DNA of 64,000 nucleotides from Alphaproteobacteria bacterium. Lineage in GTDB: Bacteria; Pseudomonadota; Alphaproteobacteria; JAQWUY01. Position numbers and translations under genes: made by a program. Positions 1 through 64,000 of this stretch are shown here, piece after piece; the stretch's first letter is position 1; every line of letters begins with the position of its first letter. The stretch spans positions 151,705 through 215,704 of the forward strand of contig JAQWUY010000031.1 in NCBI GenBank assembly GCA_029250225.1, read 5' to 3'. The notes under the pieces were generated by a model. That model made no database searches, was not told where the DNA came from, and saw only the letters and a program-made list of their open reading frames with translations.

Positions 1-35
1 TTTAAAAAAGGTATTATAATCGGTGCTAATGCCAT
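1..35 (-). CDS. start of a NuoL/M/N- or MrpD-like membrane protein (truncated by window edge)
   Basis: Only the first 11 codons are inside the window, reading M-A-L-A-P-I-I-I-P-F-L. A strong Shine-Dalgarno (AGAGGTG) precedes the ATG, and the gap to the upstream stop codon is 2 bases, so it is almost certainly co-transcribed with the two genes upstream. A hydrophobic start with Pro-x3-Pro resembles the first helix of proton-pumping subunits of the NuoL/M/N/MrpD family. This is inferred mainly from the NuoJ/NuoK-like neighbours. The fragment alone is too short to prove a family. Confidence 0.35.
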   Translation of the reverse strand, partial: MALAPIIIPFL

Positions 36-37
36 AA

Positions 38-334
38 TTATTTCACCTCTCTCATACTATCTTCTTTATTTAGTTCTTGTGTACGATAAAAAATAAAATA
101 TTTTTGCGAAAATATAGTTGCGATAGTGATAAAACTAAAAAAGATGAATATAATTAAAAAAAATAATAAATGGTTTTTGCACAGAGATAACCATTTAAAT
201 GAAACTAGGAAAATCGATATAATTGCTGGCTGGAAAAATAAAAAACTGGAATAAATATTATGTTGGGAAATAATTGTAAAAAAAACACTTATCCCAATTA
301 TTACCGAAAACGATAAAGCAACAATATCAATCAT
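38..334 (-). CDS. NuoK/MrpC-like small membrane protein, divergent
   Basis: 98 residues with three predicted membrane segments (about 3-22, 29-47, 56-75) and a polar tail reading YRTQELNKEDSMREVK. Length, three-helix layout and tail resemble NuoK (complex I) and MrpC (cation/proton antiporter). By manual alignment to E. coli NuoK, the two membrane glutamates (Glu36, Glu72) fall on Gln35 and Thr70, so proton handling would differ from a normal NuoK. The start at 334 is chosen because GGAAG lies just upstream and it gives an ATGATTGA overlap of 8 bases with the preceding gene; an in-frame ATG at 352 is the alternative. The family assignment is an inference. Confidence 0.4.
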   Translation of the reverse strand: MIDIVALSFSVIIGISVFFTIISQHNIYSSFLFFQPAIISIFLVSFKWLSLCKNHLLFFLIIFIFFSFITIATIFSQKYFIFYRTQELNKEDSMREVK

Positions 335-836
335 CTTTTTCTTCCAATTCATCGTTATATTTTCTCTTAGTCAAAATATTAAAATATTTTACTTCACGGC
401 GCATTATCCCACATAAACCAATAATATATATAATTAAAAAAATACTAAATAAATAAACCAAATAAATAAAATTATTGTCATAATCTAAATTATTATACCT
501 AATTTTATTACTCATTGTAATATTCATTTTATTAGAAATAATGTAGTAAAAAGCTCCCGATATTAAAGTACTTATACCAATAGCAAACGGTAATTTATTT
601 TTAACAATTTCTATGTTTAATATAATCAAATTTTTTCTATTAAGTAAATAGAACAAAGTAATGTAAAAGAAACAAAAAACAAAACTAACAAATATATTTT
701 TAAACAATAAGGCAGATATCACAAACGGAACTAATATAATAAGATATATAAAATAAATTTTATAATATAATTTAGTGTTTGTAATTATTATGTAAGAACA
801 TAATAAAATTAATAATAAAAATAAAACTTCTATCAT
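327..836 (-). CDS. NuoJ-like multi-spanning membrane protein, divergent
   Basis: 169 residues, rich in Ile/Leu/Phe, with five predicted membrane segments (about 1-20, 27-48, 50-65, 83-102, 125-147) and a polar tail. The spacing (four helices, a polar gap, then a last helix ending in G-x-x-x-R-R) resembles NuoJ, and the next two genes look like NuoK/MrpC and a NuoL/M/N-type start, matching nuoJ-K-L order. Sequence conservation is weak, so an Mrp-antiporter subunit or an unrelated membrane protein remains possible. There is no clear Shine-Dalgarno before the ATG at 836. It ends in TGA. Confidence 0.4.
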   Translation of the reverse strand: MIEVLFLLLILLCSYIIITNTKLYYKIYFIYLIILVPFVISALLFKNIFVSFVFCFFYITLFYLLNRKNLIILNIEIVKNKLPFAIGISTLISGAFYYIISNKMNITMSNKIRYNNLDYDNNFIYLVYLFSIFLIIYIIGLCGIMRREVKYFNILTKRKYNDELEEKDD

Positions 837-885
837 TAAAACAAAATAACAATTTTATATTTAAAAAGCAATATCTTAGAAACAA

Positions 886-914
886 AAAAGCATATTCAAA
901 AAGAATATGCTTTT
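886..914 (-). terminator. intrinsic terminator of tRNA-Asp
   Basis: A perfect 12-bp stem (886-897 with 903-914) with a 5-base loop is followed on the minus strand by a run of T. It lies directly after the tRNA-Asp gene and before the NuoJ-like gene. Confidence 0.8.
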
Positions 915-919
915 AAATA

Positions 920-996
920 TGGCGGGAGCGACGGGACTCGAACCCGCGACCTCTGGCGTGACAGGCCAGCGTTCTAACCAACTGAACTACGCCCCC
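920..996 (-). tRNA. tRNA-Asp (GTC)
   Basis: Reading the minus strand from 996 gives a complete 77-base cloverleaf: a 7-bp acceptor stem (with a G-T pair), D arm, anticodon loop CTGTCAC with anticodon GTC, T loop TTCGAGT, discriminator G and an encoded CCA at 922-920. GTC and G73 are the aspartate identity set. It is followed by its own terminator. Confidence 0.95.
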
Positions 997-1013
997 GCAA
1001 TCTGTATATGCTT

Positions 1014-1040
1014 TTTATATTTTTAATGGGAAAATGTCAA
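1014..1040 (-). promoter_or_regulatory. candidate sigma70 promoter for tRNA-Asp
   Basis: On the minus strand TTGACA (1040-1035) and TATAAA (1019-1014) are separated by 15 bases, about 20 bases before the mature tRNA 5' end. The spacing is shorter than ideal. The rpoC terminator just upstream implies that the tRNA needs its own promoter. Confidence 0.45.
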
Positions 1041-1105
1041 CAATAAAAAATTACTTTTTTTACTTTTTTTATTATTATAGAATCCACACTAAATTTAGGG
1101 TATAA

Positions 1106-1134
1106 AAAAAGCCGATTATTTAAACCGGCTTTAA
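1106..1134 (-). terminator. intrinsic terminator of the rpoBC operon
   Basis: The inverted repeat AAAGCCG...CGGCTTT, with an 11-base loop, is followed on the minus strand by a seven-T run. It lies about 25 bases after the rpoC stop codon and closes the ribosomal protein and RNA polymerase operon. Confidence 0.8.
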
Positions 1135-1159
1135 TTATATTGTTAGTTTATTTTTACCA

Positions 1160-4100
1160 CTATTTTGATAAATTAGCAGTAGGTTTCAACTCAATTTCTT
1201 CAACTTGTACAGGCTTCAATTCAACTTCTTCTCCACCTTGTACAGGCTTTAATTCCATTTCATCGCGTTGCTTTGCAGTGTTATCAAGTTCACGCATAAC
1301 AGAACCTGTACCAACTGGAATCAATCGCCCTACAATTACATTCTCTTTCAATCCATTTAATTCATCAGATTTTCCATAAACAGCTGCTTCTGTTAGAACA
1401 CGAGTTGTTTCTTGGAATGATGCCGCAGAAATAAATGATTTGGTATGAAGAGAGGCTTTTGTAATACCTTGTAATAAAGGTTTATAAGAAACCGCTACTT
1501 TATCTTGTGATTTCAAGTCTTCGTTAATCTTGATTATTTCATCACGATTAATTTCTTCACCCTCTACCAAGAAAGAATCACCCGAATTAACAACTTCAAC
1601 TTTTTGAAGCATTTGACGAATTATTACTTCAATATGCTTGTCATCAATTTTTACACCTTGCAAGCGATATACATCTTGTACTTCTTTAATCAAATACTCA
1701 GATAATGCTTCAACACCTAATACTTCCAAAATATCTTGTGGAACTGGTGCGCCATCAATAAGAGTATCCCCTTTACGAACAAAATCACCTTCATTAACAG
1801 AAATATGTTTACGCTTCGGAACCATATACTCAACTGCTTCGCCTTCTACTGGTCTTACAATAATTCGGCGTTTAGTTTTATAATCTTTCGTTCCAAATTC
1901 AACATAACCATCAATTGACGATATAATAGCAGAATCCTTAGGATTTCTAGCCTCAAACAATTCAGCAACTCGAGGTAGACCACCGGTAATATCACGAGTC
2001 TTTGCTGTTTCACGAGGAATTCTTGCAAGAACATCACCAGCTTGAACCGTATCACCATTATTAACAGATAATACAGCACCTTCTGACATAAAGTATCTTG
2101 CTTCCATACCATTATCTAAGGAAACAACATCACCTTTTTCATCGCGAAGTGTAATACGAGGTTTAAATGAAGTAGTCTTAGGTTGAACAACAACTGATGA
2201 ACTAATACCTGTACTTTCATCAAGTTTTTTATCAACTGAATCACCTTCTACTAAATCAACGAAGTTTACAACACCTTGCTTTTCGGTAACTATTGGAGTT
2301 GTATATGGATCCCATTCAACTACAACATCACCTTTTTTAACTTTACCGCCATTTGGAATGTTTAACCTAGAACCATATTGTAAACGGTGACGCGCTCTTT
2401 CACGACCGTCTTTGTCAATAATTTTAAGTTCCGTGTTACGATACATAACTACGAATCTACCTTCACTATCTTTAATCAGGTTATCATTATCTAGTTTAAT
2501 TACACCTTCGTGATCAGAAATTATCTTAGAATCCTGTGAACCTGCTTGTGCTACACCACCGATATGGAATGTACGCATCGTAAGCTGTGTTCCTGGTTCA
2601 CCAATAGATTGTGCTGCGATTACACCAACAGCTTCACCTTTGTTAACCAACGAACCACGAGATAAATCACGACCATAACACTTCGCACAAACCCCTGATT
2701 TTGATTCGCAAGTAAGTACAGTTCTTATTGACACACTATCAATACTATTGTCCTCTATTATATCTTGCTCATCTTCACCAATCATTTGTCCCTTATTGAT
2801 AATTACATTACCAGAAGAATCTTTTAAATCGTGTGCTAAAATACGCCCTAGTGAACGATCAGAAACTTTTTCAATTACATTTCCACCTTCTACAACAGAA
2901 CGAACTTCCATAAACTTATCTGTTCCACAATCATCTATTGTAATAATCGCATCTTGTGCAACATCAACTAGACGACGCGTTAAGTAACCAGAGTTTGCTG
3001 TCTTCAATGCAGTATCGGCTAGACCTTTTCTGGCACCGTGGGCTGATGTAAAGTATTCAAGTACAGTTAAACCTTGTTTAAAGTTTGATTTAATCGGTGT
3101 CTCAATAATCTCACCAGAAGGTTTTGCCATAAGACCACGCATACCTGCTAGCTGTTTCATTTGTGCGATAGAGCCACGAGCCCCTGAATCTGCCATCATA
3201 TATACGCTATTGAAACCTTTTTCGAAATCGACTTTCGACATTTCATTCATCATCTCATTAGCAATTTTATCAGTACAAGATGACCATACATCTACTACTT
3301 TATTGTATTTCTCACCCCTAGTGATTAAACCTTCTTGATATTGCTGTTCAAGTTTTTTAACCTCAGAATCAGCTGTATCTATAAGATTAGTCCTTGCAGG
3401 TGGTACAAGCATATCTTCTTTACCAAATGAAATACCGGCACGACAAGCCCACTTGAAACCGATTCTCATTAATCCATCACAGAATAATACAGTTTCTTTC
3501 GGCCCACAATGACGATAAACAATATCGATTACACCAGAAATTTCTTTCTTAGACATTACCTTGTTAATTATTTCAAATGGTAATTTGTGATGCTTAGGAA
3601 ATATATTAGCCAACAACATACGACCAACCGTAGTTTTAACTTTTTGACGAACTAAATCGCCGTTTTTATCTTTTGTACGATAAATAGCCTTAATTGGTGT
3701 GTGTAAAGTAACGATACCTTCCTCAAGTGCGTGCTCCAATTCACTCATAGCAGCAAAAGTTTGCAAACGATTTGCTGTTGCTTTACCGTCTTTTATCATT
3801 TTGAAAAGTTTTTTAACATCAGTTTCTGATATAGGAGTATTAACACCATCAGTAGAATGAATAGTTAAACTATTAGTTTCTAAACCTTCTTTTAATGCTT
3901 CTTCACTTTCGATATGTGCAACCGAACCTGGTTTATCTTGTCTTTCTAGTGTCATATAATACAACCCAAGAATAATATCTTGTGATGGTACGATAATCGG
4001 CTTACCCGAAGAAGGAGATAAAATGTTATTAGTTGACATCATTAACACACGCGCTTCTAACTGAGCTTCTAGTGATAAAGGTACGTGAACAGCCATTTGG

Positions 4101-5494
4101 TCACCGTCAAAGTCCGCGTTAAATGCCGAACATACTAATGGGTGTAAGTTGATTGCTTTACCTTCTACTAGTATTGGTTCAAATGCTTGAATACCCAATC
4201 TGTGCAATGTTGGTGCACGGTTTAATAATACAGGGTGTTCGCGAATTACCTCTTCTAGTATTTCCCATACTTCTGGGCGTTCTTTCTCAACCATTTTCTT
4301 AGCTGATTTAATGGTATTTGCATAACCGTATAATTCAAGCTTTGAATAAATAAATGGACGGAATAATTCCAATGCCATTTTCTTAGGTAAACCACATTGA
4401 TGTAATTTCAATTCAGGCCCTACTACAATTACTGAACGACCAGAATAATCAACTCGTTTACCTAATAAGTTTTGACGGAAACGACCTTGCTTCCCTTTCA
4501 ACATATCAGATAGTGATTTTAGAGGGCGTTTATTTGTACCTGTTATTACACGACCACGACGACCATTATCAAATAATGCATCAACAGATTCTTGTAACAT
4601 TCTCTTTTCATTTCTAATGATGATATCAGGTGCATTTAATTCAAGTAATCTTTTCAAACGATTATTACGGTTAATTACACGACGATATAAATCATTTAAA
4701 TCAGATGTTGCAAAGCGTCCACCATCTAATGGTACTAACGGTCTTAATTCAGGCGGAATTACAGGAACTACTTGTAAAATCATCCATTCTGGACGAGTGC
4801 CTGATTTACGGAATGCTTCTAGTAATTTAATTCTTTTAACTAATTTTTTACGACGAGTATCAGAACCTGTTTCTTCTAACTCATTTCTTGCTGTTAAAAC
4901 TTCTTCGTCTAAATCCATAGAAGATAGTATGTCTTGTAACGCTTCCGCTCCAATTTTTGCAGTAAAACTATCTATGCCGAACTTATCCTGTGCATCAAGA
5001 TATTCAGTTTCAGTAAGTAATTGCATAGGTTGCAAGTCTGTTAAACTTGGCTCTATAACAATGTATTTGTCAAAATACAATATAGATTCTAAATCTTTTA
5101 ATTGCATATCAACTAATAAACCAATACGACTAGGTAATGATTTTAAGAACCAAATATGAGCTACCGGAGCTGCTAGTTCAATATGCCCCATTCTTTCACG
5201 ACGAACTTTTGAAAGAGTTACTTCTACATTACATTTTTCACAAACAATGCCTTTGTATTTCATTCTTTTGTATTTACCACACAAGCACTCGTAATCTTTT
5301 GTAGGGCCAAAGATTTTAGCACAAAACAAACCATCTCTTTCAGGTTTAAATGTACGATAGTTAATCGTTTCAGGCTTCTTAATTTCACCAAATGACCAAG
5401 AACGAATTCTCTCAGGTGAAGATATACTGATACGAACTTTATTAAAACTTTGTGGTCCGCTTGGTTTACCGAATGCTTTTTCCATATTTACCAT
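1160..5494 (-). CDS. rpoC: DNA-directed RNA polymerase beta' subunit
   Basis: 1444 residues, the expected size for a proteobacterial beta' subunit. It carries the N-terminal zinc site C-L-C-G-K ... C-E-K-C, the catalytic motif NADFDGDQM, the bridge-helix region, and the second cysteine cluster [11 protein letters not shown]. With beta, alpha and omega it forms core RNA polymerase. The first ATG is preferred because AAGGAG lies 8 bases upstream; a second ATG is three codons later. It follows rpoB by 56 bases in the same operon. The oddity is the end of the protein: residues 1413-1438 hold three copies of an ELKP motif (see findings). The stop is TAG. Confidence 0.98.
1181..1260. repeat. imperfect tandem repeat in the 3' end of rpoC
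   Basis: Two units of about 30 and 33 bases (1181-1210 and 1211-1243) and a partial third (from 1244) share AGGYTTYAAYTC and CTTGTAC cores. They encode the ELKP-containing repeats of the RpoC tail. Gain or loss of a 30-33 base unit would stay in frame. Confidence 0.75.
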
Positions 5495-5550
5495 AAGGTT
5501 ATCTCCTTATTACTTTAAAATTTATGATTATATATTTAATTAACAAAATA

Positions 5551-8500
5551 TTATTCTTCTTTCATTTCAATGTTAAGACCAAGAGAACGAATTTCCTTAG
5601 TTAATACATTAAACGATTCTGGAATACCTGTTGAGAAGTTATCGTCACCACGAATAATAGATTCGTATACCTTAGTACGACCAACAACATCATCTGACTT
5701 AACTGTAAGCATTTCTTGCAACGTGTACGCTGCACCGTATGCTTCAAGAGCCCACACTTCCATCTCACCAAATCTCTGTCCACCAAATTGTGCTTTACCA
5801 CCAAGAGGTTGTTGTGTAACAAGAGAGTATGGACCAATAGAACGAGCGTGAATCTTATCATCAACTAAGTGATGTAGTTTCAACATATACATATATCCTA
5901 CTGTTACTGGACGATCAAAGTATTCACCTGTACGGCCATCAATCAATCTTGATTGACCAGTTTTACTGAATCCAGCTTGTTCTAACACATTGTTAATGTC
6001 TTCTTCTGTCGCACCATCAAATACAGGTGTCGCCATAGGAATACCTTTTTTAACATTGTTAGCAATTTCTAGGACATCGTCATCATTCATTTCAGCAATT
6101 GCTTTTGAAATTTCTTTTTCAGAATATACAGTATCAAGAGTTTTACGAATATTTTCGACTTTACCATCTTTATTGTATTTTTCAACAGCACTAGCAACTT
6201 GACGACCAAGACCAGCAGCAGCCCAACCTAAGTGGGTTTCTAGAATCTGTCCTACGTTCATTCGTGATGGTACACCTAATGGGTTTAATACAATATCAAC
6301 CGGAGTTCCATCTTCTAGGTAAGGCATATCTTGAATTGGTACAATTTTCGATACTACACCTTTGTTACCGTGACGACCCGCCATTTTATCACCGGCTTGT
6401 AATTTTCGTTTTTGTGCAACGAAAACTTTAACCATTTTCATAACACCAGGTAATAATTCATCGCCAGCTTGAACTTTATCAACTTTATCTTCAAATCTTT
6501 CTTTAACTCGTTTTACAGAATCTTCGAATTGTTTGCGTAAAGCTTCTAATTGATCATTAACAACATCTTCCTCAACAACTATATCTTTTAATTGATTAGA
6601 AGTAAGGTTTTCAAGAATAGCACTGGAAATTTTGCCTTTTTCAACACCTTTTGGCCCTGAAACTAACTCTTTACCAATAACCATATCAAATAGTCTTGAC
6701 TTAAACGATCTTTCTAAGATTTTTATTTCGTCATCACGGTCTTTGATTAATCTTTTAATCTCTATCTCTTCAATAGATTTAGCACGAGCATCTTTTTCTA
6801 CACCACGACGGTTAAATACACGAACTTCTACAACTGTACCTTGGTCACCCGGTGGCACTCTAAGAGATGTATCTCTTACATCAGAAGCTTTCTCACCAAA
6901 AATAGCTCTTAGTAATTTTTCTTCTGGTGTCATAGGAGTTTCACCTTTCGGTGTCACTTTACCAACTAGTATATCGCCGGCTTTAACTTGTGAACCGATA
7001 TATACTATACCAGCCTCATCAAGGTTTTTAAGTCCTTCTTCACCAACATTTGGAATATCGCGTGTAATTTCTTCTTGACCAAGTTTAGTGTCACGAGCGG
7101 AAACATCAAATTCTTCGATATGGATAGAAGTATAAACATCATCACGAACAATTCGCTCAGAAATTAAGATAGAATCCTCAAAGTTATAACCATTCCAAGG
7201 CATAAACGCTACTAATACATTTCTTCCTAGTGCTAATTCACCATTTTCCATAGATGGTCCATCAGCTAGAATTTGACCTTGTTCAACTTTTTCACCTACT
7301 TTAACAAGTGGGCGCTGATTAATACAAGAGTTTTGGTTTGAGCGTTGATATTTAAGCATATTGTAAATGTCAACACCGCTTTCATCATCTTTCAAACTAC
7401 CAGTAACACGAATAACAATACGATTACTATCAACTTGTTCAACAAAGCCACTTCGTTTTGCAATTACAGATACACCACCATCAGAAGCAACGCGAGCTTC
7501 CATACCAGTTCCAACTAGTGGAGCATCAGATTGTAATAATGGAACAGCTTGTCGTTGCATGTTCGCTCCCATTAATGCACGGTTTGCATCATCGTTTTCC
7601 AAGAACGGAATAAGAGAAGCGGCAACAGAGATTACCTGTTTAGGTGATACATCCATAAGTGAAATATCTTCACGACGAGATAAAACATAATCACCACCTG
7701 AACGACAAGATACTAAATCTTCTTCGATTTCATTTTTGCTATTCAATGGTGTGTTTGCTTGTGCAACTGTGTACTTTTCTTCTTCAATAGCAGATAAGTA
7801 AACAACCTCATCTAATACTTTACCATTTTCAACTTTTCGATATGGAGTTTCAATAAAACCATATTTGTTAATTTTAGAATAAGTAGATAATGAGTTAATC
7901 AAACCAATGTTTGGTCCCTCAGGAGTTTCAATAGGACAAATACGGCCATAATGAGTTGGGTGTACATCTCGCACCTCAAAACCAGCTCTATCACGCATAA
8001 GACCACCTGGTCCTAATGACGATAGACGACGCTTGTGAGTTACCTCTGATAATGGATTTGTTTGATCCATAAACTGAGACAATTGAGAAGAACCGAAGAA
8101 TTCAGAAACCGATGCTGATACAGGTTTTGAATTCACTAAATCTTGTGGGTTAACTTTTTCAAGTTCCGCATTAGTCATTCTTTCTTTAACAGCTTTTTCC
8201 ATTCTAGTTAATCCAATACGGAATTGATTTTCTATCAATTCACCAACTGAACGAAGTCGGCGGTTACCTAAATGATCAATATCATCTATTGAACCGATAC
8301 CATCTTTTAAATTAAGAAGTATTTTAACAATCCCTAGAATATCGTCACGGCATAATGTGCGAATCTCATCACTTATATCATCATTTGAAATACCTAATCT
8401 AGAATTTATTTTTACACGACCAACAGCAGATAAATCATATCTATCTTTGTTAAAGAATAAGTCACGGAAAATTTGATACCCATTCTCTGGTAATGCAGGC

Positions 8501-9720
8501 TCACCAGGTCTTAATACTTTTTGAATATCTACCAAGGCATCATCACGATTTTTACATTTATCAACAGATAATGTATTTCTTAACCAAGGACCATTCTTAC
8601 TATCAACTTTTAATAATTTAAATTCGTTAATTTCATTTTCATTGATTTTTGATATACTTTGTTCTGTTAATTCTTCGCCCGCTATTAATATAACTTCACC
8701 GTCACTAGTTACGATGTCAGACGATATAAATTTACCTTGTAGTTCTTCTTCACTTATTAATATTTTATTTAATCCACCCTCAACAAGCTTTTTAATAGCT
8801 CTTGGTGTTAATTTATCTTCGGCCTTAGCAACTATTTTGCCTTTTTCATCTTTTAAGTCATAAACAAGCTTAGATCCTTTGAATGCATCAACATTAAACT
8901 CTGTAATCCAGCCTTTTGAAGATTTTTCAACTGATACAATATCGTAAAAGTAAGATAATATTTCTTCTTTTGTCATTGCTTTTTGATTTTCATAAGAAAG
9001 ACGCTCGCCTTTCTTTGCAATTTTTGCTCTATCAGAACAAGATTCATCGTTATCAAGTGCCATTAACAATGTTGTCACAGGCAATTTACGACGACGATCA
9101 ATACGAACATTTAATATGTCTTTTGCATCAAATTCAAAATCCAACCAAGAACCACGGTAAGGAATAATTCTTGAAGAAAATAAATACTTACCAGATGAAT
9201 GGCCTTTTCCACTGTCGTGGTCGAAAAACACACCAGGAGAACGATGCATTTGAGATATTACAACACGCTCTGTACCATTAACAATAAAAGTACCATTATC
9301 AGTCATAAGTGGTATATCACCCATAAATACTTCTTGTTCACGAATACTTGTTTCGCCTAATTCTTCGTTTTTAACGACAAGACGCATTTTAACACGAAGT
9401 GGAGCACAATATGTCATACCGCGTTGTTGACATTCTTCCACATCGTATTTTGGATTTTCTAGTTCATATTGTTCGTAGTGAAGTTCAAGATTTTCACCGA
9501 AACTAATAATTGGAAAAATGGATCTAAAAACAGCTTCCAAACCTGAATCAGTTCTTTGTTTAGGTTTCGAATCTGCCTGTAAAAAACTAGCATAAGAGTT
9601 CTTTTGAACCTCAATTAAGTTAGGCATTTCCGCTACTTCTGGTAATCGACCAAAGGATTTACGAATTTTTTTGTATGCCGTTATATACTTAGTTGTATCT
9701 TGTTTTTTAGCCTTTGCCAT
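5551..9720 (-). CDS. rpoB: DNA-directed RNA polymerase beta subunit
   Basis: 1389 residues, full length. Family landmarks include the fork-loop and rifampicin region ([15 protein letters not shown], then [13 protein letters not shown]), the segment [20 protein letters not shown], the motif GYNFEDSI and the C-terminal [10 protein letters not shown] and [20 protein letters not shown] blocks. The rifampicin-pocket residues match the usual sensitive form (Asp, His, Ser at the E. coli 516, 526 and 531 positions), so no resistance substitution is seen. The start is supported by AGGAAGAGG just upstream. rplL lies upstream across a 170-base spacer with a large hairpin. Confidence 0.98.
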
Positions 9721-9782
9721 ATTACCTCTTCCTCTATAGATAGAATTGATTTTTTATAAATCAAATAAAATATTTTATAAGA

Positions 9783-9830
9783 TAGTCTTATAGGGACAAT
9801 CCTTTTTATAGGATTATCCCTAATAGACTA
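9783..9830 (-). promoter_or_regulatory. long hairpin in the rplL-rpoB spacer, possible RNase III-type processing site
   Basis: Three 6-bp helices stack with a 2x2 internal loop and one mismatch (9783-9788 with 9825-9830; 9791-9796 with 9817-9822; 9798-9803 with 9810-9815) and a 6-base loop. No T-run follows on the minus strand, so it does not look like a full intrinsic terminator. In E. coli the equivalent spacer holds an attenuator and an RNase III site, known to set different output of L7/L12 and beta. The same role here is inferred from position and shape. Confidence 0.5.
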
Positions 9831-9890
9831 AATAACTATTTATGTATTTTTATAAACACTAAAATATATTCCGTAAAAATTAATAACTTA

Positions 9891-10256
9891 TTAAGCTAAT
9901 TCTACAGTTGCACCAGCAGCTTCAAGCTTAGCTTTTAACTCTTCTGCTTCTGCTTTTGCAACACCTTCTTTAACAACAGAAGGCGCACCATCAACCATAT
10001 CTTTAGCTTCTTTTAAGCCAAGACCTGTAATAGCACGAACTTCTTTAATAACAGCAATCTTGTTACCACCAAATTCTTTTAATGTAATGTTAAAGCTATC
10101 TTTTTCTTCTGCACCACCAGCATCAGCGCCACCAGCAACAGCAACAGGAGCAGCAGCAGAAACGCCCCACTCTTCTTCTAACATTTTAGAAAGTTCAGAT
10201 GCTTCCATAACTGTTAATTTTGATAATTCTTCTACAATTTTATTTAAATCAGCCAT
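9891..10256 (-). CDS. rplL: 50S ribosomal protein L7/L12
   Basis: 121 residues with the typical plan: an N-terminal dimerisation helix (about 1-35), an Ala/Gly-rich hinge (about 36-50), and the C-terminal factor-binding domain containing [20 protein letters not shown]. Dimers bind L10 to form the stalk that recruits elongation factors. AGGAG lies upstream of the ATG. It follows rplJ by 20 bases and is translationally close to it, as in other bacteria. Confidence 0.97.
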
Positions 10257-10276
10257 TTTTTTTCTCCTAATAAAAA

Positions 10277-10837
10277 TTATTCAGACTTTTGAGTATCATC
10301 ACTAGATACTTCTTCTGTTTTTGTTTCTTCAACCGTTGTATCATCACCAGACACACTTGCTCCACCTGCTTCACTATAAGCATTAAGAACACGAGCAATC
10401 TGACCACCTGGCGCCTGTAATAACCCAACAATCTTGCCTCTTAGTTCGTCAAGACCAGGTAAAGCACCCCATTGTTTGATATCATCAGCACTTAACACTT
10501 TATCGCCCATACCACCAGCAACTAAAACTAATTTATCATTTGTTTTAGCAAAAGTATAAACAGCTTTTGAAGCAGCAATAGGATCTTGTGAATAAGCAAG
10601 CGCAGTAGTACCATTAAGACTATCTGCTAGGTGTTCAAAACGGGTACCAGCAATGGCAATTTTCACCAAGCGGTTTTTATACACTTTGAAACCAGCATCA
10701 AGCTCACGACACTTACTTCTAAGCTGAGTAGATTCAGCAACAGTTAAACCTGACTGCTTCACTACTACAACAGTTTCAGAAGACTCTAAAGTGTTTTTTA
10801 GTTCAGAAACAACTTGTTCTTTTTCTGTACGATTCAC
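10277..10837 (-). CDS. rplJ: 50S ribosomal protein L10
   Basis: 186 residues starting at GTG, read as Met and fitting the family start M-x-R-T-E-K; GGAAGGAA lies upstream. L10 anchors L7/L12 dimers at the stalk base and, with L7/L12, represses its own mRNA in studied bacteria. The core ends near residue 160. The last 25 residues form an acidic Thr/Ser/Glu tail that is longer than minimal. The leader upstream (10853-11036) carries L10-type structures and a candidate leader ORF. Confidence 0.96.
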
Positions 10838-10852
10838 TTTATTTTCCTTCCA

Positions 10853-10903
10853 TTAAAATTTGGGGTTAAACCCCGGGTTTAAAATCAAGAGCAAAAAAAC
10901 CAT
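10853..10903 (-). CDS. candidate 16-residue leader peptide upstream of rplJ
   Basis: ATG at 10903, preceded by AGGAG at 7 bases, opens a 16-codon frame reading M-V-F-L-L-L-I-L-N-P-G-F-N-P-K-F and ending in TAA 15 bases before the rplJ GTG. The AGGAG and ATG lie in a hairpin formed by A7 and T7 arms flanked by GAG/CTC. The frame's 3' half overlaps GGGG-TTTAA-CCCC, which competes with AAACCC/GGGTTT pairing. This resembles translation-coupled control. No homologue is known to me, and expression is unproven. Confidence 0.4.
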   Translation of the reverse strand: MVFLLLILNPGFNPKF

Positions 10904-10927
10904 TTTTTTACTCCTATTCCTGCCCGG

Positions 10928-11036
10928 GTAATATAAACTATATTAACCAAGTCTCATATAGGTTGAAATCTATTAAACCTCAGGCAAATAACCATCAGTA
11001 CCTATAATCTCGGACAGGTTGCTATCAAAAGATAGC
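10928..11036 (-). promoter_or_regulatory. L10-type ribosomal protein leader
   Basis: Between rplA and rplJ the minus strand holds CCGAGAT-TATAGGT (around 11006-11000) pairing through seven bases with ACCTATA (10963-10957), followed by TGAGACTTGG. The purine-rich GAGA sides of this helix resemble the kink-turn of the known L10 leader to which the L10-L7/L12 complex binds. Two small hairpins (11021-11036 and 11039-11052) follow the rplA stop codon and precede the leader. The assignment rests on position and manual pairing. Confidence 0.55.
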
Positions 11037-11060
11037 TATTCCCTATTGGGAAATTCCACT

Positions 11061-11753
11061 TTATACTTCTAAAGAAGCTAAATCAATACTAATACCAGGC
11101 CCCATAGTAGATGAGATAGATATTTTTTTAACAAATACACCCTTCGCACCACTTGGTCTGTTATCTTTTACTGATTTGATAAAAGCATTAACATTTTGAG
11201 CAACTTTATCATTACCCATAGAAACTTTACCAATACCAGCGTGAACTATGCCTGTTTTTTCAGCACGATACTGAACTTCACCACCCTTAGCGGCTTTAAC
11301 AGCATCAGTAACATCAACAGTAACCGTACCCAATTTAGGATTCGGCATCAAATTCTTTGGGCCCAAGATTTTACCAACTCGCCCAACAACACCCATCATA
11401 TCAGGAGTCGCTATACAACGATCAAAATCTAAGTTACCAGCTTGTACTTTTTCCATTAAATCTTCTGCACCAACTATGTCAGCACCAGCTGATTTTGCTT
11501 CTTCTGCCTTAGCATCTTTCGCAAAAACTGCAACTCGCAATGACTTACCAGTACCAGCAGGTAGAGAAACAGCAGAGCGAACTTGCTGATCAGCATGCCT
11601 AGTGTCAATGTTAAGATTTAACGATATATCAATTGTTTCGTCAAATTTAGTTTTACCAGAATCTAATAATATTTTAACCGCATCTTCAACAGAATATTCT
11701 TTGTTGCGATCAAAACCTTCATAAGTTTTTCTTAATCTTTTACCGTATGCCAT
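11061..11753 (-). CDS. rplA: 50S ribosomal protein L1
   Basis: 230 residues from the ATG at 11753, preceded by GGAAGG inside the end of rplK. An upstream in-frame ATG would add seven residues unlike the family and overlap rplK, so it was rejected. The protein has the two-domain L1 layout with [17 protein letters not shown] in the middle and the C-terminal [18 protein letters not shown]1 binds the 23S rRNA stalk at the E site and in many bacteria also its own mRNA. Confidence 0.97.
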
Positions 11754-11754
11754 C

Positions 11755-12186
11755 TTACAAACCTTCCACATCAATACCCATTGACCTTGCAGTACCAGCG
11801 ATAATTTTCACTGCTGCTTCTTCGTCATTTGAATTTAAATCAGCTTTTTTAGCTTCTGCAATTTCACGAAGTTGATCAACTTTAATTCTACCTATTTTTA
11901 CTTTATTAGGTTCCCCAGAACCTTTTTTAGCCTTAATGGCTTTTTTCAAGTAATAAGACGCAGGAGGAGTTTTTGTAACGAAATCAAAAGAACGATCTTC
12001 GTAAACCGTTATTACAACAGGAACAGGAGCTTTTGCTTCCACTTCTTGAGTTTTTGCATTAAACGCTTTACAAAATTCCATAATATTAAGACCTGCTTGT
12101 CCAAGAGCTGGACCAACTGGAGGCGAAGGATTCGCTGCACCCGCAGGAATTTGTAGCTTTACATAACCACTAATTTTTTTTGCCAT
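11755..12186 (-). CDS. rplK: 50S ribosomal protein L11
   Basis: 143 residues, full length. Landmarks are [20 protein letters not shown] with [13 protein letters not shown] at the N-terminus and the RNA-binding C-terminal domain ending in [11 protein letters not shown]. It forms the GTPase-associated centre with 23S rRNA. The first gene of the L11-L1 unit, it follows a strong promoter at 12275-12303. secE and nusG are absent from the usual position just upstream. Confidence 0.97.
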
Positions 12187-12274
12187 TTTCTACAATCCTT
12201 TTCTAAATAAATGTAGTGTGTGGTGTGACTCTATAGGACTTCAAGTTATCTTCCACACAATTAGTTAATTCGCT

Positions 12275-12303
12275 TCTATACCATAAGTAATAATAGTTGT
12301 CAA
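12275..12303 (-). promoter_or_regulatory. strong sigma70 promoter for rplK-rplA
   Basis: On the minus strand TTGACA (12303-12298), a 17-base spacer and TATAGA (12280-12275) with a TGG extended -10 element lie about 90 bases before rplK. The predicted leader holds a GTGTGG...CCACAC inverted repeat, which could fold into an L1-binding structure, but this was not tested. Confidence 0.75.
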
Positions 12304-12401
12304 ATATAAAAATATTATGAAAACTAACGAAGCAAGAAACAAGCCAAATTTACTATAAAATAAAAATGACTTGTTTTTCACATTAAACAATAAAATAAAT
12401 T

Positions 12402-12863
12402 CTATCGTTTTGAGAATTGGAAAGAACGACGAGCTTTCGCACGACCATATTTCTTTCTTTCAACTTTACGAGCATCTCTTGTCAAGAATCCACCACTCTT
12501 CAATACAGGGCGAAGAGCAGGTTCAAAATTAATCAAGGCACGAGAAATACCATGCTGAATAGCGCCGGCTTGACCAGAAAGACCTCCGCCTTTTACCGTA
12601 CAAACAACATCAAATTGCTTTGAACGATCAGCTCTGTCAAAAGGCTGACTAAGAACCATTCTTAAAACTGGGCGAGCAAAGTATTTTTCAATTTCGCTAC
12701 CATTAATTACAACTCTACCAGAACCAGGCTTAATCCAAACCCTTGCAACAGACTCTTTACGGCGACCGGTTGCATAAGCACGACCTTGTTCATCAATCTT
12801 TTGAACAGCTGGCTCAACTACTTTTACTTCTGCTAAATCAGCTAATGTTTGATTTTCTGACAT
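12402..12863 (-). CDS. rpsI: 30S ribosomal protein S9
   Basis: 153 residues. A non-conserved stretch of about 27 residues precedes the S9 core, which begins at [17 protein letters not shown] and ends in the basic tail [11 protein letters not shown] that reaches the P-site tRNA. It starts 1 base after rplM, the classic rplM-rpsI pair. Acidic N-terminal extensions occur in some alphaproteobacterial S9 proteins. Confidence 0.97.
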
Positions 12864-12864
12864 A

Positions 12865-13329
12865 TTAACCTCTCTTTACATTTTTAGGGTTTTGTTTTGC
12901 CAAGTCAAGAACAACTGGTTTTTGTGCTTCATATGGATGCTCAGAACCAACAACAACACGAACATTTCGCATTTGTTGACGACCCAATGGACCTGTTGGT
13001 ATCATTCTTTCAATAGCTTTTTTAACAACTCTATCAGGGTATTCACCATCAAGTAACTGACCAGCAGTACGAGATTTGATACCACCAGGGTGGCCAGTAT
13101 GCCAGTAATAAACTTTATCTTTCAATTTATTACCTGTTAGGTGTATTTTTTCAGCGTTAATAATTATAACATTGTCGCCACAGTCAACATGAGGTGTATA
13201 AGTAGGCTTGTGTTTACCGCGCAAAATTTTTGCAACTTCAACAGCTAAGCGCCCTAATACAAGGTCGGTAGCATCAACAATGTACCAAGTTTTTTTAACT
13301 TCACTTGGTTTAATAGAAAGTGTTTTCAT
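12865..13329 (-). CDS. rplM: 50S ribosomal protein L13
   Basis: 154 residues, full length, with [21 protein letters not shown] near the start split over residues 19-39 and the motif GHPGG at about 80. It is an early assembly protein of the large subunit. First gene of the rplM-rpsI operon, with a canonical promoter 57-85 bases upstream. Confidence 0.97.
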
Positions 13330-13385
13330 AATATATATTCTTTCATTGTTAATAGTTAATCAATAATTGTAAAACAATTTATGTA

Positions 13386-13414
13386 TGTATAAAACTATAA
13401 CCACACAATGTCAA
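13386..13414 (-). promoter_or_regulatory. sigma70 promoter for rplM-rpsI
   Basis: On the minus strand TTGACA (13414-13409), exactly 17 bases, then TATACA (13391-13386), ahead of rplM. Near-consensus hexamers and spacing. Confidence 0.75.
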
Positions 13415-13501
13415 TATATTTTTATGGTAAAAAATGCTTAAAAAACAATGAGTTATATATATGGTATTATAATACCCTATTTTATACGGTTTATATTAGG
13501 C

Positions 13502-13867
13502 TTAAATATCATAATCCATTATCGGCATATTTTTTTCAACCCATTCAATCATTCCGCCGACTACATTATAGGCTTTATAACCATTTTCGTGTGCTATTTG
13601 TGAACTAATTTGAGATCTTTGACCAGAACGACAGATAAAATAAACTGAACTATCTTTACTTACATCTGATAATAAATTATTTAAAAAATTTTCATTTGTT
13701 AGCATATAAGGTGGATAGACAACTGTATTTGTAAGAGTTTCTATATTTTCGACCATTGGTAAACCTATACCGCGCCATTCTTTTTCGGTACGAACATCAA
13801 TGACAACTGATTTATTGTCCGCTTTGATATTCTCTAACATTTTTTCAATAGTTATATTTTGCCACAT
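13502..13867 (-). CDS. rhodanese-like sulfurtransferase domain protein
   Basis: 121 residues forming one rhodanese domain: VVIDVRTEKEWRG near residue 21 and the active-site loop CRSGQRS with Cys79. A single-domain rhodanese moves sulfane sulfur through a cysteine persulfide; the acceptor cannot be told from sequence. No signal peptide, so cytoplasmic. It starts 1 base after coaD and is the last gene of gyrA-coaD-rhodanese. Confidence 0.88.
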   Translation of the reverse strand: MWQNITIEKMLENIKADNKSVVIDVRTEKEWRGIGLPMVENIETLTNTVVYPPYMLTNENFLNNLLSDVSKDSSVYFICRSGQRSQISSQIAHENGYKAYNVVGGMIEWVEKNMPIMDYDI

Positions 13868-13868
13868 A

Positions 13869-14360
13869 TTACTTTTTTATCTTGTCATCAAGACACTTTA
13901 CAACCCCAGAATTTAAAAATTGACTTACATCGCCACCTAATTTGTGTATTTCCTTTACAAATCTAGATGATACAAATTGCTGATTATCAGATGCCATCAA
14001 GAACAATGTCTCAACATCATCGGCTATTTTATAGTTCATTACAGCCAATTGAAATTCAAATTCAAAATCAGCGATAGCCCTTAAACCCCTTACTATAACA
14101 GATGCTTTATTTTTATGAGCCATATTAACCAACAAACCAGAAAAACCCTGTACTTCTACTCTATCGTCAAGCCCTATTTCGGAAATAACAGCCTCAGCCA
14201 TTTTAACTCGCTCTTGCACACTAAAAGTACTTTGTTTTTCGTTATCGGAAGCAATCCCAACAATTAACTTGTCAAATATTTTTGCCGCTCTTTTTATAAT
14301 GTCAGTATGACCATTTGTAATAGGGTCGAAACTTCCCGGATATACAGCTATTTTATTCAT
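13869..14360 (-). CDS. coaD: phosphopantetheine adenylyltransferase
   Basis: 163 residues, the usual length. The nucleotidyltransferase motif PGSFDPITNGH occurs at 8-18 and SSRFVKE near residue 130. It joins ATP and 4'-phosphopantetheine to make dephospho-CoA, the penultimate step of CoA synthesis. It lies 16 bases after gyrA, an order found in other alphaproteobacteria. Confidence 0.96.
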   Translation of the reverse strand: MNKIAVYPGSFDPITNGHTDIIKRAAKIFDKLIVGIASDNEKQSTFSVQERVKMAEAVISEIGLDDRVEVQGFSGLLVNMAHKNKASVIVRGLRAIADFEFEFQLAVMNYKIADDVETLFLMASDNQQFVSSRFVKEIHKLGGDVSQFLNSGVVKCLDDKIKK

Positions 14361-14376
14361 ATTACACCTATAATGA

Positions 14377-17166
14377 TTAGCTATTAACTATTAAAGAATC
14401 TTCATTCTCAGAATTAATATTTTGGTTATTATTTTCTTTTGGTTTTAACTCAATTTCTTGAAATTCTTCTTCTTCATCATCATCTTTACCTAAGTCGTAT
14501 AAATGAGCTACTGAAACAACAGAACTATCATTTTTCCCGTCAATATTGAATAACCTAACCCCTTTGGAGTTTCGCGAAGTAAACCTTATTGCATTAGTAG
14601 GTGTGCGAATTATTTGACCACAAGATGTAACCAATATAATTTCATCGTCTTCAGGAGATATGCAATACGATGCAGTAATTGTTGCATCATCATTACGCAT
14701 TTCCATATTTGCAATACCTTTACCACCGCGATTAGTAACTCGGTAATCATAAGATGAAGCAAGTTGCCCATAACCATTCGATGAAACTGTTAATATAAAG
14801 TTTTCGTTTTTAATCATATCATCATAAACAGTCTTTTCTAACAGTTTTGATTTTTCAATATCTTCTACTGAGCTTTCAGTTTCAGGATTGTCAACTCTTA
14901 GCTTAGCACGAGATGCACCAATGTATTCACTGCGTTGATCAGATGTAGCATCAGAATGATTTAATATAGTCATTGAAACTAATGAATCATTATCTTTTAG
15001 TCTAATACCCCTTACACCAACACTATTACGCCCAGCAAATATACGGATTGCAGTAACAGGGAATCTGATTGCCATACTTTGCCTACTTGCCAACATTACA
15101 TCTTGGCTTTCAGAACAAGTAAGAACATTGATTAAACTATCACCTTCTTCTAATTTCATAGCAATTTTACCATTAGCACGAATATTTACGAAATCAGACA
15201 ATCTATTACGGCGAACTGTACCTTTTGATGTAGCAAACATTGCAAACAAGTTATCCCAAGTTGATTCATCTTCTGGTAACGGCATAATAGCAGTAATTGT
15301 CTCGTTTTGATCTAGTGGAAGTAAATTAATTAACGCTTTACCCTTAGAGTGTGTATTTCCTAGTGGTAAACGATAAACTTTCATTTTATAGCACATACCA
15401 CGAGAAGAGAATAATAATAATGGTGTATGCGTATTTTCAGCAAACACTTTTACAACAAAATCTTCGTCTTTTGTTTGCATACCAATTCGCCCTTTTCCAC
15501 CGCGACGCTGTGCGCGATATGTATCAAGGGGAACTCGTTTAATATAACCACTATGTGTTACTGTTACAACCATATCTTCACGCTGGATTAAATCTTCCAT
15601 ATCGTGTTCAAATTCAGATTCCTCAATATCAGTTTTACGAGGAGTTGCAAATTTATCACGGATATAAATTAATTCTTGCTCCATAAGATCCAAACGAGTT
15701 TCGCGAGTATATAAAATATCTAATAACTCAGAAATTTTCTTGGCAACTTCTTGTGTTTCAGCTTCTAGCTTATCTCGTTCCATTCCAGTTAAGCGTTGCA
15801 AGCGTAATTCAAGGATAGCTTTTGCTTGATTTTCAGATAGGTTATATTTACCATTAGTAACTTTATGATCTTCGTCATCAATTAAATCAATAAATTTAAC
15901 TACTTCACCAGCATTCCATTTAGTTTTCATTAATTGAGCTTTTGCAATTGCTGGATCTTTCGCAGAACGAATTAAATCTATTATCGCATCAATATTCATT
16001 ATGGCTACAAGTAAACCCGCCAATATATGAGCTCTTTCACGATGTTTTTTCAAATCAAACGAAGTACGACGAATAACTACCTCTTCGCGGAATTCGATAA
16101 ATGATTTTATTACCTCGCGTAAGTTCATCAACTCTGGACGACCTTTATTAATAGCAAGCATATTAACACCAAAACTAGTTTGTAGTGGAGTATGTTTGAA
16201 AAGATTAGATAAAACTACTTCATAAACAGCATCTCGTTTCAATTCAACAACGACACGAACACCGTCGCGGTCTGATTCATCTCTTAAATCGGAAATACCT
16301 TCAACAATTCCCTCTTTTACAACTTCAGCTATTCTTTCAATTAATTTTGATTTGTTGACCTGATAAGGTATCTCTGTCGCAACAATAGCTTCTTTCTGTC
16401 CTATTTCTTCACGATGCGTTTTTGCACGCATTAAAATTGAACCTCGACCAGTCGTAGAAGCAGAATAACGCCCCTTTGTACCAACAATAATACCACCTGT
16501 TGGAAAATCAGGCGCAGGAACTATGTTATATAAATCTTCGGAACTAATGTCGTGATTATGTAAGTATGCAATACAAGCATTTAATACTTCACCCAAGTTA
16601 TGTGATGGAATATTAGTTGCCATACCAACAGCAATACCACCAGCACCATTTACTAATAAGTTAGGAAATTTAGCAGGTAAAACCGCCGGTTCTTTCAATG
16701 TTTCATCATAGTTTGGAATAAAATCAACTGTATCGCGGTCTATATCATCAAGTAAAGTTTCTGAAACTTTTTCAAGGCGAGCCTCAGTATATCTCATCGC
16801 GGCAGGCTTATCACCATCCATAGAACCAAAGTTACCTTGACCGTTAACCAAAGGTAAACGAAGCGAGAAATCCTGCGCCATTCGCGCCATAGCATCGTAA
16901 ATTGCATTATCACCGTGTGGGTGATATTTACCCATTACATCACCGACTATACGAGCTGACTTACGAAATGGCTTAGTTGAATCATAACCATTTTCTTTCA
17001 TAGTGTATAAAATACGACGATGCACCGGCTTCATACCATCGCGTACATCCGGTAATGCCCTTGATACTATTACACTCATAGCATAATCAAGGTATGATTT
17101 TTGCATTTCTGATTCAATGCTAATTGATTCAATGCCTAGTTGTTGTGTTGTATTAATTTCGCTCAA
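14377..17166 (-). CDS. gyrA: DNA gyrase subunit A
   Basis: 929 residues. The catalytic Tyr126 sits in [10 protein letters not shown]; the quinolone region reads [12 protein letters not shown], with Asn87 at the E. coli Ser83 position and Asp91 at the Asp87 position. The GyrA-box QRRGGKG and six beta-pinwheel repeats follow. With GyrB it introduces negative supercoils. The end is an acidic Glu/Asp run, then IELKP (905-909) and an Asn-rich tail; the same ELKP motif closes RpoC. A promoter with a perfect -10 lies upstream. Confidence 0.97.
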
Positions 17167-17213
17167 TTTAAGTTAATCCTATCTATGAATACATATAAAA
17201 ATTCAATACCCTA

Positions 17214-17243
17214 ATTATACCCTATTTTACACCTAAAATGCAA
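17214..17243 (-). promoter_or_regulatory. sigma70 promoter for gyrA-coaD-rhodanese
   Basis: On the minus strand TTGCAT (17243-17238), 18 bases, then a consensus TATAAT (17219-17214), about 48 bases before the gyrA ATG. The -35 overlaps the end of the ssb terminator. Confidence 0.7.
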
Positions 17244-17244
17244 C

Positions 17245-17273
17245 AAAAAAAGCCCTATTTCTAAAAATAGGGC
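17245..17273 (-). terminator. intrinsic terminator of ssb
   Basis: A perfect 9-bp stem GCCCTATTT/AAATAGGGC with a 4-base loop is followed on the minus strand by seven T. It lies about 95 bases after the ssb stop codon, before the gyrA promoter. Confidence 0.8.
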
Positions 17274-17367
17274 ATTTAAAATCGATTTTTCGAGTATTTT
17301 TACAATTGTACACAAAAAATTGAGTTTTATTTGTTCTTGTAATAATCAATAAATTAAAGTTAATATA

Positions 17368-17850
17368 TTAGAATGGTATTTCATCATCTAAATCATTAAT
17401 CGCCGAACCACCAGCAGAGGCCGTTGAAAATTGATTATTTGCACTAGAAAATGTATTACTAGGCTGAGAATTAGATTGATTGCTATAATTAGGCGAAGAA
17501 TTAGGATTTGAATCAAGCATTTGTAGAGATCCGTTAAATTGAGTTAACACAACTTCGGTTGTATATTGATCTTGTCCTTGTTGATTTTGCCATTTTCTAG
17601 TTCTTAGTTGACCTTCGATATAAATTTTTGAGCCTTTATCTAGATAGCTTTCAACAATTTGAGTTAAGCCGCCAAATATTACAACTCGATGCCATTCAGT
17701 GCGGGCTTGCTGTTGTCCCTGTTGATCTTTCCAAGTTTCATTAGTTGCAATTGTAAAACTTGCAACTTTATCACCTTTTTGTGTGGTACGGATTTCCGGC
17801 TTGGCTCCTATATTACCAACTAAAATAACCTTATTAATGCTACCTGACAT
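17368..17850 (-). CDS. ssb: single-stranded DNA-binding protein
   Basis: 160 residues: an OB fold (about 1-110, beginning SGSINKVILVGNIGAKPE), a disordered Ser/Asn/Gln-rich linker, and the conserved acidic tip DDEIPF that docks repair and replication partners. It binds ssDNA as a tetramer. It is divergent from uvrA, an arrangement common in proteobacteria. No clear LexA box was found in the 162-base gap. Confidence 0.97.
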   Translation of the reverse strand: MSGSINKVILVGNIGAKPEIRTTQKGDKVASFTIATNETWKDQQGQQQARTEWHRVVIFGGLTQIVESYLDKGSKIYIEGQLRTRKWQNQQGQDQYTTEVVLTQFNGSLQMLDSNPNSSPNYSNQSNSQPSNTFSSANNQFSTASAGGSAINDLDDEIPF

Positions 17851-17908
17851 AACAATTCCCCTTACTATCTATTTAACAATTGTTTGATAAAGGATATTAT
17901 ATCATTAT

Positions 17909-17938
17909 TTGACAATATTTTAAACAACAAAATTATAT
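17909..17938 (+). promoter_or_regulatory. candidate promoter for uvrA-trmFO
   Basis: TTGACA (17909-17914), an 18-base spacer and TTATAT (17933-17938) lie about 75 bases before the uvrA ATG. On the other strand a TATAAT at 17901-17896 could serve ssb. The region is so AT-rich that chance -10 matches are likely. Confidence 0.4.
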
Positions 17939-18012
17939 TTTATTACTTAACATAGAGCATACTTTGTGTTATTCTTGGTAATTAAAATATAAAACCTAAG
18001 GTGGCTTAGATA

Positions 18013-20835
18013 ATGGAAAGCAAAGAAATAGTTGTTCGCGGAGCAAGAGAGCATAATCTCAAAAATATCAATGTTAATTTACCAAGAAATAAATTAATCG
18101 TTATAACAGGATTATCCGGATCAGGTAAGTCATCACTAGCATTTGATACGATATATGCAGATGGACAAAGAAGATATGTTGAAAGCCTTTCTGCTTATGC
18201 AAGGCAGTTTCTTGAAATGATGAACAAGCCGGATGTTGATAGTATTGAAGGATTATCGCCTGCTATTTCTATTGAACAAAAAACCACATCTAAAAACCCC
18301 CGCTCCACAGTTGGCACAGTAACAGAGATTTATGATTATCTTAGATTATTGTTCGCTAGAATCGGTATTCCGTACAGTCCAAGTACTGGGCAACCTATTG
18401 AGAGTATGGGCATTTCAAGTATAGTTGATAATATAATAAATTTAGGTGAAGGAAACAAAATAATCTTGTTATCACCGATAGTACGAGGACGAAAAGGTGA
18501 ATACCGCAAGGAATTTGTGGATTTACAGCGTCGTGGATTTGCAAGGGTAAAAATTGACGGTACAATTTACGAAATTGATGAAATACCAGAACTTGACAAG
18601 CAAATTAAACATACTATTGAAGTAGTAATAGATCGTATTATAATAAAAGAAGAAGCTAAAAATAGAATAGCTTCGTCTGTTGAAACTGCATTAAATCTAT
18701 CAGATGGAATTATAATAGCCGAGGAAGCATCAGATTCTAATAAAAGGCATACTTTTTCATCAAATTTTGCCTGTCCTGAAAGTGGTTTTACCATTGAAGA
18801 AATTGAACCTAGGATATTTTCATTCAATTCACCTTTTGGTGCTTGTAGTAGTTGTGATGGAATTGGCAAAGGAAAATCGTTTGATGAAAAACTGATAGTT
18901 GCAAATGAAAACTTATCATTAAATGAAGGTGCTATATCACCTTGGAAAAACAGTCAGAACAAAATGTATTATCAAACATTATATTCAATAGCAAATCATT
19001 ACAAAGCGGATATGAATGCACCGTGGGAAATGCTAGATGAAAAATTAAAATCTGCAATACTATATGGTACGAAAGATATAATAAAATTTGATTACGATGA
19101 CGGAATGAAATCTTTTTCAATGGAAAAGCCTTTTGAAGGTGTTATTCCAAATATCAAAAGAAAGTATCGTGAAGCTACAAGTGTAGGAAAAGAAGAATTT
19201 GAAAAATATCAATCTGAAATAAGATGTACTGAATGTTCGGGATATAGACTAAAAATGGAAACATTAAGCATCAAAATAGCTGATAAACATATAGGTGAAA
19301 TAAGTCAATTATCAATTACTGAATGTTTAGAATGGTTTAAAGAACTTCCAAGTAAGTTAACAGATCAACAAAACAAAATAGGTGATAAAATTATTAAAGA
19401 AATTCAAGACCGTCTAGAATTTCTTAACAATGTAGGTTTAAATTATTTATCTCTGGCTCGTTCATCAGGTACATTATCAGGTGGTGAGAGTCAAAGGATA
19501 AGGCTTGCTAGTCAAATAGGTTCTGGTTTAACAGGAGTATTATATGTCCTAGACGAACCAAGTATAGGATTGCATCAAAGAGATAATGATAAATTGCTAG
19601 ATACATTAAAATCATTACGCGATCAAGGCAATACTGTTATTGTTGTAGAACACGACGAAGATGCAATTAAAACTGCTGATTATGTTGTTGATATTGGCCC
19701 TGGTGCGGGAATAAATGGCGGAAAAATTGTCGCAGAAGGAACACTGCAAGATATTATGCAGTCAAAAGATAGTATTACGGCTCAATATTTATCCGGTAAA
19801 AAAGAAATATCAAAACCTAAAAAGCGTAGAAAAGGCAATGGTAAATTTATTGAATTAATCGGTGCGAAACAAAACAATTTAAAAAATATTGATTTAAAAA
19901 TACCACTAGGGACATTAACTTGTATAACCGGTGTATCAGGTTCTGGTAAATCAACATTAACGCTAGAAACTTTAAAAGCCATTTTAAGTCGAGAATTAAT
20001 GGGTGCAAAAACAAAACCAGGTAAATACGATTCTATTAAGGGGATTCACCACCTAGATAAAATAATTGATATTGACCAATCACCTATTGGACGAACACCG
20101 CGAAGTAATCCGGCCACTTATACAGGGGCATTTACATATATTCGCGATTGGTTTACCGCACTGCCTGAATCAAAGGCTCGTGGTTATCAATCCGGAAGAT
20201 TTTCTTTTAATAACAAAGGCGGACGATGTGAAAGCTGTCAAGGTGACGGGGTAATAAAAATTGAGATGCATTTTTTACCTGATGTTTATGTAGAGTGTGA
20301 ACAATGTAAAGGAAAAAGATACAATCGTGAAACGCTTGAAATAAAAATGAAAAATAAAAATATATCTGATGTTTTAGATATGACAATTGATGAAGCAGAA
20401 AAGTTTTTCCGAGCAATTCCAACAATAAATGAAAAAATGAGAACATTACAAGAAGTTGGCTTGGGATATATTACTGTTGGACAAAAAGCTACAACACTTT
20501 CAGGTGGTGAAGCACAAAGAATAAAATTATCAAAAGAACTGTCACGAAGATCAACAGGTAGAACAATGTATATACTTGATGAACCAACAACAGGCTTGCA
20601 TTTTGAAGACATTAAAAATCTTCTTAAAGTATTGCATACTCTTGTTGAAAATGGTAATAGTGTAATCGTCATTGAACACAACATTGATGTTATCAAAACA
20701 GCTGATTACATAGTTGATATTGGTCCAGAAGGTGGTGATCAAGGCGGAAAAATAGTTGCGCAAGGAACACCTGAAACTGTTGCCGAGTGTGAAGAATCAT
20801 ATACAGCAAAATATCTTAGGAAATCCTTAAAATAA
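18013..20835 (+). CDS. uvrA: excinuclease ABC subunit A
   Basis: 940 residues, full length. Two ABC ATPase halves carry Walker A motifs GLSGSGKSS (near 34) and GVSGSGKST (near 645), with signatures LSGGESQRI and LSGGEAQRI. The CxxC pairs of the zinc modules are present (CSSC, CTEC, CESC, CEQC). It finds distorted DNA and loads UvrB for nucleotide excision repair. AAGGTGG precedes the ATG. Its stop overlaps the trmFO start by one base (TAATG). Confidence 0.98.
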
Positions 20836-22196
20836 TGCAGAAAAAAGTTCATATTATTGGTGCTGGGCTAGCAGGTTCCGAAGCATCGTGGCAATTAGCA
20901 AGTCGTGGTCATAAAGTTGTATTGTATGAAATGCGCGGGAAAGTTAAAACTTTTGCTCATCAAAGTGATGACTTTGCTGAACTTGTTTGTTCCAATTCAT
21001 TTCGTAGTGATGATTATAGCAATTCAGCTGTTGGTGTTTTACACGAAGAGATGCGTCGTGCAGGTAGCCTTATTATGAAAAGTGCAGAAAAAAATAAATT
21101 GCCCGCTGGTGGAGCATTAGCTGTTGATCGTGAAAATTTCGCAAAATACATAACAGAAAAAATAACAAATCACCCTTTAATTGAAATTAAAAGAGGTGAA
21201 ATTGAAAAAATTCCAGACGAGGAATTAGTTCTAATTGCAACAGGACCTTTAACTAGTGAAAAACTAACAAATGACATATTAGATAAAACGAATTCTGAAT
21301 CATTACATTTTTTCGATGCTATCGCCCCTATTGTTCATTTTGATAGTATAAATATGGATAAAGCTTGGTATCAATCCCGTTATGACAAAGGAGATGGTAA
21401 AGATTATATTAATTGCCCTATGGAAGAACAAGAATATAATGATTTTGTAAATGAATTAGTTAATGCAAAATATACTGAATTTAAAGATTGGGAAAAAAAC
21501 ACACCGTATTTTGAAGGCTGTTTGCCAATCGAAGTAATGGCAAATCGTGGAAAAGAAACATTAAGATATGGCCCTATGAAACCGGTTGGTCTTACTTCGC
21601 CCCATACAGGCAAAGGAGCTTATGCAGTAGTACAGCTTCGCCGTGATAATTCTTCTGGTTCATTATGGAATATTGTCGGATTTCAAACTAAAATGAAATA
21701 TGCTGACCAAGTTAGAGTTCTTAAAACAATCGGTGGACTAGAAAATGCCGAATTTGCAAGACTTGGTGGAATACATAGAAACACATTTATAAACAGTCCG
21801 AGACTACTAAATAATACAATGGGATTAAAAAATCACCCTAATATTCGTTTTGCCGGACAAATAACAGGTGTGGAAGGATATGTTGAATCAAGTGCTATGG
21901 GATTATTAGCAGGTCGATTTATAGCTAGTGAAATTTCAGGAATGGAGCTTGAAATACCCCCGCTTGAAACCGCGATGGGTTCATTGTTAAATCACATCAC
22001 GGGCGGTGCTGTTGCCGATACTTTTCAACCAATGAATATAAATTTTGGTTTAATGCCCGATGTTCCAATACAAATTACAACAAATGGCAAGAAAAGAAAG
22101 TTAAAAGGCAAGGAAAGAAAAGAATTTCAAGCAAACCGCGCATTAAATGCCTGCGATGATTGGTTGAAAAACTGCAAAATAGCAAATATTGCTTAA
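20835..22196 (+). CDS. trmFO: folate-dependent tRNA (uracil-54-C5)-methyltransferase, FAD-type
   Basis: 453 residues. The N-terminal FAD site reads GAGLAGSEA; the family blocks [12 protein letters not shown] and [16 protein letters not shown] follow. The enzyme uses methylene-THF and FAD to make ribothymidine at tRNA position 54, replacing the SAM-dependent TrmA of enterics; TrmFO occurs in alphaproteobacteria and Gram-positives. It is coupled to uvrA. Its TAA interlocks with the stop codon of the opposing methyltransferase (22193-22196). Confidence 0.95.
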
Positions 22197-22875
22197 CTTT
22201 TCCACCATATCTCTGGCATAACGGTATCTTTATAGATGACACCGCATTTATTACCAATTATTTTCGGTTGAATTTTGTTTTCATTACAAAACTCCATATA
22301 TGCTTGGTAAGAACCATCATAAGCTGTATTATCTAATACATCATCAACAAAAATTACTCCACCTTTTACAGTGGCATCAAAAACTTTTTGAAGTGTTTTT
22401 TTGTTGGAAGATACAAATCAACATCTAGAAATGTTAATTTAATAGGATCAATAGTATTAAAGTCAAATAGTGCGCAATCTGCTTGAATTGCATTAATAAA
22501 ATTAAATTCTGAAAAATTACTTTTCCACACATTATAAGAATTATATTCAAAACCTCTTAAATCAATAATTTTTTTGTCTCTTTGCTCCACTTCAAAAGTT
22601 AAATCATCTTTTACGAATGAATTAAATGTATCTATTGCAAAATACTTATTCTTTTCCTCAATATTTTGACTTTTAATATGTTCAGCAAGGAAACGAGTAG
22701 TCATACCTCTCGCGACACCAATTTCACATATACATCCATCTATATTTTTCATTCTCTCAATTTCATTCACAAGTAAAGCCATTTGAATTGGCTCAACGTT
22801 AAAATCATATTTTGGAGCTCCAACCTTTAAATATCTAAGGGCGAATTTTTTCACATATTCTTTTAAAATTTTCAT
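22193..22875 (-). pseudogene. class I SAM-dependent methyltransferase (TylF/MycF-like), frameshifted
   Basis: From the ATG at 22875 the frame reads 169 residues and stops at 22366. It contains the SAM loop CEIGVARGMTTRFLAEH (about 49-65), AIDTFNSF and the acidic FLDVDLYLP. The frame breaks in an A7 run (minus strand, near 22400). Adding one A restores the C-terminal part, including VIFVDDVLDNTAYDGSY and a stop at 22193, giving 227 residues. It could be a real lesion, a sequencing error, or a product rescued by slippage. The resemblance is to O-methyltransferases of sugar or polyketide pathways; the substrate is unknown. No partner genes are adjacent. Confidence 0.75.
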
Positions 22876-23004
22876 ATTTTTACAACTAATTATAACTTGA
22901 GACTAAAATCTTATACAGAAAATATTACATTCTGTGTAAATAAAAAGATAACTTAAAAACATATGATTCACAAGTATAATCTATCCTTATATTTATATTA
23001 TGAG

Positions 23005-24555
23005 CTATTCCCATTCAATCGTGCCAGCTGGTTTTGATGTATAATCATAAACAACACGATTTATGCCTCGTACTTGATTAATTATAAGGTTTGTTGTTTC
23101 TGTTAGAAACTCATGACCAAATGGATAAACATCAGCACTCATACCATCAAGCGATGTAACCGCACGAATTGCACAAACATAATCATATGTTCTTGCATCA
23201 CCCATTACACCGACTGTTCTTACGGGTAATAAAACAGCAAATGCTTGCCATATGTCATTATATAAACCGTGTTTTTTTATCTGTTGTAAATAAACATTAT
23301 CAGCTTTTCTTAAAATATCGCATTTTTCTTTGGTAATTTCTCCTGGTATACGAATAGCAAGACCAGGGCCAGGGAATGGGTGTCGTTCAATAAATTGAGC
23401 AGGCAATCCTAGTTCTGCACCTAGTAACCTTACTTCATCTTTAAATAATTCCCTTAGTGGTTCAACTAAATCCATATTTAGTGTTTCAGGCAACCCACCT
23501 ACATTGTGGTGTGATTTAATTACAACTTCTTGATTTGTGAATGAAACCGATTCTATAACATCGGGATAAAGGGTTCCTTGTGCAAGGAATTTAGCCCCGC
23601 CTACTTTTTTAGCCTCTTCGACAAAAACATCAATAAATAATTTTCCTATTATTTTGCGTTTTTGTTCTGGGTCTGAAATACCTTTTAAGCTATTTAAGAA
23701 TAAATCCTGTGATTGAGTGTGAATTAAATTTATATCATAATGATTAGTAAACATTTCAACCACTTGTTCAGCCTCTTTATGTCGTAACATTCCGTGGTCA
23801 ACGAATATACAAGTTAATTGATCGCCTATTGCCTCGTTTAACAATACAGCAACAACTGAACTATCAACACCCCCACTTAATCCGCATATAACTTTTTTAT
23901 CGCCGACTTGTTTGCGAATTTTAGCAATAGCATTTTTACGAAATTCATCCATAGTCCAATTACAGCTACACTTACAAACATTCTTTAAAAAAGCACTTAT
24001 CAATTCCTTACCTTGTGGGGTATGGGTAACTTCGGGGTGAAACTGTACAGAATAAAATTTCTTTTCCTCGTTAGCAATAATAGCATAAGGCGCACCATCA
24101 GAAACAGCAAGGACTTCAAACCCTTGTGGGATAGATACCACTTTGTCTTTGTGCGACATCCAAACTATAGTTTCATCGCCAACATTCCATAAATTCTTAA
24201 ATAATATGCAATCTTTTTTTATTTTAATCTTTGTTTTTCCAAATTCACCACTACCAGAAAAACCTGATTCAACACTACCGCCTAGTTCTTGACACATTAA
24301 TTGCTGTCCATAACATATACCAAATATAGGTAAACCTAAATCGAATATTTGTCGTGTAATTTTAGGGCTATTTTCTTCATAAACTGACTGAGGGCCACCA
24401 GAAAGTATAATTCCTTTTGGATTGAAATCTTTTATTGTATCAATATTTACTTTATTAAATGGTTGTATTTCACAATAAACACCACTTTCACGGACACGGC
24501 GAGCTATTAGCTGTGTAACCTGACTACCAAAATCAATTATTAAAATCTTTTCCAT
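23005..24555 (-). CDS. guaA: GMP synthase (glutamine-hydrolysing)
   Basis: 516 residues from the ATG at 24555, where the family sequence [12 protein letters not shown] begins; AGGGAAAG lies just upstream. An in-frame ATG 15 codons earlier was rejected. The N-terminal glutaminase has Cys in GICYGQQLM and His in [10 protein letters not shown]; the ATP-PPase loop is GLSGGVDSS; the C-terminal dimerisation domain ends in KPAGTIEWE. It converts XMP to GMP. It is the last intact gene of the secDF chain. Confidence 0.97.
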
Positions 24556-24610
24556 TTTTTCTTTCCCTGTAAAGAATATCGATAAAAGATCAATATTCAT
24601 ATTTTTTATA

Positions 24611-24766
24611 TTAATTATGTTTTGTTTTGAAAACCTTAGTAAAAAGATACCTAATAATTAGATAACTCCAAACTACTAAAATATATGATATCTGAATAAC
24701 AACTATAAAAACCTCATAAACAAAAACAAGCGACTGTAATAAATTATTATAAAGTTTATTAATCAT
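24611..24766 (-). CDS. small single-span membrane protein downstream of secF
   Basis: A 51-codon ORF starts at ATG 24766, overlapping the end of secF by 8 bases (ATGATTAA), and stops at 24611. It has a short polar start ([11 protein letters not shown]), one long hydrophobic stretch (about 12-42) and a basic tail ending KVFKTKHN. Overlap with secF suggests translational coupling. No family is recognised; CcmD-like and SecG-like proteins have similar size but no shared motif was seen. It could be a chance ORF in AT-rich DNA. Confidence 0.45.
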
Positions 24767-25694
24767 TTCGTTCTTTTTCAAAAAATTTTGCTTTTACTGG
24801 ATCAATAAATTCTTCTATTGCTCCGCGATTTGGTTTTAACAACAATAATACTGGAACAGCAACAAAATTTGAAGAATATGTACCTATAACCACACCAATT
24901 ATCATTGCTAGAGTAAAGCCACTTATTACCTCACCACCGAATAAATAAAGTGTTATTAATGCTACTAAGGTAGTTAAAGAAGTCATAATTGTACGATTTA
25001 ATGATTGATTAATTGATAAATTAAATATTTCTTCATATTCTTTTTTCTTGTGCTTGGAAAAATTCTCGCGCACGCGGTCAAAAATTACCACAGTATCATT
25101 AATTGAATATCCGGCAATTGTTAAAATGGCCGCTAGTACCGATAATCCAAATTCAATATCAAGTAATGAAACAAAACCTATTGTAATTAATACATCGTGA
25201 AATAATGCAATCAAAGCCCCGACACCGTACTGCCATTCGAACCTAATCCAAATATACATCATCATTGCAAGTAAAGCGAAAATAACTGCATAAAATGCAT
25301 ATTTTTTCAATTCTTCACCAATTACAGGACCGACAATTTCCACACGGCGAAATTCAAGAACTTGTTCATTTATTGTATTTTTTATTAATTCAACAGCTTG
25401 ATTTAATTCAATATCATTAACAGATGAACGAATTAATATATCTTGCGAGCTACCAAATTCCTGTAACGAAGAATCAAACCTTTTCAATGATGATATTTTT
25501 TTCCTTACATCAGAAATTGTAACACCATCTTTAACTTTTACTTCTATTAATATGCCTCCTGAAAAATCAATCCCGTAATTAATACCTTTAAAAGTTAATA
25601 ATCCAACTGTTGATATTAATAAAAACAATGAAGTAAAAAAGAACAATCTTGTTTTACTCATAAAATTAAAATTTGAATTGGGTAGTAAGTTCAT
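24759..25694 (-). CDS. secF: protein translocase subunit SecF
   Basis: 311 residues with six membrane segments. Landmarks are GIDFSGGILIEVKV near residue 38, the P1 domain, and the conserved GYSINDTVVIFDRVREN. With SecD it uses the proton motive force to complete export through SecYEG. It is 3 bases after secD. Confidence 0.97.
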   Translation of the reverse strand: MNLLPNSNFNFMSKTRLFFFTSLFLLISTVGLLTFKGINYGIDFSGGILIEVKVKDGVTISDVRKKISSLKRFDSSLQEFGSSQDILIRSSVNDIELNQAVELIKNTINEQVLEFRRVEIVGPVIGEELKKYAFYAVIFALLAMMMYIWIRFEWQYGVGALIALFHDVLITIGFVSLLDIEFGLSVLAAILTIAGYSINDTVVIFDRVRENFSKHKKKEYEEIFNLSINQSLNRTIMTSLTTLVALITLYLFGGEVISGFTLAMIIGVVIGTYSSNFVAVPVLLLLKPNRGAIEEFIDPVKAKFFEKERND

Positions 25695-25697
25695 AAT

Positions 25698-27215
25698 TTA
25701 AAATCCTTTTGGTAGTTCAGTTGGATTTTTTCGTATTACCCAAGAAATTAAAATCCACCTTGTTATCATAATTGCACTAAACATACTAGTCACAATACCT
25801 ATTGACAATGTAACAGCGAAACCTTGAATTGGGCCCGTTCCGAAAATATACAATATTACCCCTGCTATTAAACCAGTTATATTTGCATCTAAAATAGTTG
25901 TAAAGGCCGAGTTAAAACCTTTTTCAAGTGCAACATGTAATTTAGCTCCACAATTGTATTCTTCGCGAATTCTTTCAAAAATTAATACATTTGCATCAAC
26001 CGCCATACCAATGGTAAGAACAATCCCCGCTATGCCTGGTAATGTAAGGGTTGCCTGCAATATTGTTAAAACAGATAATATTAAAACCATATTAATAGCC
26101 AAAGCGATATTTGCATAAAGACCAAAAAGACGATAAGCAAAAAGCATAAACAAGACAACAAATAAAAGACCTAGAACAGAAGCCATTTTTCCAGAAGCTA
26201 TACTATCAGCTCCTAAACCAGGGCCAACCGTTCTTTCTTCTACTACACTAAGGGGTGCAGGCAATGCACCAGCCCTAAGTAAGATAGATAATTCATTAAC
26301 TTCTTCTATGGAAAAGTTGCCGGATATAACACCGCTTCCCCCTAGTATAGGTTCGTTAACAACAGGCGAAGATATAACTTTACCATCTAGCATTATTACG
26401 ATTCTTTTACCTACATTAAGAGAGGTTAACCTACCGAATTTTCTTGCCCCTGATGAATCAAACCTGAACGATACAACAGGTAAATTATTACTATATGATG
26501 GTTGAGCATCTAATAAATTTTTGCCTGTTAAATAAGCACGGCGTTTTAAAATTAATATGTTTCCATCTTCATCAATAGTTCTAATTGTAGATGGAGATTT
26601 TAATCCCGTAGAGTCTTCTAGATGGAAAGATAGTTTTGCAGTACGGCCTAATAAAGATTTAATTTCATTTGGATTTTCAACACCTGGTAATTGAACAACT
26701 ATTCTATTGTTACCTTGTCTTTGAATAAGCGGTTCTTGTGTGCCGGTGGCATCAACCCTTCTGCGAATTACTTCTATTGTTTGTTCAACAATATCAAGTA
26801 ATTTGTTGTTAATTCCAAAATCATTTAATTTATATGTTATAACATTTTTATTATCTGCAACGCTTAGATCTTTAACTATGAATTTAGTCAACTTTCTAGC
26901 TTTTTCTATTTGGCTTTCATTACTTATGGTAACGGATAGATTATTACTATCAGATGATATTTTCTTGTATCCTATTTTTTCACTTCGTAATTTTGCACGA
27001 ACAGTGTCGCCCAAACCGTCATAAAATTCTTTCATTACAGATTTTTCATCAACTTGTAATAATAAATGCGCTCCGCCTTGTAAATCTAGGCCGAGTTTAA
27101 CGGTTTTACTAGGCATAAAAGATGGTAATTTAACTACATTAGGTAATGCAAATATAAATCCAAATATTACAACTGTTAATATAAAAATCTTTTTAATTAG
27201 GCTATATTGATTCAT
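25698..27215 (-). CDS. secD: protein translocase subunit SecD
   Basis: 505 residues: an N-terminal anchor, the motif GLDLQGGAHLLLQVD, the P1 ferredoxin-like region with IEVIRRRVDATGTQEP, and six membrane helices with GIVLTIGMAVDANVLIFERI. The periplasmic part is of normal short proteobacterial size. It pulls exported chains on the outer face of the membrane. Follows yajC by 4 bases. Confidence 0.97.
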   Translation of the reverse strand: MNQYSLIKKIFILTVVIFGFIFALPNVVKLPSFMPSKTVKLGLDLQGGAHLLLQVDEKSVMKEFYDGLGDTVRAKLRSEKIGYKKISSDSNNLSVTISNESQIEKARKLTKFIVKDLSVADNKNVITYKLNDFGINNKLLDIVEQTIEVIRRRVDATGTQEPLIQRQGNNRIVVQLPGVENPNEIKSLLGRTAKLSFHLEDSTGLKSPSTIRTIDEDGNILILKRRAYLTGKNLLDAQPSYSNNLPVVSFRFDSSGARKFGRLTSLNVGKRIVIMLDGKVISSPVVNEPILGGSGVISGNFSIEEVNELSILLRAGALPAPLSVVEERTVGPGLGADSIASGKMASVLGLLFVVLFMLFAYRLFGLYANIALAINMVLILSVLTILQATLTLPGIAGIVLTIGMAVDANVLIFERIREEYNCGAKLHVALEKGFNSAFTTILDANITGLIAGVILYIFGTGPIQGFAVTLSIGIVTSMFSAIMITRWILISWVIRKNPTELPKGF

Positions 27216-27219
27216 TTAA

Positions 27220-27519
27220 TTACTTTTTCATAACATCTATTATTGTTGATTTTATTATCTTAACATCAACTTGCGAAGCAATTTCAACATCAATATCTGT
27301 ATCTTCAACTCTTTTAACTTTTCCTTTTATTCCACCGCTTGTGATAACCATATCGCCAACATTGATAGATTCAATTTTTTCACGATGTTCTTTTGCTCGT
27401 TTTTGTTGCGGACGAATTAATAAGAAATAAAATATTGCAAAAATAATTATTAATGGTAAAAACTGCATCATTAAACTCGGTGATTGTGCTGAAGTATTTG
27501 CAAAAGCTGGTGTAATCAT
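27220..27519 (-). CDS. yajC: Sec translocon accessory protein YajC
   Basis: 99 residues with one membrane helix (about 17-38) ending in FLLIRPQQKRAKEH, the family signature, and a small cytoplasmic domain with DMVITSGGIKGKV. It associates with SecDF. Its place before secD-secF is conserved across proteobacteria. Confidence 0.95.
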   Translation of the reverse strand: MITPAFANTSAQSPSLMMQFLPLIIIFAIFYFLLIRPQQKRAKEHREKIESINVGDMVITSGGIKGKVKRVEDTDIDVEIASQVDVKIIKSTIIDVMKK

Positions 27520-27593
27520 AATATTTTTTCCCTTTATTTGATTAATTAAATAAGAAACATTATAACAAATAAAACTCTATATTCAAGGAATAT

Positions 27594-28502
27594 TTACCTT
27601 AAATATTTATGCGGATTTAATATCTGTCTTTTCTTGCGAATTTGAAAATGTAATTGTGATGTTTTTACTTTTCCTGTATTTCCAACAAAACCAATTACTT
27701 GGTTTTGATTTACTTTTTGACCAATTTTAACTCTTAGTTTATCCATATGAGCATATACTGTTACAAATTTTTTATCGTGTTTTATTAAAACCATATTCCC
27801 GAATGCTTTTAAACCATTCCCTGCATATGCAACAATACCATTATCAGAGGCAACAACTTTTGCACCTTTTTTTGCTGAAATATTTATTCCATCTTTATAA
27901 ATACCATCAGTTTTTTTACCAAACCTAGATATTATCTTACCATTAGTTGGAATAATAAACCTACCTGTACTTTTTGGAGTTTTAACAGCTAATATTTTTT
28001 TCTTTGTTAATTTTTCCTTAGTAAGTACAACTTTTTTACGGCTAAAAGCACCGTTATTAGAATCTGTGCTATTTACAACTTGTTTCTTTTTTTCCTTAGA
28101 AACAGCGATATTTGGTATATTAATATATTTACCAGCTTGTAACTTTGTGTTTTTCGTAAGATCATTAAAATCAGCTAAATCAGTAACTGAAACATTAAAT
28201 TTTCTCGACAATGAATATAATGTATCTTGTTTTTGTATAAGATATCTTTTTGCCTTGGGAAGTTTTAAGAAACTATCAACTTTTAAATTATAAGGTGGAG
28301 ACAATTTATTTATACGAATTAGTTCATTACTAGAAACACTGTATTTTTTAGCAATCATATAAACATTTTCACCTTTTTGAATTTTATGAGAAGTTGCTAA
28401 AAGACTAGGGCTTGTTGTTCTTTGTTCATATGTAATAATATCTAGGGCTTTAACTGTGGTAAATTGTAAAAATATAAATAATGTAATGATTATTTTATTC
28501 AT
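27594..28502 (-). CDS. LysM/LytM-domain protein, NlpD-like, probably catalytically inactive
   Basis: 302 residues: signal peptide (1-19), two LysM peptidoglycan-binding repeats (about 38-83 and 87-131), a Lys-rich linker and an M23/LytM domain (about 182-300). The first zinc site, normally H-x-G-x-D, reads KDGIN, with Lys203 and Asn207 in place of the ligands; His252 and His285 remain. Degenerate LytM proteins such as NlpD and EnvC activate cell-wall amidases rather than cut peptidoglycan. The context pcm-nlpD-yajC fits. Abuts pcm. Confidence 0.85.
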   Translation of the reverse strand: MNKIIITLFIFLQFTTVKALDIITYEQRTTSPSLLATSHKIQKGENVYMIAKKYSVSSNELIRINKLSPPYNLKVDSFLKLPKAKRYLIQKQDTLYSLSRKFNVSVTDLADFNDLTKNTKLQAGKYINIPNIAVSKEKKKQVVNSTDSNNGAFSRKKVVLTKEKLTKKKILAVKTPKSTGRFIIPTNGKIISRFGKKTDGIYKDGINISAKKGAKVVASDNGIVAYAGNGLKAFGNMVLIKHDKKFVTVYAHMDKLRVKIGQKVNQNQVIGFVGNTGKVKTSQLHFQIRKKRQILNPHKYLR

Positions 28503-29129
28503 TTAAGAACCAATTCCTTCTAACATAGGGACAAAGTCAACTTTCCCTATCTCTATAATATCAATTTTATCTTGTAATTTTATTACTTTTAACAAATCTT
28601 GTTTCTCGTTACTTTCACCAACTGGTAATATCATTATACCACCTATCTTTAATTTATCAACTAAATGCATTGGGATATCGTCTGCACAGCAAGTAAGTAT
28701 AACTTTGTCAAAAGGACCTTGGTTTAAAAAACCGCAAGAACCATCATCAACCATAGACATAACATTATATACTTGCATATCTTTAAACCTTTTTTTTGCA
28801 AGCTTTAATAACGAAGGGTGTCTTTCAACACTATAAACCTGTGAACATAAATTAGCTAATATAATTGATTGATAACCACAACCCGTCCCTATTTCTAGAA
28901 CTTTATCTGATGATTTTAATTGTAGTTCTTGGGTCATCAAACCAACTATACTTGGCAATGATATAGTTTGACCATTGCCAATAGGTAAAGTTTGGTTTTG
29001 CCAAGCATATTGTTGTAATACAGGTTCTAAAAACTTTGTTCTATCAACATTGCACATAGTTTCAATAACTAACTTATCAGTAATACCTGAATCTTTTAAT
29101 ATTTTAATAAAACTAGTAGGTGCAATCAT
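28503..29129 (-). CDS. pcm: protein-L-isoaspartate O-methyltransferase family protein
   Basis: 208 residues with SAM motif VLEIGTGCGYQS (near 81), LPIGNGQTISLPSIVGLM upstream of it, and the helix-start MIAPTSFIKILKDSGI. The family repairs isoaspartyl residues by carboxyl methylation, though some alphaproteobacterial members have not been tested. It follows serS by 4 bases. The usual surE between serS and pcm is missing. Confidence 0.9.
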   Translation of the reverse strand: MIAPTSFIKILKDSGITDKLVIETMCNVDRTKFLEPVLQQYAWQNQTLPIGNGQTISLPSIVGLMTQELQLKSSDKVLEIGTGCGYQSIILANLCSQVYSVERHPSLLKLAKKRFKDMQVYNVMSMVDDGSCGFLNQGPFDKVILTCCADDIPMHLVDKLKIGGIMILPVGESNEKQDLLKVIKLQDKIDIIEIGKVDFVPMLEGIGS

Positions 29130-29133
29130 AAAA

Positions 29134-30414
29134 TCAATCTTTATTAATTATTGTTTTTCCACCCATATAAGGCTGTAATACATCAGGTATATTTATTGAA
29201 CCATCACTATTTTGATAATTTTCCATAATAGCAATCATTGTTCGTCCAACAGCAAGACCTGAACCATTAAGAGTGTGTAAGAATTCTGTTGATTTTTGAC
29301 CTTTCTTACGATATCTGCCTTTCATACGGCGAGCTTGGAAATCTCCGCAAGTTGAACAAGAAGATATTTCACGGTAAGTATCTTGCCCTGGAACCCAAAC
29401 TTCAATATCATAAGTTCGCTTAGCCCCGAAACCTGTATCACCTGTACAAAGTTTTACGACACGGTAAGGCAATTTTAATTTATTTAAAATATTTTCTGCA
29501 CAGTTTGTCATTCTTTCTAATTCTTCATCAGAATTTTCTGGCTCAACGATTGATACCATTTCTACCTTATAAAACTGGTGCTGTCGCAACATACCCCTTG
29601 TGTCTCTGCCTGCTGAACCTGCTTCACTACGGAAACATAATGTCCAAGCCGTCATTCGCTTAGGTAAATCAGCTTGTTCAAAAATAACATCATTAGCATA
29701 ATTTGTAAGTGTTACCTCAGAAGTTGGTATTAAATAATGATCTGAATTCGTTTTAAACAAATCTTCTTCAAACTTTGGCAATTGCCCTGTTCCTAATAAA
29801 GCTTGTTGTTTTACTAAAACCGGTGTTTGATATTCCGTGTAACCGTGTTCATTTGTATGTGTATCAAGCATAAAAGATGCAATAGCTCTTTCTAGTTTAG
29901 CTAAGTCACGATTTAATGATACAAATCTTGAACCAGATAATTTTGCCGAATATTCAAAATCCATCATTCCTAAATTTTCACCTAATTCCCAATGTTCTTT
30001 TGGAGTAAAATCGAATTTTGGAATATCACCAACTGTACGAACTAATTGATTGTCATTTTCATCGTTACCAGATGGAACATCACTATACATAATATTAGGT
30101 AAAGTTGATAATTTATATGTTAATGATTCAGACAATTCACGCTCTTTATTTTCCAAGTTTTGCAATTCGTTTTTCATATTTGCAACTTGTTGCATAATTT
30201 CTTGGGCTTCGGAATCATTACCTTGCGATTTTAAAATTCCGATTTGTTTTGATTTTGAATTTCTTTGTGCTTGTAATTCTTGCATAGCAGTTTGTTTATT
30301 TCTGCGTTTTTCATCAAGTTCTAATATTTCAGATGATTGTGCATCAAGACCACGGCGTTTCATTTCAACATCAAATTGTTGTGGGTTTTCACGAATAAAT
30401 TTTAAATCGTGCAT
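29134..30414 (-). CDS. serS: seryl-tRNA synthetase
   Basis: 426 residues. The N-terminal antiparallel coiled coil (about 30-100) that grips the long arm of tRNA-Ser is rich in Lys/Gln/Glu; the class II core has motif 2 FRSEAGSAGRDTRG and motif 3 GSGLAVGRTMIAIMEN. It charges tRNA-Ser. Its stop codon is TGA, evidence that UGA is not read as Trp here. It follows tatC by 1 base. Confidence 0.98.
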   Translation of the reverse strand: MHDLKFIRENPQQFDVEMKRRGLDAQSSEILELDEKRRNKQTAMQELQAQRNSKSKQIGILKSQGNDSEAQEIMQQVANMKNELQNLENKERELSESLTYKLSTLPNIMYSDVPSGNDENDNQLVRTVGDIPKFDFTPKEHWELGENLGMMDFEYSAKLSGSRFVSLNRDLAKLERAIASFMLDTHTNEHGYTEYQTPVLVKQQALLGTGQLPKFEEDLFKTNSDHYLIPTSEVTLTNYANDVIFEQADLPKRMTAWTLCFRSEAGSAGRDTRGMLRQHQFYKVEMVSIVEPENSDEELERMTNCAENILNKLKLPYRVVKLCTGDTGFGAKRTYDIEVWVPGQDTYREISSCSTCGDFQARRMKGRYRKKGQKSTEFLHTLNGSGLAVGRTMIAIMENYQNSDGSINIPDVLQPYMGGKTIINKD

Positions 30415-30415
30415 T

Positions 30416-31171
30416 TTATCTTTCCTTTTTTTTCTTTTTTTTCATTAAAATAGCAATTAATATAGAAACTTCATACAATAATATCATTGGAATAGCCAAA
30501 CCTATTTGTGATAATGGATCAGGCGGTGTTAAAATAGCAGAAACAACAAACGATATTAAAATAGCATATTTGCGTTTTTTCTTTAATCCTTCTGCATCTG
30601 TCGCCCCAACCTGAACCAATAAAAGTAATAATATAGGTAATTCAAATGCTAATCCAAAAGCAAAAATTAATTGCATTACCAATGATAAATATTCATCAAC
30701 CTTAGATTCAAGTTGAATTGCTAGTGTAGTATTATTACCGATTTGTTCAAATCCAACGAAAAAATCCCAAGCAATAGGTAATACAAAATAATATACAAAA
30801 GCAGAACCAATAAAGAACAAAACAGGCGTCATAATTAAAAATGGGAAAAAAACTCTCTTCTCATTTTTATATAACCCAGGGGCGATAAAAGCCCAAACCT
30901 GAGATAACAAAATTGGAAACATAATCATAAACGAAGCAAAAAATGCTAGCTTTACATTCGTAAAAAATTTTTCTGCTAGTCCAGTGTAAATAAGGCGACG
31001 ATTAGAAATATCACCAAAGACATCAACAAGCGGAGTAGTTAAAAAATTAAATATATAATCCGCAATATAAAAACACATAAAAAAGCCAATTAACAAGGCA
31101 CTAAGGCTAATCATTAATCTATAACGTAACTCTGTTAGATGAGAAATAAATGTTTCGTTTTGACTATTCAT
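30416..31171 (-). CDS. tatC: Sec-independent protein translocase TatC
   Basis: 251 residues with six membrane segments; the N-terminus has SHLTELRYR, the family signature, and PLVDVFGD follows helix 1. TatC recognises twin-arginine signal peptides with TatB. It overlaps tatB by 4 bases (ATGA). The C-terminus is a poly-Lys run (six Lys) encoded by two A8 tracts around one G, a slippage-prone site just before the stop. Confidence 0.97.
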   Translation of the reverse strand: MNSQNETFISHLTELRYRLMISLSALLIGFFMCFYIADYIFNFLTTPLVDVFGDISNRRLIYTGLAEKFFTNVKLAFFASFMIMFPILLSQVWAFIAPGLYKNEKRVFFPFLIMTPVLFFIGSAFVYYFVLPIAWDFFVGFEQIGNNTTLAIQLESKVDEYLSLVMQLIFAFGLAFELPILLLLLVQVGATDAEGLKKKRKYAILISFVVSAILTPPDPLSQIGLAIPMILLYEVSILIAILMKKKKKKER

Positions 31172-31464
31172 AATTGTTTCTTATTGTTATATTCATCTTC
31201 AACGGCATTATAAATACTAAGGTTTGACTCTTGTATATTTTTTTCCAATTCAGAATTAGTTTTTTTTAATTCAGATATTACTTCATTATAATCTTCTTGG
31301 TTAGCAATATCGCTCATTGCACCACGAAAATCATTACTGAATGTTTTTATCTTGGAAAATATATTCGTTATAGTTTTGATAACTTTTGGCATTTCATCGG
31401 GGCCAATAACTATTATAGCTATCGCACCAATTACCATAATTTCAGACCAACCTAAATCTAACAT
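31168..31464 (-). CDS. tatB: Sec-independent protein translocase TatB
   Basis: 98 residues: a membrane helix starting MLDLGWSEIMVIGAIAIIVI with the conserved Glu8, the hinge GPDEMPK, an amphipathic helix and a polar tail. With TatC it forms the receptor for folded Tat substrates. It starts 7 bases after tatA and ends in TGA overlapping the tatC ATG. Confidence 0.95.
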   Translation of the reverse strand: MLDLGWSEIMVIGAIAIIVIGPDEMPKVIKTITNIFSKIKTFSNDFRGAMSDIANQEDYNEVISELKKTNSELEKNIQESNLSIYNAVEDEYNNKKQL

Positions 31465-31471
31465 TATTGTA

Positions 31472-31645
31472 TTAATCTTTTTTTATTTTTTTGTTTTTAT
31501 CGTCGTCATCTTTTACATTTTTCTTGAATTCTTTTAGTCCTTTACCAAAATCACCCATAATTCGTGATAACTTTCCACCACCACCGAATAAAACTAATAC
31601 GATAATTGCAACGATTAACCAATGCCAAATACTAAATGTACCCAT
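31472..31645 (-). CDS. tatA: Sec-independent protein translocase TatA
   Basis: 57 residues from the ATG at 31645, chosen because AGGAG lies upstream and the family start [10 protein letters not shown] follows. A longer frame from 31714 would add a second hydrophobic segment foreign to TatA. The helix, the FGGGGKLS hinge and amphipathic helix [12 protein letters not shown] are typical, ending in an Asp/Lys tail. Oligomers make the translocation pore. Confidence 0.95.
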
Positions 31646-31722
31646 AACTAAAGCTCCTATAAATAATAATATAGTCAAGGAAATAATACTTGATTTAAGT
31701 TTCATAAACAACACAAAATAAA

Positions 31723-32397
31723 TTATTTGTTTATTTTTACAATTTTTTTGTTTTTAAGTGAATAAATATTATCTGTTTTTTTAGCAAGATTCATATCGTG
31801 TGTCACACATAATAATGAAACATTTTGTTGTTTTACTAAATCAAGCAACAAAGCCCAAACATTTTGTGTATTTTCATCATCAAGATTACCTGTTGGTTCA
31901 TCAGCAAGTATTATTTTAGGATTATTTACCAAACTTCTTGCTATTGCAACCCTTTGTGCTTCACCGCCTGAAAGCTTTGTCGCAGAACTATTTATTTTAT
32001 CTTGCAAACCAACCAATTCTAGTAATTTTATAGATTTTTTTTTGGCATCAGGGCGACTTATTCCCTTAACCCACATTGGATAAGCAACATTTTCCCAAGC
32101 ACAAAATTCAGGCAATAGATTATGAAATTGATAGATAAAACCTATTTTTTCAAGTCTAATTTTAGTCTTTTTATCTTCGCCTATATTATTCATATTTTGG
32201 CCGTCAATAATTATTGTTCCTTCTTGATATGAATCCAAAAGACCCGCTATGTGCAATAAAGAAGACTTACCAGAGCCACTCGCCCCTACTAGTGAAACGG
32301 ATTCACCAGATTTTAAATTCAAATTAATACCTTTGAGTATATGTGTATATGCATCATAAGATTTATCAATGTTTTTAAGTTCTAAGATATTAGTCAT
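31723..32397 (-). CDS. lolD: lipoprotein-releasing ABC transporter ATPase LolD
   Basis: 224 residues with Walker [13 protein letters not shown], signature [13 protein letters not shown] and Walker [12 protein letters not shown]. It powers extraction of outer-membrane lipoproteins from the inner membrane. Its ATG overlaps the end of lolC by 8 bases (ATGACTAA), so the two are translationally coupled. Confidence 0.94.
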
Positions 32398-33616
32398 TTC
32401 TTATCCCTTCAACAGGCTTCATTCGCCCTGCTCTTATTGCTGGATAAAGTCCTGCAAGTAAAGATAAAGCTATACTGTATATTACAATTAAAGTTAATTC
32501 TTGTTCATTATGAACAATTGGGATTGTTTTAAGGTGATATATCTCTGGATTAAATATATCAAATCCAAAATTGTTTTTAATAAATAATCTTAATGTTTCT
32601 AAATTATTAGCGAGTAAAATACCCAAACCTAACCCTAAGAAAGTTCCAATTAAACCAATGAAAGAACCAACGATAAAAAATATTTTTACAATAGAAAATC
32701 TACTTACTCCTATTGTTCGTAGAATTGATATTGATTTTCTGTGTTCTTTTACAATCATAATCTGCCCTGTAATAATGTTGAACACAGCAATTAAAATCAT
32801 AATAGATAAAATTATAAACATAGTATTTTTTTCAACTTCCAAAGCATTAAAAAATGTATTGTTTACCTTTGCCCAAGCATCAACATACTTAACATCAATT
32901 TTACTTCTATTGTCTTTTACCCAATTATCCGCATTATCAGCATTATTTAGTATTACTTCTATTTGACTTACACCTTTTGTCTCAAAAAACTTTTGAGCAT
33001 CATTTAAAGGCATAAATATCATACCATTATCGTAACGATACATACCAACTTCAAAATAACCAACAACTTTAAATTTTTCAATTTTAGGGCGACCGCTTGA
33101 TGAATTTGGTATAAGAAGTTTTATAAACTCACCTTTTGTAATATTATAATTTCTAGATAGTCTTTTTCCAATCAATATTCCGTTACTTGTTTCAAAATTT
33201 CTTAAATCTTTTTCACTAACAGATTTTTTGAATATATCACGGTTTTTCAATGATTTAACATCAACACCTCGTACAATAATACCTCTTGAATTATCACCAA
33301 TACTTAATAAAGAATTCTTTTGTAAATAACTTGTTGCTGATTTTACATCTGGGTATTTAATCAATTGATTTTCAATTACTTTGTGATTTTGAATATTATG
33401 AATTCCATCACTTAATGTAATATGACCATTTATACCCAATACCTTGCCCAATAATTCTTGTCGAAAACCACCCATTACCGACATTACTAAAACCAAGGAA
33501 GCAACACCAAGTATAATACCAATTAGTGCAAACCAACTAACAATAGATATAAAATTATCTTCTTTTTTTGAGCGGACATAACGCCAAGCTGTTAATAATT
33601 CAAACCTAGAAAACAT
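32390..33616 (-). CDS. lolC: lipoprotein-releasing ABC transporter permease LolC/E
   Basis: 408 residues with four membrane helices (about 23-47, 265-290, 310-340, 372-392) and a large periplasmic domain between the first two; the C-terminal FtsX-like permease region includes LRTIGVSRFSIVKIF. The N-terminal FELLTAWRYVRSKKEDNFIS is typical. One permease gene only, so it probably works as a homodimer, as in other alphaproteobacteria. One-base overlap with proS. Confidence 0.93.
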   Translation of the reverse strand: MFSRFELLTAWRYVRSKKEDNFISIVSWFALIGIILGVASLVLVMSVMGGFRQELLGKVLGINGHITLSDGIHNIQNHKVIENQLIKYPDVKSATSYLQKNSLLSIGDNSRGIIVRGVDVKSLKNRDIFKKSVSEKDLRNFETSNGILIGKRLSRNYNITKGEFIKLLIPNSSSGRPKIEKFKVVGYFEVGMYRYDNGMIFMPLNDAQKFFETKGVSQIEVILNNADNADNWVKDNRSKIDVKYVDAWAKVNNTFFNALEVEKNTMFIILSIMILIAVFNIITGQIMIVKEHRKSISILRTIGVSRFSIVKIFFIVGSFIGLIGTFLGLGLGILLANNLETLRLFIKNNFGFDIFNPEIYHLKTIPIVHNEQELTLIVIYSIALSLLAGLYPAIRAGRMKPVEGIRND

Positions 33617-34962
33617 TATTTACCTTTTACAATATTTATTGCTTGTTCAAATGACAAGTCTTGTGTTTGTCCTGTTGTACGATTTTTTAATTCAACTAAA
33701 CCTTTTTCAATAGATTTTTTACCTACAACAATTACCCAAGGCAACCCGATTAATTCCATATCAGAAAATTTTGCACCGGCTCCTATGTCACGATCATCAT
33801 ATGCAACTTCAATATCATTATTTTGTAAAGTTTCGTAATATTCATCACAAGTTTTTGTGCAATTTTCATCTTTTAAAGATACATTAACCAACCCGACATC
33901 AAAAGGTGCAACAGAACTAGGGAAAACTATGCCTTTTTCATCGTGACAGGCTTCGATTATACCAGCAAAAACACGACTTACACCAATTCCATATGAACCC
34001 ATATGAAGTGGTTTTAATGAACCATCTTTATCAGCAACTTTTAACCCCAAAGGCTCTGAGTATTTTGTGCCAAAGTAAAATATATGACCGACTTCAATCC
34101 CACGCGTTGCAATTTTATTTGTATCAGGAACTTTTGCCCATTCCTGTTCAACAAACATTTCATCAGTAGATGCGTATTTTTCAGTCCATTTATTAACAAT
34201 AGGCTCCAAATCACCTCTGTAATCAATTTTTTCTTGTAATATATCTAAATCAATAACTTCTTTGTCACAGAAAATCTCGGATTCGCCGGTATCAGCAAGT
34301 ATAATAAATTCATGTGATAACTTACCACCAATTGGCCCAGTATCAGCCTGCATTGGTATTGCCTTAACCCCAAGGCGGGCAAATGTTCGTAGGTAAGATA
34401 CAAATATCTTATTATATATCTTTTTATGCTGTTCTTCGTCTATGGCGAAACCATAACCATCTTTCATTAAAAATTCACGACCGCGCATAACACCGAATCT
34501 TGGGCGAATTTCATCGCGAAATTTCCATTGGATTTGAAAAATGTTTTTTGGTAAATCTTTGTATGATTGAGCAAAATTTGCAAATATATCTGTTATCATT
34601 TCTTCATTAGTCGGGCCAAATAACATTTCTTGATTATGTCTATCGTTAATTCGTAACATTTCTTGGCCGTAATCATCATATCGTCCAGATTTTTTCCATA
34701 AATCAGCTGATTGTATTGTTGGCATTAACATTTCACAAGCCCCGATTTTATTTTGTTCTTGTGAAATAATTTCAGAAATTTTTGTAAGTATGCGGTAACC
34801 TAGTGGCAACCAAGAATAGATACCTGAACTTTCTTGTCTAATCATACCAGCTCTTAACATTAATTGATGGCTTACTATTTTTGCATCAGATGGTGCATTT
34901 CTTAGTGTTGGCATAAAAAATTCGGTTAATCGAACACCTTTACAAAGTTTTGTAGTTTGCAT
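33616..34962 (-). CDS. proS: prolyl-tRNA synthetase, short alphaproteobacterial form
   Basis: 448 residues, lacking the editing (INS) domain of the 570-residue bacterial type, as is usual in alphaproteobacteria. Class II motifs include RAGMIRQESSGIYSWLPLG, KFRDEIRPRFGVMRGREFLM and GSYGIGVSR; the anticodon-binding domain ends the protein. No alternative start gives the family N-terminus, so the ATG at 34962 stands. Confidence 0.96.
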   Translation of the reverse strand: MQTTKLCKGVRLTEFFMPTLRNAPSDAKIVSHQLMLRAGMIRQESSGIYSWLPLGYRILTKISEIISQEQNKIGACEMLMPTIQSADLWKKSGRYDDYGQEMLRINDRHNQEMLFGPTNEEMITDIFANFAQSYKDLPKNIFQIQWKFRDEIRPRFGVMRGREFLMKDGYGFAIDEEQHKKIYNKIFVSYLRTFARLGVKAIPMQADTGPIGGKLSHEFIILADTGESEIFCDKEVIDLDILQEKIDYRGDLEPIVNKWTEKYASTDEMFVEQEWAKVPDTNKIATRGIEVGHIFYFGTKYSEPLGLKVADKDGSLKPLHMGSYGIGVSRVFAGIIEACHDEKGIVFPSSVAPFDVGLVNVSLKDENCTKTCDEYYETLQNNDIEVAYDDRDIGAGAKFSDMELIGLPWVIVVGKKSIEKGLVELKNRTTGQTQDLSFEQAINIVKGK

Positions 34963-35081
34963 CTAATCTTATTCCTTTTATTTAAAACAATAATGAGTTA
35001 TGTATTTTTTATATAAAGTACTAAAAAAATAACATAAAGTCTAATCTATTTTGAATTTGTATTAGTAATAGAAATTATAAA

Positions 35082-35735
35082 TTAAGGTTTTTTGTGTATA
35101 AATGGTTTTTTACGATTAGGGTATATCGTCGTACATATTTCACACTCTAAACCGTAACAAGCTCTGGCTGAACAGAATTCTCGCCCATAAAATATTATTT
35201 GCAAATGTAAATCATTCCATATTTCTTGCGGAAATAATCGTTTTAGGTCTTTTGCTGTTTGCGTAACATTCCTGCCATTTGTCAAACCCCACCTTTGTGC
35301 TAGTCGGTGTATGTGCGTATCAACGGGCATAGCTGGTTGATTAAATGCTTGCGCCATTACAACCGAAGCAGTTTTATGTCCAACAGCCGGTAATTTTTCT
35401 AGATCGGGAAAATTCTGTGGTACTTTTCCATTATGTTGTTCGATTAATATTTTTGATAATCCCCATATTCCTTTTGATTTCATAGGTGATAATCCGCAAG
35501 GTCTTATTATATCTGCAATTTCATCAACACTCATTTTAACCATATCATATGGATTATCCGCCTTTTCAAATAATAAAGGAGTTATTTTATTCACCCTTTC
35601 ATCTGTGCATTGTGCTGATAATAAAACCGCAATTAATAATGTGTATGAATCACTATGGTCAAGGGGAACAGGTGGATTTGGATATAATTGTTGAAGTTTA
35701 TTTTGTATAAACTTAACTCGTTCATTTTTATTCAT
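35082..35735 (-). CDS. nth: endonuclease III with atypical Fe-S loop
   Basis: 217 residues. The helix-hairpin-helix and catalytic pair are normal: LPAVGHKTA with Lys121, and VDTHIHR with Asp139. It removes oxidised pyrimidines and nicks abasic sites. The C-terminal [4Fe-4S] loop normally reads C-x6-C-x2-C-x5-C. Here the cysteines are 188, 193, 198 and 201 (C-x4-C-x4-C-x2-C) and the usual last ligand position is Asn207. The frame looks intact, so this seems genuine. Confidence 0.93.
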   Translation of the reverse strand: MNKNERVKFIQNKLQQLYPNPPVPLDHSDSYTLLIAVLLSAQCTDERVNKITPLLFEKADNPYDMVKMSVDEIADIIRPCGLSPMKSKGIWGLSKILIEQHNGKVPQNFPDLEKLPAVGHKTASVVMAQAFNQPAMPVDTHIHRLAQRWGLTNGRNVTQTAKDLKRLFPQEIWNDLHLQIIFYGREFCSARACYGLECEICTTIYPNRKKPFIHKKP

Positions 35736-35780
35736 AACTAACTATACCTAATATAGGAAAAAACAACAATCGAAATTGAT

Positions 35781-35817
35781 AAAAAAAGATTGACTTTAAA
35801 TCCTTAAAATCAATCTT
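35781..35817 (-). terminator. intrinsic terminator of tRNA-Pro
   Basis: The 8-bp stem AAGATTGA/TCAATCTT (35786-35793 with 35810-35817) has an A/T-rich inner stem and is followed on the minus strand by seven T. It sits just after the tRNA-Pro gene. Confidence 0.75.
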
Positions 35818-35821
35818 CAAA

Positions 35822-35898
35822 TGGTCGGGATAGCTGGATTTGAACCAACGACCCCTTGTACCCAAAACAAGTGCGCTACCAGACTGCGCCATATCCCG
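35822..35898 (-). tRNA. tRNA-Pro (TGG)
   Basis: The minus strand from 35898 folds into a 77-base tRNA with acceptor CGGGATA/TATCCCG, anticodon loop TTTGGGT (anticodon TGG), T loop TTCAAAT, discriminator A and an encoded CCA at 35824-35822. C1-G72 with A73 fits proline. Confidence 0.95.
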
Positions 35899-35912
35899 CC
35901 ATATAAAATGAT

Positions 35913-35941
35913 GTATTAAAGGTTTTTAGTGAAAATTGCAA
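35913..35941 (-). promoter_or_regulatory. sigma70 promoter for tRNA-Pro
   Basis: On the minus strand TTGCAA (35941-35936), 17 bases, then TAATAC (35918-35913); the predicted start is about 8 bases before the mature tRNA. Confidence 0.6.
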
Positions 35942-35990
35942 GTAAAAAATAATGTATTTTTATATAAAGCTAACAATTATATTTTTTTCC

Positions 35991-36018
35991 TTGTATTGTT
36001 AAATTTTTTTGGTATAAA
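35991..36018 (+). promoter_or_regulatory. sigma70 promoter for tRNA-Arg
   Basis: TTGTAT (35991-35996), 16 bases, then TATAAA (36013-36018) preceded by TGG, an extended -10. The mature tRNA starts 10 bases after the -10, so the 5' leader would be only a few bases. Confidence 0.6.
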
Positions 36019-36028
36019 TAGCTTTATC

Positions 36029-36105
36029 GGTTCCTTAGCTCAGCTGGATAGAGCAACTGCCTTCTAAGCAGTAGGTCGAAGGTTCGAATCCTTCAGGGAC
36101 CACCA
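36029..36105 (+). tRNA. tRNA-Arg (TCT)
   Basis: A 77-base cloverleaf with acceptor GGTTCCT/AGGGACC (one T-G pair), anticodon loop CTTCTAA (anticodon TCT), T loop TTCGAAT, discriminator A and encoded CCA at 36103-36105. It decodes AGA/AGG, the preferred Arg codons in AT-rich genomes. It is divergent from tRNA-Pro. Confidence 0.95.
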
Positions 36106-36110
36106 TATTC

Positions 36111-36140
36111 AAGCCTCTGTATACAGGGGCTTTTATTTTT
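36111..36140 (+). terminator. intrinsic terminator of tRNA-Arg
   Basis: A 9-bp stem AAGCCTCTG/CAGGGGCTT (one T-G pair) with a TATA loop is followed by a T-rich tract. It lies 5 bases after tRNA-Arg and faces the end of gabD. Confidence 0.85.
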
Positions 36141-36162
36141 GGTAATAATATAAAATAAATTA

Positions 36163-37611
36163 TCAGATACCCGACATATTGATATGTTTTATAACTGTAT
36201 AATCATCAGTTCCGTATTTTGAACCTTCTCGCCCTGTTCCTGATTGTTTAACACCGCCAAAAGGTATCGTTTCAGATGATAAAATACCTGAATTTACCGA
36301 AACCATTCCATAATCTAATTTTTCACTAACACGCCATATCTTGCCAATATCCCTAGAATAGAAATAAGAGGCTAGACCATATTCAGTATCATTTGCTTTA
36401 TTAATTACATCTTGTTCATCACTAAATGAGAATATCGGAGCAACAGGGCCAAATATTTCTTGTTTTGCTATATCCATATCCTGTTTTAAATCACATAATA
36501 TAGTTGGTTCATAAAAACTATGTCCTAAGCTATGGGATTTACCACCTAATACTAAACTTGCACCTTGCTTAACTGCATCTTTAACAATTTTATGAACATC
36601 TTTCATTGCTTTTTTATTTATCAAAGGTCCTTGCTGTGTACCTTTTTCCATACCATTACCAATTTTTAACCCTTTAACAGCATCACTAAATTTTGAAACA
36701 AATTCATCTAGTATACTCTCGTGAACATAAATACGGTTTGTACATACACAAGTTTGACCAGAGTTACGAAACTTGGAAATCATTATTTCTTGAACTGCGT
36801 GATCAACATCTGCATCTTCAAAAACTATACTAGGGGCGTTACCGCCTAACTCCATTGAAACTTTTTTAACAGTATCAGCACATTGCTTAATTAATGTCTT
36901 GCCAACAGATGTCGAACCAGTAAAAGTAAGTTTGCGTACAATAGGATTGCTACATAATTCAGCACCAAGCTTATTGGCATCACCTGTAATTACATTAAAA
37001 ACCCCCGCTGGAATTCCCGCCTGTTCACCAAGTTGCGCAAGTGCCAAAGCTGAATAAGGTGTGCTTATAGCTGGTTTTAATACTACACTACAACCAACAG
37101 CTAATGCCGGAGCAATTTTACGGGCAATCATTGCATTGGGAAAATTCCAAGGTGTTATCGCACCAACAACCCCAACAGGTTGTTTTATAACTAGTGAGCG
37201 TTGATTAGTAGCATAACTAGGAATCACATCACCGTAAACTCGCTTAGCTTCCTCAGAAAACCATTCTATAAAACTAGCCCCGTATGCAATTTCGCCCATC
37301 GCATCATCAAAAGGCTTACCCATTTCAACAGTTAAAATTTTTGCTAGTTGTTTTTGATTTTTCATTATTAAATCATACCAGCGTCGTAAAATTAAACTGC
37401 GATTCTTAGCCGTAGTTTCACGCCAAGAATAAAAAGCTTGTTCAGCGCATAAAATAGCTTCTTTTGCCTGCTGAACCGAAGCACAACCGACGCTCCCAAT
37501 AACACTATCACTAGCCGGATTAATTACATCAACAGTTTTAGCGCAATCAACCCATTTACCATTTATGTAAGGTAAATCACGAAATAAAGATAGATTTTTT
37601 ATATCAGACAT
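36163..37611 (-). CDS. gabD: succinate-semialdehyde dehydrogenase (aldehyde dehydrogenase family)
   Basis: 482 residues with the aldehyde dehydrogenase landmarks: GAITPWNFPNAM, FTGSTSVGKTL, general base Glu in MELGGNAPSIVFEDADVD, catalytic Cys in GQTCVCTNRIYV, and the C-terminal GREGSKYGTDDY typical of the GabD group. It oxidises succinate semialdehyde to succinate with NAD(P)+. It stands alone: no gabT or gabP is nearby, so an input from GABA cannot be shown. Tandem stops TGA-TAA end the gene. Confidence 0.88.
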   Translation of the reverse strand: MSDIKNLSLFRDLPYINGKWVDCAKTVDVINPASDSVIGSVGCASVQQAKEAILCAEQAFYSWRETTAKNRSLILRRWYDLIMKNQKQLAKILTVEMGKPFDDAMGEIAYGASFIEWFSEEAKRVYGDVIPSYATNQRSLVIKQPVGVVGAITPWNFPNAMIARKIAPALAVGCSVVLKPAISTPYSALALAQLGEQAGIPAGVFNVITGDANKLGAELCSNPIVRKLTFTGSTSVGKTLIKQCADTVKKVSMELGGNAPSIVFEDADVDHAVQEIMISKFRNSGQTCVCTNRIYVHESILDEFVSKFSDAVKGLKIGNGMEKGTQQGPLINKKAMKDVHKIVKDAVKQGASLVLGGKSHSLGHSFYEPTILCDLKQDMDIAKQEIFGPVAPIFSFSDEQDVINKANDTEYGLASYFYSRDIGKIWRVSEKLDYGMVSVNSGILSSETIPFGGVKQSGTGREGSKYGTDDYTVIKHINMSGI

Positions 37612-37828
37612 TGCAATTTAACCTCATAATTAATTATATACTTTATTAAAATCATTTTATATTACCAACTTACTTTATATTACCTAAATGTTAAAGCCTT
37701 TGTCTAGTTTTTCAATAAATTTATTTTTGTATTACTGCTTTGAAATATTTTTTCATATTATTTCTCTCTTTTTTTAATTATTCTTATACTTTAAATTTTG
37801 TTATATAAAAATACAACCATAAACAACA

Positions 37829-37866
37829 AAAACCCCAACGAGTTTTTACTTGTTGGGGTTTTTTTA
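37829..37866 (-). terminator. intrinsic terminator of groESL
   Basis: A 14-bp stem AAAACCCCAACGAG/CTTGTTGGGGTTTT (one G-T pair) with a 6-base loop has A on its left and T on its right, so it can work in both directions. It lies 23 bases past the groEL stop. The rest of the gap 37612-37828 is AT-rich and shows no gene. Confidence 0.85.
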
Positions 37867-37888
37867 TTAAAAATTAATTATTAATTTT

Positions 37889-39538
<1,650 letters not shown>

Positions 39539-39562
39539 TTATATTTTTATATTTATAATTAA

Positions 39563-39847
39563 TTAAATAATGCCGATTACATCAGATTCTTTGATAATTA
39601 AATAATCATTACCATCGATTTTTACTTCTGTTCCTGACCATTGTGCGAACATAATGATTTCACCTTCTTTAACATCAAGTGGGCGAACAGCACCAGATTC
39701 AGAAATGTATCCGTTACCGACTTTTAAGACTTTACCTTGCATAGGTTTTTCTTGGGAAGTTTCTGGCAATATAATACCACCAGCAGTTTTTGTTTCTGCT
39801 TCTAGTCTTTCAACTAAAATACGATCATGTAGTGGGCGAAATTTCAT
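39563..39847 (-). CDS. groES: 10 kDa co-chaperonin GroES
   Basis: 94 residues beginning [16 protein letters not shown], with the mobile loop [13 protein letters not shown] and roof region; the end is [14 protein letters not shown]. Heptamers cap GroEL. AAGGAGA lies upstream of the ATG. An RpoH-type promoter sits 49-76 bases upstream; no CIRCE repeat is present. Confidence 0.97.
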
Positions 39848-39895
39848 TTACATTCTCCTTATCATTATAAATAATTATTTTTCTAACAAATTTAA

Positions 39896-39923
39896 ACATA
39901 AGGCTAATTTTTCTTTTTTCAAG
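39896..39923 (-). promoter_or_regulatory. RpoH (sigma32)-type heat-shock promoter for groESL
   Basis: On the minus strand CTTG (39923-39920), 17 bases, then CTTATGT (39902-39896). This fits the alphaproteobacterial RpoH consensus CTTG-N17-CYTATNT at every fixed position. It lies between the hflX stop and groES. A HrcA operator (CIRCE) was looked for and not found, so control is probably by RpoH alone. Confidence 0.75.
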
Positions 39924-39935
39924 AAAAAAAATAAA

Positions 39936-41249
39936 TTATTTTTCAATTTGACTAATTTTTACCTTAGTATTGGGGAATTTAACATAAAACCGGCCTGACA
40001 TTTCTATTGGCATTTCAACAATTAACGATGCACCGCTTTCATCATATTCTTCGCTGATAAGTCTTGACTTAGATTTAATCCAAGCATTTTCAGCACCAGC
40101 TGATAGTGGTAGTTCAACTAGATACTTTTTGTCGTTTTTATGTAAAGCATTTGAAACAGCTTGTAAAATTTCATCTATTGCATAATTTTCATACACAGAA
40201 CAAATATATTTATCTTCTTGTATTGATAATTTGTTTTCAATGATATTCCTTTTCTCTTCATCAATAATATCACATTTATTCCAAACTTCTATGATAGGTT
40301 TGTTATATTTATTAATACTTAAATCATTTAATATTTGTATAACATCACTGCCGTGATTATCAAATTCCAAACTAGATAAATCGCGAACATGCAAAATAAC
40401 ATCCGCTGATAATACTTCTTCTAGTGTTGCACGAAATGCAGTAACTAAGTCATAAGGTAAATCAGAAATAAAACCAACCGTATCAGATAATATGACATTC
40501 ATACCACAGGGTAACTTTAACAAGCGCATAGTTGGGTCAAGAGTTGCAAATAGTAAATCCTTTGCAAATACATCTGAACCGGTTAAATGATTAAACAGTG
40601 ATGATTTACCAGCATTAGTATAACCAACTAATGCCACAACAGGATAAGGAACTTTTTTTCTAGCTCCGCGTTGTAAGGCACGAGTTTTTTTTACTCGTTC
40701 AATTTTTCTTTTGATTTTTGCAATGGCATCATCGGCTAGTCTACGGTCAATTTCAAGCTGACTTTCACCAGGCCCTCCGATGAAACCAAACCCACCTCTT
40801 TGTCGTTCAAGGTGTGTCCACGCCCTTACAAGCCTTGATCTTTGATAAGTTAAATGTGCAAGTTCAACTTGTAATTTACCCTCAAATGTTCTAGCTCTTG
40901 CTCCGAATATTTCAAGTATAAGAGCTGTGCGATCAATTACCTTTATATTTAATTCTTTTTCTAGGTTTCTTTGTTGGATTGGACTTAAAGATGAATCAAC
41001 AACGAATAGTCCGACTTCTTTTTCGTGTATTACATCGTGCAAACGATCAAGAACACCTTTACCAAATAATGTAGCTGGTTTAACAATTTTAAGATTAACA
41101 TATTCATAATGAACTGTTTCTAAACTAATTGCTTTTGCTAGACCGATAGTTTCTTGTAATCGCCAGTCAGGATTAACATCACCACCGCCATTTAAGACGG
41201 GGTAAACTATCATAACACGACTGTTTTTAATTTTATTATCCACTTGCAT
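39936..41249 (-). CDS. hflX: GTPase HflX
   Basis: 437 residues: an N-terminal HflX domain (about 1-190, with the GGPGESQLEIDRR helix) and a G domain with GYTNAGKSSLFN, LSDTVGFI and NKCD. It binds the 50S subunit and in E. coli rescues or splits stalled ribosomes after heat shock. It follows hfq, the conserved hfq-hflX order, and precedes groES. Confidence 0.95.
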   Translation of the reverse strand: MQVDNKIKNSRVMIVYPVLNGGGDVNPDWRLQETIGLAKAISLETVHYEYVNLKIVKPATLFGKGVLDRLHDVIHEKEVGLFVVDSSLSPIQQRNLEKELNIKVIDRTALILEIFGARARTFEGKLQVELAHLTYQRSRLVRAWTHLERQRGGFGFIGGPGESQLEIDRRLADDAIAKIKRKIERVKKTRALQRGARKKVPYPVVALVGYTNAGKSSLFNHLTGSDVFAKDLLFATLDPTMRLLKLPCGMNVILSDTVGFISDLPYDLVTAFRATLEEVLSADVILHVRDLSSLEFDNHGSDVIQILNDLSINKYNKPIIEVWNKCDIIDEEKRNIIENKLSIQEDKYICSVYENYAIDEILQAVSNALHKNDKKYLVELPLSAGAENAWIKSKSRLISEEYDESGASLIVEMPIEMSGRFYVKFPNTKVKISQIEK

Positions 41250-41297
41250 AAATACTAATCAACACTTATGCATTATTAAAGATGATTTTTCTTCAAG

Positions 41298-41534
41298 TTA
41301 TTCTTTTTCAATTTCGCCTTGTAAATCTAGAATCTCATCAGGCATTATAGTTGATATTGCGTGTTTATAAACCATTTGTTCTTGGTTGTCGCGTCTAAGC
41401 AAAATACAAAAATTATCAAACCAAGTAACAATACCTTGTAATTTTACGCCGTTAACCAAAAATATAGTTAAAGATTTTTTGTTTTTTCGAGCTGTGTTAA
41501 GGAACACATCTTGAAGATTATTTTGTTTTGTCAT
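41298..41534 (-). CDS. hfq: RNA chaperone Hfq
   Basis: 78 residues from the ATG at 41534, where the conserved start [13 protein letters not shown] follows; an ATG six codons earlier is less likely. Sm1 ([20 protein letters not shown]) and Sm2 ([12 protein letters not shown], with the YKH signature) are intact. Hexamers pair small RNAs with mRNAs. The C-terminal tail is short and acidic, as usual in alphaproteobacteria. Confidence 0.97.
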
Positions 41535-41598
41535 TATTTTTCTTTCTCTCATTTACACATAATTACATAACTCTATTATCATTTTCATAAAAAAACAA

Positions 41599-42213
41599 CT
41601 AAATATTTTTTAAATAATTAACCAACTCAGTTAGGTTTTTACAAGTAACAGTATTTATATCATTTTTATCGGAAACTAAGATATTACTAACACCTGAATT
41701 TTTAGCGGTTTTATAATCAACCTCACTATCACCTATATAGTAAATATCAGGATTAGGATTAACTTTCCAATGGTTACATATTTTATTCACTCCGTCGGGG
41801 GCTGGTTTATCATTTTCGCAAGTACCGGAACCAACAACGATATCAAATATATCATTTATTTCAAATCGATTTATTTCACTCTCTAACAAATCTTGTCGTT
41901 TATTAGAATTAATAGCTATTGGAATATCGGTGTTTTTTAAATAATCAATAACTTCATCAAATCCAGCCATTTTATTTATTAGGTCTTTGTTTTTATCATA
42001 TCTATGATAGAAATACTCACTAGCTTTTTCCCAATCATCGCCAAATAACGCAGGGAAGCCTTCGCGCATCGAGTTATTAAATCCTACACTAGATATAATT
42101 TTATCTTTTTCACCGTCATAATTAAATTCATTTAATGTATCAAGTAAAGAATGTTTTATAACTGGAATTGTATCAACAAGGGTATTATCCCAATCAAATA
42201 TTAACGCGCTCAT
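41599..42213 (-). CDS. HAD-family hydrolase (phosphoglycolate phosphatase-like)
   Basis: 204 residues from the ATG at 42213. A longer frame would begin at a TTG inside dat and was rejected. HAD motifs: nucleophile DWDNT (Asp7, Asp9), motif II INSNK, a Lys in the ENDKPAPDG segment and motif IV GDSEVDYKTAK. The helical cap between residues 15 and 80 places it near Gph-type phosphatases; the true substrate is unknown. It is 4 bases after dat. Confidence 0.85.
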   Translation of the reverse strand: MSALIFDWDNTLVDTIPVIKHSLLDTLNEFNYDGEKDKIISSVGFNNSMREGFPALFGDDWEKASEYFYHRYDKNKDLINKMAGFDEVIDYLKNTDIPIAINSNKRQDLLESEINRFEINDIFDIVVGSGTCENDKPAPDGVNKICNHWKVNPNPDIYYIGDSEVDYKTAKNSGVSNILVSDKNDINTVTCKNLTELVNYLKNI

Positions 42214-42217
42214 TTTA

Positions 42218-43072
42218 CTACTCAACAATCTTAGGTATTATTTTCATATACATATCGTATAATTTACTACAAATATCGTAATTTTTGCCGTCACCAATAA
42301 CACTATCATCAATTTTTTTGATAGGCCTTACAATTTGTGTTGCCGATGAAACAAATGCTTCTTTTGCTTGCCTTGCTTCTTTGATAGAGAATTTTCGCTC
42401 TATCACCTTCAATCCTAATTTTTTTGCACAATCAAATAATGTATTTCTTGTTATTCCTTCTAGTATGTCGCCTGTTGGTGCAGTAATTAAGTTATTATCA
42501 CTATCAACAAAAAAGAAGTTAGATGAAGCACTTTCTGTAACAACCCCATTCTTAACAAATACAATTTCTTCGCAATCCTTTTCACGACCATTAGTTTTTG
42601 CCATACAATTTGGTAACAACATAACAGTTTTTATATCAACCCTACCCCAACGAATATCATCTTGTGATATAACATTAATAGGTTTAACCATTTTTGAATT
42701 ATCCGGTATTTTCATACTTTTAGTTGTGATAATTATATTAGGTGTAATTTTCTTTTTAGGAATAAAATGGTCGCGCGGAGCTGTCCCACGGCTAATTTGA
42801 AAATAAACAAGCCCAGTTTTTAGGTTATTCATTTTTACTAGTCTTGCCACTATTGTTTTAAAACTATCTCTTGTTATGGGCATTTTAATTCCTAATGCTC
42901 CAAGTGATCGTTCTAGGCGATTAAGATGTAAATCATCATCTAGCACTCTACCATTTTGATAAGAATAAACTTCATAAACAGCATCCCCAAATTGCAATCC
43001 TCTGTCATCGATAGATATTTCAGCTTGGTTATGTCGTTTGTAAGAACCATTTATATATGCAAATCTATCCAT
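42218..43072 (-). CDS. dat: D-amino-acid transaminase (class IV PLP enzyme)
   Basis: 284 residues. The fold-type IV features are ISIDDRGLQFGDAVYEV near the start, the PLP lysine in DIKTVMLLPN (about residue 143), and VTESASSNFFFV. The early SIDDRGLQFGD block and SRGTAPRDH favour D-alanine transaminase over branched-chain IlvE. It would supply D-Glu or D-Ala for peptidoglycan. It follows trkA by 14 bases, as in other alphaproteobacteria. Confidence 0.88.
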   Translation of the reverse strand: MDRFAYINGSYKRHNQAEISIDDRGLQFGDAVYEVYSYQNGRVLDDDLHLNRLERSLGALGIKMPITRDSFKTIVARLVKMNNLKTGLVYFQISRGTAPRDHFIPKKKITPNIIITTKSMKIPDNSKMVKPINVISQDDIRWGRVDIKTVMLLPNCMAKTNGREKDCEEIVFVKNGVVTESASSNFFFVDSDNNLITAPTGDILEGITRNTLFDCAKKLGLKVIERKFSIKEARQAKEAFVSSATQIVRPIKKIDDSVIGDGKNYDICSKLYDMYMKIIPKIVE

Positions 43073-43086
43073 TAAAAAACCTTTTT

Positions 43087-44457
43087 CTAATAAAATTCTT
43101 GAATAGGGGCAAATAAATCAACTAATTTTTTGTGGTTTTCGATTTCTGTTGAGACAACCAGCCTGTCGCCCACTTGCAATTCCATATCAAATTTTGCTTC
43201 ACATAATTTTTCATCACGAATAATTAAGCCCAAGAAACATTTTTTTGGTAATTTTATATCTTTTATTTGCATTCCTGACAATTCAGATCTTTTTGCAACT
43301 TTTAACTCTAATATGTAAGCGTGATTATCATACACTGTGTATCTTGTTTTTACGACACCATAAAGTATATTTTTTAATATAACCGAAGAAGTAATTTTAC
43401 GCGGATCAACTAATAAATCTAAACTTAATTTTTTAAGTAAATCGCTATATGCTGGGTTATTCGCTAGGCCTATAATTCTTTCAGCTCCGATATTTTTCGC
43501 AAGTAAACTAGTTAATAAATTAGTCTCATCATCATTAGTAACAGATATACATATATCATCTTTGTTAATATTTGCTTCTTCTAATATAGTTAAATTTAGT
43601 GAATCACCGTTAATTACAACTATATTAGGGAATTTTTCTGCTAGTTTTCTTGATTGTGGCGAATCTTTTTCTATCATAATAACATTTTTATCTTCGTATT
43701 CTTTGGCCAAGAATGAACCAATGTTACCGCCACCGATTATTACGAATCTTTTACTTTCTTTTTCCTCGTATCCGAATAATGCAAGACAATATTTAACTTG
43801 TTTCATATCACATACAAAATATATTTCATCGTCGACTTCCAAAACAGTGTCAACACTTGACAATAATACAGATCCATTTCTATTTATTGTCATCACATTC
43901 ATTATTAAATCTTTATACTTTGCTGATGCTAGAACCTTTGATACAGTGTCATTTAAGATTATACTTTCTGACTTCACCTTAACACCAATCATAACTATGT
44001 CTTCATTTGACATAGGCATAATATCAACCGCACCATAAGCATTAATACGTCGAATTATCGCATTAGCAACTTCTTTCTCGGGTGATATTATTACATCTAT
44101 CGGAATAGAATCATTTGAAAACATAGTTCGCCATTTTGGCGATAAGTAAGCCTGTTCGCGAATACGAGCAAGTTTACGCGGAACATTAAATAGTGTATGA
44201 GCAATATGACAAGCTATCATATTTATTTCATCAACTCTTGTCACCGCAATAATCATATCCGCATCACCCAATCCAGACTTTTCTAGAACTGTTGGACTTG
44301 ACGCGTGTCCAAGCATTCCACGACAATCAAGATTATCATTAATACTTGCAACCAACACAGGGTCATTATCGACTACGGTTACATCATTATTTTCAGATAT
44401 TAAAAATTTAGCTATGTTATAACCAACTAAGCCCGCGCCACAAATTACTACTTTCAT
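43087..44457 (-). CDS. trkA: Trk potassium uptake regulatory protein TrkA
   Basis: 456 residues with two RCK units. The N-terminal NAD site reads GAGLVGYNIAKFL and the second GGGNIGSFLAKEY (about 231-243), each followed by a TrkA-C domain. It gates the TrkH potassium channel by binding NAD(H). trkH is not in the window. It begins 3 bases after ntrX. Confidence 0.94.
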   Translation of the reverse strand: MKVVICGAGLVGYNIAKFLISENNDVTVVDNDPVLVASINDNLDCRGMLGHASSPTVLEKSGLGDADMIIAVTRVDEINMIACHIAHTLFNVPRKLARIREQAYLSPKWRTMFSNDSIPIDVIISPEKEVANAIIRRINAYGAVDIMPMSNEDIVMIGVKVKSESIILNDTVSKVLASAKYKDLIMNVMTINRNGSVLLSSVDTVLEVDDEIYFVCDMKQVKYCLALFGYEEKESKRFVIIGGGNIGSFLAKEYEDKNVIMIEKDSPQSRKLAEKFPNIVVINGDSLNLTILEEANINKDDICISVTNDDETNLLTSLLAKNIGAERIIGLANNPAYSDLLKKLSLDLLVDPRKITSSVILKNILYGVVKTRYTVYDNHAYILELKVAKRSELSGMQIKDIKLPKKCFLGLIIRDEKLCEAKFDMELQVGDRLVVSTEIENHKKLVDLFAPIQEFY

Positions 44458-44460
44458 ATT

Positions 44461-45732
44461 CTAACCATTTATTTTCAGTGATTTTATTTTTCTGCTTAAA
44501 GCAGCCCTATCCATTCCTATAAATTCAGATGTTTGTGTTATATTACTATTAAATCGTTTTAAATGAAATGATAAATAATATTTTTCAAATTCTTCTCTTG
44601 ATTTTTTTAAATCCATCATCAATATATTTTCCATTCCAATATTTGAATCTGATGATGTGTTTTTATTAATAAAGTTTTTTACATCTTGTGCTGTGATAAT
44701 ATCAGAATCTACATTTATTAACAAATTATCAATAATATTTAACAATTCCCATATATTATTTTTCCAATTATGATTCATAAGAACAGTAATAGCTTCTTGA
44801 TCAATTTCTTTCACTTTTTGTCGCTTTGCAACAGATCTATGCTTCAAAAATTCCTTAGTTAATGATTCTATATCTTCTATTCTATCGTTTAAAGATTTTG
44901 TTTCAATGGTTGATTTTTTACATAAATTTAATAAATCTGGGTGTATTAAATTCTTGTCATTTGCAACGAATATAACACTAAAATTTTTATTATTCTTAAT
45001 ATGATCCAATATTTTTTGTTGCACTTCAAAACCAAGCATTTGCAAATTATCAAACACTAAAACACTATTTAATGATTTTTGAATAAATCCCTTTGCCCCG
45101 AATAGTTCTTGGTCTACATTATTAAGGTTTTGCATATTACAATCAAAAACAAATAAATCTTTATCAGTAGATTTTTGCTTATATAAATTTTGAACAACTA
45201 CTTCTTTGCCTGTACCCGTATCGCCAAATATTAAAGATATTTGTGAGTTTGAATTTTTTAATATTTGTTTATTTAAATTTCGCACATAGCTAGAAACGCC
45301 TATTATTTCACCCCCACCTACACCTAATTGATTTTGTAGTATATCAACTTGTGTTTTTAATTTAACAGTATCTAATGCACGAGCAATAGTGCTTAATAAG
45401 GCCTCAGTTCTAAAAGGCTTAGCGATGAAATCATATGCTCCTTTTTTAGTTGCCGAAACCGCCATATCAACAGTACCGTGTCCCGACATCATAATAACAG
45501 GAATATCTTTATTAATAGATTTAAATTCAGATAATATTTCAACACCGTCCATTTTTGAATTATTTAACCATACGTCCAAAATAACAACACTCGGATTGAT
45601 TTTATTGAATTCTGACAATGCCTCATCTGAATTACTAGCTACACGGGCTTTATATCCTTCGTCATTCATAACAGATGCAAGAATATCACGAATATTTTTT
45701 TCATCATCAACTATTAAAATATCAACTGACAT
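44461..45732 (-). CDS. ntrX: NtrX-type response regulator with degenerate AAA+ domain
   Basis: 423 residues: receiver domain with phospho-acceptor Asp53, an AAA+ domain and a C-terminal Fis-type helix-turn-helix (about 385-423). Walker A is intact (GDTGTGKE, 170-177), but the GAFTGA loop that touches sigma54 is missing: after ELFG comes AKGF directly, and the Walker B region reads VLVFDNL rather than LFLDE. It is therefore unlikely to activate sigma54 promoters and may act as a repressor or sigma70-type regulator. Other alphaproteobacterial NtrX proteins also lack parts of GAFTGA. Adjacent to its kinase ntrY. Confidence 0.92.
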   Translation of the reverse strand: MSVDILIVDDEKNIRDILASVMNDEGYKARVASNSDEALSEFNKINPSVVILDVWLNNSKMDGVEILSEFKSINKDIPVIMMSGHGTVDMAVSATKKGAYDFIAKPFRTEALLSTIARALDTVKLKTQVDILQNQLGVGGGEIIGVSSYVRNLNKQILKNSNSQISLIFGDTGTGKEVVVQNLYKQKSTDKDLFVFDCNMQNLNNVDQELFGAKGFIQKSLNSVLVFDNLQMLGFEVQQKILDHIKNNKNFSVIFVANDKNLIHPDLLNLCKKSTIETKSLNDRIEDIESLTKEFLKHRSVAKRQKVKEIDQEAITVLMNHNWKNNIWELLNIIDNLLINVDSDIITAQDVKNFINKNTSSDSNIGMENILMMDLKKSREEFEKYYLSFHLKRFNSNITQTSEFIGMDRAALSRKIKSLKING

Positions 45733-45733
45733 A

Positions 45734-47887
45734 TTATTTATTCACCTTAAATATTATTTCCACCATTGCACCACCCAATTCACTGTCTTTCAATGATATT
45801 GTCCCTTGATGGTCTTCCACTATTTTCTTAACTATACTAAGTCCCAAACCTGTTCCTTCTTTACTATTTGATATATATGGCTCAAACAATTGCTCACGGT
45901 CATTTTTCGGAAACCCTCTACCATTATCTTCTATTCTTAGTATAATAGATTTTTTTATAACTTCAAGACTTACAAATATTTTAGGTTTAGTAATAGCTGA
46001 ATTAGAAAGCTCAACAAAAGCATTTTTCATCAAGTTTGTAACAAGTTGTCCAATTTGATGTATATCGTGAACATAGCTAATTTTACTAGGTGATTTTATA
46101 GTATATTTTATAAAATTATGTGCAGTTTTTTGTAAAGTAAATGATTTTTTCACTGTTTCTACTAAATTGGCCTCAACCATCACAGCACTTGGCATACGCG
46201 CAAAACTATTAAATTCATCTACCAATTTACCAATCTCTTCTACCTGAGTTATAATAGTGTCTGTGCAATTTTCAAATACATCATCAGATATTTTGGTTTT
46301 ATATTTGCGTTTTAATCGTTCCGCAGATAACTGAATTGGTGTTAAAGGATTTTTAATTTCGTGAGCAACACGGCGAGCAACATCAGCCCAAGCCTTGTTT
46401 TTTTGATTTTTTTCAATTTCACTAATATCCTCAAAGGCAACTATAAAACCAAATATTTTTGAACCTTGTTTTTCAACACCAACTCTTACCAAATATCTTT
46501 TTTTATTTAAATCATCGCCTATTAGAACCTGTTCTTGTTGATTTTTTCTTGTATCAAGCGCTCTAACTATAATATGGCTAAATTCTTTTACTACATTAAC
46601 AAATTTTTTATTTTTTATATCACTAAGTGATTTATTTAATAATTTTTCCGCAGAATAATTCATCAATAAAACTTTACCATTTGGTGATAATGCAATAATA
46701 CCTGTTGTTAAACCTTGTAATAAAGTTTCTATGAATTTTGAATTTTCTAATATATCACTATTTGCTTTTTTTAAATTTTTATTAGATTTATCAAGGCTTT
46801 CCGCCATATTGTTAAAAGATTTCATTAACTCGCCAAACTCATCATATCCTTCTTCTGGATTTAACTTAACCTTTAACTTACCTTTACCTAAATCACTAGT
46901 CGCATCTATTAACTTACGAACCGGTTGAATCAATGTTGTAGCAAGAGATAAACCAATCCACACAGAAGTTGCCAGTAATAGTAAAACAATTAATACGAAT
47001 ACTAATGTAAATGATACTTTTAAATTAGAGAGGTTTTTTTCTAGTGTCTCATATTGCGATATAGCAAGTTCCGTATTTTGAATATAACCTATTACTTTTG
47101 GATCAACAAAACGACCAACTATTACATAAGTATCTTGAAAATTATTTAGTTTTGCAATTGCTCTTACGCGTCTTAAATTTTCATGTCGAAGAATAACTAC
47201 TTCACCTTGCTTTGCTCGCGCTAATGCCTCGTAACTTATTGGTTGAAGTTCTAGGCTAGCAGTTAACCCATAACGACCATATACCTTTCCTTTTGTATCA
47301 AAAACTAACATTTCTGTAAGGTTTTTAAGTACACCTAGTAAAGCTAAATTTTGTTCAAATTTATTTTGATTAATGTCTAATACTTTATACCTATTATCAA
47401 TATCACGCGCGATTGATTGTACATCACCAACTATTGTATTTTGATGCTCCTTTAAATAAGCTGTTGCTACTTGTTTACTTTCTTGTAATGCCGATGAAAC
47501 CCTGTCACTAAACCAACTTTTAATTCCTAAATCAAAAAAGACAATGGAAAAGAATGAAATTATCAATGCGGGTATAACAGTAATTACGCCAAATATAGAA
47601 GCAAATTTTCTTTGCAGACCATAACCGCTTTCTTTTTTTTGCGATGACATAAAGATAGTTGAAATTCTATAAATAAGAAAAAATACAACTAAAACAAGAA
47701 GTAACAAGTCTATCTTAATAAATAACTCAATCTGTTCTGACTGGTCGCTTGATAAATCAGAACTAAGCAGGTAAAGCGTAAACAAACCTGATAATAACCC
47801 TAAAATGAAAACTAAATTAACAATATAATTTTTCCATTTAGAGTTAAAAAAATTCATAAAAAGTATTGCGAGTTTATTTTTTTCCAT
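45734..47887 (-). CDS. ntrY: sensor histidine kinase NtrY
   Basis: 717 residues: membrane helices near 17-40, 50-70, 90-112 and 293-318 around a periplasmic sensor loop, a HAMP linker (about 320-370), a PAS domain, then the kinase core with VARRVAHEIKNPLTPIQLSA (phospho-His) and the ATP site NLMKNAF...DNGRGFP...GTGLGLSI. With NtrX it is linked in alphaproteobacteria to nitrogen, redox and envelope control; the signal is unknown here. One base separates it from ntrX. Confidence 0.95.
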   Translation of the reverse strand: MEKNKLAILFMNFFNSKWKNYIVNLVFILGLLSGLFTLYLLSSDLSSDQSEQIELFIKIDLLLLVLVVFFLIYRISTIFMSSQKKESGYGLQRKFASIFGVITVIPALIISFFSIVFFDLGIKSWFSDRVSSALQESKQVATAYLKEHQNTIVGDVQSIARDIDNRYKVLDINQNKFEQNLALLGVLKNLTEMLVFDTKGKVYGRYGLTASLELQPISYEALARAKQGEVVILRHENLRRVRAIAKLNNFQDTYVIVGRFVDPKVIGYIQNTELAISQYETLEKNLSNLKVSFTLVFVLIVLLLLATSVWIGLSLATTLIQPVRKLIDATSDLGKGKLKVKLNPEEGYDEFGELMKSFNNMAESLDKSNKNLKKANSDILENSKFIETLLQGLTTGIIALSPNGKVLLMNYSAEKLLNKSLSDIKNKKFVNVVKEFSHIIVRALDTRKNQQEQVLIGDDLNKKRYLVRVGVEKQGSKIFGFIVAFEDISEIEKNQKNKAWADVARRVAHEIKNPLTPIQLSAERLKRKYKTKISDDVFENCTDTIITQVEEIGKLVDEFNSFARMPSAVMVEANLVETVKKSFTLQKTAHNFIKYTIKSPSKISYVHDIHQIGQLVTNLMKNAFVELSNSAITKPKIFVSLEVIKKSIILRIEDNGRGFPKNDREQLFEPYISNSKEGTGLGLSIVKKIVEDHQGTISLKDSELGGAMVEIIFKVNK

Positions 47888-47905
47888 ATTATTCTATACA
47901 CTTAA

Positions 47906-49300
47906 TTATTTTTGTTTTTTTATAATATTAATTTCTAGCTCATTAATTTTTTTTCTTAATGTATTACGGTTAATGCCTAGCATTTCAGCTGTTTTAATTT
48001 GATTTCCATTACAATATTTTAAACTTTCTTGAATTAAAGGTGTTTCTAATTTTCTTAGAAAAGTATTATACACATTATTATCTAGCATTTCACCAGAAAA
48101 GTACACATTAATATAATATTTTAACAAATCATCAATATTGTTAAAGTTGTTGTTTGATATTGCTTTATCGTCTTTATTTAAATAATTAATAATTTCATTA
48201 TCATCTATAATTGATGCTGATGATATCAAACAAATTCTTCTTACTAAGTTTTCTAGTTCTCGTAAATTACCATTCCATTTGTATTTTTTAAGTTGCTCAT
48301 ATGCAGTATCATCAAAAACTTTATTTGTATTAATTTTTGTTAGAAAGTGCTCAACCAAATCGTTAATATCATCAAGTCTTTCCCTTAAAGGAGGTAAATC
48401 AATTTTCATTACATTTAATCGATAATACAAGTCTTGACGGAATTCCCCATTTTCAATCATTTTTTCTAAATTTTTATGGGTTGCTGATATTATTCTAACA
48501 TTACATTTATAAACTTTTGAGCTACCTATTGGTGAAACCTCGTTTTCTTGCAAGACTCTTAACAATCTTATCTGAGCATCTAGTGGCATATCACCAATTT
48601 CATCTAAGAATAAGGTTCCCCCTTCTGCTTGCAAGAACTTACCTTTTTTATCACTATCAGCTCCGGTAAAGGCACCTTTTTCATAACCAAATAATTCAGA
48701 TTCTATTAATTCTTGTGGTATTGCACCCATATTAATTGCAATAATAGGCTTATCTTTCCTTTCGCCGAAGTCGTGCAATGTTTTTGCAACTAGTTCTTTA
48801 CCTGTTCCAGATTCGCCATTGATTATAACAGTTTCATCATTATTTAAGAGTTTTCCGATTGAACGATAGACACTTTGCATTTTCTTACTTTTGCCAACAA
48901 TAGGTAAATTTAATTCAACTTGTTTTTTATTATTTTTTTCCATTGATAGTGCATTATAAAGTATTGTTTTTAATTCATTTAAATCAAAAGGTTTTGGTAA
49001 ATATTCAAAAGCTCCGTATGTGCCAGCATCGATTGCTGTTAAAACTGTATTATTAGCCGACATAATAACAACTGGTAGATCAGGGCGAGTTAATTTTATT
49101 TCTTTTAAAATATCAATTCCGTTTCCATCTTCCATAATAACATCAGATAATACACAATCACCCAATCCTTGTTTTATCCATTCCTGTAATTCCTTGGCCG
49201 AATTGGTTATTTTTATATTAGCATCGAAATCTTCAAGAGCGTGCTCTAAAACCGTACAAATTGCCCTATCATCATCTACTATTAAAATATTTTTTTTCAT
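47906..49300 (-). CDS. ntrC: nitrogen response regulator NtrC (sigma54 activator)
   Basis: 464 residues: receiver with Asp53, AAA+ domain with Walker A GESGTGKE (162-169), an intact GAFTGA loop (209-214), GGTLFLDEIGDMP and the arginine finger region FRQDLYYRLNV, and a Fis-type C-terminal helix-turn-helix. Unlike the NtrX in this cluster, it should activate sigma54 promoters. rpoN is not in the window. It abuts ntrB. Confidence 0.96.
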   Translation of the reverse strand: MKKNILIVDDDRAICTVLEHALEDFDANIKITNSAKELQEWIKQGLGDCVLSDVIMEDGNGIDILKEIKLTRPDLPVVIMSANNTVLTAIDAGTYGAFEYLPKPFDLNELKTILYNALSMEKNNKKQVELNLPIVGKSKKMQSVYRSIGKLLNNDETVIINGESGTGKELVAKTLHDFGERKDKPIIAINMGAIPQELIESELFGYEKGAFTGADSDKKGKFLQAEGGTLFLDEIGDMPLDAQIRLLRVLQENEVSPIGSSKVYKCNVRIISATHKNLEKMIENGEFRQDLYYRLNVMKIDLPPLRERLDDINDLVEHFLTKINTNKVFDDTAYEQLKKYKWNGNLRELENLVRRICLISSASIIDDNEIINYLNKDDKAISNNNFNNIDDLLKYYINVYFSGEMLDNNVYNTFLRKLETPLIQESLKYCNGNQIKTAEMLGINRNTLRKKINELEINIIKKQK

Positions 49301-50281
49301 TTATGCCTCCAATGGTAAAATTACCGAAAAAACTGTTCCCTTATTTGACGTTGAAAATGTTACTTTTCCATAATGAGCTAACACTAGCATAGAAACAATA
49401 GCAAGCCCTAAACCTTTACCGTCTTTTTTACTGCTTTGATGTGGTATAAAAATCTTTGAGTGGTATTCTTGTGCAATTCCACTACCATTATCAATTATAT
49501 CAACACATAATGCCTTATAAGTTTTGTCATTAATATTAATTTTCACACCAGATAGATAATAAGTCTTTATAATAATTTTACTTACACTATCAACTTCCCT
49601 AGCATTTTTTACTAAATTCAAGAATATTTGTATTAATTTATCTTCTTCCCCCCAAACGCTTGGTAAGCTTGGGTCATATTGTTTTTCAATATTAATATTA
49701 TTTTCATCTAGATTACTAAGCAATTCAACTTTATCAAGAACTTCGTGGATATTTACAGCAGAAAAATTTACATTATTTAACTGAGTTATATCTTCTAGTT
49801 CATTCACTAACTTGGCAATTCTATTTGTTTCATTTATTATCAAGTCTGTTAATTTATTTTTATTATTTTTTTCTAGTAATTGTGATGCACCACTAATCGC
49901 TGATAATGGATTTTTTATTTCGTGAGCTATCATTGCAAATAAATTCTTGTTCGCAACAGTTCCCCTTTTATTAAGTAAATTTTCATTCATAGATATAATT
50001 AATTTATCTTGATATTTTGCAATATAAATATCAATTTGTGTAATTATATTATTTAAATTAACAAAGTTGTATTCCGATAATAAAATGGGATTGTTATTTT
50101 GCATTACTGTATTACAAGATTTTATTAAATTAAGATTGTTTTCAAATAATTTATTTAAATTTGTACTATCTACCTCAGAATTAAAAAACATATATGATTT
50201 ATTGTTAGCATAAACAATATTCAATTCTTTATCGACAACAAGTGCAATTTTATCTATTTCTTCTAATATATCATAAGACAT
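49301..50281 (-). CDS. ntrB: nitrogen regulation sensor kinase NtrB
   Basis: 326 residues, cytoplasmic. A divergent PAS-like N-terminal region (about 1-105) precedes the kinase with FAMIAHEIKNPLSAISGASQ (phospho-His near 119) and the ATP site NLVKNAR, DIIDNGSGI and GKGLGLAI. It controls NtrC phosphorylation, in model species under PII protein. The order dusB-ntrB-ntrC-ntrY-ntrX is the alphaproteobacterial one. Confidence 0.94.
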   Translation of the reverse strand: MSYDILEEIDKIALVVDKELNIVYANNKSYMFFNSEVDSTNLNKLFENNLNLIKSCNTVMQNNNPILLSEYNFVNLNNIITQIDIYIAKYQDKLIISMNENLLNKRGTVANKNLFAMIAHEIKNPLSAISGASQLLEKNNKNKLTDLIINETNRIAKLVNELEDITQLNNVNFSAVNIHEVLDKVELLSNLDENNINIEKQYDPSLPSVWGEEDKLIQIFLNLVKNAREVDSVSKIIIKTYYLSGVKININDKTYKALCVDIIDNGSGIAQEYHSKIFIPHQSSKKDGKGLGLAIVSMLVLAHYGKVTFSTSNKGTVFSVILPLEA

Positions 50282-50297
50282 AAAAAAACCCTTTTTC

Positions 50298-51269
50298 TTA
50301 CCTTAACATATAAAAACTTCTTATAATATCTTTAACTTCATCTTTACAGCTAGTAGACATTATTTTATCACGAAAACTAATACAAGCATTGGATTGCTTT
50401 AAATACCAAGACAAATGTTTTCGCCCCATCAACATTCCTTTGTAATCACCATAATGTTCAATCATTTGATTATAATGATTTATAATTGTATCATATTGCT
50501 TGTTTATATCAGGCTTATCTATTTTAATGCCTGATAATAAATAACTGCTTATTTGATTTAGTAACCAAGGTTGCCCCCTTGAAGCTCGTCCTATCATAAC
50601 CCCATCAGCACCAGATTTATTTAAAGCATCGATGGCACTTTGTTCACCAACAATATCTCCGTTCACAATAACTGGAATTTTTACAGATTGTTTAACACTT
50701 TTTATAAAATCCCAATTTGCAACACCTGTATATTGCTGTTGGCGTGTTCTTCCGTGAACAGTTATCATTGAAATTCCTTCGCCTTCCGCCATCTTTGCAA
50801 TTTCAACAGCGTTAAGATTTTCATTATCCCAACCCATTCGCATTTTTACAGTAACCGGAACATCAACAGCTTTCTTTACAAAACGCATTATTTTTAATGC
50901 TGTTGCAGGATATTGCATTAACGCAGAACCACAATATTTCCCTGTTACCTTTTTTGCAGGACAGCCAAAATTAATATCAATAATATCTACATTATTATCA
51001 ACCAACCATCTAGCAGTATCAGCCATTTCATTAATTTCAGAACCTATTATTTGAACCATATTAATATCTTCACCATTAGCAGGTTGAATTTTTTTTAATG
51101 ATTCTTTTGTTTCACGAATTAGATGATTACTTGCAACCATTTCCGAAACACAAATGCCAGCCCCAAACGATTTAACAACATTCCTAAACGGTAAGTCAGA
51201 CACACCAGACATAGGAGCGAGTAACACTGGATTGCTTATTATATGATTACCTATTTTTAACTCTTGCAT
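50298..51269 (-). CDS. dusB: tRNA-dihydrouridine synthase DusB
   Basis: 323 residues, an FMN-binding TIM barrel: LLAPMSGVSDLPFR at the start, the signature INFGCPAKKVTGKYCGSAL with the catalytic Cys, and NGDI near residue 200. It reduces uridine to dihydrouridine in the tRNA D arm. The first gene of the ntr chain, divergent from ispF with 115 bases between the starts. Confidence 0.95.
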   Translation of the reverse strand: MQELKIGNHIISNPVLLAPMSGVSDLPFRNVVKSFGAGICVSEMVASNHLIRETKESLKKIQPANGEDINMVQIIGSEINEMADTARWLVDNNVDIIDINFGCPAKKVTGKYCGSALMQYPATALKIMRFVKKAVDVPVTVKMRMGWDNENLNAVEIAKMAEGEGISMITVHGRTRQQQYTGVANWDFIKSVKQSVKIPVIVNGDIVGEQSAIDALNKSGADGVMIGRASRGQPWLLNQISSYLLSGIKIDKPDINKQYDTIINHYNQMIEHYGDYKGMLMGRKHLSWYLKQSNACISFRDKIMSTSCKDEVKDIIRSFYMLR

Positions 51270-51384
51270 AATTGCTTAAAATATAGGCATTTGAAAAATA
51301 AATCAAGAAAAATAACAATAATTATTGAAAAGCGAGGTATTTTATTATAATTTTGAAGCAAGTAAAATAAGGATATTTATTTAT

Positions 51385-51867
51385 ATGACAAAACAACCTC
51401 GCATCGGAAATGGTTATGATGTTCATTCGTTCTGTGATGGTAATGAAATAGTTTTGTGTGGAATTAAAATACCATTTAACAAAGGATTCAAGGCTCATTC
51501 TGATGGTGATGTAGCAATGCATTCCTTAACTGATGCTATTTATGGTGCTATTGCTTGCGGTGATATCGGCAGACACTTTCCAGATAATGATGAAAAATGG
51601 AAAAACACAAATAGTGAGATATTTTTAAATCACGCAAAACAAGAACTAGAAAAAATAGGTGGTTATATTGGAAATATTGATATTACAATAATTGCAGAAC
51701 AACCTAAAATTACTCCTTATAGTGAAGATATGATAAATAACATAGCTAGAATTTTAGATATAGAAAAAAATAAGGTTTCAATAAAAGCAACAACATCTGA
51801 AAAACTTGGCTTTATAGGGCGTGAACAAGGTATAGCAACACAATCAACAGTAATGGTATTTGTATAA
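51385..51867 (+). CDS. ispF: 2-C-methyl-D-erythritol 2,4-cyclodiphosphate synthase
   Basis: 160 residues from the ATG at 51385, matching the family start RIGNGYDVHSF; a longer frame from 51325 would overrun the promoter region. Metal ligands are in DVH and HSDGDV. It acts in the MEP isoprenoid pathway. Many alphaproteobacteria fuse ispD and ispF; here IspF stands alone and no ispD is in the window. Its stop overlaps the pgpA start by one base. Confidence 0.95.
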   Translation: MTKQPRIGNGYDVHSFCDGNEIVLCGIKIPFNKGFKAHSDGDVAMHSLTDAIYGAIACGDIGRHFPDNDEKWKNTNSEIFLNHAKQELEKIGGYIGNIDITIIAEQPKITPYSEDMINNIARILDIEKNKVSIKATTSEKLGFIGREQGIATQSTVMVFV

Positions 51868-52328
51868 TGAATATAATAGAAAAATTATCAAAATATATCG
51901 TATCACTAGGCAAGGTTGGATTTATGAAACCTGCTAGTGGAACTTGGGGAACACTTGCATCAATGCCCGTGGCATTTTTAATTGCATATATATATTCGCC
52001 GTTATCCCTAGTTATCGCATCATTTATAACATTAATAGTTGGTTGGTATTTTACAAATGTATATGAAAAGACAAACAACAAACACGATCCTAACGAAGTC
52101 GTTATTGACGAAATGGCAGGTTTATTTATTACATTAAGTTTTATACCTGTTAATGTTTGGTATTATATTGCTGGGTTTCTTATATTTCGTTTCTTTGATA
52201 TATTTAAACCATATCCCATTAATTTTATAGATAAACAAAAAACAGCATTCAGTGTTATGTTTGATGATATCATTGCCGGATTGTATGCCGGTGTTACACT
52301 ATGGATAATATTATGGATATTTCATTAA
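51867..52328 (+). CDS. pgpA: phosphatidylglycerophosphatase A
   Basis: 153 residues with four membrane segments and the family motifs PASGTWGTLASMP, DPNEVVIDEMAGLF and FDDIIAGLYAG. It removes phosphate from phosphatidylglycerophosphate to give phosphatidylglycerol. Coupled to ispF (TAATG) and overlapping cinA. Confidence 0.92.
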   Translation: MNIIEKLSKYIVSLGKVGFMKPASGTWGTLASMPVAFLIAYIYSPLSLVIASFITLIVGWYFTNVYEKTNNKHDPNEVVIDEMAGLFITLSFIPVNVWYYIAGFLIFRFFDIFKPYPINFIDKQKTAFSVMFDDIIAGLYAGVTLWIILWIFH

Positions 52329-52789
52329 TTAATTTATCTAAGGAAATAAAACAAACCTTAATCGAAAAAAAGCTATCCCTTGCCTGTGCAGAATCTTGTA
52401 CCGGTGGTATGCTAAGTTCATACATAACACAAGTATCTGGTTCATCTGAATATTTCCAAAAAGGATATATTACATATTCTAATGATGCAAAAATCAAAGA
52501 CTTAGGGGTAAATCCCGAAACTATTGAAAAATTCGGGGCTGTATCGGAACAAACAGCACTAGAAATGCTATCTGATTTAGATACAGATATAGCAATTGCA
52601 ATTACAGGGGTTGCGGGGCCTACTCATAGCGAAGAAAAACCAATAGGCTTAGTTTATATTGCAATTAAATATCTGAACAATTATGAATGTGTCAAAAATA
52701 ATTTTTCTGGTAAGCGCGATGAAATAAGATTTCAATCTGTTGAAAAAGCTATGAAAATGATTTTAAATTCTGTACACAATCTTGGTTAA
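52301..52789 (+). CDS. CinA C-terminal-type nicotinamide-nucleotide amidase
   Basis: 162 residues comprising only the CinA C-terminal domain (PncC type): AESCTGGMLSSYIT, GSSEYFQKGYITYSNDAK and GVAGPTHSEEKPIG. It deamidates NMN in pyridine nucleotide recycling. It overlaps the end of pgpA; an ATG at 52313 is an equally good start, and neither has a clear Shine-Dalgarno. It converges with the RatA/Coq10 gene 11 bases away. Confidence 0.9.
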   Translation: MDNIMDISLINLSKEIKQTLIEKKLSLACAESCTGGMLSSYITQVSGSSEYFQKGYITYSNDAKIKDLGVNPETIEKFGAVSEQTALEMLSDLDTDIAIAITGVAGPTHSEEKPIGLVYIAIKYLNNYECVKNNFSGKRDEIRFQSVEKAMKMILNSVHNLG

Positions 52790-52800
52790 TTTTATATAAA

Positions 52801-53232
52801 CTAACCGTATAAATCTTGTGCACGCTCTTCAAATGCTGAAATCATTTTTTTTATAACTGTTTCAAATATGGGGGATAATACAACATCTAGTATTTTACTT
52901 TTGAATTCAAATTCGATATTAAAATGTACTCTTGTTTTATCGCCTATATTTTCAAAAAACCATTGGTTTTCAAGATATTTAAATGGGCCGTGTTCGTATT
53001 GAACAAATATTTTCTTGTTCTTGTCATCAAAATTAACTCGACTAGTATATTTTTCAGTAATACCAGAAAAACCAACTACCATATCAGCCAATATTTCATT
53101 TCCTTGTGCTGAGGTAATACGCACTGCATTACACCAAGGTAGGAATTCAGGATATTTTTCAATATCTTTTACTAGATTGTAGATACTAGTAGCGGAAAAA
53201 TCCATTTCCTTAACATCATTATATTTATACAT
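52801..53232 (-). CDS. RatA/Coq10-like START-domain protein
   Basis: 143 residues forming one polyketide cyclase/START domain: YNLVKDIEKYPEFLPWC at the start and NQWFFENIGDKTRVHFNIEF later. In mitochondria the homologue Coq10 binds ubiquinone; in E. coli RatA was reported to affect 70S assembly. The role here is more likely coenzyme Q related, judging by alphaproteobacterial relatives. It follows lipA by 6 bases. Confidence 0.88.
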   Translation of the reverse strand: MYKYNDVKEMDFSATSIYNLVKDIEKYPEFLPWCNAVRITSAQGNEILADMVVGFSGITEKYTSRVNFDDKNKKIFVQYEHGPFKYLENQWFFENIGDKTRVHFNIEFEFKSKILDVVLSPIFETVIKKMISAFEERAQDLYG

Positions 53233-53238
53233 TATTCT

Positions 53239-54198
53239 CTATACTGTAAGTTTATTTAATTTAGCATTTCTCGCTTCGCGTAACATTTCAAAATCATCAC
53301 CCGCGTGATAAGATGAACGAGTAAGTGGAGTAGCAGAAACAAGTAAGAACCCTTTTGCACGCGCTTTCTTGGCAAGTTTTTCAAACTCTTCTGGTGTCAT
53401 AAATCTATCTACACCTGCGTGTTTAACTGTTGGTTGCAAGTATTGACCAGCTGTCAAGAAATCAACATCCGCCGCCCTTAAATCGTCCATTAATTGATGA
53501 ATTTCAATATCACTTTCACCTAGCCCAACCATAAGACCAGATTTTGTAAAAATACTTGGATCAAGTTCTTTTACCTTGGCTAATAATTGTAAAGAGGTAA
53601 AGTATCTAGCCCCTGGACGAATTGTTGGATACAATCTTGGAACTGTTTCAATATTATGATTAAACACATCTGGACGAGCTTTAACAACAATTTCCAATGC
53701 CGAATCTTTACCTTTAAAGTCAGGAGTTAATATTTCAATTGTTGTATCGGGATTGCGTTTACGACACGCACGAATAGTTTCTGCGTAGTGTTCAGCGCCA
53801 CCATCTTCTAAATCATCGCGGTCAACAGATGTAATTACAACATGTTTTAAACCTAATTTATGAATCGTTTCAGCAACATTATAAGGTTCAAATGGGCTTA
53901 GTTCACCAGGTCTACCAGTAGCAACATTACAAAAAGAACAAGCACGAGTACAAATTCCACCCATAATCATCATTGTTGCGTGTTGTTTTTCCCAACACTC
54001 ACCAATATTAGGGCAAGAAGCTTCCTCACAAACAGTTTTAAGACTGTAATTATCAACTACTTCTTTTGTTTTTTTATAACCATCAGATATAGGAGCCTTT
54101 ACACGAATCCAATCAGGCTTTCTTTGGATAGGATTATCCGGCCTGTTTCGTTTTTCAGGGTGGCGATACTTACTATCATTATTAACTTTATTAATCAT
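53239..54198 (-). CDS. lipA: lipoyl synthase
   Basis: 319 residues. The auxiliary cluster motif [12 protein letters not shown] and radical-SAM motif [10 protein letters not shown] are intact, with the conserved serine in the C-terminal TRSSYHAG. It inserts two sulfurs into octanoyl-lysine on E2 proteins. Its position after lpd puts cofactor assembly with its main target, the lipoyl domain of the pyruvate dehydrogenase fusion. No lipB was seen. Confidence 0.97.
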
Positions 54199-54213
54199 TA
54201 ATTGTTACCTAAA

Positions 54214-55611
54214 TTAAATATGTATAGCCCTATTATAAGCACTTAATACTGATTCGTGCAACATTTCACTTAGTGTTGGATGCGGAAACACCGTATGCAT
54301 TAATTCTTCTTCTGTTGTTTCAAGTGTTTTAGCAACGGAAAATGACGATATCATTTCCGTAACTTCGGCACCTATCATATGCGCTCCTAATAATTCACCT
54401 GTCTTGCTATCGAAAACTGTTTTTACTAAACCATTTACTTCACCTAGTGCAATTGCTTTACCATTTGCCATAAATGGAAACTTACCAACATTTACTTCAT
54501 AACCTGCATCTTTGGCTTGTTTTTCAGTGTAACCGACACTAGCAATTTGCGGGTGACAATATGTACAACCAGCGATATTTTGCTTGTTTAATGGGTGAAC
54601 ACCTTCTAATCCAGCTATTTTTTCAACACATATAACACCTTCGTGTTCGGCCTTATGTGCCAACCAAGGAGCGCCGGCAATATCACCAATTGCATAAATT
54701 CCATTTTCACCTGTTCTTGAAAATTCATCGGTAACAATTTGGTTTTTCTCAATTTTAATATCTGTGTTTTCTAGCCCCATATTTTCCACATTACCAACAA
54801 TGCCAACAGCTGTTATTAATTTATCAACTTTTAGTTTTTCGCCGTTATCAAGTTCTATATCCATATCAGATTTGTTTTTATTAACTGATTTAATACCCGT
54901 ACCGGTTATAAATTTCATACCTTGTGCTTCAAAATCAGATTGAGCCATTTTTGAAATTTCTTCGTCTTCTACCGGCAATATTCTATCTTGAACTTCAACT
55001 ACTGTAACCTTGGAACCTAATGCATTAAAGAAGCTAGCAAATTCAATACCTATTGCCCCTGAACCAAGAACTAATAATTTATCAGGAACTGTATCCGGCA
55101 CTAATGCTTCACGATAAGACCAAATAAACTTTTTATCTGGTTCTAACCCTTCTAGTATTCTAGCCCTTGCACCAGTTGCAATAATAATGTGTTTTGCATT
55201 AACTTGATGTGAAACTTTCCCATCATTTTCCACAGCTACAAATCTATTATTTTTTTCACCAGAAATTTTACCAAAACCATTAATAATTTGTATTTTATTT
55301 TTTTTCAATAAATGCCCAACACCCTTGTTTAACTGTGCTGAAACATCGCGCGATCTTTTTACAATCGCATCTAAGTCATAACTTGCATCACATTTTAAAC
55401 CGTATTGTTCAGCGTGTCCCATTTGACGGTATATTTCTGCACTTCTTAGTAAAGCTTTCGTTGGGATACAACCCCAATTTAAACAAATACCACCTAAATG
55501 ATTAGCTTCAATAACCGCAACTTTCATTCCAAGTTGAGATGCACGAATAGCACTAACATAACCACCGGGGCCTGCCCCTATAACAACTAAATCAAAATCT
55601 AACTTTTCCAT
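54214..55611 (-). CDS. lpd: dihydrolipoyl dehydrogenase (E3)
   Basis: 465 residues. FAD site GAGPGGYVSAIRASQLG, redox disulfide GGICLNWGCIPTK, NAD site GSGAIGIEFASFF, and the C-terminal His-Glu pair in HPHPTLSE. It reoxidises dihydrolipoamide and passes electrons to NAD+. It has no N-terminal lipoyl domain of its own. Placed after the pdhB-pdhC fusion with 52 bases between. Confidence 0.97.
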   Translation of the reverse strand: MEKLDFDLVVIGAGPGGYVSAIRASQLGMKVAVIEANHLGGICLNWGCIPTKALLRSAEIYRQMGHAEQYGLKCDASYDLDAIVKRSRDVSAQLNKGVGHLLKKNKIQIINGFGKISGEKNNRFVAVENDGKVSHQVNAKHIIIATGARARILEGLEPDKKFIWSYREALVPDTVPDKLLVLGSGAIGIEFASFFNALGSKVTVVEVQDRILPVEDEEISKMAQSDFEAQGMKFITGTGIKSVNKNKSDMDIELDNGEKLKVDKLITAVGIVGNVENMGLENTDIKIEKNQIVTDEFSRTGENGIYAIGDIAGAPWLAHKAEHEGVICVEKIAGLEGVHPLNKQNIAGCTYCHPQIASVGYTEKQAKDAGYEVNVGKFPFMANGKAIALGEVNGLVKTVFDSKTGELLGAHMIGAEVTEMISSFSVAKTLETTEEELMHTVFPHPTLSEMLHESVLSAYNRAIHI

Positions 55612-55663
55612 AACATTTTCCTATTTTATGATATAAAATACTTTTAACTTTACTTTAAAAATA

Positions 55664-57952
55664 TTAATTTATTAATGAATCAGGTTGCTCCAATGCATTT
55701 TTTAATGCTTTCAAGAAATCCCCAGCAACAGCACCATCAACAGCTCTGTGGTCAACAGACATTGTTAAATTCATAACAGTAGCCGATACAACCTTGCCAT
55801 CTTTTGAAATAGCTTTTTCAGAACCAGCACCAACAGCAATTATACAAGCCTGTGGTGGGTTGATAATAGCATTAAATTGCTTAACCCCATACATACCAAG
55901 ATTTGAAACCGAAACAGTTCCACCTTGATATTGTTCAGGCATTAAAGAACCCTTCTTAGCTTTATCTGCAAGTTCTTTCATTTCATTTGAAATCTCTATT
56001 AATGATTTACTTTGTGTGTTTCTTACAACTGGTGTAATAAGGCCACCATCAATAGCAACAGCAACAGCAACATCAACACTATTAAATTGTTTAACAATAT
56101 CACCAGCCCAAGAAACATTAGCCTCTGGCACCTGTGTTAAAGCAACAGCAACAGCTTTTAAAACCATATCATTAACTGATATTTTATATTTACCATCAGC
56201 TTTATCATTTAATTTCTTGCGCACAGAAAGTAATTCATCAATAACAACATCACTTGATACATAAAAATGCGGTACAGATTGCTTTGATTCAGATAATCTT
56301 TTTGCAATTACACCGCGCATAGTGCTTACTTTTACTTTCTCGTGTTCTGGTTGGAATGGATCATCTATTACATCAACAGGCTTAGCAACAACTGGAGCCT
56401 GAGAAGCCGAAGAAGCCTGAGAAGCCGTACCATTAGCAATAGCATTTTCCACATCAGATTTTATTACTCGTCCCTTTGCACCAGTTCCTGAAATATTAGA
56501 AAGTGATAAATTATTTTGCTTAGCAATTCGTCTTGCAAGTGGTGAAGAAAACACATTTGTATCAACATTAACTACACTATTGTTTGAATATATATTTTGT
56601 ACTGCCTCTACAATGTCATCAACCTGTGGCAAGGCAAGTTTTTCAAGATTTTCAGCATATGGCAATGGAACATCTTTTGCCGAAACACGAATAACAGGCG
56701 CATCTAAATATTCAAATGCTTGTTCCATTATACGAGCTGATATTTCAGAACCAACACCTGACTGAGACCAACCTTCCTCTACTACAACAAGGCGAGAAGT
56801 CTTCTTCACAGAGTTAATAATAGTATTAATATCAAGTGGACGAATCGTTCTTAAATCGATTACTTCGCCTGATATACCAAGTTCGGCTAGTTTTTCAGAT
56901 GCTTCTAGTGCTTTGCCAACACCGATAGAATATGAAACGATAGTTACATCTGAACCGATACGACGAGTTTTAGCAACACCGATTGGCACAGTCCAATCAT
57001 CAGTATCAGGCACATCAAATTCAACACCATACATTAATTCATTTTCTAAAAATACAACTGGGTTATTATCGCGGATTGCAGATTTTAACAAACCTTTTGC
57101 ATCTGATGCATCGTAAGGTGAAATTACTACTAATCCCGGTATATGACCATACCAAGCCGCATAACATTGTGAATGTTGCGCACCAACACGAGAAGCTGAA
57201 CCATTCGGCCCTCTAAATACCATAGGTGATGACATTTGCCCACCTGACATATATCTTGTTTTGGCCGCAGAGTTAATTATTTGATCAATAGCCTGCATTC
57301 CAAAATTCCAAGTCATAAATTCAACTATTGGACGAAGCCCTCTGAATGCAGCACCAACAGCAACCCCAGCGAAACCGTGTTCTGTAATTGGTGTATCTAT
57401 TACCCTTTTAGCACCAAATTCATCAAGTAATCCTTGTGAAACTTTGTAAGCACCCTGATATTCAGCAACTTCTTCGCCCATTAGAAATATATTTTCATCA
57501 GTTCGCATTTCTTCTGCCATTGCATCACGCAAGGCCTCGCGAACTGTTTGCTTTTTAAATGAACCGCTCCATTCTGGTTCAGGCTCTACTATCTCAACAA
57601 CCGGAGTTTCAACAGTTTTCGGTGCATTTGATGCCGGCTTTTCTTGTTTTTGTTCTTGTTTAGCCTCGGGTTTATCGAATGTTAATCCTTCCAAGGCGGA
57701 GGCATCTTCGTCCTCTTCTAATAAAACAGCAATAACAGAATTAACAGGTACATTTTGTGAACCGGCTTCAACCAAAATCTTGCCAACAGTCCCCTCATCA
57801 ACCGCATCAACTTCCATTGTCGCCTTATCTGTTTCTATTTCCGCAATAGTTTGACCAGATTCAACTGTATCACCTTCTTTTACCAACCAAGAAGCAAGAG
57901 TGCCTTCTTTCATAGTTGGACTTAGTGATGGCATTAATATATTAATAGTCAT
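55664..57952 (-). CDS. pdhBC: pyruvate dehydrogenase E1-beta / E2 fusion protein
   Basis: 762 residues from the ATG at 57952 (AGGGAG upstream; an in-frame start 11 codons earlier overlaps pdhA). Domains in order: lipoyl domain 1-80 with lipoyl-Lys43 in ETDKATMEV; Pro/Glu/Lys linker; full E1-beta 128-455 ([40 protein letters not shown]); peripheral subunit-binding domain about 468-505 ([12 protein letters not shown]); Ala/Ser linker; E2 acetyltransferase 535-762 with DHRAVDG at 734-740. Alphaproteobacteria normally have separate PdhB (with lipoyl) and PdhC. Here both are one chain with one lipoyl domain, and no separate pdhC follows. Confidence 0.95.
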
Positions 57953-57963
57953 TATTTTCTCCC

Positions 57964-58959
57964 TTATACCACTACATCTGTCCATAACTCTTCTGCTTCT
58001 GGAAGTGGGCTTTCCAGTGCAAAATCGGCAGACTTAGATACTATTTTTTTAATTTCTTTATCTATTGCTTTTAATGATTCTTCCGTCTCACCATTTGCAA
58101 ACAGTATTTCTTTCACATAATCAATAGGATCATACTTTTCTTTCATACTAGTAACTTCTTCTTTCGTGCGATACTTAGCAGGATCGGACATTGAATGACC
58201 ACGATATCTGTATGTTTGCATTTCCAAAATATATGGCCCTTTTGAAGCACGACAATGTGCAACGGCTTTTTCTGTTGCCTCTTTTACTTCTAAAACATTC
58301 ATACCATCAACGGCTACACCTACTATGCCGTAAGCTTTACCGCGATTATACAATTCTTCTGCACTAGCTGAATGACGCGCAGTTGAAGTCCCCATAGCAT
58401 ACTGATTATTTTCAATGATATAAATAACAGGTAATTTCCATAACGAAGCCATATTAAATGATTCATAAACTTGCCCTTGGTTCAAAGCACCATCACCTAA
58501 ATAAACCGTGGAAATATTATCATTACCCTTGTATTGGTCGGCAAAAGCAAGTCCAGTTCCAATCGGAACCTGAGCCCCTACTATGCCGTGTCCACCGTAA
58601 AAATTCTTTTCAGATGAGAACATATGCATAGAGCCACCTTTTCCTTTTGATAGACCACCGGTACGGCCTGTAAGTTCAGCCATAACACCATCAGGAGACA
58701 ACCCGCAAGCCAACATATGAGCGTGGTCACGGTAAGAAGTAATGATACTGTCTTTATCACTTATGGCATCTTGGACACCAACTACAACAGCTTCTTGTCC
58801 AATGTATAAATGGCAAAATCCACCGATTTCACCCATACCATACAATTGCCCTGCCTTTTCCTCGAAACGGCGAATTAACAACATATCACGGTAATATTGC
58901 AATATTTTGTCTTTATCAATGTTAGACTTTTTAGAAAAAGTTTTTTTAGCACTATTCAT
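57964..58959 (-). CDS. pdhA: pyruvate dehydrogenase E1 component, alpha subunit
   Basis: 331 residues. Thiamine diphosphate motif [15 protein letters not shown]...NNQ and the phospho-loop-like [15 protein letters not shown] are intact. It forms a heterotetramer with E1-beta, which in this organism is a domain of the next gene's product, 11 bases downstream. GGAG precedes the ATG. First gene of the pdh-lpd-lipA chain. Confidence 0.97.
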
Positions 58960-59279
58960 AATGTAATAACTCCAGTTTTTTTATTTTATGAAATATTATA
59001 CAATGTTAATAAAAAAATAAAAACAAAATTACATTTATCTAATGCATTGTTTTTTATGACTTTTATTAAAATTAACTTAATTATGGTTAATATTTATATT
59101 TTAACAATTTAGCGGTAAAAATAAACAGATAATTAATAATCAATTATACTTATAAAGTATTGAAAAGCTTATTTAAAAAATTCACATTCAAGTGTTATGT
59201 TATTGACTTGATAATAATTTATTGTTAATTTTAAGTTTAATATAGCTATAAAAATTTAAAGTTTAGGGAAAATAAGAAT
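58960..59279. other. 320-base divergent intergenic region between pdhA and ftsB
   Basis: Very AT-rich. On the minus strand TATAAT at 59000-58995 could be the pdhA -10, but no good -35 stands at the right distance. On the plus strand TTGACT near 59213 and an AT-rich -10 could serve ftsB. No RNA gene, convincing ORF or strong repeat was seen. Binding sites for a pyruvate-responsive regulator could be here, but none is recognisable. Confidence 0.5.
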
Positions 59280-59576
59280 ATGACATTTTTAGATAATTTA
59301 AGAAATATCTTCCAAATATTCTTAGCATTAGGCATAGTCATAATGCTATTTTTCCTTTTTTTCAGTTCTAGTGGAGTTATCAAAAAATCAAACTTAGAAA
59401 AGAAGTTATATAAAACTGAACAAAGACTAATTTCTTTACAAAATCACAAAATGAAAATAGACAAAGAATCAAAAATGCTATCAAGAGAAAATCTTGATCT
59501 TGATTTCTTGGAAGAACAAGCAAGAATACAGTTTAATTTAGTTGGAAAAAACGAATTTCAAATTAATCTTGATTAA
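59280..59576 (+). CDS. ftsB: septum formation initiator FtsB/DivIC family protein
   Basis: 98 residues: a short cytoplasmic start, one membrane helix (about 9-30), then a coiled coil rich in Lys/Glu/Leu (about 36-75) and a DLDFLEEQAR segment typical of the family. It bridges FtsL and FtsQ in the divisome. A ftsB-like gene next to pdhA is usual in alphaproteobacteria. Its stop codon interlocks with that of the parvulin gene. Confidence 0.85.
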   Translation: MTFLDNLRNIFQIFLALGIVIMLFFLFFSSSGVIKKSNLEKKLYKTEQRLISLQNHKMKIDKESKMLSRENLDLDFLEEQARIQFNLVGKNEFQINLD

Positions 59577-59920
59577 CTTTTAAAAGCTTCATCAAGTAAA
59601 TCATCATTATAACGCCAAGCTATATGATATCCATATTCACTTTCAAATATGTTAGACACTTCGCCTAGTTCCAAATTAAAAACAATATCTTCAAATTCTT
59701 GAACCATTTCACCTTTTTCAACTTGACCAAGTAATCCGCCTAATGAACCAGAAGGACAATCAGAAACCTGTGAAGCTACAATTTCAAAAGCAACATTATC
59801 ATTTTTAATTCTATCTAAACTTTCCTCAGCTTTTTCTAAGGCTTCTCTTCTGCTATTCTCAGAAACAATATCTTGTGCTTCAAGATGTCCGAAAAGAATG
59901 TGTGCTATTTGATACGACAT
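59573..59920 (-). CDS. small cytoplasmic parvulin-type peptidyl-prolyl isomerase
   Basis: 115 residues forming one rotamase domain: AHILFGHLEA at the start, SDCPSGSLGGLLGQVEKGEMVQEFE split around residues 53-75, and YGYHIAWRY near the end. It resembles PpiC of E. coli in size and plan and has no signal peptide, unlike the periplasmic SurA/PpiD proteins. Its ATG overlaps the aspS stop by one base, implying coupled translation. Confidence 0.88.
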   Translation of the reverse strand: MSYQIAHILFGHLEAQDIVSENSRREALEKAEESLDRIKNDNVAFEIVASQVSDCPSGSLGGLLGQVEKGEMVQEFEDIVFNLELGEVSNIFESEYGYHIAWRYNDDLLDEAFKS

Positions 59921-61704
59921 TATACTTCTACCTTAGTTGGCATTTTAACACGAATATGAACATCTTCCAGAGATTTATCAGATACATTATTAGGAGCTTG
60001 CATCATTAAATCTTGTGCATTTTGATTTAACGGGAATGCTGTAATTTGGCGAATATTAGGTTCATCAGCTAATAACATAACGATTCGATCAATCCCAGGA
60101 GCTGAACCACCGTGTGGAGGCGCACCGTATTTAAAGGCATTAATCATACCAGCGAATTTTTCATCAACAAAATCTTGACTATAACCTGCTATCTCAAAAG
60201 CTTTATACATAATTTCAGGCAAATGATTACGAATAGCACCAGAAGATAATTCAAAACCATTACAAACAATATCGTATTGATAAGCTAGTATATCAAGGGG
60301 ATCTTTATCTAAGAGAGCTTCCATTCCACCTTGTGGCATTGAAAATGGATTATGTGAAAAATCAACTTTCTTTTCTTCTTCGTTATATTCAAACATTGGG
60401 AAATCAACTATCCAACAGAAATTAAATTCATCATTTTTAATTAAATCTAGTTCCTGAGCAATTTTAGCTCTTGCTTGTCCTGCAAATGTAGCAACTTCAT
60501 TTTCAACTCCACAGGCAAAAAACACACTATCACCATCAGAAACACCTGCCATATCTTTAATTTGAGCAATTCTATCATCACTTAAATTTTTAGCAATAGG
60601 TCCAACACCCTGACCATCTTTGAATTGTATGTAACCTAATCCTGCTTGACCGATTGACCTAGCCCAATTATTTAACTTATCGAAAAATGAACGCGCCTTA
60701 TCTGCTGAATTAGGAGCAGGAATAGCTCTTACAACACAGCCCTTTTCTATCAAACCAGCAAATATTTTAAAATCAGAGCCTGCGAATGCATCACTTACAT
60801 CTGAAATAACAATTGGATTTCTTAGATCAGGTTTATCAGAACCATATTTCAACATAGCATCTTTATAAGCTATTCTTGGGAATGGGTATTGAGTAACTTT
60901 CTTACCATTACCAAATTCTTGGAAAACACCGTGTAAAACAGGTTCTAGGACGGCAAACACATCTTCTTGTGTGGTAAAACTCATTTCAAAATCAAGTTGA
61001 TAAAATTCGCCTGGTGAACGATCTGCTCTTGCATCTTCGTCTCTAAAACAAGGGGCTATCTGGAAGTATTTATCGAATCCGGAAACCATTAGCAATTGTT
61101 TAAATTGTTGTGGTGCTTGTGGTAAAGCATAAAACTTGCCTGGGTGCAGTCTTGATGGAACAAGAAAATCCCTAGCTCCTTCTGGTGATGAAGCTGTTAG
61201 AATAGGTGTTTGAAATTCTGTAAACCCTTGTTCAATCATTCGATTTCTAAGCGAAGCTATTACATTTGAACGCAATAATATGTTTTTGTGCATTTGTTCC
61301 ATTCGCAAATCAAGAAAACGATATTTTAATCGCATATCTTCTGGATATCCAGTATCTTGGTTAACTGGGAAAGGTAATGTTTGTGCCACCGATTGAACTT
61401 CAATTTCTTGAATTTGCACTTCGATTTCACCGGTTGGTAGATTATTATTAATTGTTTCATCACTGCGTGTTAAAACTTTACCAACTATTGTTATAACTGT
61501 TTCGTTACTAAGATTATCCACGGTTGCAAATAAAGAATGTGAGTTATCTATTACACATTGTGTTAACCCGTAGTTATCTCTTAAATCTAGGAATAATAAA
61601 CCACCGTGATCTCGCACACGATTTACCCAACCGGATAGCTTAACCGTTTCACCTGTGTTATTTTTATTTAATTCATTACAATTATGAGTGCGATATTGAT
61701 GCAT
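59920..61704 (-). CDS. aspS: aspartyl-tRNA synthetase
   Basis: 594 residues, the long bacterial type: N-terminal OB-fold anticodon domain (about 1-105, with [19 protein letters not shown]), class II core with [19 protein letters not shown], the GAD insertion (about 290-420) and motif 3 [18 protein letters not shown]. It may charge tRNA-Asn as well, as in bacteria lacking AsnRS, but this cannot be judged from the window. Divergent from rnd. Confidence 0.98.
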
Positions 61705-61865
61705 TTTTTTTAATTTTCCTAAATTTATTATTTAAATAATTGCTATCACTTTATAGATTTTAGTTAATTTGTCAAGAAATCTTGTAATTTTATGTTTATT
61801 TTTATAGCGTTTTAGTTCATATTTAAAAAAATAATAGAAAACAAAAAATAACAGGAATAAAAATT

Positions 61866-63014
61866 TTGCAAATCATAGATAACTCTAATAAGCTTATACA
61901 ATATTGTAATAAAATAAAAGATTATGATTTTATTACATTAGACACTGAATTTTTAAGAGAAAAAACATATTTTTCAAAATTATGTTTAATTCAGATATCA
62001 ACACCTGATCTTGCTGAATCGGCAATAATTGATCCATTGAGCGATATTGATTTATCTCCACTTTTTGAAATATTAGACAATAACAAAATTACAAAAGTAT
62101 TACATTCATCAAGTCAAGACTTAGAAATATTTTACAATTTAACAGGCAAGGTGCCAAAAAATGTTTTTGATACTCAAATAGGTGCAAGTGTTATTGGCTT
62201 AGGTGAGCAAGTTAGTTACGATGCATTAGTAAAAAAAATATGTAAAAAACAGCTCGATAAAGGTGTTAGGTTTACTGACTGGTCAATTCGTCCATTAAAT
62301 AAATCTCAGTTAAATTACGCTATAAATGATGTTACACATTTAGTTGAGATATATAAATACATAATATCGGAAATTGAAAGATTAAATAGAAAAGAATGGA
62401 TTAAAAAGGAAATTGATAAAATAACAAATGAACAGACTTATCAAATAAAACCTTTGGAAGCTTATAAAAGAATCAAATTTCGTACAAATAACAGAAAAGT
62501 TCTTGCAAAACTTCGTGAAATTTCAAAATGGCGCGAATTATCAGCAATGAAAGTTAATGTCCCAAGAAAACATTTTATAAAAGATGAAACGATAATTGAT
62601 ATTGCATCTAGTAAAATCAGATCCTCCGACGATTTAAGCAGAATCCGTAACTTCCCGAAATCGTGGTTAAAATCAGAAAGATCAGATGAAATTATTGCTA
62701 TAATTGAAAAAGTAAATAATATGCCTCAATCGGATTATCCGGAAATTGTAAAAATAAAGCCACTAAATGCAGGGCAAAAAGCTAGCATAGACTTACTAAA
62801 ATCATTATTAAAAGAATGTGCAAAAAAACATAGTGTCAGCCCGTCCTTGATTGCAAAGCAAAATGACTTAGAAAACTTTATAAACAATCCAGAACACAAC
62901 GAAATTACAAAAGGTTGGAAACTTGAAGTATTCGGAGAAAAAGCGATAAAACTAATAAATGGTGATATAGCGCTTACTATAAAAAATCAACAACTAGAAT
63001 TTATTAGCGTTTAA
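61866..63014 (+). CDS. rnd: ribonuclease D
   Basis: 382 residues starting at TTG (61866), the only start giving the family N-terminus; AGGA lies 8 bases upstream. DEDD exonuclease motifs are LDTEFLRE (Exo I), HSSSQDLEIF (Exo II) and YAINDVTHL (Exo III, DEDDy), with an HRDC domain after about residue 205. It trims the 3' ends of tRNA precursors. Its stop codon interlocks with that of hda. Confidence 0.95.
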   Translation: MQIIDNSNKLIQYCNKIKDYDFITLDTEFLREKTYFSKLCLIQISTPDLAESAIIDPLSDIDLSPLFEILDNNKITKVLHSSSQDLEIFYNLTGKVPKNVFDTQIGASVIGLGEQVSYDALVKKICKKQLDKGVRFTDWSIRPLNKSQLNYAINDVTHLVEIYKYIISEIERLNRKEWIKKEIDKITNEQTYQIKPLEAYKRIKFRTNNRKVLAKLREISKWRELSAMKVNVPRKHFIKDETIIDIASSKIRSSDDLSRIRNFPKSWLKSERSDEIIAIIEKVNNMPQSDYPEIVKIKPLNAGQKASIDLLKSLLKECAKKHSVSPSLIAKQNDLENFINNPEHNEITKGWKLEVFGEKAIKLINGDIALTIKNQQLEFISV

Positions 63015-63670
63015 ATATCATATTCCTGTAATATCTTGCGAACAAATGGAATTGTTATCTCGTTAGAACAAGCCAAAGATTCCTTATCAAGTATATCAAC
63101 AAGTTTGATTACTGAAGAATAAGAACGAGGTGTTCGTTCGATAATGTATGACATTACATCACTTTTAATACGAAGTTGTTTATCTATAAAGTTTTTAAGC
63201 ATTACAAAGTGCAGTGATGAATCGCTAGGCTTTTCAATATTATAAACCATAGCTTGTAGTAATCTAGATTTCAAATCAGGTAATTTTATATCAATATCCT
63301 TTACCTTTTTATCAACTGTAAACAGTAAATTACTTCCGTATTTTTTACTCATATTGATTAGATGAAATAAAAGCTTCTCGTCAATATCATTAATATCATC
63401 TATTACACATCCAGTAAGAGAAAGGGATTCCAACATATCAAAATTTAAACATTCTTTTGCGACAATTGGAACATTAAACTTATCTACATATAAGTTAGAC
63501 AAATGAGTCTTTCCACTACCCTTTTCACCTGATATTATTAATAAATTACTACCCCAAGATTTTGGATTAAGGACAATATCAAGCGGTGAGATACCACCAT
63601 CTTCAATATAAAAATTATCAATTCTATAAACAGGTTCACTGCTATAATCAATTCCTAGTTGTTTTATCAA
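63011..63670 (-). CDS. hda: DnaA-like regulatory protein Hda
   Basis: 219 residues, matching DnaA domain III without the DNA-binding domain: Walker A GEKGSGKTHL near 49, Walker B-like CVIDDINDIDEKLLF, and a C-terminal AAA+ lid. Hda/HdaA works with the beta clamp to turn DnaA-ATP to DnaA-ADP after initiation. An N-terminal clamp-binding motif is not obvious; the first residues read MIKQLGIDYS. It follows the AI-2E permease by 1 base. Confidence 0.88.
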   Translation of the reverse strand: MIKQLGIDYSSEPVYRIDNFYIEDGGISPLDIVLNPKSWGSNLLIISGEKGSGKTHLSNLYVDKFNVPIVAKECLNFDMLESLSLTGCVIDDINDIDEKLLFHLINMSKKYGSNLLFTVDKKVKDIDIKLPDLKSRLLQAMVYNIEKPSDSSLHFVMLKNFIDKQLRIKSDVMSYIIERTPRSYSSVIKLVDILDKESLACSNEITIPFVRKILQEYDI

Positions 63671-63671
63671 T

Positions 63672-64000
63672 TTAATTACCTTTTTCGTAAAATTCTGTTT
63701 TTAAATATTGTTTAAATATAAATCTAACGATAGTGCCTATAAGGGTTGCCATTGGAACTGCTAGTAAAACTCCTATGAAACCAAATAATAAACCACCACC
63801 CATAAGAGCAAAAATTATCCATACAGGATGCAATCCAACTTTATCGCCAACAATATTAGGAGTTAAAACTACACTTTCTACTGATTGAGCAAAAGCAAAT
63901 GTTCCCCAAATTGGCAATAAACTCCACACATTTTCATATTGTATAATTCCGATTAATGATGCAATGCAAATACCTATGAAAGCACCTACATAAGGTATAA
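63672..64000 (-). CDS. AI-2E/PerM-family transporter, C-terminal part (5' end outside window)
   Basis: The frame is open to the window edge and reads from IPYVGAFIG through SVESVVLTPNIVGDKVGLHPV to a short Lys/Glu tail, about 109 codons. VGLHP followed by GFIGVLLAVPMATLI is the family signature. These eight-helix membrane proteins export small molecules in some species; the substrate is unknown here. An internal GTG at 63929 is not the real start. The pair permease-hda is common in alphaproteobacteria. Confidence 0.9.
   Translation of the reverse strand, partial: IPYVGAFIGICIASLIGIIQYENVWSLLPIWGTFAFAQSVESVVLTPNIVGDKVGLHPVWIIFALMGGGLLFGFIGVLLAVPMATLIGTIVRFIFKQYLKTEFYEKGN

Follow-up and report, generated by a model that had tools for sequence, protein, structure and literature searches.

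What kind of RNA element lies between rplA and rplJ in this alphaproteobacterial genome, an AT-rich assembly of 1.2 Mb, and does translation of a short reading frame within it take part in its action? The window, by which we mean the whole 64,000-nt stretch of DNA analysed here, carries on its minus strand the gene order rplM-rpsI-rplK-rplA-rplJ-rplL-rpoB, with 223 nt between rplA and rplJ; the gene names follow from the translated products. A preliminary description of the spacer had proposed that a 16-codon frame ending just ahead of rplJ, its ribosome site held in a hairpin, forms a translation-dependent switch layered on an L10 leader. We consider it likely that the spacer holds an L10 leader of an alphaproteobacterial type, with the flagged segment, its downstream half, as the expression platform. 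This RNA element probably lets L10 limit its own production, and the 16-codon frame is probably incidental. The downstream end of the locus is fixed by two features:

10277..10837, minus strand: rplJ (L10), GTG start at 10837
10845..10849, minus strand: AAGGA, Shine-Dalgarno (SD) sequence of rplJ, 7 nt ahead of the GTG at 10837

The genes usually found ahead of rplK are secE-nusG. Their place is taken in the window by rplM-rpsI (12186-13329, minus strand), and the sole NusG match of the genome lies on the same contig, about 130 kb distant.

An L10 leader core upstream of rplJ

Alphaproteobacterial rplJ spacers share the pattern CCUGUCCGAGAC-UGCAGG-hairpin-UUAAU-CCUGCAUAGAC-...-GGGACAGG, whose counterpart in the window is CCUGUCCGAGAUUAUAGG...GGUUUAAU...CCUAUAUGAGAC...CCCGGGCAGG. 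A covariance model (R1), built from 35 alphaproteobacterial leaders with the window left out, finds its sole match, both in the window and in the source genome, at 11021-10918 on the minus strand (31.5 bits, E 5.2e-6). The match ends 80 nt ahead of the rplJ GTG, that is, directly upstream of the gene, and aligns the following parts of the window with those of the other leaders:

10918..11021, minus strand: L10 (rplJ) leader core, where the L10-L12 complex is predicted to bind (R1)
11011..11018, minus strand: 5' strand of the closing stem P1, CCUGUCCG, pairing with 10926-10919 in the fold
11000..11006, minus strand: 5' strand of stem P2, UAUAGGU (fold, R1), adjoining the GAGA/UGAGAC kink-turn-like junction
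10972..10977, minus strand: UUUAAU, the UAA of the L10 recognition site, aligned by R1 with CUUAAx of alphaproteobacterial leaders
10957..10963, minus strand: 3' strand of P2, ACCUAUA (fold, R1, covariation)
10919..10926, minus strand: 3' strand of P1, CGGGCAGG (fold, R1, covariation), whose homologue in relatives is (T)GGGACAGG

R1 matches 141 of 240 genomes of the class at E<=0.001, once per genome, and rplJ lies just downstream in all 39 of the matches that were examined with their downstream sequence. Thirty-five genomes matched in a 150-genome sample of the phylum, 22 of them from the same class, the source genome included. Among 56 aligned leaders, P1 and P2 together are paired in 94.6% of cells (36-46% after sliding), and 9 of 13 pairs have changed on both sides (P1 by itself: 97.2% paired, 4 of 7 pairs; the P2 columns covary as well), counts that lean towards the model because alignment A2 was fitted to R1 and that are inflated by the choice of P1 loci for R1 partly by motif.

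The R1 match and the covarying stems thus bear out the L10 leader that had been proposed ahead of rplJ. Homology and covariation show a P1-closed domain that carries the L10-recognition hairpin, with the UAA and a kink-turn-like junction; from its GAGA/UGAGAC sequence we infer that the junction is a kink-turn. The preliminary description had treated the upstream CCCGGG as a switch partner only and had missed its primary role, since most of it belongs to the 3' strand of the conserved P1 stem. In some relatives (L003, L005, L044) the rplA-rplJ spacer is only 11-34 nt long and is without an L10 leader.

Genomes and leaders compared

The closest rplJ relatives of the source genome are alphaproteobacterial and belong to other orders, the window's own order being represented here by its own genome alone. 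A search of genome contigs for rplJ relatives gave 80 loci, the best of them 51% identical in rplJ and from other groups, and no locus of this type was found among viral contigs. At the DNA level, a search of 385 genomes of the class returned, the source genome aside, short matches only.

Alignment A1 comprises 35 of 63 listed cores, mostly of 140 nt or less. Near-duplicates (L184, L175, L190, L206) were dropped ahead of the counts, as was L207, in which the rplJ start was not placed; L209, a filler region, was left out. Spacers shorter than 150 nt or without the P1 3' strand (L003, L005, L023, L024, L044, L053, L061, L076, L084) and segments below 50 nt (e.g. L181, L188, L193) were also dropped. 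L008, L020 and L027, in which P1 is not reliably placed, were part of a pairing test on 75 leaders and were taken out of the later tests; L075, a near-copy of L074, is not among the 103 leaders used there.

Relation to known L10 systems

The L10_leader model of Rfam (RF00557, gathering threshold 44 bits) finds nothing in the window, not even with E allowed to rise to 10, and nothing in the source genome, and it reaches its threshold in 0 of 19 relatives. Across 14 control genomes it matches B. subtilis, Synechococcus, Thermotoga and Lactococcus, and not E. coli or Caulobacter. In one alphaproteobacterial leader (L038) there is a sub-threshold match (19.1 bits, E 0.2) at AGAC.GCAGG..CUUAAU..CCUGC, a recognition element that is common to RF00557 and this leader, and the model places its CUUAAU at the position matching the UUUAAU of the window. 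Since the window, the genome and the 19 relatives are all without a threshold match, the alphaproteobacterial type seems to lie outside Rfam as modelled, from which it differs by its own long-range P1, CCUGUCC/GGACAGG. The L10-leader groups given in the accessible part of a 2024 review do not name the Alphaproteobacteria.

The nearest mechanistic model is the rplJL leader of B. subtilis, in which L10(L12)4 acts by transcription attenuation with a leader peptide and three exclusive structures, experimentally established in the order anti-antiterminator, antiterminator, terminator; a kink-turn and the UAA are critical for L10 binding, and the hydrophobic leader peptide brings a Rho-dependent gain in expression of about 2-fold (PMC4538822). 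The window resembles it in the order of parts (an L10 site, two further stems that each exclude their neighbour, then the rplJ SD), which in the window is predicted by folding, and in having a short hydrophobic leader ORF ahead of rplJ. The window differs in coming from another phylum, with another P1 sequence. Its terminator-like hairpin is weak, the SD of its ORF is held in a hairpin of its own, and the ORF begins between the L10 site and the terminator-like hairpin, whereas the Bacillus ORF follows the terminator. In E. coli rplJL, compared here by published description, L10-L12 likewise targets a structured leader at a long distance ahead of the rplJ start, in translational autorepression. 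The assembly yields no LSU rRNA match, and hence no 23S L10 site to set beside the leader, though its listed completeness is 100.

We place the element among the known L10 leaders, as a type that RF00557 does not capture and whose platform is predicted, though not proven, to be attenuator-like; it is a form of a familiar switch that has been catalogued little so far. L10 leaders are widespread, and R1, by matching 141 of 240 alphaproteobacterial genomes, makes this type directly testable as to whether it acts on transcription or on translation.

The predicted expression platform

The flagged segment lies between P1 and rplJ, and folding predicts that it serves as the expression platform of the leader. 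Its parts overlap:

10911..10915, minus strand: AGGAG, SD-like sequence of the leader ORF, unpaired probability 0.02-0.05 in all modelled states
10886..10916, minus strand: platform hairpin UAGGAGUAAAAAAA-UGG-UUUUUUUGCUCUUG, 14 bp (folding)
10872..10928, minus strand: antiterminator-like helix between the two CCCGGG copies (10928-10923 and 10877-10872), with the platform hairpin inside it (folding)
10862..10874, minus strand: terminator-like hairpin GGGGU-UUA-ACCCC followed by AAAUUUU (simple terminator scan and folding)
10853..10903, minus strand: leader ORF MVFLLLILNPGFNPKF, 16 codons, stop included in the span, in the same phase as rplJ

Only 5 of 200 shuffles of a 126-nt piece fold as well as the original, and only 1 of 200 for the 244-nt leader. 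The two CCCGGG copies, 51 nt apart, are the only ones in 64 kb (1.4 expected); the upstream copy can indeed pair with that at 10872-10877, as had been claimed, and its position is 10923-10928 and not 10922-10927. The helix that they form is -24.3 kcal/mol alone and excludes both P1 and the terminator-like hairpin. Mutually exclusive stems, another part of the earlier proposal, are thus predicted, with GGGGU/ACCCC (10874-10870 with 10866-10862) at -6.2 kcal/mol; the AAACC/GGUUU stem put forward as its competitor is weak (-1.4 kcal/mol, probability about 0.04 within the leader).

In folding of the growing transcript, P1 would be the first to form (0.99). As 10877-10871 emerges, the P1 3' strand is predicted to re-pair with it in the antiterminator-like helix (0.99 for a transcript ending at 10871), and when CCCC 10865-10862 emerges, GGGGU/ACCCC would capture the shared G's and P1 would re-form (P1 0.91, terminator-like hairpin 0.87). 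By analogy with what is established for L10, L10-L12 complex in surplus would bind and stabilise the P1 domain, and rplJL expression would fall: with L10 bound, P1 would be held and the terminator-like hairpin favoured, and with L10 absent the antiterminator would permit read-through. The A7/T7 hairpin would be a structural piece of the platform.

This attenuator-like switch is predicted, not proven, in the window, and 4-19% of shuffles do as well. The three serial exclusive structures with the L10 site first have a counterpart in 12 of 150 shuffled downstream segments, in which P1 dips and recovers in the same way, and pairing of the P1 3' strand with downstream sequence has p 0.037 with a 14-nt probe and p 0.19 with a 24-nt probe. 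The terminator-like hairpin passes a simple scan with 5 pairs and the AAAUUUU tail; having only 5 pairs and a tail that starts with AAA, it would be a poor intrinsic terminator.

What the class shares is a structured platform: across 103 leaders the P1-to-rplJ stretch has a mean z of -2.54, with z below -2 in 74 of them, and terminator-like sites occur in 15 (4.0 expected). Antiterminator pairing as a class-wide feature was rejected, as downstream pairing of the P1 3' strand was significant at p<0.05 for 10 of 75 leaders when probed with 14 nt and for 6 of 103 when probed with 24 nt (4 of 103 for a control segment). In 29 low-GC relatives, moreover, P1 melted no more than it did in shuffles. 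Among leaders of deltaproteobacterial type (L087-L108), p<0.05 was obtained in 3 of the 15 in which the P1 motif was found.

Control of transcription or of translation

Control of the kind known from E. coli, in which bound L10 would make the ribosome site of rplJ more or less accessible and the exclusive stems would be side effects of a structural, GC-rich stretch within an AT-rich genome, is a possibility that we hold with some doubt. It would account for the weakness of the terminator-like hairpin and for the small share of leaders (15/103) with such sites, and L10 control in E. coli is translational. The exposure of the rplJ SD speaks against it: class-wide this SD is 0.50 unpaired against 0.45 in shuffles, and so not specially hidden, and in the window it is left open when P1 and the terminator-like hairpin are formed (0.84-0.88 unpaired, against 0.49-0.59 in the antiterminator state), which is the wrong sign for translational repression.

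We think it unlikely that the leader is switched by translation of the 16-codon ORF, whereby a ribosome would melt the antiterminator and terminator-like stems, block Rho or couple to rplJ 15 nt downstream, and so raise rplJL expression. The letters are as the preliminary description gave them: AGGAG precedes an ATG (10903-10901) that opens a 16-codon frame ending in TAA (10855-10853), 15 nt from the rplJ GTG. The frame spans both exclusive stems and stops just ahead of the rplJ SD. Nor do we call the AGGAG-ATG trivially random, because of 20,000 dinucleotide shuffles of the 81-nt segment only 35 contain the strict form (AGGAG-N3-9-ATG); any SD of at least 4 bases with ATG arises in 228 of 5,000. 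Among relatives, in contrast, the start is at chance level, an SD with ATG at this position being found in 9 of 103 leaders, the window included (shuffles 6.3, sd 2.0), and the strict form in 1 of 105 other segments; the claim for the ORF matters less for this lack of conservation at class level.

The proposed hairpin around the ribosome site also stands, and it too speaks against translation. A7 (10909-10903) pairs with T7 (10899-10893) in a stem whose full length is 14 bp (10916-10903 with 10899-10886), so that the AGGAG and the first base of the ATG lie within it. The stem folds at -10.7 kcal/mol, a value that none of 500 shuffles reached for this 31-nt piece, which was chosen by eye. In every modelled state the SD has a pairing probability of 0.95-0.98, so that none of these states exposes the start and only a brief co-transcriptional chance would be left. 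A translatable ORF that is both conserved and accessible was thus not found among the class-level leaders and modelled states. By eye, several relatives (e.g. L199, L195, L185) have a hairpin in the corresponding position whose sequence is unrelated, and for this reason we interpret the A7/U7 hairpin as a structural element of the platform. The AGGAG-ATG that falls within its 5' arm is in all likelihood incidental, or else seldom used.

We keep a low probability for a leader peptide because B. subtilis shows that such a peptide can matter, by a Rho-dependent route (PMC4538822), and Rho is encoded in the source genome; the Bacillus peptide nevertheless sits after the terminator and not between the L10 site and the terminator. 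The specific form of an alphaproteobacterial L10 attenuator with a 16-codon peptide, whose start in the A7/U7 hairpin would become accessible only while transcription is slow or paused and whose ribosome would override antiterminator and terminator, strikes us as improbable; rplJL output would then follow both translation and the level of free L10. That the palindromes arose by chance in an unrelated spacer without regulatory role is very improbable, for although the switch statistics alone are weak, the unique R1 match, its class-wide occurrence beside rplJ, the covariation of P1 and P2 and the strongly structured downstream segment all disfavour it.

Other observations

A sub-threshold match to the Rfam family Termite-leu at window 10808-10896, on the plus strand and so opposite to the leader, was rejected (28.3 bits against a cut-off of 51), the GGGGTTAAACCCC palindrome accounting for it. 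In single leaders the region of the P1 3' strand can instead pair strongly with downstream sequence, and these are kept as leads: L014, together with L200 (about 15 bp), L182, L196, L198, L072, L074 and L075, the last seven being candidates for clear L10 attenuators or switches.
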